This document shows, in pieces, positions 1 through 32,798 of a DNA stretch of 32,798 bases. This DNA is from Bacteriovoracaceae bacterium (lineage in GTDB: Bacteria; Bdellovibrionota; Bacteriovoracia; Bacteriovoracales; Bacteriovoracaceae), in contig CANHJD010000013.1 of assembly GCA_947461145.1 (NCBI GenBank), positions 1-32,798 of the forward strand, given 5' to 3'. Position 1 is the stretch's first letter. Every line of letters starts with the position of its first letter. Both the position numbers and the translations under genes were made by a program. The notes under the pieces are model-generated. The model worked only from the letters and a program-made list of their open reading frames with translations, was not told the DNA's origin and searched no databases.

Positions 1-404
1 ACAACCACCATTAATTTATTACCTTGTGCCAGGTAAAATCCTTGCTTATCTAAAGTCACATCACCAATGGTCCACTCAACATCATTTATCCTAAAATTAA
101 TTGGACTCTTAAAATAATGGCTTCTAGAACCATCAACCAGTTTAATCATTTTTATATTAGAAATCTTTTTTTCGAATTCTTTGAACTGATTGTGAGAAAG
201 TAGACGCCCCGCTGCCCACCATTGATCTTCTCTTCTTTCAGCTTCAACATCGCCCCAACTTATTTTTTTAAATTGATCTACAGTGATTAGATGATCTCTT
301 GTTAGAGACTCTTCAAATTCTTTTGAAGTTTTTCGCTCTTGAAAAAAATAAGTTCCTAGTAAAAGTAAAGAGAGGACACCAAGGAGGTATAGATTCTTTT
401 TCAT
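1..404 (-). CDS. DUF4340-like envelope protein, N-terminal part (gene runs off the left edge); last gene of a Gld-like ABC cluster
   Basis: Minus-strand ORF starting ATG at 402-404 (MKKNLYLLGVLSLLLLLGTYFFQERKTSKEFEESLTRDHLITVDQFKKISWGDVEAERREDQWWAAGRL...), open to the window edge; one N-terminal TM helix; 4-nt ATGA overlap with the upstream gene. Confidence 0.7.
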   Translation of the reverse strand, partial: MKKNLYLLGVLSLLLLGTYFFQERKTSKEFEESLTRDHLITVDQFKKISWGDVEAERREDQWWAAGRLLSHNQFKEFEKKISNIKMIKLVDGSRSHYFKSPINFRINDVEWTIGDVTLDKQGFYLAQGNKLMVV

Positions 405-1942
405 AGTAGTCGACGTCTTCTATAAATGAAAATGGCACACCCAAAAAAGATAATTGGGACAAGAAGAATAGCGATAACAAAAATCAAGTGTAAATGTTGT
501 GAGCTTAATATGACAGGAAACTCTTCAATTCCGGGTCGATTAAAAGAGATGATACCTTCATCTTTAATTAACCAAGAAATGGAATTTAAAAACAAGGTGG
601 TATTCCCTGTTTGGTTTTGGTAGGCATTAATTAAAAAAGAACTTGATCCCAATAAAACAAATCGTGATTCCTTGTTTGAAAGTGTTCCCACCCTCTCTCC
701 GACTCCAATAAGGCCAATAGGTCCTTTTATATCCTCTTGCTCTTTGAACTCAGCTCGGCCTTTCGTAATTGCTTTAAGATCCGTTTCGGCCCAGCTACCG
801 GGGAAGCTTGAAGTAAAGGCTAGAATTGTTGCCGTATCATTTCCTTCAATTGTACTTACTGATGAACTAAGAGGAAAAGCAGTTCTTAGGGGGAACTTTG
901 AAGTGATGGGATGATTTTGATCATAAGCACTAATGATAGGAATTGTCGCCTCAGAGCCCTGAACAGTAGAAAGTCTGTCGATCACAACATCTCGACCTAA
1001 TTTCAACCCATAGGGACGTGCCAAGCCAACCAAATTTTCATAGACCTCAGATTTAAATGCCGGAGCGAGAGCAAGAAACAAACTCCCACCAGACTCAAGA
1101 TATTTTTCAATTTGCTTCGCCTCTGATTCAAGAAAACCAGAGACTGGGCCCAGAATCATTATGGCAGAAGCATCTCGAGGAATCTCGGCTACCTTAGTAA
1201 GATCCAAGGGTTTTACTTCGTAGTTTTGAGATTTAAGTTTTAAACAAAGTTCAGAAAGTCCCTCCTGAGCTTTGTCATCGCAAGATAATTCTTCATGTCC
1301 AATAACATTGTATAAAACAATTTTCTCGTCTCGTATCGCCTTGAGAATTCCATTTGTAATTGAAAGCTCATCGCTAATTATAAATTTCGACTCAACATTC
1401 TTGTACTGAATGATCACAGTCCCATTTTGCGTGATATTTTTTGATTTTACTAAATCTGGTCTGACGTCTGTATCAATAGCAGTAATTTGAATTTTCTTAT
1501 TTTTTGCCTCATAAAGCTTTAGAATATCCACCATGGGTTTCCATTCTTCTCTTTTGGCATAAATTGTCATAGTAAGTGGAGACTTTACCATGGCTAAAAT
1601 TTTAATAGTCTGTTCGGTCAGGCTATTTCTTTTCTCCATAGTTAAATCAAACTCGTGATAATTCTTATTCCCAAGATAATTAATTACTCCAACAATTCCA
1701 AGGATAAGAATCGTATTTAAAGTATGATACATTGCTTTTTTAAAAAAATGACTCTTCACGAGAGTTTTTAATTCGTCCCATTTAAAAACACAAAGAAGAA
1801 CACCCAGTGCAACAGCAAAGACTGTAAGGAAAATATTTAGAGTCCGATACTCAGGAGCAGCGATCCACATTCCTAAGACAGACAACGCTACAAGCAAATC
1901 TATAATTACCCAAAGAGGGAAAAGCCACATTTTCATTACCAA
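401..1942 (-). CDS. GldG-family ABC-type transport auxiliary protein
   Basis: 513 aa, TM helices at both ends, extracytoplasmic domain with the GldG pattern (NSLTEQTIKIL, GPVSGFLESEAKQIEKYLESGGSLFLAL). Confidence 0.8.
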   Translation of the reverse strand: MVMKMWLFPLWVIIDLLVALSVLGMWIAAPEYRTLNIFLTVFAVALGVLLCVFKWDELKTLVKSHFFKKAMYHTLNTILILGIVGVINYLGNKNYHEFDLTMEKRNSLTEQTIKILAMVKSPLTMTIYAKREEWKPMVDILKLYEAKNKKIQITAIDTDVRPDLVKSKNITQNGTVIIQYKNVESKFIISDELSITNGILKAIRDEKIVLYNVIGHEELSCDDKAQEGLSELCLKLKSQNYEVKPLDLTKVAEIPRDASAIMILGPVSGFLESEAKQIEKYLESGGSLFLALAPAFKSEVYENLVGLARPYGLKLGRDVVIDRLSTVQGSEATIPIISAYDQNHPITSKFPLRTAFPLSSSVSTIEGNDTATILAFTSSFPGSWAETDLKAITKGRAEFKEQEDIKGPIGLIGVGERVGTLSNKESRFVLLGSSSFLINAYQNQTGNTTLFLNSISWLIKDEGIISFNRPGIEEFPVILSSQHLHLIFVIAILLVPIIFFGCAIFIYRRRRLL

Positions 1943-2691
1943 TTCCTCCGCCCCAAACTCTTAACTGTCATAACAGAAAAAATAAAAATAAAGCTCAGGT
2001 AATAAATTATATCTTGAGTCCCCAGCACTCCCCTCAGGAGTCTCTCAAAATGCGAGGTAATTCCGACATAAGTAAATATTTCAGCAACAATGTAATTAGA
2101 ATTTAGATGTCCACCCCAGCTAATCATCCAAAGAAACATGACCCCTAATATAGATAGCAATGCTGCAATGATTTGATTTCCGGATATAGATGAGCAGAAT
2201 AATCCTAGAGAAATATAGGCACAGGCGTTCAAAACGACGGCCAAATAAGAAGACCCCAATAAGTTCAAATCCTTGATCCCGACACCCCAGATAACAAGTG
2301 GGAACACACATGTCATAAGTAATAATGAAAGGACCAGAGTTAAAGCTGACAAATATTTTGCGAAGACAAGTTGCCACTCCTTCATTGGTGATAGCCAATA
2401 AATATCTAGCGTCTCAAGCCTTTTTTCTTCAGAAAAAAGCTTCATCGTTATCAAGGGGATAAAAATGAGAAAAAGAAAGTTCACATTTGCAAAAAACTTC
2501 AATACGACTTCTTCCACAAAAGAAATTTGTTGAGAATATTCAGGAGGTAAAGTCTGAATACCATCAGTATAGGTTACAAGTAGATTAAAGAAGACAATTC
2601 CACTTATAAGAGAGAAGAGGCCAATTAACACATAGGCCAGTGGTGAGGCAAAATAAGATTCTGTTTCTTTTTTCCAAACGTTCCAGATCAT
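1936..2691 (-). CDS. ABC transporter permease (GldF / ABC-2 type)
   Basis: 251 aa polytopic protein; ABC-2 features (ITMKLFSEEKRLETLDIYWLSPMKEWQLVFAKYLSAL); overlaps neighbours. Confidence 0.85.
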   Translation of the reverse strand: MIWNVWKKETESYFASPLAYVLIGLFSLISGIVFFNLLVTYTDGIQTLPPEYSQQISFVEEVVLKFFANVNFLFLIFIPLITMKLFSEEKRLETLDIYWLSPMKEWQLVFAKYLSALTLVLSLLLMTCVFPLVIWGVGIKDLNLLGSSYLAVVLNACAYISLGLFCSSISGNQIIAALLSILGVMFLWMISWGGHLNSNYIVAEIFTYVGITSHFERLLRGVLGTQDIIYYLSFIFIFSVMTVKSLGRRNW

Positions 2692-3617
2692 CGTTGAGTC
2701 TCCGTCATGTGTAAGAAGATATCCTCAAGCTCAGGGAATTCGGCCTGTATGGTCATGAGTTTTAGACCATGAGATAGAATAAATTTTATCAATTCTGAGC
2801 GAATATCTATCTCAGAAACAAAACTTATTATAAATTGTTCTTCATTTGCTAAAGTTGAATGGTGAGTCACTTCATATTTTCCAAAATTAGATAGATCGGG
2901 CAGACTTTCTCCGATCCCGAGTCCAATTTTCAAGACAAGCCCCTGCCTGAATTTGCGATGAATTTCGGTGAGATCTCCAGAGGCCCTTACCTTGCCCTTA
3001 TGTATAATTGTAATTTGATCACAAAGCTGCTCCACCTCACTCAATATGTGAGATGAAAAAAGAATTGTCTTATGAGCTGCCAAACCTTTAATAAAATCTC
3101 TCAGTTCAACAACTGCCTGAGGGTCAAGCCCGTTAGTAGGCTCATCCAGAATCAAAAATGGAGCATCGTAGACAATTGCCTGAGCTAGTCCAACTCTTTG
3201 CTTATAACCTTTGGAAAGGTTTCCAATTAGCCTATTCTTCACTTCAATTAACTTTAGGCTTTCCATCACTTGATCAACCTGGCCTTTAACATTTTTAACC
3301 CCATGTAGCTTGGCCACAAATTGGAGATACTTCTCAACTTTCATATCAAGATATAAAGGCGCATTTTCTGGTAATAAACCAATAAGGTTTTTATGATAAA
3401 GACTATCTGTAGAAATAGTTTCTCCAAATAACTTTATTTGCCCTTGGCTTGTGGGAAGAATTCCCGCAATCATTTTCATGGTGGTAGACTTGCCAGCACC
3501 ATTTGGACCAAGAAAGCCGTGAATGGATCCCTGGTTTACATGAAAGGAGATGTTCGATACGGCCACACGACCGGGGTATTCTTTACTGACACGCTCAACT
3601 TCTAAGATTTTATTCAT
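2688..3617 (-). CDS. ABC transporter ATP-binding protein (GldA/NatA-like)
   Basis: Walker A GPNGAGKST, signature NLSKGYKQRVGLAQA, Walker B FLILDEPTNGLDP, H-loop SSHILSEVE. Confidence 0.95.
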   Translation of the reverse strand: MNKILEVERVSKEYPGRVAVSNISFHVNQGSIHGFLGPNGAGKSTTMKMIAGILPTSQGQIKLFGETISTDSLYHKNLIGLLPENAPLYLDMKVEKYLQFVAKLHGVKNVKGQVDQVMESLKLIEVKNRLIGNLSKGYKQRVGLAQAIVYDAPFLILDEPTNGLDPQAVVELRDFIKGLAAHKTILFSSHILSEVEQLCDQITIIHKGKVRASGDLTEIHRKFRQGLVLKIGLGIGESLPDLSNFGKYEVTHHSTLANEEQFIISFVSEIDIRSELIKFILSHGLKLMTIQAEFPELEDIFLHMTETQR

Positions 3618-3713
3618 ATATTTTCCGATTCAGTTTGACCGAGTTGTAGTTTCGGCGACAAAATTGAATGATTCCTCTAGTTTCCTGGCTTATGTGCCGA
3701 AAAGATCATACAC

Positions 3714-4730
3714 ATGATAACTATTTTAGATACTTTTAAGTCAAGAATACAAGCCGCAGATAGGATACTTATCACGACTCACGAATATCCAGATGCAGAT
3801 GGGATTGGAAGTGAGATCGCCCTTTGCCTCGCTCTGCGGGAACTGGGAAAAAAATCCTACTGTGTCAATGAAGAGCCCCTGTTAGATAGATACACCTATC
3901 TTGACCCAGATAAAGTCGTGCTTGGGCTCAAAGACTTTAGCGAGAATCACAAGGATTTTAAACCTGACCTAATCATAGTTGTAGATACTAATACCAAAGC
4001 AAGAATTGGTACAAATTTGGCCAATTTTCTACCAGAATCTATTCAGACCCTATTTATTGATCACCACCCATGCCGTGGCAGAGATCTTTCTAATCACTGC
4101 ATCGATGTAACTGCTGCAGCGACGGGTCAACTTATTGGGGAAATGATTGAGTGTCTTGGAGTCAAATTTACCAAAAAGATAGCTCTTCCAATTTACACAG
4201 CAATTATTATTGATACGAGTTCATTTCGCTATCCGACAGTATCGGCCGCAACACACAGACTTGTTTCAAGACTCATGGATACTGGCATCAATCCACCGGA
4301 AGCCTATAATGGTATCTATGGCACGAAACGAATCATTCATATGCATCTTTTAGCAAAAATTCTAAATACAGCAGAAACCAATCATAATGAAAGTATTGCT
4401 TGGATGCTTTTGAAAAAAACAGATATTGATATTTATAAATCAGATATAGAAGACACTCACGCCTTCATTAATAACTTGTTAGTTCTCAATAATATTAAAA
4501 TTGCTCTGATGTTTAGAGATGATGGAGATCAAGTAAAAATGAGTCTCAGATCATCGGGAGATATTGATGTTGGACTTGTGGCCCAAGCACTGGGTGGAGG
4601 CGGGCACTCCCACTCTGCCGCTACTATTTTGAATCGCACTAATAATGAAACAACTGATCAAATAATCAAAAATACTGTAAAACGTGTAGAAGAAATTCTC
4701 AACAAGCTTGAGTCCGAAGCTCTAACTTAA
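3714..4730 (+). CDS. DHH/DHHA1-family phosphoesterase, NrnA-like (nanoRNase / pAp phosphatase)
   Basis: Motifs HEYPDADGIGSE, VVDTN, FIDHHPCR and C-terminal GGGGHSHSAA. Confidence 0.88.
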   Translation: MITILDTFKSRIQAADRILITTHEYPDADGIGSEIALCLALRELGKKSYCVNEEPLLDRYTYLDPDKVVLGLKDFSENHKDFKPDLIIVVDTNTKARIGTNLANFLPESIQTLFIDHHPCRGRDLSNHCIDVTAAATGQLIGEMIECLGVKFTKKIALPIYTAIIIDTSSFRYPTVSAATHRLVSRLMDTGINPPEAYNGIYGTKRIIHMHLLAKILNTAETNHNESIAWMLLKKTDIDIYKSDIEDTHAFINNLLVLNNIKIALMFRDDGDQVKMSLRSSGDIDVGLVAQALGGGGHSHSAATILNRTNNETTDQIIKNTVKRVEEILNKLESEALT

Positions 4731-4734
4731 TTGG

Positions 4735-5121
4735 CTATTGATTCTCAATCACTTTTTTGACAAATGCTGCGAGCATAAGCACCATCACAACGATAAAAAT
4801 TCTTTCGAAATTTTTCATCGTCTTACCAGCTTTAACAGGATCTAATTTTTTCTTCTCCTTGACTGGAGCATCAGAAAAATCTGGAGCTTCCATTTCGGGG
4901 TAAATACCTAGGTTTTCAAGTTTTGCTTTCGCTTGGGCCGGAAGGGAATTGAACTGACCATCATGTATTTCAATTTGATAAAAAGAAGTATCTCCTCTTC
5001 CCCCTTTCATTTTAACTTCAGCGACTCCGCCAGCAGCATCTACATGGTACTGAACTTTGTGCTCGTCCAAAACTTGAGTAATAAGAGTAATTTCGTGTTG
5101 AGATAGGCCTACAGTAATCAT
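4735..5121 (-). CDS. hypothetical protein, C-terminal tail-anchor-like TM helix
   Basis: 128 aa ORF with 4-nt overlap to the upstream gene; C-terminal hydrophobic segment IFIVVMVLMLAAFV. Confidence 0.7.
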   Translation of the reverse strand: MITVGLSQHEITLITQVLDEHKVQYHVDAAGGVAEVKMKGGRGDTSFYQIEIHDGQFNSLPAQAKAKLENLGIYPEMEAPDFSDAPVKEKKKLDPVKAGKTMKNFERIFIVVMVLMLAAFVKKVIENQ

Positions 5122-6164
5122 TCGTTTTTATCCAAAAATTTTACCATCCGAGATTTAAATAGACGCTCATTCCACTTAAGACCAAGCCTTCTTAAGGCCC
5201 TGCGGTCATGGGAAAGATAGGATCCCTCTATCTCTGTATGGAGGTTAATAATATCATTTTCACTAAAAGATCTTAAAAAATGAGTACCCTGTGTAAGATA
5301 CTCTCTATTAATTTTATTATCACTTACAACCACAGGTCTACCCGTGCATAAACCACCAAAGGCTTTGGACGGAAAGAAGCTATTTGAGAAATTCCAGACA
5401 GCCTTTGCTTGATGTGAGTACATGGCACTTGTGGCTTCACAGTGATCCCCAGCAAAATCAATTTGCGGAAATTCTTTTCTCACCTCTTGCAAATGAGAAT
5501 CTGGCCCCATAACTCGAACCATTTCTCCTTTAGAAATTAGAACACGCACAAGACTTCTGAAGTCTTGTGGAGTGAGATCATGCGAATAAATGAGATGGTG
5601 CTCAAACAAGAAGTTGTGGTCCTCATCTTTAACGAAAGGATATTCTTCAGTACGAAAAGTCGGATGAATAACCTCAGCATTGGGAAGATGTAGTTCTGAC
5701 TTTAAGACTTCCGAACTAACCGCGACTTTTTTATATCTTGTAAGGGCTTTTTCGCGCCACTCATTAACATAAGGAGCAAAGACTTTTTGCCAACCTAAAT
5801 GACCTTGATCAATCAAATTCCAATCAATGATATAAAGATAACTTTGAATATGAGCGGGGAAATTCAAACCGTGAATGTAGCCCCTCGAAAAGACAATGAC
5901 TTTTTCAATCGACTTATGAAAAGGCATCCCCTTGACAGCAGATGGTAATATCCAAAAATTCTTTTTGAGAACATCTGTTTTTTTTGCCTTATGACTCAGA
6001 AAGCTTGAAACAATAGGGCGAGTTTCAATAGGGCCAAGGATTCCGCCTTGCTTATGAGCAATAGTGTAAATCTCTGCATTTGGAAATAAGTTGAGGGCCA
6101 TTTCCAAGAGAAATGTGGAATCATCGCGAGAGAGAAGTGAGTCAAAACAAAGAGCTACTTTCAT
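5118..6164 (-). CDS. glycosyltransferase-like protein (GT-B fold, family uncertain)
   Basis: 348 aa; N-terminal MKVALCFDSLLSRDDSTFLLEMAL and C-terminal SFFPSKAFGGLCTGRPVVVSDN resemble GT4-type donor-site segments. Confidence 0.6.
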   Translation of the reverse strand: MKVALCFDSLLSRDDSTFLLEMALNLFPNAEIYTIAHKQGGILGPIETRPIVSSFLSHKAKKTDVLKKNFWILPSAVKGMPFHKSIEKVIVFSRGYIHGLNFPAHIQSYLYIIDWNLIDQGHLGWQKVFAPYVNEWREKALTRYKKVAVSSEVLKSELHLPNAEVIHPTFRTEEYPFVKDEDHNFLFEHHLIYSHDLTPQDFRSLVRVLISKGEMVRVMGPDSHLQEVRKEFPQIDFAGDHCEATSAMYSHQAKAVWNFSNSFFPSKAFGGLCTGRPVVVSDNKINREYLTQGTHFLRSFSENDIINLHTEIEGSYLSHDRRALRRLGLKWNERLFKSRMVKFLDKNE

Positions 6165-7066
6165 TAATACTTTTTAATCTGAATTATTAAAGAACCAATT
6201 ATCAAAATGGTTCCACCTAATAATTGCCAATCATTTAATTGCTTACCTAAAAAAAACCAATTTACAACTATAGCAAAGAAAGGAAAAAACATCTCCGCAA
6301 TTGCAGTTGTTTTTGCTGAAAGTCTCATGAGCCCTTGATAGTAAAGCCACATTGCAAGGGCGCCAGAAATCAGAACCATAATCAGTATTCGTAAATAATC
6401 TTCGCCTTGTGGGAGTATTAGACTTCGATCCCACTTAACAAAAGGAATGAGAACAATCAAACCAACAAGAAATCTTCCGGCCATAATGGATTTGGTGTCA
6501 AACCCCACATTTGCCAGTCTTTTACCAAAAACAGTCGTAGCACCCCATCCTAAAATGGAAACACCCACGAGTGCATAACCATGAACGGCAGCATCAGATG
6601 TGACTTTCGCAAAATCTGAGCGTAAAAGATCATAAAAACGTACAATGTCCGGTGAGCTGATAAGCAGACCACCAATTAAACAAATCCCGGCCCAAATCAA
6701 AAATTCCTTTTGAATCTCTTCTCTCAAAATAATTGATGAAAGAAGAATGGCCACAATTGGCTGAAATTTTTGCAACAAAATGACAAGAGAGGGATTTAAG
6801 TAATGAAATGACTCAGTAAAGGCAACAGTAGCAACAGCAGAACCTAGCCCACCTATTACAATAAAACTAAAAATGTCTGCAAGCTTTAGCTCCCCGATTC
6901 TCTTAATTTGAGCAATAAGGCCTATTGAGAAAAAAATAACGAGAAGAATATGTTCGTAGAAAACGATAGTAACGGGATGAATTCCCCTTTCTACCAATGG
7001 GTAGCGGATGAGGGTATCCATCCCCCAAAATAAGCACGCCAAAATAACCAGAAATGTGCCTGCCAC
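6164..7066 (-). CDS. EamA/DMT-family transporter
   Basis: 300 aa, about 10 TM segments, two EamA-like repeats (NPSLVILLQKFQPIVAILLSSIILREE; KTTAIAEMFFPFFAIVVNWFFLGKQL). Confidence 0.85.
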   Translation of the reverse strand: MAGTFLVILACLFWGMDTLIRYPLVERGIHPVTIVFYEHILLVIFFSIGLIAQIKRIGELKLADIFSFIVIGGLGSAVATVAFTESFHYLNPSLVILLQKFQPIVAILLSSIILREEIQKEFLIWAGICLIGGLLISSPDIVRFYDLLRSDFAKVTSDAAVHGYALVGVSILGWGATTVFGKRLANVGFDTKSIMAGRFLVGLIVLIPFVKWDRSLILPQGEDYLRILIMVLISGALAMWLYYQGLMRLSAKTTAIAEMFFPFFAIVVNWFFLGKQLNDWQLLGGTILIIGSLIIQIKKY

Positions 7067-7094
7067 CTAAATTCCTTGTTTAATTCCTTTAGGT

Positions 7095-8450
7095 TTATAC
7101 TAGCGCGGAATAAAAGCTTTGGAAAACATCTTGTGCCCGTTTTGATACAAGCTCTTTTTTAACTTTCTTACGGTCTTGCTTTCTTTGCTCTTTGGTTAAC
7201 TCTACAGAGGGCAAAAGTCCGAAGTTAATATTTGAAGGGCATGGTTTTTCTATCGTCATAATATAATTAACAAGGGCGCCGATAGCCGTTTCTACCGGGA
7301 ACGAAATAGCTTCAAGCCCCTTAATTCGTCTAAGAATTTGAAAAGCAACGTAGAGCCCTATGGAAGCCGATTCAGTGTAACCCTCAACCCCAGTAATTTG
7401 GCCTGCAAAGTAGAGTTCAGGGAACTTTTTCGTCTTCAGGTCGTTATCAAGAAGTTTTCTGGCATTTAGAAAAGAGTTTCTATGGCAGGATCCAAGATGA
7501 ATGAAGCTTGCCTCAGCAAAACCAGGGATCATTCGGAATACACGAACTTGCTCTTTATAGGTAAGCCGGGTTTGAAAGCCTACAAGATTGTAGGCTGAAC
7601 CTAGAAGGTTTTCTTTTCGTAACTGGACAACAGCATATGGCCATTTTCCATTTATATCCGGTTCAAGACCAATGGGCTTCATACATGAAAATCGGGCCGT
7701 ATCCTTCCCCCTTTCGGCCATTAAATCAATCGGCAGACAAGATTCAAAAAATTTCCAATCTTCAAAATCTTTAGGTGCGACTTTTTCTGCGTTAGATAGT
7801 TCCTCTACAAAAGCGTAGTATTCCTCTTTTGTCATAGGAGAATTTAGGTAATCTCCCCCGGCCTCAATATCCTTGTGACGATCTTTAAAGTACATCTTGC
7901 TCAAATCAAGCGAGTCCGCATCAACCACTGGAGCAATGGCATCATAAAAATAAAAATCATCACCTGAAATTTCTTTTAAAATCCAATCTTCCAAAGATTT
8001 TGTTGTTAAAGGACCAGTCGCAACAATAACAAAATCACAATTAAATTGCGCCTTGAGCTTCATTGGATCATTTGCCTCAAGCTCAACAACCTGGATATTT
8101 GGGTGAGAGCTTAATGATCGGGTGACTTCAGCCGAGAAAAGTTCACGATCGACGGCCAGAGCATCTCCGGCAGGAACAGCATGCTTTTGGGCTGATTCAA
8201 TAATGAATGAACCCATGGATTTCATTTCCGCTTTCAAAAGACCGTGAGCAGAATTTGGATCCAAAGATTTAAGGGAGTTTGTGCAAACAAGTTCCGCAAA
8301 ATTTGGAATTTTTTGAGCAGGATTTAATTTTAAAGTTTTCCCCTCAACTAACACCACCCGCACTCCATTACGGGCAAGATACATGGCCGCTTCTGAACCG
8401 GCCAAACCTGCTCCAATAACTAAGACACGGGCATTTGTGGAATTATTCAT
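7095..8450 (-). CDS. trmFO: methylenetetrahydrofolate--tRNA-(uracil-5-)-methyltransferase TrmFO
   Basis: FAD-binding VIGAGLAGSEAAMYLARNGV; ELVCTNSLKS; FAGQITGVEGYTESASIG; NINFGLLP. ATG at 8448-8450; the ORF track uses GTG at 8456. Confidence 0.95.
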   Translation of the reverse strand: MNNSTNARVLVIGAGLAGSEAAMYLARNGVRVVLVEGKTLKLNPAQKIPNFAELVCTNSLKSLDPNSAHGLLKAEMKSMGSFIIESAQKHAVPAGDALAVDRELFSAEVTRSLSSHPNIQVVELEANDPMKLKAQFNCDFVIVATGPLTTKSLEDWILKEISGDDFYFYDAIAPVVDADSLDLSKMYFKDRHKDIEAGGDYLNSPMTKEEYYAFVEELSNAEKVAPKDFEDWKFFESCLPIDLMAERGKDTARFSCMKPIGLEPDINGKWPYAVVQLRKENLLGSAYNLVGFQTRLTYKEQVRVFRMIPGFAEASFIHLGSCHRNSFLNARKLLDNDLKTKKFPELYFAGQITGVEGYTESASIGLYVAFQILRRIKGLEAISFPVETAIGALVNYIMTIEKPCPSNINFGLLPSVELTKEQRKQDRKKVKKELVSKRAQDVFQSFYSALV

Positions 8451-8545
8451 ATTCACTCTCTTAAGAAAATCATTTTTAAGCTATAGTTAGGATGTCCCTA
8501 ATATCCTTTTTTAAGGCACAGTGTCAAGCGAGTGAGACCTAAACA

Positions 8546-10294
8546 ATGAAAACGATTCTCCATTTACATCAAACTCATCATACCGTGGCAGATTTTCATA
8601 CGATTTTTAAATCAGTTACACAGTTATTGACGACTGATGGCCTACATCTGTTTCCTGAACTTTTTTTAACAGGCTATCCTCTTCAGGACCTCGTTTTGCA
8701 AAGATCCTTTATTGATGCCTATGTGGCCCATCAGGGCAGGCTAGATGATTGGGCAAAAAAGCAAAAGGGAAATTGGCGGGCCCTAATGGGTGGACTTTAC
8801 TATGAATTTGAAAGTGAGGGATTGCCCAAAAAAATTCAAAATGTCATTTACGAACTTATACCAGGCCATGGTCTTGTCAAAAAATATACTAAGAGACTAC
8901 TTCCAAATTACGACATCTTTGATGAACAAAAGTATTTTTCTGCTGGCAAAGAGAATTCATTTTATGAGTTTAATGGTGAAATTTTCGGGCTCCAAATTTG
9001 TGAAGATATGTGGGCTTCTAGTTTTCATGAGATTGACCCTTGCCAACTGATGCTTCAAGAAGCAAAAGATAGAAATATTAATATCAAAGCGGTTATTAAT
9101 CTCAGTGCCTCACCTTTTGAAGCAGCAAAAAAATCAAAGCGCATTGAAAGGGCCAGAAATATCTCACTTCTTTTTGGATGCCCTTTCATTTATCTAAATC
9201 GGGTGGGAGGTGAGGACGAAGTACTTTTTGATGGAACTAGCTTTGTTATGGATGGAAAGGATGTTCTGACAGAAATGCCCTCTTTCGTAGCCGCTAGTGA
9301 ATCCCTAGAGTTACCTGTGAAAACTGGTTACAAGGAAGCCCCTCAGTTTCACCATGAGAATACCTGGGAAGGACTATTTGCCCCTCGGATTAGTGAATCC
9401 ACTCATCCCGCCGTTCTCAGATCTTGGGATGAAGATGAGTGTTTCGAAGTCCTTAAGGCGCTCCAATTTGGTCTTCAGGAGTATGCTCATAAAACTGGTT
9501 TTAAAAAATTTCTCATTGCCCTATCAGGTGGAATGGACTCTGCACTTGTTTTGGCGATAACTAAGCTTTGTCTTAAACCGGGTCAAAGTATTGAAGCTAT
9601 TTATATGCCAAGCATTCATTCAGCCACCCTTAGCACTGAGCTTTGTGAAGAAATGTGTCACAAACTGAATATCCCATTGTCTTACTTACCAATTAAATTT
9701 TTGCATTCAGCGATAAGAAATACCTTCACCCAGACTTTTAGTGAGCCCTTTACAGGACTAACTGATGAAAATATTCAGAGCCGCTTAAGAGGAACACTCC
9801 TGTACACAAGATCAAATCAGACCGGTGCCATGGTTATAAACACTTCCAACAAATCAGAGATTGCCGTGGGTTACTCTACCCAATACGGAGACTCTGTTGG
9901 TGCTATTTCTTTGATTGGAGATCTTTATAAAACAGAGGTTTACCAACTCGCTCACTTCATAAATAAGCATTTCGACCAACCAATACCTGCAAAAATTATA
10001 GAGCGTGGCCCCTCGGCTGAACTGAGAGAGAATCAACTAGATCAGGACTCTTTACCCCCATATTCTAGACTGGATACCATCCTTGAGGGAATCTTAAGTT
10101 ATCGCCTAGGAAAAACTCAACTCATGGAACTAGGCTTACCGGAGAAGGAAATAATAAAAGTACTGGAGCTCTATTCAAAATCAGAGTATAAAAGAGCTCA
10201 GTTCTGCCCGATCTTAAAAGTGAAGGCGAAAAGTTTTGGTTTTGGTTATCGAGTGCCGATAAGTAAAAGCCGAAACTTTCAAATTGAATCTTAA
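8546..10294 (+). CDS. nadE: glutamine-dependent NAD+ synthetase
   Basis: N-terminal nitrilase-type amidase with Glu/Lys/Cys triad (FPELFLTGYP, YTKRLLPNYDIFDE, GLQICEDMW); synthetase P-loop ALSGGMDSAL. Confidence 0.95.
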   Translation: MKTILHLHQTHHTVADFHTIFKSVTQLLTTDGLHLFPELFLTGYPLQDLVLQRSFIDAYVAHQGRLDDWAKKQKGNWRALMGGLYYEFESEGLPKKIQNVIYELIPGHGLVKKYTKRLLPNYDIFDEQKYFSAGKENSFYEFNGEIFGLQICEDMWASSFHEIDPCQLMLQEAKDRNINIKAVINLSASPFEAAKKSKRIERARNISLLFGCPFIYLNRVGGEDEVLFDGTSFVMDGKDVLTEMPSFVAASESLELPVKTGYKEAPQFHHENTWEGLFAPRISESTHPAVLRSWDEDECFEVLKALQFGLQEYAHKTGFKKFLIALSGGMDSALVLAITKLCLKPGQSIEAIYMPSIHSATLSTELCEEMCHKLNIPLSYLPIKFLHSAIRNTFTQTFSEPFTGLTDENIQSRLRGTLLYTRSNQTGAMVINTSNKSEIAVGYSTQYGDSVGAISLIGDLYKTEVYQLAHFINKHFDQPIPAKIIERGPSAELRENQLDQDSLPPYSRLDTILEGILSYRLGKTQLMELGLPEKEIIKVLELYSKSEYKRAQFCPILKVKAKSFGFGYRVPISKSRNFQIES

Positions 10295-10307
10295 CTGAGG
10301 AGGATTT

Positions 10308-10721
10308 ATGAGCGAAAAAGAAACACAAGGTCAGAAAGAAAAAGTGATGGGAAAGATCAACGAAATTAAAAAGAACGTTGAATCCTTTATTTCAGATGTG
10401 AATGTAAATGAACTAAAAGAAAGCCTTAACACAATGGTTAAGGACGCTCAGAAAGATCTTAGTAAACTCGTTGATAAAGACTTAGGCAACCTCAAGTCTA
10501 AATACCAAAAAGAAAAATTGGCCCTTGAAAATAAAGCTAAAAAGTTTATTGAAGGGCATAAAAAAGAAATTACAGCCCTCCAGAAAAAATTTGAAAAAAT
10601 GGTCAAAGAAGCGGGAAAAAAACCCGTAGCAAAAAAAGCAGCTCCTGCTCCGAAGAAAAAGGTGAACGCTAAAGTCGCAAAAGTCGTTAAGAAAGCAACG
10701 AAGAAAGTCGCAAAGAAATAA
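10308..10721 (+). CDS. Lys/Ala-rich protein: amphipathic coiled coil plus histone H1-like basic tail
   Basis: 137 aa; C-term AGKKPVAKKAAPAPKKKVNAKVAKVVKKATKKVAKK; strong SD (gaggagg). Confidence 0.8.
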   Translation: MSEKETQGQKEKVMGKINEIKKNVESFISDVNVNELKESLNTMVKDAQKDLSKLVDKDLGNLKSKYQKEKLALENKAKKFIEGHKKEITALQKKFEKMVKEAGKKPVAKKAAPAPKKKVNAKVAKVVKKATKKVAKK

Positions 10722-10727
10722 TTCAAA

Positions 10728-10749
10728 TGGGCCCGCTTAGGTGGGCCTA
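10728..10749. terminator. possible bidirectional terminator hairpin between convergent genes
   Basis: GGCCCGC-TTAG-GTGGGCC stem (one G-T wobble) between convergent genes; weak T-tract. Confidence 0.45.
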
Positions 10750-10759
10750 ATTTATCAAA

Positions 10760-12094
10760 TCAAGACACCACTTCAGTAATGTGAAAGACCTTACCTCTTC
10801 CAGATTTTTTAGACAAATACATCATTTTATCTGCGAACTCGATAATAGACTTCGCACTGCTGGCATCATTTGGATATTCTGCAATCCCAATTGATAGTGA
10901 TAATTTATACTTAATCTCAGAATCTATTTTGAATTCAGCCGATTTCACCGCCTCAGATATTCTGATCGCAATTTTTTTCGAATCCTCAACGGTTGATGAA
11001 GGCAAAAGGACAATAAATTCATCACCACCATATCGGTAAACGAGATCGTTTGATCTCAATTGAGCTTTTACAACTGTGGCCATATCTACAAGAAGCTGAC
11101 TTCCAACAATATGCCCATACTGATCATTAACATTTTTAAAGTAATCGATATCGATAAAGAGAAGACTAAATCCTTTCTTCTCAATTGAATAACGGGAAAT
11201 ATAGTAACTTAAATCTTCCAAGAGCTTTCTTTGATTGAATAAGCCTGTTACCTCATCGGTAAGAGAAAGATTAAGTATATGCTCTCTTTTCCTTGAATCA
11301 GCAATAATTGAAAGTGAAGTTCTTAAGACATTAGATAAATAATCGGAAATGATTTCGTTGATGGCAAACATTGATTTATTTCTAACTACTAAGTAAGAGA
11401 ATTTATTTTGTCCACCTTTTACGAGGAAATGGAATCTATCCTTCTCAAACCTTAAACCAAAGATTAAACCGGATGAATCTTTTAAGAACCGATTTATCCT
11501 GATTTGACGATGCTGATTCAAATCAAAAATCGACTTAAGATCTTTTGAAATTTCAAATTCTGAACTATATAAAACATGCTTTTCTATCTGGAAAAAAAGA
11601 TCAAGATAATGATTCAAACTCTCTGCGACATCCTCCACAGATAAAAAACTTTCTGGCCGAGAAAAAAAATGCAAAACAGCTCTCTCAGGGCTCCAATCTC
11701 CGGTGTGCATGACTTCGTGTAACTTAAGTCGGTTGATCACTTGACGTAAATTTTCTTGTTCCAAAGGGAGAGATAAAAAATCAAACAATCCAGATCTTAT
11801 AAATTCTACTGCGCCTTGGGAGTCAAACTTGGGTGACAAAAGAATAATCGCAGATCTAGAAAATTTTAGCCCTAATCGTCGCAGATCATGGCAAGTCTTT
11901 TGAGGCTGCTTATTAGAAAAGTAAAAGACAGCATCAATTGTTTTTTTTTGAAAGCCATCAAGATCTTCAATATCATGGAGAAATGAAATACGTCCAACAA
12001 TCCCATTTTCCTTTAGGGATTTTTTTATGGCCTCTATTGAAAATGAGTCAAGGCCAATGGCAAGAATTTCGAATCTCTCTGTTTTATCAATCAT
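10760..12094 (-). CDS. diguanylate cyclase (GGDEF) with degenerate receiver-like N-terminus
   Basis: RYGGDEF active-site motif with I-site-like RSND five residues upstream; SLTDEVTGLFNQR; N-terminal alpha/beta segment lacks the receiver Asp (DAVFYFSNK). Confidence 0.92.
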   Translation of the reverse strand: MIDKTERFEILAIGLDSFSIEAIKKSLKENGIVGRISFLHDIEDLDGFQKKTIDAVFYFSNKQPQKTCHDLRRLGLKFSRSAIILLSPKFDSQGAVEFIRSGLFDFLSLPLEQENLRQVINRLKLHEVMHTGDWSPERAVLHFFSRPESFLSVEDVAESLNHYLDLFFQIEKHVLYSSEFEISKDLKSIFDLNQHRQIRINRFLKDSSGLIFGLRFEKDRFHFLVKGGQNKFSYLVVRNKSMFAINEIISDYLSNVLRTSLSIIADSRKREHILNLSLTDEVTGLFNQRKLLEDLSYYISRYSIEKKGFSLLFIDIDYFKNVNDQYGHIVGSQLLVDMATVVKAQLRSNDLVYRYGGDEFIVLLPSSTVEDSKKIAIRISEAVKSAEFKIDSEIKYKLSLSIGIAEYPNDASSAKSIIEFADKMMYLSKKSGRGKVFHITEVVS

Positions 12095-14193
12095 TACATG
12101 TCTATATTTTTCTTTAATGCCTCAAGAGCCGTTTTTTTGTCTGATTCATCCTCTAAAACCGAAATTGCACTACGAAGAGTTTTTATTGCTTTATCAAGTT
12201 TATCTTCCAGTTCGAAACGACTTTCAACTGATTTCTTTTCCTGGACTGAAATAGATTCCATATCAAACTCCATTGAATCCAGTTTACGCTTCAACTCAAG
12301 AATTTTTAAATCCCTATTCCTAATTTGTGCTTCAGAGTCAGACTTAAGGAGTTCCAACTTCTGCTCCAATTCTTTTTCACGAAGCTGTATCTTTTTTATG
12401 TCTATTTTATTTTTCTGAGCAGATTTATCTAACTCCACGAGGAGAATCTTATTTTTCTCCTCTAAGATAAGCTTCTTTTCTTCGAATAACTTAACTCTAT
12501 CTTTTAATTCACCTATTTCATCATTGAGTTTTTTTCTTATTATTGAAAGTTCAATTTTCTTTTCATCTAACTCTGCTCTCATCGTTAATTGCTGACGATT
12601 TTGAATAATTTTCCCTTCCTCCAAATTTTGAATTTTAGTAAGAAGCTCTTCACGATCTAAACGTAAGTTTGAGATTGTCGCCTGCATTCTCTCCATTTCG
12701 CCTGAGTAAGCACCAGATATTTCACGTAACTCCTTACCATAACTTCCATCATAAGATGCCTTCTCTTCTTGAGTCTCTTTTGATTCTTTCGTCTCTTTTG
12801 ATACCTTCTTTTTGGATTTTTCTTCCTTTACAGGGGCTGGAGTCTCTTCAACAGAAAAATCGATACTACCCAAGTCGAGATCATCAGAAACTAACGGGGT
12901 ATCTAAATTATTTTCACTAGAAATTTCGACCTGATCAATTTCTGATAAATTATCATTTAAAGATAGCGACATTAAATCATCATTTAAGTCACTACTTAAA
13001 CTATTTTCACCCAATAAATCGTCACTTAAATTATCCCCACCAAGCAGATCTTCAGAAAATTCTAATGAAGGATCATCAACTGAATTCAGTGAGAGCAAAT
13101 CATCTTCCAATTCCTCTGATAAGCCTTTAGCTGCTTTAATTTCAACCTGTGAAGCATCGAAATCCATTAAAGCATCAATCTCCTTCAACTTCTGCATAGC
13201 TTCATCTGATAGATCTCCATCCTCGACTTCAGAATTGGCATTATTTTCTGAAGAGTTGAAATTTAAATTATCAGAATCCTTGGTATGGTTCTCATTCTCA
13301 TCGCCAAGAGACGGAGGCAATTCACTTTCAGGTTCGTCAAAACTTAGTTCGCCAATATTTTCAATTTGCTCATCTTGATTTTCACCGAGTTCAAGACTCT
13401 CATCACCAAGATCAAAATCCATCCCATCTGAATCTTCCGTATTTAGATCTGGTATTTCACCATCGTCAGATAAATCGAGACTTGAATCATCATCGATTGC
13501 TAAATCAAGGCCCTCTTCCTCTGCACTGTTGGCAGTGATTTCCCCATCTGAACCTAACTCTAAATCTCCGAGGTCATCCAATGATAATTCCTGATCCTTA
13601 TCGCTCATATCAACTCCTAAATCGATTTCATCTGGAACACTTGGGGCAACCTGCCGAGGTGTATCCTTCAAGACTGTTTTAATATTTTTTTTATTTTCAA
13701 AAACCTGTGAAAAAAGAAGTTCAATTTCTTTATTCTCAGGAAGCTCGCATAATTCTTTGAGTGATTTTTCTAACTCAGGATCAAAAGCATTTGAGATTGA
13801 AATTGCCTGTTTAGCAGAAGTATTTTTTGATTCAACCTTAAGCATATTGCCGAGTATTTCAATCAGGCTTTGTTGATCATCTTTGTGCGAAACATAAACA
13901 TCCCCACCGACTGGGGTTGTTTTATGTGATAGCTGATCTATCTGAGCGCTTTCGGCCATGACGTAAATGATTTTAGACGTTTTAAATGAATCCCTAGCTT
14001 GCAAAATGAGCTCATCTAAAGCTTCTGACGTTTTATCTAAATAAACAAAAAACAGTAATTCTTCTTCGCCATTTTCTCTAATTTGAGAAAGACTTTTTTT
14101 ATCACTAACCCAAATAGCATCATCCAGAAAAAAAATTTTCTTCTGGAACTCTTTCATGGGTACGGAATTCAAACTTATTATGTAGTTGGACAT
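12094..14193 (-). CDS. acidic Ser/Asp/Glu/Leu-rich protein with receiver-like N-terminus and long C-terminal coiled coil
   Basis: 699 aa; middle region DLGDLELGSDGEI...DDLLGGDNLSDDLLGENSLSSDLNDDL; heptad-rich C-terminus; shares one nucleotide (TAATG) with the downstream GGDEF gene. Confidence 0.8.
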   Translation of the reverse strand: MSNYIISLNSVPMKEFQKKIFFLDDAIWVSDKKSLSQIRENGEEELLFFVYLDKTSEALDELILQARDSFKTSKIIYVMAESAQIDQLSHKTTPVGGDVYVSHKDDQQSLIEILGNMLKVESKNTSAKQAISISNAFDPELEKSLKELCELPENKEIELLFSQVFENKKNIKTVLKDTPRQVAPSVPDEIDLGVDMSDKDQELSLDDLGDLELGSDGEITANSAEEEGLDLAIDDDSSLDLSDDGEIPDLNTEDSDGMDFDLGDESLELGENQDEQIENIGELSFDEPESELPPSLGDENENHTKDSDNLNFNSSENNANSEVEDGDLSDEAMQKLKEIDALMDFDASQVEIKAAKGLSEELEDDLLSLNSVDDPSLEFSEDLLGGDNLSDDLLGENSLSSDLNDDLMSLSLNDNLSEIDQVEISSENNLDTPLVSDDLDLGSIDFSVEETPAPVKEEKSKKKVSKETKESKETQEEKASYDGSYGKELREISGAYSGEMERMQATISNLRLDREELLTKIQNLEEGKIIQNRQQLTMRAELDEKKIELSIIRKKLNDEIGELKDRVKLFEEKKLILEEKNKILLVELDKSAQKNKIDIKKIQLREKELEQKLELLKSDSEAQIRNRDLKILELKRKLDSMEFDMESISVQEKKSVESRFELEDKLDKAIKTLRSAISVLEDESDKKTALEALKKNIDM

Positions 14194-14336
14194 AAAATTT
14201 CCATATTAATAATGATAACTTAGGAACAGCTCACGAGGCAGTTCCGGCAAAGATTGCTTAAAATGAATACTCACAGGAGTATTGCTTCATTCTGCGCACC
14301 ATAATACAATCAAAGAGCTACTGTTAGGGAGGCAAC

Positions 14337-15314
14337 GTGGGAAAAGTAATTTTAATTGCTATATTTCTGACTTTAACGATCGGGAACGTTTTTGCTGAAG
14401 AATATCTTCCATCAAATATTTTAATGATGGATGATAAGTTTTCTCATCATGTGATCCTTGTTGAGAAAGCTACTCATAAGCTTCATCTTTTTGAGAACTC
14501 AATTACAGCTCCCAAACTAGTTAAGACCTACAATTCTGTTACTGGTAAATTTAAGGGAAATAAATTCATTAATGGTGACCATAAAACTCCTGAAGGGATT
14601 TATACCATTTATGATTTTCTCTCAAAAGAAGAACTCCTCAAACGTCATGGAAAATATGCAGAAATTTATGGCAGTGGTGCCTTTCCAATGAATTATCCCA
14701 ATTTCATAGATGAGAGGGCCGGTAAAACGGGCGGAGGAATTTGGCTCCACTCAACTGACGATGACAGCAGGATCTCCAAAGGCCTAGACTCAAGAGGTTG
14801 TGTGGTTCTTCAAAATGCAGACTTAAAAGATATTTCTCAATATATCGAACTTGAACATACTCCAATTGTGGTGGTTCAGGATGTAACGTTTTTGTCAAAA
14901 ACTACTTGGGAGAGAAATAGAAACGATATTAATGATGCAGTTTCAAAATGGGCAAAGGCTTGGCAAAACAAAGATTTTGCATCATATATTGCGAGTTATG
15001 ACCCTCAACGCTTTCATGACCGCACGAAGGGAAATTACAATTCTTACAAGACCTATAAGCAAGCAGTCTTTTCACGTCCAGACTCACCAAGTATTAAACT
15101 TGATTTTATCTCCATAATGGCAAATTCAGATTATGCTGTTGTTCAACTTCAGCAGGACTATCGCTCCTCAATTATCAATGATACCGGTAAAAAGACTCTC
15201 TACCTACAAAAAGATACAAACTACGATTGGAAAATTGTAGGAGAGCTTTGGACAAGATCACCACAAAGCAACGTAGCCTTCAAGCCAACAATGCGTTTTT
15301 TTAAAGATCAATAA
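14337..15314 (+). CDS. YkuD-domain (L,D-transpeptidase/L,D-carboxypeptidase fold) protein with C-terminal NTF2-like domain; Csd6/Bd1075-like architecture
   Basis: GTG start after AGGGAGG SD; signal peptide; catalytic pattern IWLHSTDDDSRISKGLDSRGCVVL; C-terminal DAVSKWAKAWQNKDFASYIASYDP...YDWKIVGELW typical of NTF2-like domains. Confidence 0.88.
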   Translation: MGKVILIAIFLTLTIGNVFAEEYLPSNILMMDDKFSHHVILVEKATHKLHLFENSITAPKLVKTYNSVTGKFKGNKFINGDHKTPEGIYTIYDFLSKEELLKRHGKYAEIYGSGAFPMNYPNFIDERAGKTGGGIWLHSTDDDSRISKGLDSRGCVVLQNADLKDISQYIELEHTPIVVVQDVTFLSKTTWERNRNDINDAVSKWAKAWQNKDFASYIASYDPQRFHDRTKGNYNSYKTYKQAVFSRPDSPSIKLDFISIMANSDYAVVQLQQDYRSSIINDTGKKTLYLQKDTNYDWKIVGELWTRSPQSNVAFKPTMRFFKDQ

Positions 15315-16054
15315 TGAAAGAACCTATTCAGCAAAGTGGGCAGGATGTTTCAATTGTCATATACGACGCTCCTCTTCCTCCTCGATATTTAAGATTTTCG
15401 AAGAAATTTATTAAAACTATTTTTTTCGTTATCCCAATAACTCTGGGCCTAATTATTTTGACTCTTATTTTCTTTGGGATTAGTAGACAAATTGAGCAAT
15501 CCCCTTCAAAGATCTTACCTAGCATAGTTAGTGATGAATCAAAATTAGGCGAACTAGAGATTGAATTAAAATCACTTCGTGAAAGTAATGAATTACTCCA
15601 AAATAAATTGGCAACTCAGACAATAAATGAAAATAATCAGGAAGACCCCTATCTTTTGGCCGTTAAAAAGCCATACGGAATGCAGAATTTAATTTCTGAA
15701 AATAAGGTAACTCTTGACCAATTTGAGTTTTCCACAACAACCGATAAGATAAATTTCAAATTTCAAATTATTAACAATGACCCTGAATCAAAAGTTTCAG
15801 GTCATATTATTGTATTTATGATTTCAAAGCTTGGAATTATAGGATATCCAGAAGCTGTTAATGCTGCATTTGGGTCAGGTGTAAAGTTTTCGATGGGCGA
15901 ACCATTTGCAGTATCAAGACTACGTCCAACCAATGCAGAGTTCTTAATAAAACCGTTTGGAGAATCAGTTAAGTTTCTCATCTATATTTTCTCTCGCGAA
16001 GGAGATCTTCTTCAGATGAAAGAAACTGAATCCTACAACCTATCAGGTAAATAA
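15314..16054 (+). CDS. single-pass membrane protein with coiled coil, unknown function
   Basis: 246 aa; TM FIKTIFFVIPITLGLIILTLIFF; coiled coil KLGELEIELKSLRESNELLQNKL; TAATG overlap with the preceding gene. Confidence 0.75.
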   Translation: MKEPIQQSGQDVSIVIYDAPLPPRYLRFSKKFIKTIFFVIPITLGLIILTLIFFGISRQIEQSPSKILPSIVSDESKLGELEIELKSLRESNELLQNKLATQTINENNQEDPYLLAVKKPYGMQNLISENKVTLDQFEFSTTTDKINFKFQIINNDPESKVSGHIIVFMISKLGIIGYPEAVNAAFGSGVKFSMGEPFAVSRLRPTNAEFLIKPFGESVKFLIYIFSREGDLLQMKETESYNLSGK

Positions 16055-16056
16055 TT

Positions 16057-16404
16057 ATGAATGAAACTGATTTCAGAAAATTTAATTATAATGTTCTTGG
16101 AGCGAATTCTTCAATCAAAGGTGACTTAACCCTTACGGGAGATGCAATTATTACATCCAAGATTGAAGGAAGTGTTGAAGTAAAAGAAACTGGAAAACTT
16201 GTTTTGGAACGAGGAAGTCATATTATTGGTAAAGTTAAGGCAATCGACCTCGAAATCTTTGGTCAAGTTGATGGAGAAATTGAGTGTTCAGGGATTGTCT
16301 CTATCAGATCAAGTGCCCATGTTGTTGGCTCAGTGAAATCAGCTCGATTGGTGATCTACCCGGGAGCTGTCGTAGAAATGACTGCCAACTCCCAAGTAGA
16401 ATAG
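16057..16404 (+). CDS. bactofilin (polymer-forming cytoskeletal protein)
   Basis: 115 aa beta-helical pattern SSIKGDLTLTGDAIITSKIEGSVEVKETGKLVLERGSHIIGKVKAIDLEIFGQVDGEIECSGIVSIRSSAHVVGSV. Confidence 0.92.
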   Translation: MNETDFRKFNYNVLGANSSIKGDLTLTGDAIITSKIEGSVEVKETGKLVLERGSHIIGKVKAIDLEIFGQVDGEIECSGIVSIRSSAHVVGSVKSARLVIYPGAVVEMTANSQVE

Positions 16405-16406
16405 AA

Positions 16407-17771
16407 TTAAAGAAATTTTTTATAATCTAAGATTTTGACAGGCCTGATTCGAGAAAGAGTCTTCTCTAGGCTCTTATCTCCAACAACCACAATAGTTAAC
16501 CTCTCCCATGGAAAAGCCTCAAGACTTGCCTGAGAAAGAGCTTCTGGTGTTAGTGCAGCAATAATTTGTGGATATTTTTCAAGTTCACTTAGACTTCTAT
16601 TTTGATGATCATAAATCATTATTTGCGTTAGAAAGGCATTCGTCTCTTCAAATGCAAAAGCAAAGCTTCCAATTTGATGCCCCTGCTGATGCTTAAATTC
16701 CTGAAGATCAATTTTATTAGCACTCAGATCAGTGAAAATATCTCTGACAATAGTAATGGCTTCTGGTGTAGTCTCTGTTTTAGAGAATGTCATTATACCT
16801 GCCCTGCCGTAATCTCTTTGCATTGATACATAGGCACCCGCAGAATAAGTTAATCCCCTTTTCACACGCAATTCTTGGATCAATTTTGAGGTAAACCCTC
16901 CACCTAAAAAGCCAGCAAGGAAACCATAGCTATCATTCTTGCCCAAAATCTCATTCGCTGTTACATATCGCCCAATACGAATCTGTGCCTGATTTGCTCC
17001 ATTTACTGGAACAAGATAAATAGCACTTTGTGTTTCGGGCTTAGTTAATTCTATCTTCTTTAAAGATTTTTCTGAGGACCATGGACAGTTTTTCGAAATA
17101 ACTTCCTTAAGTTTGTAGGCCTCAGCTGGCCCAGAAAGATAAAGCACTTTTCTAGCTTTATTCAATTCATTCAGCCTTTTTTTCAATTTCACTGAATCGA
17201 GTTTATCGAAACTCTCTAAAGTTCCTTCCGCAGATTTTGCAAACGGAGTCCCAGTCAATGTGACCTCTCTAAATACCCTATCAGCCAAAGTGGAATGAGA
17301 ATTAACAATACTTTTAATTTGATTCTTAGAGCGACTAACGTAGGACTTAAGCTCTACCTCAGGAAACTGTGCATCCTTAAACATTTCACAAACTTTTGTA
17401 ACAACTGGAACAATATCTTTTGTTAAACCTTGAATACTATATGTTGAGTATTCGTGAGTGACTGCTCGTCTTAATTTTGTTGCATAGAAATCAAAATATT
17501 CCGCTAATTCTTCTTGAGAATCTTTTGATGTTCCCGAGGACATTTGCTCGAATGAAGCCTGAGTTAGGCCTGAAAACTCTTCGTTTAGAGCCCCGTCCTG
17601 AAAGTAGATAATGGCATTATAACGTGGGAACTTATCATCTTCAATCCAAACGACTTCCAAATCTCCCCATTTATCTCTCTTAACATTATTTAAGAATGAA
17701 GCAGAAAAAGCAGAAATTGATTTAAAAAGAATTAAGGCAAATATTATTTTATTTCTCATATTTAATCTCAC
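16407..17771 (-). CDS. M16-family peptidase-like protein, non-catalytic partner (no HxxEH)
   Basis: M16 C-terminal motif QELRVKRGLTYSAGAYV present; zinc motif position reads ASFEQMSSGT. GTG start at 17771 or ATG at 17759. Confidence 0.88.
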   Translation of the reverse strand: MRLNMRNKIIFALILFKSISAFSASFLNNVKRDKWGDLEVVWIEDDKFPRYNAIIYFQDGALNEEFSGLTQASFEQMSSGTSKDSQEELAEYFDFYATKLRRAVTHEYSTYSIQGLTKDIVPVVTKVCEMFKDAQFPEVELKSYVSRSKNQIKSIVNSHSTLADRVFREVTLTGTPFAKSAEGTLESFDKLDSVKLKKRLNELNKARKVLYLSGPAEAYKLKEVISKNCPWSSEKSLKKIELTKPETQSAIYLVPVNGANQAQIRIGRYVTANEILGKNDSYGFLAGFLGGGFTSKLIQELRVKRGLTYSAGAYVSMQRDYGRAGIMTFSKTETTPEAITIVRDIFTDLSANKIDLQEFKHQQGHQIGSFAFAFEETNAFLTQIMIYDHQNRSLSELEKYPQIIAALTPEALSQASLEAFPWERLTIVVVGDKSLEKTLSRIRPVKILDYKKFL

Positions 17772-19114
17772 TTATTTTTATTCCACACAGAAACCAGAAC
17801 GCTTGGTCGGGAGAACGTTTCACGACAAAGACCTTTAACTTCTTGTTCAGAGACTTTGTCAAAAATATCCAGTTCACTCTTATAGAATCTCCAATCCCCA
17901 AAAACGACTTGTCTCTCCCCAAGAAATCCTGCCAGACCTGAATTTGTATCTAGGCCACTATAAAGTAGTGCAAGGTAATTATTTTTAACTTTCTGAATAT
18001 TTTTCGCTGTTATTTCAGTTTCACAAAATGAGATCAATTTTTTTACTAAATCATCTCGAAATTCTTTCAGATTAATACCTTTTATTAATTCGCCTCCAAC
18101 TGAGAAGAACCCCGTTTTTTCCAGAGACTGATGAGAGGCATAGATAGAACTGGCGATAGGTTTTTCAATTAGAACATATTGCTTTACAAGAGATGCGCTT
18201 TTTCCAGAGCCAATAATGGACGCCAAGACATCCAGGCCATAACCTTTTGGGTGGCCAGATTTATAAGTCGTAAAGCCCAACATGAATAATGGGTTAGGAG
18301 ACTCACCTTTTCTAGAAATTATTTGTGACTCTTTCCAATTAGGAATAAAATCACTTTCTTTCAATTCTTTGTGAGCCTTTTCAACAGTTGGTGAAGAAGA
18401 AATCTTTCCAAATTTTTCTTTTATTAAGTCTTTTGCCTTGGTTATATCAATGTCCCCAACAAGTATGATTTTTGCATTATTTGGAGCATAGAAACGCTTG
18501 AAATACTGGTACATCTGGTCTCGGCTAACATTTTTTATGTCTTGAATTTCACCTATCACAGAGCGACCATAGGGTGTGCCCTTGAAAATCGCGGACATCA
18601 TCTCAATATATATCTGCCCTTTGGGAGAATTTTCATAGCGCATCTTTCTTTCTTCAAGAACGACATCTCGCTCTTTATTAAAATCTTCATTGTCTAAAAG
18701 AAGATTCTCCATCCGATCAGCTTCTATATCTAAAATTTGCTCAAGTTCACTTGAAGGCATATTTTCGTAATAAACTGTCATGTCATTCGTAGTATAGGCG
18801 TTAGTAGATCCTCCGCTTCCCTCAATGATGAAATCAATTTTATTTTTCCCATACTTTTTAGCCCCCTTAAACATCATGTGTTCCAGGAGATGACTCGCTC
18901 CAGTGATACCTGGAACTTCATTTTTACTACCAACATTGTAAAAAGTTTGAATTGAAAAAATGGGAAGCTTGGAGTTGCGAACAATTAAAGCAACAAGACC
19001 ATTTTCCAGCTTCAATTCTTCAACATCTATATTTATGCTCTTTGAAAGAGTTGCGGTCTCTTTAACTGTGGAACATCCTAACAGCAAAGCAAATGACAAA
19101 AACCAAATTCTCAT
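17768..19114 (-). CDS. M16-family zinc metallopeptidase, lipoprotein
   Basis: HLLEHMMFKG (HxxEH) with downstream E; start chosen at MRIWFLSFALLLGCS (lipobox) instead of the track start 19144, which would overlap the divergent gene. Confidence 0.9.
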   Translation of the reverse strand: MRIWFLSFALLLGCSTVKETATLSKSINIDVEELKLENGLVALIVRNSKLPIFSIQTFYNVGSKNEVPGITGASHLLEHMMFKGAKKYGKNKIDFIIEGSGGSTNAYTTNDMTVYYENMPSSELEQILDIEADRMENLLLDNEDFNKERDVVLEERKMRYENSPKGQIYIEMMSAIFKGTPYGRSVIGEIQDIKNVSRDQMYQYFKRFYAPNNAKIILVGDIDITKAKDLIKEKFGKISSSPTVEKAHKELKESDFIPNWKESQIISRKGESPNPLFMLGFTTYKSGHPKGYGLDVLASIIGSGKSASLVKQYVLIEKPIASSIYASHQSLEKTGFFSVGGELIKGINLKEFRDDLVKKLISFCETEITAKNIQKVKNNYLALLYSGLDTNSGLAGFLGERQVVFGDWRFYKSELDIFDKVSEQEVKGLCRETFSRPSVLVSVWNKNK

Positions 19115-19128
19115 TGTAGCATCCTTAT

Positions 19129-19923
19129 ATGAACAAGATCTCAATTTTAGGCTCAGGTACGAGTACGGGTGTTCCTATTCTAGGTTGTAAGTGTCGAATT
19201 TGCCAATCAAACGATCCAAGAAATAAGCGCTTGCGAGCTTCTGTATTAATAGAAACAAAAAATTCTAAATCAATTCTTGTTGATACATCCCCAGACCTAA
19301 GAGCTCAACTACTCAATAAAAATATATCATCGTTAGATGGTGTCATTATCACCCACGATCATGCGGATCACACTCACGGAATTGATGATTTACGGCCCTT
19401 TAGCTTTCAAACACAAACTCCTTTACCTATTTTTACAGACAGTGAGACCAGCTTATCACTCACAACAAAGTTCCCTTATATATTCCAAAGAAATAAACCA
19501 ATCATAGGTGGTGGAATTCCACTTTTGGATCTTTATCCAATTAATGAAGGGCCTCAACAAATTCTGGATGAGACTTTTCATTTTTATTTCCTTCCCCATG
19601 GGCATGGAAAATCGTTATGTTTTTTTCACGAAAAATTTGGCTACATTGTAGATTGTCGAGAAATTCTGCCACAAGTCTTAAAGTCGTTTAGAGAGGCAAA
19701 ACTCGATTTGCTTGTGATTGATTGTCTGCGCTATCAACCGCATCAAACTCACCTACATTTAGATTTAACTCTCAAATATATTGAGGAAATCAAGCCAAAG
19801 AAAGCAATTTTGACCCATATGGGTCATGAGATAGAATATTCCGACATTATTAATCAATTAAGCACGCTTGGATATAACTCCATTTTTCCAGCGATTGATG
19901 GACAGACCTTCCTCTATTCTTAA
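19129..19923 (+). CDS. MBL-fold metallohydrolase (PhnP-like)
   Basis: ILGSGTSTGVPILGCKCRIC; THDHADHTHGIDDLRPF; ILTHMGHE. Confidence 0.9.
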   Translation: MNKISILGSGTSTGVPILGCKCRICQSNDPRNKRLRASVLIETKNSKSILVDTSPDLRAQLLNKNISSLDGVIITHDHADHTHGIDDLRPFSFQTQTPLPIFTDSETSLSLTTKFPYIFQRNKPIIGGGIPLLDLYPINEGPQQILDETFHFYFLPHGHGKSLCFFHEKFGYIVDCREILPQVLKSFREAKLDLLVIDCLRYQPHQTHLHLDLTLKYIEEIKPKKAILTHMGHEIEYSDIINQLSTLGYNSIFPAIDGQTFLYS

Positions 19924-19992
19924 GGCCAAAATGCTAGTAAAATAGCTCAAATTAAATATCTCTCAAAAATTGCTTTATCAGGAGTTCGTAAA

Positions 19993-21111
19993 ATGAAGAT
20001 CGCTGTTCCTAAAGAAATTAAAAATAATGAAAATCGTGTAGGTCTCGTTCCGAGTGGAGCTCGCCAACTAGTTCAGGACGGGCATGAAGTTTTTGTTCAG
20101 CATAACGCTGGAATGGGTATTGGTATTTCTGATGAGGAATACATAAAGGCGGGGGCGAAAATTGTTCCTACTCTTGAAGAGGCCTATGCTATTGGTGAGA
20201 TGATCATTAAAGTAAAAGAACCTCAGCCGAATGAAATTGCACTTCTGAAGCCCCATCATATTCTTTATACATACCTCCATTTAGCTGCAGACAAGCCACA
20301 AACTGAAGGACTTATGAAGTCAGGTTCAACTTGTATCGCCTATGAAACTATTCAACTTGAAGATAATTCTCTTCCTCTACTTGTTCCTATGTCTGAAGTT
20401 GCAGGTCGTATGTCTGTTCAAGTTGGTGCGACTTACCTTCAACTTGATAAGGGTGGAAAAGGTATTCTTTTAGGTGGAGTACCAGGTGTTAGACGGGCAA
20501 AAGTCACTATCATTGGTTGTGGAATTGCTGGTACAAATGCTGCAAAAATGGCCATTGGAATGGGTGCTGATGTAACGCTTGTTGACCTTTCAACTAAAAG
20601 GCTCGCAGAGCTAGACGACCTTTTTGAAAATAAAGTTTCTACCGTTTTCTCAAATTCACAAAATATTGAAGATGCAGTCATTCATTCTGATCTAGTTATC
20701 GGTGCAGTTCTTGTTCCTGGAGCTAAGGCCCCAAAACTTGTGACTCGAGATATGATTTCTAGAATGCAAAAAGGGTCTGTAGTAGTTGATATTGCTGTTG
20801 ACCAAGGCGGGTGTATTGAGACATGTAAGCCAACAACACATGAAAACCCAACCTTCGTAGTTGATGGTGTTGTCCATTATTGTGTGGCCAATATGCCAGG
20901 CGCCGTAGCAAGAACGTCTACTTTTGCACTTACAAATGTAACTCTTAAATATGCAAGAATGATTGCTCAACATGGGATCGATAAGGCCATAATGAAAGAT
21001 AAACCACTACGTTTGGGAGTAAATATCTACAAGGGCAAGCTTGTCTACGAGCAAGTAGCAAAGGATCTTGAACTCCCATTCACTCCCCTTCAGTTAGATA
21101 AATACCTTTAA
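19993..21111 (+). CDS. ald: alanine dehydrogenase
   Basis: MKIAVPKEIKNNENRVGLVPSGARQLVQDGHEVFVQHNAG; IIGCGIAGTNAAKMAIGMGADVTLVD; VVDIAVDQGGCIET. Confidence 0.97.
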   Translation: MKIAVPKEIKNNENRVGLVPSGARQLVQDGHEVFVQHNAGMGIGISDEEYIKAGAKIVPTLEEAYAIGEMIIKVKEPQPNEIALLKPHHILYTYLHLAADKPQTEGLMKSGSTCIAYETIQLEDNSLPLLVPMSEVAGRMSVQVGATYLQLDKGGKGILLGGVPGVRRAKVTIIGCGIAGTNAAKMAIGMGADVTLVDLSTKRLAELDDLFENKVSTVFSNSQNIEDAVIHSDLVIGAVLVPGAKAPKLVTRDMISRMQKGSVVVDIAVDQGGCIETCKPTTHENPTFVVDGVVHYCVANMPGAVARTSTFALTNVTLKYARMIAQHGIDKAIMKDKPLRLGVNIYKGKLVYEQVAKDLELPFTPLQLDKYL

Positions 21112-21132
21112 AACGACCTCAATTACTCAGTG

Positions 21133-21162
21133 AATGCCCGTCTTATGACGGGCATTTTTTTA
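21133..21162 (+). terminator. rho-independent terminator after ald
   Basis: Perfect 10-bp stem AATGCCCGTC-TTAT-GACGGGCATT followed by T-tract. Confidence 0.93.
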
Positions 21163-21221
21163 CCTTTTTCTGATATTCACTTCCTCGTTGCAGCTACTTT
21201 TCGCCGTGCTATAATTGATGC

Positions 21222-21683
21222 ATGGACAAGCTTCAAAATATTTTAGTTCTGGCAAATTTGGTTATTGCCCTACTAGGTGCAGGAGTTGTCTATTATTCAC
21301 ATAATATGATCAAGCCTGCTCCAACTGATCAAGCTGCAGAAGCAGAAAATCTCAAGAATTCAGCATTAGAACAAACTCGAGTGAAGCCCATCCCTATTAA
21401 GAAGTTTGCAGTGAATCTTCACTCAAAAAGTTCTAAGCTCCGCTATCTCGATATTGAAATGAACATTTTGCCTTTCAATAATGAACAGGCAGAAATAATC
21501 AAAGCCAATGAGTACATTTTTAAGGACGTTGTTATAGAAATTGCCTCTCAAAATGGGCCAGAGGATCTTGAAACATTATCTGGGAAAATTTTATTGGAAA
21601 ATAAAATAAAAAAACAGGTTAACGCCAAATTGGGTCAACCTGTTATCAAGCAAATTTACTTTTCTGGATTTGTTGTTCAGTAA
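21222..21683 (+). CDS. FliL-like protein (single TM + FliL-type periplasmic domain)
   Basis: N-terminal TM; RYLDIEMNILPFNNEQAEIIKANEYIFKDVVIEIAS...QPVIKQIYFSGFVVQ matches the FliL C-terminal pattern. Confidence 0.65.
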   Translation: MDKLQNILVLANLVIALLGAGVVYYSHNMIKPAPTDQAAEAENLKNSALEQTRVKPIPIKKFAVNLHSKSSKLRYLDIEMNILPFNNEQAEIIKANEYIFKDVVIEIASQNGPEDLETLSGKILLENKIKKQVNAKLGQPVIKQIYFSGFVVQ

Positions 21684-21685
21684 GA

Positions 21686-21859
21686 TTACTGAATATTTTT
21701 TACTTCTTCATGATCAAGAGGAACAGCATTCTTAGTCTCATCAGAAAGAGAATCTAAATACTTTTTCACTTCTTCCTTAGAGATTTTACCTTCCGCAAGT
21801 AAACGGTCACGAAGGCGAGCATCCATAAGTTTTTCTTCAAGGGCCAATCTAAGTTTCAT
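21686..21859 (-). CDS. small charged protein, 57 aa, unknown
   Basis: Not in the supplied ORF track; ATG at 21857-21859: MKLRLALEEKLMDARLRDRLLAEGKISKEEVKKYLDSLSDETKNAVPLDHEEVKNIQ; preceded by a purine-rich stretch (gtgagga), codon usage similar to neighbours. Confidence 0.65.
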   Translation of the reverse strand: MKLRLALEEKLMDARLRDRLLAEGKISKEEVKKYLDSLSDETKNAVPLDHEEVKNIQ

Positions 21860-21924
21860 AAGTCCTCACTTTTTAACGAGACTCTTTGTACCACTTCAAG
21901 TTGCAAATAGGCAACAATTAACGC

Positions 21925-22644
21925 TCACTGCCAGAATTTTGGTGGTTTTTGATCCTCGTCCTTAACAACGTGGAGGTGACTTCTGCTCCGCTTCTTTTTT
22001 TCAAAGCTAGCATTTAGAACATTTTTTATCAGGGGCTGGGTCTGAAAGCGGATTATTAGATAGCTAATACCCATAGCAAGAAGATGGGCCCATGAAGCAG
22101 CTAAATTAGAAAAAAGCGCCATATAGGCCTCTATGCCCGCCAGAATCCAGCAAAATGTCCGCGATCGCATTGGAAAAATCATCATCATAGACATCTGGCG
22201 ATTAGGGTAAATAAGAGCGTAGGCAATAAGGATGGCGAAATTTATTCCGGTCAAGCCATGGATTGGTGTTGAATAGAAGACTGTTCCATAAAAAAAGAGA
22301 AAGTTCATTAAGGCAAAAATAAGACCTACGCCAACAATATTAATCAAAAGAAACCGAACATAGACTCTGGTTCCCCAAAGGGACTCAAGCTCTGAACCTA
22401 TAAACCAAAGCAATAAAGAGTTAAAAAGAACACCCATTATTTTTACTTCGACAAATGGATAAGTGAGAAGCTGAAAAATCAATCCACTCATTAAGCCCGA
22501 ACTAGATAATCCTAGGATAGACAGTAAATTAAAAGCTCCAACTGCTTCGAGAATTGAATTCAAAAGAAAACAAACTCCTGTTGCGATCAAAATAATTTTA
22601 TTTGTCTTAGAAAGTGGAGGTGCTGAAAATTGGTATTGATTCAT
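21925..22644 (-). CDS. rhomboid-family membrane protein with altered catalytic motif
   Basis: Six TM pattern; GLTGINFAILIAYALIYPNRQ at the GxSG position and SWAHLLAMGISYLI at the His helix; start chosen at ATG 22644 (MNQYQFS). Confidence 0.75.
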   Translation of the reverse strand: MNQYQFSAPPLSKTNKIILIATGVCFLLNSILEAVGAFNLLSILGLSSSGLMSGLIFQLLTYPFVEVKIMGVLFNSLLLWFIGSELESLWGTRVYVRFLLINIVGVGLIFALMNFLFFYGTVFYSTPIHGLTGINFAILIAYALIYPNRQMSMMMIFPMRSRTFCWILAGIEAYMALFSNLAASWAHLLAMGISYLIIRFQTQPLIKNVLNASFEKKKRSRSHLHVVKDEDQKPPKFWQ

Positions 22645-22646
22645 AA

Positions 22647-23069
22647 TTATGGTCTCTGTGAAATCTCGATTAGGACGCCCCCAGTGGACTTTGGATGAAT
22701 GAAATTCACCAAACAACCTCCAGCGCCGATTCTGGGTTCAGGATAAATAAACTTATAGCCCTTGGAGCTTAATTCTTTGGTCTTTTCTTTTACGTCTTTT
22801 ACTTTGAAGCACAGGTGATGAATGCCTTCACCTTTCATTTCAATAAACTTATGAATCGCCGATTCCTGCGAAGTTGGTTCGAGTAATTCAATGTGAGCAT
22901 TTTGATCAATTTGAGCAAATGAGGTCAATACTTTTTGCTCTTCAACTTCTTCAATTTTTTTATCAAAAGTTAACCCAAGATCCTCATAGATTTTTTGAGC
23001 GCTGCTTATACTTTTAACGGCAATCGCGATGTGATCGAGAATGCAGTCTTGGCCAATGGGTAAAGACAT
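22647..23069 (-). CDS. mce: methylmalonyl-CoA epimerase (VOC family)
   Basis: LDHIAIAVKSISSAQKIYEDLGL; HIELLEPT; GEGIHHLCFKVKDV; LVNFIHPKSTGGVLIEI. Confidence 0.92.
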   Translation of the reverse strand: MSLPIGQDCILDHIAIAVKSISSAQKIYEDLGLTFDKKIEEVEEQKVLTSFAQIDQNAHIELLEPTSQESAIHKFIEMKGEGIHHLCFKVKDVKEKTKELSSKGYKFIYPEPRIGAGGCLVNFIHPKSTGGVLIEISQRP

Positions 23070-23125
23070 AATTTCTGACTCCTAGAGACATTATTATGCA
23101 CTAGCTTTTGTAACGGGGGCAATGA

Positions 23126-25270
23126 TTAAAAACTTGGTGCCGGCACAGCTCCATCGCAAGCTCCTGGAGCATCAGGATCGAAACTCGGTACAGGAGATTG
23201 ATACGGCATGGTGCATCTGCCTTCTTTACACTCTCCGTATTCATTGGTGGTGTAACATTGTTGACGACAGGTTACATTCCCAAGGGCGTCTGTTCCCGTC
23301 TGAACAACAAGACATGTCACAATCGGTACTTTTTGACACCACTCTCTAGCAATACAGAATTCTCCGATAGGTTTACTACATAGAACATTTGGACTCAGGA
23401 GGGTGTTGTGAGGAGAACATTGGCCAGTAGTGTTGTTGCAGCAGAGACTAGAGCACTCCATGTCTGTTGAGCAACCTTCACCAATTTTTCTGTTACCTTG
23501 AATATTAGATGAATCAAAACACTGAGAAACAAGCTTCTCGTCCCAACAACGATTATTAAAACAGCATTCATTTCCACCACAAGATGCATTTGAAGAACAA
23601 GTTTTAAAATTCGTGAAAAGGACATCGTTACCAGAATCTGAATAATGCTGAATTGGTCTCACGAGCTGAAGTTTAACTTCTCTTGAAAGTGCCACAACAT
23701 ACTCGTTTCCATTTGAATCTTTGGCGAGAATTTCCATAGAGCCAGTGACATTACAAGATCCAATATGTTCAAGCTCTGCATTCTTACTATTTGCCCTAGC
23801 ATTTGAACCATCCATCCAAAGAGTTTTATCAGGAGCCGAAAGAGTTGTTGGTTGTCTCACATCATTCCAATTAGAAGAGCTCAAGTGAGAAACTCCAGCA
23901 GAGAGATTGAGTTTTGTTGCAAGAGGGAAAAGATAAGACTGGTAATGAACTTTCGCCACACTACATTTAGGGGTAATAGTTCCCTGATCACAGTAAAGGC
24001 TCGAGCATTCACGATCTGCCGAGCATGTGGAACCATTAACTTTTGGACTGGCACATGAATTGAGATTTGAATCGCAATATACGCTTACGCATTCAGAATC
24101 TTTTGAACAGCTTGCTCCATTTACTTTTGTGCCAGGGACTGTCGACCCATCAAATCCAGGAACGGCAAGTCTAGGACCATTGTAAGGAAGAGAAGACTTA
24201 AATAATCTTTTTTCTCCTACGAGATCTGCAAATTTAAACTGCCACTCAGCTTTATTCACCAGACGATAAGGACCGCGATAATAGTAATTAGACCCATTAA
24301 TCAGCTTTGCTGCCCAATCGGAGTAATTAGTAAGTGAGTTAAAATTAAGATCTATTGAGTCTGTCGTATTCGCCGGATAGGACAACTCACTAAAGATGAA
24401 GGGACCTAGTGGGTTGTCCACCAGAGGTTTCTTCAGTTGTTCAATCATCTTGTCTTGATAATAAGAACTACCGGCTAAGCTTTTCACTTGTGGCAAAGAA
24501 GGCATTATAGGTACAAGGATGTTAGACTGTGTACTTACGATTTCTTTTACTAATCCTTGATCTAAAACTTTTGCATAAGCATATAAACATTCTTCTGAAG
24601 ACTGAGCTCCATCACAAAGACCAACCCCTGTAAAAGTAGGGTCATCCTCTACTCTGAGCCCTCTGCAAAAAAGTCCCGTATCAAGATTCTCCTGAGTCGG
24701 AGAGGAATCATTAGTATATTCATTGTAATCAAATAAATCGTAAGGCAGGCGAACGTTTCTAAAAGGCTCAGAACGCATATCCATGACTAGGACATGAATA
24801 TTGGTTTGAGGGGTGATTCCTGGTGCCTGAGTGACGACTGCAGGAATTGTAATAGGCTCTCGGCCAACACCAAATTTAAATCTCACCTTAATGTGTCTAT
24901 CAGCAAGCGAAGCAATATTAATGCCCGCCAAATATAATTTACCTGCATAATTTTTGGGTAAGGTTAGTTTACGAACATAACTTCCACCACCTGCATAACC
25001 AGTTCCGGAAGAATAATTTGGATTAGTGGAAAGATTTGGTTCAATAAGATGTCGTATCTCTACTTTGGGAGGAATTGATGATGTACCACTTCCTGAGCCA
25101 GAAGTCGTTGCTCCAGCACCGGCTCCTGAACCAGAAGTACTTTCACCATCAGGAACAGAATTGAATTGCTGACGAGTTGAAGCGACATCTGATGGCAAGC
25201 ACCCAGAGATAGCAAATACCATTGCTATAATTATGCAAAAAGATTTCTTCCCTAAAGTCGAATAGACCAT
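23126..25270 (-). CDS. large lipoprotein with Cys-rich (Dickkopf-N-like) modules
   Basis: Lipobox AISGC; Gly/Ser linker; modules NGASCSKDSECVSVYCDSNLNSC, NGSTCSADRECSSLYCDQGTITPKC, GEGCSTDMECSSLCCNNTTGQC. Confidence 0.85.
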   Translation of the reverse strand: MVYSTLGKKSFCIIIAMVFAISGCLPSDVASTRQQFNSVPDGESTSGSGAGAGATTSGSGSGTSSIPPKVEIRHLIEPNLSTNPNYSSGTGYAGGGSYVRKLTLPKNYAGKLYLAGINIASLADRHIKVRFKFGVGREPITIPAVVTQAPGITPQTNIHVLVMDMRSEPFRNVRLPYDLFDYNEYTNDSSPTQENLDTGLFCRGLRVEDDPTFTGVGLCDGAQSSEECLYAYAKVLDQGLVKEIVSTQSNILVPIMPSLPQVKSLAGSSYYQDKMIEQLKKPLVDNPLGPFIFSELSYPANTTDSIDLNFNSLTNYSDWAAKLINGSNYYYRGPYRLVNKAEWQFKFADLVGEKRLFKSSLPYNGPRLAVPGFDGSTVPGTKVNGASCSKDSECVSVYCDSNLNSCASPKVNGSTCSADRECSSLYCDQGTITPKCSVAKVHYQSYLFPLATKLNLSAGVSHLSSSNWNDVRQPTTLSAPDKTLWMDGSNARANSKNAELEHIGSCNVTGSMEILAKDSNGNEYVVALSREVKLQLVRPIQHYSDSGNDVLFTNFKTCSSNASCGGNECCFNNRCWDEKLVSQCFDSSNIQGNRKIGEGCSTDMECSSLCCNNTTGQCSPHNTLLSPNVLCSKPIGEFCIAREWCQKVPIVTCLVVQTGTDALGNVTCRQQCYTTNEYGECKEGRCTMPYQSPVPSFDPDAPGACDGAVPAPSF

Positions 25271-25442
25271 AATCCTTGATCCTCTCTAGAATTATCGGAT
25301 CATTTTTATTAAAGACTTAAGCTTATTATGGTCTAAAAATTAGATTTCTAAGGACTTACCCCTTACTGCAATTGTTTTTTCAGTAGGTTAAGAAAGTCTG
25401 AGCTAATAGCTCTTTTATTCTGGTGGCCAATATTGCTGGCAA

Positions 25443-26279
25443 TTATTTTAAATTTTCATTTAAAAGCCATGCAAGGCGAACACCTGCCTTAAATAATCTT
25501 TGCTCAATAATTGGCATGAATTTGTAACTATATTCAAACGAAAGCTTAGGTGCTTCATCTGCCGGAGCCTCTTTCTTACAGTAGCTACGAGAAACTGCAG
25601 GGTCTTGAGTTGGAGAGACTTCTAGTGGATAAACGGTGGGAACTATTTCTTTTGATTCTCGGGCCCAGTCAATCACACTTCCCTGAGTAATCGCTTTTAA
25701 ATCTTTGGCAGACTTTCCTGCTGAAATGAAATTCGCAAGTTCAGTGTAACTGAGCTTTGTAAATTCAATCATCCCTTCATCCCATAGAGAATGTAAATTC
25801 ATCGGCCGTCCATGAAACATCACTTTGCAGAGATTCCCACCTTGATCAGATCCAGTGCCTACGTGAAGAGGCATATGTAAATCACCAATCAAATGCACAA
25901 GAAATCTGAGAGCAAAAATCTTCTGCTCTTTAGTTGCTTTTACATCTTTTAAAACAGTAAGTTGCTCATTAATAGATTTGAGAAGTAATCCTGATTCAGC
26001 ATTTTCATTTGATTCACTATGCTCGCTTGCTTCTTGAGGCCAGGTCGTATAATGCCAATGGAATGTGTGCTGATAGGTTTCAGGCTCCGACTTAATTTCA
26101 TCTGGCCAGGTTGCAGCGCGAGCAAGGCTTTCGCCCTTTAAAAGATCATATAGTTTTTTTTGAGTTTTGATTTCAAGATATTTTGTAGCAACTTCGCCAA
26201 CAGTTCTATGCCCAGTATTACCCCAGGCCAAAACGGAACTTGAAGTCACTAACATCAAAAGTGATAAAAAAAGTTTCAC
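25443..26279 (-). CDS. S1/P1-type nuclease (secreted)
   Basis: Signal peptide followed by WGNTGHRTVGEVA (mature N-terminal Trp typical of P1-type Zn site); HLIGDLHMPLHVG; GNLCKVMFHGRPMNLHSLWD. Confidence 0.92.
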   Translation of the reverse strand: MKLFLSLLMLVTSSSVLAWGNTGHRTVGEVATKYLEIKTQKKLYDLLKGESLARAATWPDEIKSEPETYQHTFHWHYTTWPQEASEHSESNENAESGLLLKSINEQLTVLKDVKATKEQKIFALRFLVHLIGDLHMPLHVGTGSDQGGNLCKVMFHGRPMNLHSLWDEGMIEFTKLSYTELANFISAGKSAKDLKAITQGSVIDWARESKEIVPTVYPLEVSPTQDPAVSRSYCKKEAPADEAPKLSFEYSYKFMPIIEQRLFKAGVRLAWLLNENLK

Positions 26280-26806
26280 GAATCAGTCTCCTCAAAAGTT
26301 CCAAGCTGCTTATTCTTTCTAAAATGAGGAACTGTAAAAAGTTTTCCATGAAAGGTTACATAATAACCAGGCTTCAGGATCCGAGCAGCAAAGATAGCCT
26401 CAATAACATTTTGGGCAGCATCAGAATCATCAAAGCCTAATGGCTTCATAGCTCCCGTGAAAACAACTGGCACACTAATCTCTTTAAAGTTTTCAGCACA
26501 AAACTTGGAGGTCAGATCCATTGTGTCTGTTCCGTGAAGAACAACGATTGGATTTCCAAAACGAGAGTAAGTTTTAATTGAATCTAGAATTGAGGCCCTG
26601 TCCTTATCATCCATATAAAGCGAATCTTTTGCCATGATTTGCTTTACTTGTATTTCTGTATAGGGAAGTCTCAATTTTTGTAAAATTTTGTTTTTAACAA
26701 TTGTATCTTTATTTTGAAGGGACCCCTCAAATTCATCATAGATTTTTTCTATCGTCCCACCTGTCGTGAGAATAAATAAAGGTAAAATTTCATTTGGCAT
26801 ATTCAA
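26276..26806 (-). CDS. single-domain (N-terminal-only) asparaginase-family protein
   Basis: 176 aa; TTGGTIEKIYDE and VVLHGTDTMDLT; ends after the N-terminal domain; 4-nt overlap with the nuclease gene. Confidence 0.85.
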   Translation of the reverse strand: MNMPNEILPLFILTTGGTIEKIYDEFEGSLQNKDTIVKNKILQKLRLPYTEIQVKQIMAKDSLYMDDKDRASILDSIKTYSRFGNPIVVLHGTDTMDLTSKFCAENFKEISVPVVFTGAMKPLGFDDSDAAQNVIEAIFAARILKPGYYVTFHGKLFTVPHFRKNKQLGTFEETDS

Positions 26807-26901
26807 TGACCCTTGACGCTTTTATATTCGTTACCATATTACTATTTGATTATTACGCGAAAAACCAGATGACGCAACGAAACTAGTTAGGGAGGCTTCC
26901 T

Positions 26902-28779
26902 ATGAATACACGTAAAGGTTCGATTTCAGTAAAAACTAATGACATTTTTCCTATTATAAAAAAATGGCTTTACTCGGAGCACGATATTTTCATCCGAGAG
27001 CTCGTTTCTAACGCCTGTGACGCCATCACAAAAAGGGCTACTATCGCCCGTTCCCAAGGATATGAAATTCCAGAAGGGAAAGTTAAAGTCGAAGTGGATA
27101 AGGCGAATAAAACCATCATTATTTCAGATAACGGAATCGGGATGACGGACTCTGAAGTTGAAAAGTATATTGCCCAGCTTGCCTTCTCAGGTGCCGAAGA
27201 ATTCGTGCAAAAAATGAAAGACATGGGCAACACGACAGCAAAAGATGAAATCATTGGAAAATTTGGCCTTGGTTTTTACTCTGCTTTCATGGTTGCTGAA
27301 AAAGTGGAAGTTGAATCTCTTTCAATGACTCCAGGGTCTGTTGCCACAAAATGGACTTGCCTAGGGGACACTGATTATGAATTCAGTGATTCAACGAAGT
27401 CTGAAACTGGTACGACGATTAAACTTTACATCAGTGCAGACTCAGAGGATTTTCTTGACACTTGGAAACTCAAAGAAACACTAACTCATTACTGTGATTT
27501 CATGCCATATCCAGTTGGTGTGCTAGACCTTTCTCAAGCCGATGCGAGCGAGGAGATTATTAATGAAACCACTCCTCTTTGGAAGAAAGACCCTACAGTC
27601 TTAACTGATGAAGACTATAAAGAATTTTACCGCAAAAAATTCCCAATGGATCAAGAACCATTATTCTGGTTGCATTTAAATGTAGACCACCCCTTTACTC
27701 TTCAAGGTGTTCTCTTTTTTCCAAAATTAAACGCAAATAAACCTGTTCAAGAAAACGGAATTAAACTCTACTGCAAACAAGTCTTTGTTTCTGACAGTGT
27801 CAAAAATGTCGTGCCAGATTTCTTGGGACTTCTTAAAGGAGCCATTGACTCTACAGACATCCCATTAAATGTTTCTCGCTCTGCTCTTCAGGGAGATCCA
27901 AACATCAAAAAAATCTCCAACTACATTATTAAGAAAGTTGCTGAATCATTAAAAAAACTATTTAACACAGATCGTGAGCGCTATGAGAAGGCGTGGGAAG
28001 ATATTGGTCTATTTGTTAAATATGGTTGTATGCAAGATACAAAGTTCGATGAAATAATGAGGAAATATGTCCTCTTCAAAAATTCTGATTCGAAACTTGT
28101 GACTCTTGAGGAGTATCAGGCTTCAATACCAGAAACTTACAAAGAGAAGCTCAAAGAAAAATACGTTTACTTCGAAAAAAACCAAAGTGATGAGTCTTTG
28201 CGCAAGCAACTTCTCTCTGAAGGTATTCATGTGATTGAGACTGATCAATATATTGATCCGCACTTCATGCAACATGCAGAAATGAGTAAACAAGGTGAGC
28301 AAAGTTTCAAATTTTCAGCAATTGATTCCGAAATTGAAAATATTTTGGAAACGATGACAACTACAGCTGATGACATTAAGGTCAAAGATTTTTTCAAACA
28401 TGTCTTAGTTGGAGAAAATAAAGACTTAGAAGCAAAACTTGACGTAGATGTAAAAAACCTTAAAAATGCCTCATCCAGTGCCTACTTTAAAGTTGATGAG
28501 AATATGAAGCGTTTTCAGCAAATGACTAAATCAATGGGCAATTCGGCTTTCTCCATGCCAATAAAAAAGACTCTGGTTGTAAATCCTTCTAATACGCTAA
28601 TTAAGAATGCATTAAAGATATGGGAAAAAGGGGAAAAGAAAGAATTGGCCGAAAAAATTTGTCATCATGTTCAAGACTTAGCTTCACTTTCCTCAGAAGG
28701 ACTTTCTTCAGAAGACAAAGAGAAGTTTGTTACCCGAAGTCAGGCCCTTGTTCAGGAGCTCTCTCAATACATCGTTTAA
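26902..28779 (+). CDS. htpG: molecular chaperone HtpG (Hsp90)
   Basis: IFIRELVSNACDAITK; ISDNGIGMT; IGKFGLGFYSAFMVA; VDHPFTLQGVLFFPK; GLLKGAIDSTDIPLNVSRSALQGD. Confidence 0.97.
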   Translation: MNTRKGSISVKTNDIFPIIKKWLYSEHDIFIRELVSNACDAITKRATIARSQGYEIPEGKVKVEVDKANKTIIISDNGIGMTDSEVEKYIAQLAFSGAEEFVQKMKDMGNTTAKDEIIGKFGLGFYSAFMVAEKVEVESLSMTPGSVATKWTCLGDTDYEFSDSTKSETGTTIKLYISADSEDFLDTWKLKETLTHYCDFMPYPVGVLDLSQADASEEIINETTPLWKKDPTVLTDEDYKEFYRKKFPMDQEPLFWLHLNVDHPFTLQGVLFFPKLNANKPVQENGIKLYCKQVFVSDSVKNVVPDFLGLLKGAIDSTDIPLNVSRSALQGDPNIKKISNYIIKKVAESLKKLFNTDRERYEKAWEDIGLFVKYGCMQDTKFDEIMRKYVLFKNSDSKLVTLEEYQASIPETYKEKLKEKYVYFEKNQSDESLRKQLLSEGIHVIETDQYIDPHFMQHAEMSKQGEQSFKFSAIDSEIENILETMTTTADDIKVKDFFKHVLVGENKDLEAKLDVDVKNLKNASSSAYFKVDENMKRFQQMTKSMGNSAFSMPIKKTLVVNPSNTLIKNALKIWEKGEKKELAEKICHHVQDLASLSSEGLSSEDKEKFVTRSQALVQELSQYIV

Positions 28780-28788
28780 TTCAAATAT

Positions 28789-28816
28789 GGAAAGCCCGTT
28801 ATAGCGGGCTTTCCTT
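28789..28816. terminator. rho-independent/bidirectional terminator between htpG and the DksA-like gene
   Basis: Perfect 10-bp stem GGAAAGCCCG-TTATAG-CGGGCTTTCC between convergent genes. Confidence 0.85.
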
Positions 28817-28822
28817 CTATGA

Positions 28823-29299
28823 TTATCCGACTATATCTTGATAATCCATATGACTGACCTGGAAGTCTGAAGTACTCGTTTCATCTTTATTATATCCCTT
28901 GGCAAGCTTATCGATTGGCAACACTCTTCCTACTTTGGAAGAAGCGCGATTTTTATTCACTAATTGATTTTCCTGCTTTTCCTCTGCCTCCTTGCAATGA
29001 ATACAGAGATCTGCAGTTGGCCGCGCCATAAGTCGATTTGTTGTTATTTCAGATCCACAATCCTCGCACTCACCAAACGTTCCCTCTTCAATCTTTTGCA
29101 ATGATTTTTTAACCTTCTTTAAATAAAGAGCACTTCTGGCCTTTAAACGAAAGTCCATTTGATTCGCTTTTTCAGTCGAAACAATATCCACTTCGTCTCC
29201 TTCAAGACCCGCTGGATAAAGCTTCCCTTCTGAAACTTCTTCCTCTGATAAAATCTCGAGAAAGAGATTCTTGAATTTTTCGATTGTTGCCTTTTCCAT
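28823..29299 (-). CDS. DksA/TraR-family zinc-finger protein
   Basis: GTFGECEDCGSEITTNRLMARPTADLCIHC (CxxC-x17-CxxC-type finger); start at ATG 29299 after AAGGAG SD rather than track TTG 29347. Confidence 0.9.
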   Translation of the reverse strand: MEKATIEKFKNLFLEILSEEEVSEGKLYPAGLEGDEVDIVSTEKANQMDFRLKARSALYLKKVKKSLQKIEEGTFGECEDCGSEITTNRLMARPTADLCIHCKEAEEKQENQLVNKNRASSKVGRVLPIDKLAKGYNKDETSTSDFQVSHMDYQDIVG

Positions 29300-29337
29300 A
29301 CAGCTCTCCTTAATTATTTTTTCTTCCCTAAAGTTAC

Positions 29338-29612
29338 CCGGTCTCAATCCTTGATACCGGAAGCCAATCCTTGGCGAGATATAAAGGTGACATCCTGTTG
29401 TCTATTGCGATCACTCATCCTTGAGTGACCCCTTACATCTCTTGCGAAACCCATTGAGCATGAATCGTGCCAAGTCACCTTCCATTCCTTTTTAAGCAGT
29501 TACGGTTGCTTCCCATAACATCTCCTTACAGTTATGAGGGGCAGTTTGGCCGGGCCGGAGCCGAAGGGGCCCCAGCAAGGTGTCAGTTGGACCAACCCGG
29601 CCAGCAAACTGC
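29338..29612 (-). ncRNA. structured leader RNA or sRNA with multiple GGA-loop hairpins (CsrA/RsmA-site-like), upstream of the DksA-like gene
   Basis: Minus-strand hairpins: CCGGTATCAA-GGA-TTGAGACCGG (29338-29360), GCCAA-GGA-TTGGC (29363-29375), TCACTCA-AGGA-TGAGTGA (29411-29428), CATAAC-TGTAAGGAGAT-GTTATG (29514-29536), long-range AAGGTGAC/GTCACCTT (29384-29391 with 29474-29481), GC-rich hairpin 29541-29612. Confidence 0.6.
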
Positions 29613-29703
29613 GTGTAAATGATTGTAAATTCTACTATGGCCCCTAGAGTCAGAAGTCAAACTAAGCTAAAAACACTCAAATATTTTTTAGAGGAAATAA
29701 TCT

Positions 29704-30318
29704 ATGAAAAAGGTTTTATTAATCGTGAGTGCTGTAATTTCTTTGAGTTCATTTGCTCAGGAAAGAGTACTCCTGAATGCTGAAAATATTGAAGTAAATG
29801 CTCCTGAAGCCATCTTAGTTCGTACCTCAGAAACTCCTCGAGTCGTAAAGATCACCTTTAATGTTCCAATGAGTAAATCAATCTGTGAAGCTTATAGCAC
29901 ACGTTATGTTTTTGTGACTTCTGGATACCAGTGTGGCTACGATCGAAGAATGACTGGTTATACAACTAGAACGATCTGCACTCGCATGAACCCACAAAAT
30001 GGACAGTGCTTGAGAACAGAGACTCAGCGAGTTCCAGTAATATCTAATTATCCGAGAACCTGTCAGGTTCCAGAGACGTACTGCTCATCTTATGGAACTT
30101 TGACGAACCTTGAATCTGACAAAGTCAAAATCAAATTTAAAAATCTACCTGCTCTTGGCGCTACGGAAGAGGACTCATTTCTAGTGAAGGCAAAACAGAA
30201 GCGTTATGATGGAGTCAACGTCGTATACGAAATCACTCCACAGCAAACTGTGACAGATTATATCGTTTCATCCAGAGGACTTTTAGGATTTGATAGTTTT
30301 ATTGTTAGTGAGAAATAA
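29704..30318 (+). CDS. secreted Cys-containing protein, unknown
   Basis: 204 aa; signal peptide MKKVLLIVSAVISLSSFAQ; six Cys in the mature region. Confidence 0.75.
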   Translation: MKKVLLIVSAVISLSSFAQERVLLNAENIEVNAPEAILVRTSETPRVVKITFNVPMSKSICEAYSTRYVFVTSGYQCGYDRRMTGYTTRTICTRMNPQNGQCLRTETQRVPVISNYPRTCQVPETYCSSYGTLTNLESDKVKIKFKNLPALGATEEDSFLVKAKQKRYDGVNVVYEITPQQTVTDYIVSSRGLLGFDSFIVSEK

Positions 30319-30367
30319 AAAATATCTACAGCGTGGCTGAGCCTGTTTTATAAGAAAATTATATAAT

Positions 30368-30399
30368 AAAAAAAGCCCAGTTTAAACTGGGCTTTTTTT
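30368..30399. terminator. bidirectional rho-independent terminator
   Basis: Perfect 32-nt palindrome AAAAAAAGCCCAGTTT/AAACTGGGCTTTTTTT between convergent genes. Confidence 0.93.
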
Positions 30400-30403
30400 A
30401 TTA

Positions 30404-30634
30404 TCAATTCTTATTTGGAAGGGTTGGAACGATCCATGGTGGTAACCCTTTACCACCTATTTTTCCGGCCGGTCCAGGATTGGTTGGCCCTGTGGTTGGA
30501 TTTCCTAAACCGTTAGAAGGTGCAACTTTATCTTCAGGTATGGTGGTGAGAGGCTTTAGAGCATCTTTAATAGGGTTACCTGCCATTGCCGAAAACGATA
30601 ATATAACAAGGGCCATTGCTAAAGTGATCTTCAT
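30404..30634 (-). CDS. small secreted Pro/Gly-rich protein
   Basis: 76 aa; signal peptide MKITLAMALVILSFSAMA; mature part NPTTGPTNPGPAGKIGGKGLPPWIVP; purine-rich SD. Confidence 0.65.
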   Translation of the reverse strand: MKITLAMALVILSFSAMAGNPIKDALKPLTTIPEDKVAPSNGLGNPTTGPTNPGPAGKIGGKGLPPWIVPTLPNKN

Positions 30635-30778
30635 ACGTGCTCCTAAGTTTTAAACTAAATTCCTTATATCTATTATCGTCTGAATCTAATTTCATACTGA
30701 AATTTATTTTTAAAGAAGATTGCGAAATTGAGAATTTAACCGCCTAAACAATTGGAATTAAATGTAAAGTCTCATTCG

Positions 30779-30832
30779 CTAGACATTGCTGTGGGCTCCA
30801 TCCACCACGAGGTTAGTGCCAATAAAAATTGG
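30779..30832 (-). pseudogene. possible remnant of a short-chain dehydrogenase/reductase C-terminus
   Basis: Minus-strand reading PIFIGTNLVVDGAHSNV* directly after the pcp stop codon; resembles the SDR C-terminal (T)GxxLxVDGG motif. Confidence 0.4.
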
Positions 30833-30841
30833 ATAAGATGT

Positions 30842-31405
30842 TCAATCTTTGGTGATGCGGAGTATTTGAAGGATGGACTTAAAAACTAAATCTTTATTAT
30901 CTTTCAGGTGCGGTAAATGAATAAACCCAGCTTTAATGTCGGAATCTTTCAAATAATTCAAAACCTGATACATCAAATAATTGCAAACATAAGTGCCAGC
31001 AGAATAAGACTCCTCAACGAGAAAATCTGTCTTGAGATTTCTCATCTCTTTTAGGGGAAGAGTTGAAAAATAAGCTGCAGGTCCATTTTCAATTACAGGA
31101 CGGTCTAAATAATTGACCCCATCATTATCAGGCACTTTCGAGTGAATGAGATTAATGGCAACTCTTTCAAGGGTAATCGCTGTTCGCTTATCCGCAAGCC
31201 CAAGGCATACAACATAATCAGGATTAAAATTTTCAATTTCCGCTTTTAGGTGATCAAAACATGAACTAAAGGTGACAGGAAGAATAATGCTTCTTATCTC
31301 AAGACCAGGTAGATCAACTTCTTTAAATAATTCAGCGATGATTTGAGAGCTATTTTCGGCATGATTACCAAAAGGCTCAAAACCTGAGATGAGAACTTTC
31401 TTCAA
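30842..31405 (-). CDS. pcp: pyroglutamyl-peptidase I (C15 family)
   Basis: ISGFEPFGNHAENSS; catalytic-type TLERVAIN, YSAGTYVCNYLMYQ, AGFIHLPHL. Confidence 0.93.
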   Translation of the reverse strand: MKKVLISGFEPFGNHAENSSQIIAELFKEVDLPGLEIRSIILPVTFSSCFDHLKAEIENFNPDYVVCLGLADKRTAITLERVAINLIHSKVPDNDGVNYLDRPVIENGPAAYFSTLPLKEMRNLKTDFLVEESYSAGTYVCNYLMYQVLNYLKDSDIKAGFIHLPHLKDNKDLVFKSILQILRITKD

Positions 31406-31836
31406 ACAAGCTTCTCCGACTTATCTTTGGAGAGCACAATCTCACCCTTCTCACGTAACTTGAGCACCACGTCCATTATTTTTTTTTGCGCCTCTAAAAC
31501 TTCTGATAAAGGCCGAGGCTTGCCTTTAAGAATATCTTCTATGTCTCGTTTCATTCCAGTTGAAAACATCCCTAGAAGATGATTAGAGACTTCTTTACTA
31601 GAGCCTCTAAGGGCAAGGCCAAGATCATCAAGATTAATTTCCTGGAGTAAGCGCTTCATCATAGAAACAGTCAGATACTGGAGGTCATCGAAGGTCACCA
31701 TGTTTTGCTTGAGTCTAATCGCCATCTCTGGATCTCGACGGGCGATATCAGATAATAGGGCCTGCTGAGCCGCCAGATCTAGCCCCTGAAGCATTTCGAT
31801 GGCTGCCTTTAGTCCGTCAATCTTCTTCCCTTTCAT
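31402..31836 (-). CDS. stand-alone FliG C-terminal-domain-like protein
   Basis: 144 aa; DPEMAIRLKQNMVTFDDLQYLTVSMMKRLLQEINLDDLGLALRGSSKEVSNHLLGMFSTGMKRDIEDILKGKPRPLSEVLEAQKKIMDVVLKLREKGEIVL follows the FliG middle/C-domain pattern. Confidence 0.8.
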   Translation of the reverse strand: MKGKKIDGLKAAIEMLQGLDLAAQQALLSDIARRDPEMAIRLKQNMVTFDDLQYLTVSMMKRLLQEINLDDLGLALRGSSKEVSNHLLGMFSTGMKRDIEDILKGKPRPLSEVLEAQKKIMDVVLKLREKGEIVLSKDKSEKLV

Positions 31837-32798
31837 TTGCCAGAGACCAGATACTTTTCTTTCATCAGATGATTGCCAACATAGTCAGCAACGGCATCTT
31901 CAAGTTTCATAAATTTAAATTTTGGTAGAGCACGTTTAAATTTATTCATCTCGGCCTGAGTATAGTACTGATACTGATTACGAAGTTCTTCAGGCATATC
32001 AATGAAGGTAATTTTTGGCTTTTTCCCCATGCTTTTAAAAGTTGCCTTCACTAAGTCATGGAAGCTTCTCGCCTCACCAGTGCCAAGATTGTAGATACCA
32101 GAGATTGTCGGCTTTTTCTTTCCAGCTTCAATAAGCTCAACCATCGCCCGGACAACATCTTTCACATAGACAAAATCTCTCAGTTGCTCACCATGCTTAA
32201 AATCTGCACGATGGGATTTAAAAAGTTTAACCTCTCCAACCTGATTAATCTGATTATAGGACTGAAAGACAACCGAACTCATCTTTCCCTTGTGATATTC
32301 TTGAGGCCCAAAAACATTGAAAAATTTAACACCGAACCAAACTTTAGGTTTTTTCTTTTGTTTTAAAATCCACTCATCAGAAAGCTGTTTTGAGTATCCG
32401 TATTTATTAAGTGGCTTAAGATCCTTAATTCCATTGTGATCATCAAAATACCCCTGCTCACCCGCCCCGTAGGTTGCTGCACTTGATGCATACACGATGG
32501 GGATATTCTTATCAGCGGCAAAAGTCAGAAGGGTATTCGTAAATTCGGTATTGTTCTTATATAAGAAGTCCATGTTCATTTCTGTCGTGTCTGAACAGGC
32601 CCCCATGTGATAGATGGCTTTGAAGGGGGCTGGTTTTTTCCATATCGGATGGGTTAATAAATCTTCGACTTGTATAAATGAAGAATATTTTAGATCCCGT
32701 AAGTTTTTCCACTTGTCCTCATGTCCAAAATGGTCACAAAGAATAATATCTTGTTCTCCTAAATCATTTAGGTGCTTAACAATTACACTTCCAATAAA
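31833..32798 (-). CDS. hldD: ADP-L-glycero-D-manno-heptose-6-epimerase (5' end beyond the window)
   Basis: Reading frame open to the edge (FIGSVIVKHLNDLGEQDIILCDHFG...IYHMGACSDTTE); YASSAATYGAGEQGY, YGYSKQLSDEW, FNVFGPQEYHKGKMSSV, LRDFVYVKDV. Confidence 0.93.
   Translation of the reverse strand, partial: FIGSVIVKHLNDLGEQDIILCDHFGHEDKWKNLRDLKYSSFIQVEDLLTHPIWKKPAPFKAIYHMGACSDTTEMNMDFLYKNNTEFTNTLLTFAADKNIPIVYASSAATYGAGEQGYFDDHNGIKDLKPLNKYGYSKQLSDEWILKQKKKPKVWFGVKFFNVFGPQEYHKGKMSSVVFQSYNQINQVGEVKLFKSHRADFKHGEQLRDFVYVKDVVRAMVELIEAGKKKPTISGIYNLGTGEARSFHDLVKATFKSMGKKPKITFIDMPEELRNQYQYYTQAEMNKFKRALPKFKFMKLEDAVADYVGNHLMKEKYLVSGK

Follow-up and report, generated by a model that had tools for sequence, protein, structure and literature searches.

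The DNA upstream of a DksA-family gene in a Bacteriovoracaceae genome encodes a series of hairpins with GGA at the tip, and raises the question of which strand carries them, how far the element extends and what it does. The window, meaning the whole stretch of 32,798 nucleotides that was analysed, is on contig C13 of the genome G000, a 2.65-Mb uncultured draft that is 86% complete. The first-pass annotation had read the region as a CsrA/RsmA-type regulatory leader, and this reading is supported by conservation, by covariation and by the presence of csrA in the genome. The explanation preferred here, with a probability of roughly 0.8, is a CsrA-binding 5' leader, driven by sigma-54, that would hold translation of the DksA-like gene off until CsrA is titrated.

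The gene downstream of the leader has a match to Pfam PF01258 (43.3 bits) and scores 81.9 bits with the NCBIfam dksA model TIGR02420, which is under the cut-off of 115.5. By these scores its product is a DksA-like relative and not a certified DksA. The best PDB relative found with phmmer is E. coli DksA (1tjl, 2.1e-16). The DxxD spacing of the coiled-coil tip and the C4 zinc finger are retained; the acidic pair of the tip (D71, D74) is present, with gDevD aligned to PDPVD of 1tjl, and A76 of DksA is replaced by V.

Going upstream from the DksA-like ATG on the minus strand, the elements are found in the order Shine-Dalgarno sequence, H3, H2, P1c, H1, P1 and sigma-54 element (Table 1). Of the six GGAs of the leader, four are in hairpin loops, one is single-stranded and one is part of the Shine-Dalgarno sequence. 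The leader region has neither a terminator-like nor a sigma-70-like site, and the leader runs into the DksA-like gene. Promoter geometry places the probable transcription start at about 29446. The structured RNA lies 5' of the ATG as annotated before, with a corrected extent of approximately 29446-29300, while the more upstream part of the element as first drawn is predicted to be untranscribed. A fourth hairpin, CATAAC...GTTATG (29514-29536), is upstream of the conserved promoter and so outside the leader. The GC-rich stem proposed around 29540-29612 is upstream of the -24 box and resolves into three dyads. A long-range pairing of AAGGTGAC with GTCACCTT had also been suggested; its AAGGTGAC arm (29481-29474) is upstream of the promoter, directly next to the -24 element, and the ACCTTTATATCTC strand pairs instead with GAGATGTAAGGG (29441-29430) in a helix supported by covariation. 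The additional GGAs pointed out in ACAGGATGT and AAAAAGGAATGGAAGG are divided, the former being part of the P1c hairpin and the latter upstream of the promoter. The near-repeats TCTATTGCGA and TCTCTTGCGA are absent from other leaders.

Table 1. Coordinates of the leader, its gene, the upstream DNA elements and the companion RNAs (window positions unless a locus or contig is given).
Feature	Position	Strand	Remark
DksA/TraR-family gene (158 aa), served by the leader	28823..29299	-	ATG at 29299
Leader RNA, ~147 nt	29300..29446	-	GGA-in-loop statistics, conservation; ends at the DksA-like ATG
Shine-Dalgarno AAGGAG, also a GGA site	29306..29311	-	AAGGAG conserved
Single-stranded GGA, ~28 nt before the ATG	29325..29327	-	recurs in genus leaders
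Structured core (covariance model R1): P1, H1, P1c, H2, H3	29338..29441	-	111.8 bits in the window
H3 CCGGTATCAA-GGA-TTGAGACCGG (GGA 29350-29348)	29338..29360	-	helices 5 and 6
H2 GCCAA-GGA-TTGGC (GGA 29370-29368)	29363..29375	-	helix 4
P1 3' arm CCTTTATATCTC	29376..29387	-	outer helix P1
P1c hairpin GACA-ACAGGA-TGTC (GGA 29395-29393)	29389..29402	-	helix 3
H1 GTCACTCA-AGGA-TGAGTGAT, NGGA tetraloop (GGA 29420-29418)	29410..29429	-	conservation and covariation
P1 5' arm GAGATGTAAGGG	29430..29441	-	12 bp with 29387-29376 CCTTTATATCTC
Sigma-54 (-24/-12) promoter TTGGCACGATTCATGCT	29457..29473	-	GG and GC about 10 nt apart; conserved place before the leader
Three GC-rich dyads	29538-29551, 29557-29573, 29579-29593	-	65-120 bp upstream of the sigma-54 promoter
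sRNA-1, stand-alone, seven GGAs	L093:1201-1410 (G000:C57:12357-12566)	+	sigma-54 promoter C57:12357
sRNA-1 intrinsic terminator	L093:1381-1409	+	ends sRNA-1
sRNA-2, GGA hairpins	L093:1501-1740 (G000:C57:12657-12896)	+	sigma-54 site C57:12657

The three minus-strand hairpins described at first (H1, H2 and H3) are present, and GGA is found in their loops beyond chance. The raw GGA count is ordinary, with 5 observed and 4.7 expected; it is the placement in loops that is unusual. Summed over the leader, the probability that a GGA is in a hairpin loop comes to 4.0, compared with 0.5 +- 0.49 in 200 dinucleotide shuffles (maximum 2.3). When 1766 segments of 148 nt from both strands of the 32.8 kb were scored, the leader came first with 4.6 (mean 0.11, sd 0.29). 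The same holds for the relatives: the sum is 65.7 for 24 leaders of the same genus (8.6 +- 2.2 in shuffles), 15.6 for six other genera (2.5 +- 1.05) and 52.1 for 25 orthologs from other genera (8.1 +- 2.5). GGA is the top trinucleotide in the hairpin loops of the genus leaders, and the number of GGAs per leader is mostly five to eight.

The covariance model R1 was made from a hand-given structure on eight close leaders, followed by re-alignment by the model. It found 17 further leaders, all in the expected position and on the expected strand, among them one leader from another genus (29.3 bits) and two weak matches (E 0.08 and 0.4), and gave no match besides the window itself when run against 40 other loci. 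In the resulting alignment 90.7% of the cells pair and 33 of the 36 pairs have a two-sided change. There are 138 compensatory cells, where shuffles give 41.6 +- 5.9 and slid controls no more than 31, figures to be read with the facts that the alignment is fitted to the structure and that the sequences are related, so that shuffles overstate independence. An unfitted MAFFT alignment of the eight sequences has six pairs with a two-sided change (2.1 +- 1.2 in shuffles). Helix P1 has such changes at all 12 pairs with 90.4% of the cells paired, helix 3 at all four pairs with 94.4% paired, and helices 5 and 6 at every pair with approximately 95% paired; in helix 4 the proportion of paired cells is 80.6%. 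The base preceding GGA in the H1 tetraloop can be A, T, C or G, while GGA itself is kept in 23/24 same-genus leaders, and the H1 sequence ACUCAAGGAUGAGU fits CARGGAUG, the core of the SELEX consensus. Folding the plain MAFFT alignment A1 with RNAalifold was set aside; it recovered only H1, because the spacing between the helices varies, together with a false pairing inside the DNA promoter.

The paired positions include 61 G-U and 26 A-C cells, an excess that fits transcription of the minus strand. The sigma-54 promoter and a conserved block that ends at the DksA start codon give the same orientation. Inverted repeats can fold on both strands, and the loops had alternatively been seen as UCCUU on the plus strand, as in an anti-Shine-Dalgarno type sRNA with C-rich loops. 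This is scarcely credible in view of the G-U and A-C counts, a fold z-score of -1.81 for the plus strand versus -2.73 for the minus strand, and the location of both the sigma-54 promoter and the Shine-Dalgarno sequence on the minus strand. Conservation could also be explained by coding, if a leader peptide or upstream frame started at an AGGATG; the ATG within AAGGATGAGTGA opens a frame of 24 codons in G000. That frame, however, meets a stop after a few codons in relatives such as G016, elsewhere the phases differ and the indels are not in triplets, and the two-sided changes preserve pairs rather than codons, all of which makes a coding origin very improbable.

BLASTn recovered the leader block in 20/26 genomes of the genus, own genome included. 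Searching by gene ortholog gave 24 same-genus leaders, each with the TTGGCA and TGCT of the sigma-54 promoter invariant. Outside the genus, 25 ortholog loci from 24 genera were obtained. The sigma-54 element is located 101-186 nt before the start codon in 24/25 of these, the exception being G027, which is without a clear site, and the loop score is at least 1 in 22/25; low scores were found in G032 (0.3), G047 (0.57) and G054 (0.6). Paralogs and DksA genes of other families had neither the sigma-54 element (0/22) nor GGA loops (0/22), and other DksA-family genes in the phylum were therefore rejected as carriers of the leader. The division into orthologs and paralogs was settled after the data had been seen, by similarity of the N-terminus and by eye, and the p-value of this comparison is only indicative. 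The stems in other genera are unrelated in sequence and still have GGA at the tips, for example GGGC-AGGA-GCCC, GACTTTTA-AGGA-TGAAAGTC, GATC-AGGAA-GATC and CCCTCA-TGGA-TGAGGG. Losses of single sites were also found: GTA in H1 (G020), GAT in P1c (G019) and an H3 without GGA (G022). By the sequences compared, the leader is conserved across the whole Bacteriovoracaceae family while its sequence changes.

The promoter and the RNAs of the same design elsewhere in the genome were overlooked by the first-pass annotation. A sigma-54 DNA-binding domain is encoded in the genome (3.5e-62), and the pattern TTGGCAYG-N5-TGCT, with one mismatch allowed, occurs at 39 sites compared with 8 for the reversed control, a number that indicates a sizeable sigma-54 regulon. 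The upstream regions of the relatives contain TGCCCC in 19/24 and TTGGCC in 17/24, where approximately one is expected. The three GC-rich dyads are candidate enhancer sites for a sigma-54 activator, that is DNA elements outside the leader RNA. Upstream dyads are also present at another sigma-54 site (L089, contig C76) that lacks a GGA-loop leader. At window positions 29620-29640, near the side of the divergent gene, there is a variant, GTAAATTCTAC, of the word AACTTACA/TGTAAGTT, which is over-represented upstream of the DksA genes (11/24) and is a possible site for a second regulator. The divergent reading frame of 204 amino acids (window 29704-30318, plus strand) begins with a signal-peptide-like segment and matches nothing in Pfam or NCBIfam; starts resembling this one are found beside the leader in several relatives.

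The CsrA homolog of the genome scores 96 bits with TIGR00202, over the cut-off, and csrA was found in 24/26 genomes of the genus. The protein has 76 amino acids (L024:1426-1656), retains the RNA-binding residues L4 and R44, and has both N55 and a C-terminal extension; among PDB entries the best match is to a CsrA homolog, 5dmb chain D. In other bacteria N55 has been proposed to mediate the binding of FliW (PMC13407953). The csrA gene lies between flagellar genes and the adjoining fliW (L024:786-1656), and FliW is present in 12/12 genus genomes tested. CsrA is probably the protein that binds the leader. Since this binding is read from sequence, the hairpins might instead be recognized by another factor (an RNase, a ribosomal protein or some other RNA-binding protein) or have a part in RNA stability. 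Such a role is quite improbable, because GGA is placed on top of many unrelated stems, in loops closed next to an A-U pair as CsrA prefers (PMC7652899), and because CsrA is nearly universal in the genus.

Leaders were also scored genome-wide at the sigma-54 pattern matches, of which 30 of the 39 sites in the own genome were read. Strongly GGA-looped RNAs follow 3/30 of these sigma-54-like sites: one site is that of the DksA leader, and the other two, in tandem on contig C57, belong to the RNAs designated sRNA-1 and sRNA-2. The 3' domain of sRNA-1, CTCANGGA...GAGCGATG...GGTTCANGGATGAACC, was used for a covariance model (R2) that matches 23/26 genus genomes; matches outside the genus are weak (E 0.002-0.008) and were left out of the counts. 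The Rfam CsrB model aligns as a whole with sRNA-1, from approximately the start to the terminator, at 19.9 bits (E 0.0021), well below the threshold, and sRNA-1 is a candidate CsrB-like sponge. In sRNA-2 the GGA hairpins are followed by a hydrophobic reading frame of 34 codons, MEMMIGVTGLMTMLIVSLALSHASFRKVYLTIRK, and then by a terminator. Several relatives of sRNA-2 are found per genome within the genus, and downstream of some sRNA-1 orthologs there is a small reading frame like this one. The words TGGCCC and TGGCAC upstream of the companion RNAs are related to those of the DksA leader, and it is plausible that the leader and its companions have an activator in common.

Hairpin sites upstream together with a site in the Shine-Dalgarno sequence make up a layout of the glgC type (PMC7652899), and CsrA repression of the DksA-like mRNA is therefore proposed; it is this layout of sites that points to repression rather than activation. 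An enhancer-dependent sigma-54 promoter would give an mRNA with a leader of ~147 nt that presents approximately four GGA hairpin loops and two GGAs in single-stranded RNA, of which one is the Shine-Dalgarno sequence. Dimers of CsrA would then bridge an upstream hairpin and the Shine-Dalgarno region and leave the mRNA untranslated. Titration of CsrA would raise translation, the titrators being the separate sigma-54-driven GGA-hairpin RNAs from elsewhere in the genome, together with FliW, and the leader itself, with 4-6 sites, would add to the titration. Because promoter, leader and companions share sigma-54, the arrangement would amount to a coherent feed-forward loop, in which one signal makes the mRNA as well as the RNAs that unlock it.

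With the same binding, the main purpose could be different: the leader, possibly after processing to a 5' fragment, would chiefly titrate CsrA, as CsrB and RsmZ do, and the DksA-like frame would ride along. The number of GGAs per leader equals the site number of a small Rsm-type RNA, and the companions, with the same promoter and hairpins, include at least one that is ended by a terminator. Between the leader and the DksA-like gene there is, however, no terminator-like site, the linkage to the DksA-like ortholog is tight in 24 other genera, and a GGA near the Shine-Dalgarno sequence, beside the hairpins, is how a translational target is laid out. A leader that is mainly a sponge is somewhat unlikely by comparison with control of the DksA-like mRNA in cis.

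The leader has likenesses to several known systems. No Rfam family reached the gathering score in the window; under permissive settings nothing usable appeared, RsmY reaching 10.5 bits versus 57 (E 4.2), and a match to another class of RNA is absent at threshold. Many GGA hairpin loops per RNA are shared with CsrB/CsrC and RsmY/RsmZ (Rfam CL00106), as is the terminator end of sRNA-1, whereas the DksA leader is an mRNA leader that lacks a terminator of its own, the promoter is of the sigma-54 and not the BarA-UvrY/GacA type, and the host has FliW. The E. coli leaders of the glgC and pgaA type likewise combine, in cis, an upstream GGA hairpin of high affinity with a GGA that is part of the Shine-Dalgarno sequence (PMC7652899). 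They differ in that here four hairpin sites are part of a conserved multi-helix domain, transcription is by sigma-54, the target is a DksA-like protein, and conservation extends over a whole family of Bdellovibrionota. In E. coli, dksA is under post-transcriptional repression by CsrA, and CsrB/C are raised by the stringent response (PMC7652899). An elaborate conserved leader is not described for CsrA control of dksA/relA in E. coli, while here the link is built into a leader found family-wide. The CsrA-FliW partner switching of B. subtilis, C. jejuni and Geobacter is similar in the position of csrA next to fliW, the C-terminal extension and N55; those systems are described without Csr sRNAs, or without characterised ones, whereas here multi-GGA RNAs exist beside FliW. 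The CrcZ/CbrB-type RNAs of Pseudomonas are sigma-54-dependent and titrate a global post-transcriptional regulator. CrcZ titrates Hfq/Crc with A-rich motifs, in contrast to the CsrA-type GGA loops of the Bacteriovoracaceae RNAs.

CsrA-binding leaders and sponges are thus already known, as is control of dksA by CsrA in E. coli. What is new is the control by sigma-54, the fixation of the leader in front of a DksA-like gene throughout the family, and the presence of FliW alongside. In the open-access literature searched, nothing was found on CsrA in Bacteriovorax or, by titles and abstracts, on a sigma-54-driven RNA that titrates CsrA; CsrA together with Bdellovibrio has a passing mention in ten papers, as judged from titles and counts. 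A network of CsrA control that has not been described before is suggested by the separate, similarly built RNAs in these genomes. That a single enhancer-activated sigma-54 programme in Bacteriovoracaceae produces both stand-alone RNAs that titrate CsrA and a CsrA-responsive mRNA encoding a DksA-like RNA-polymerase factor, beside FliW, is put at even odds.

A 2020 review describes fliW and the BarA-UvrY genes, on which Csr sRNAs depend, as anti-correlated, and leaves undecided whether any species uses FliW and sRNAs jointly on its CsrA (PMC7652899). If true, the network would be the first case of one CsrA being under the control of both RNA sponges and FliW, and the position of csrA next to fliW together with the multi-GGA sigma-54 RNAs makes joint control directly testable in a Bacteriovorax-type bacterium. 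It would also mean that a connection of CsrA and sigma-54 with a DksA-like protein has been fixed in evolution, in a group with many predators where the switch of growth state is central.
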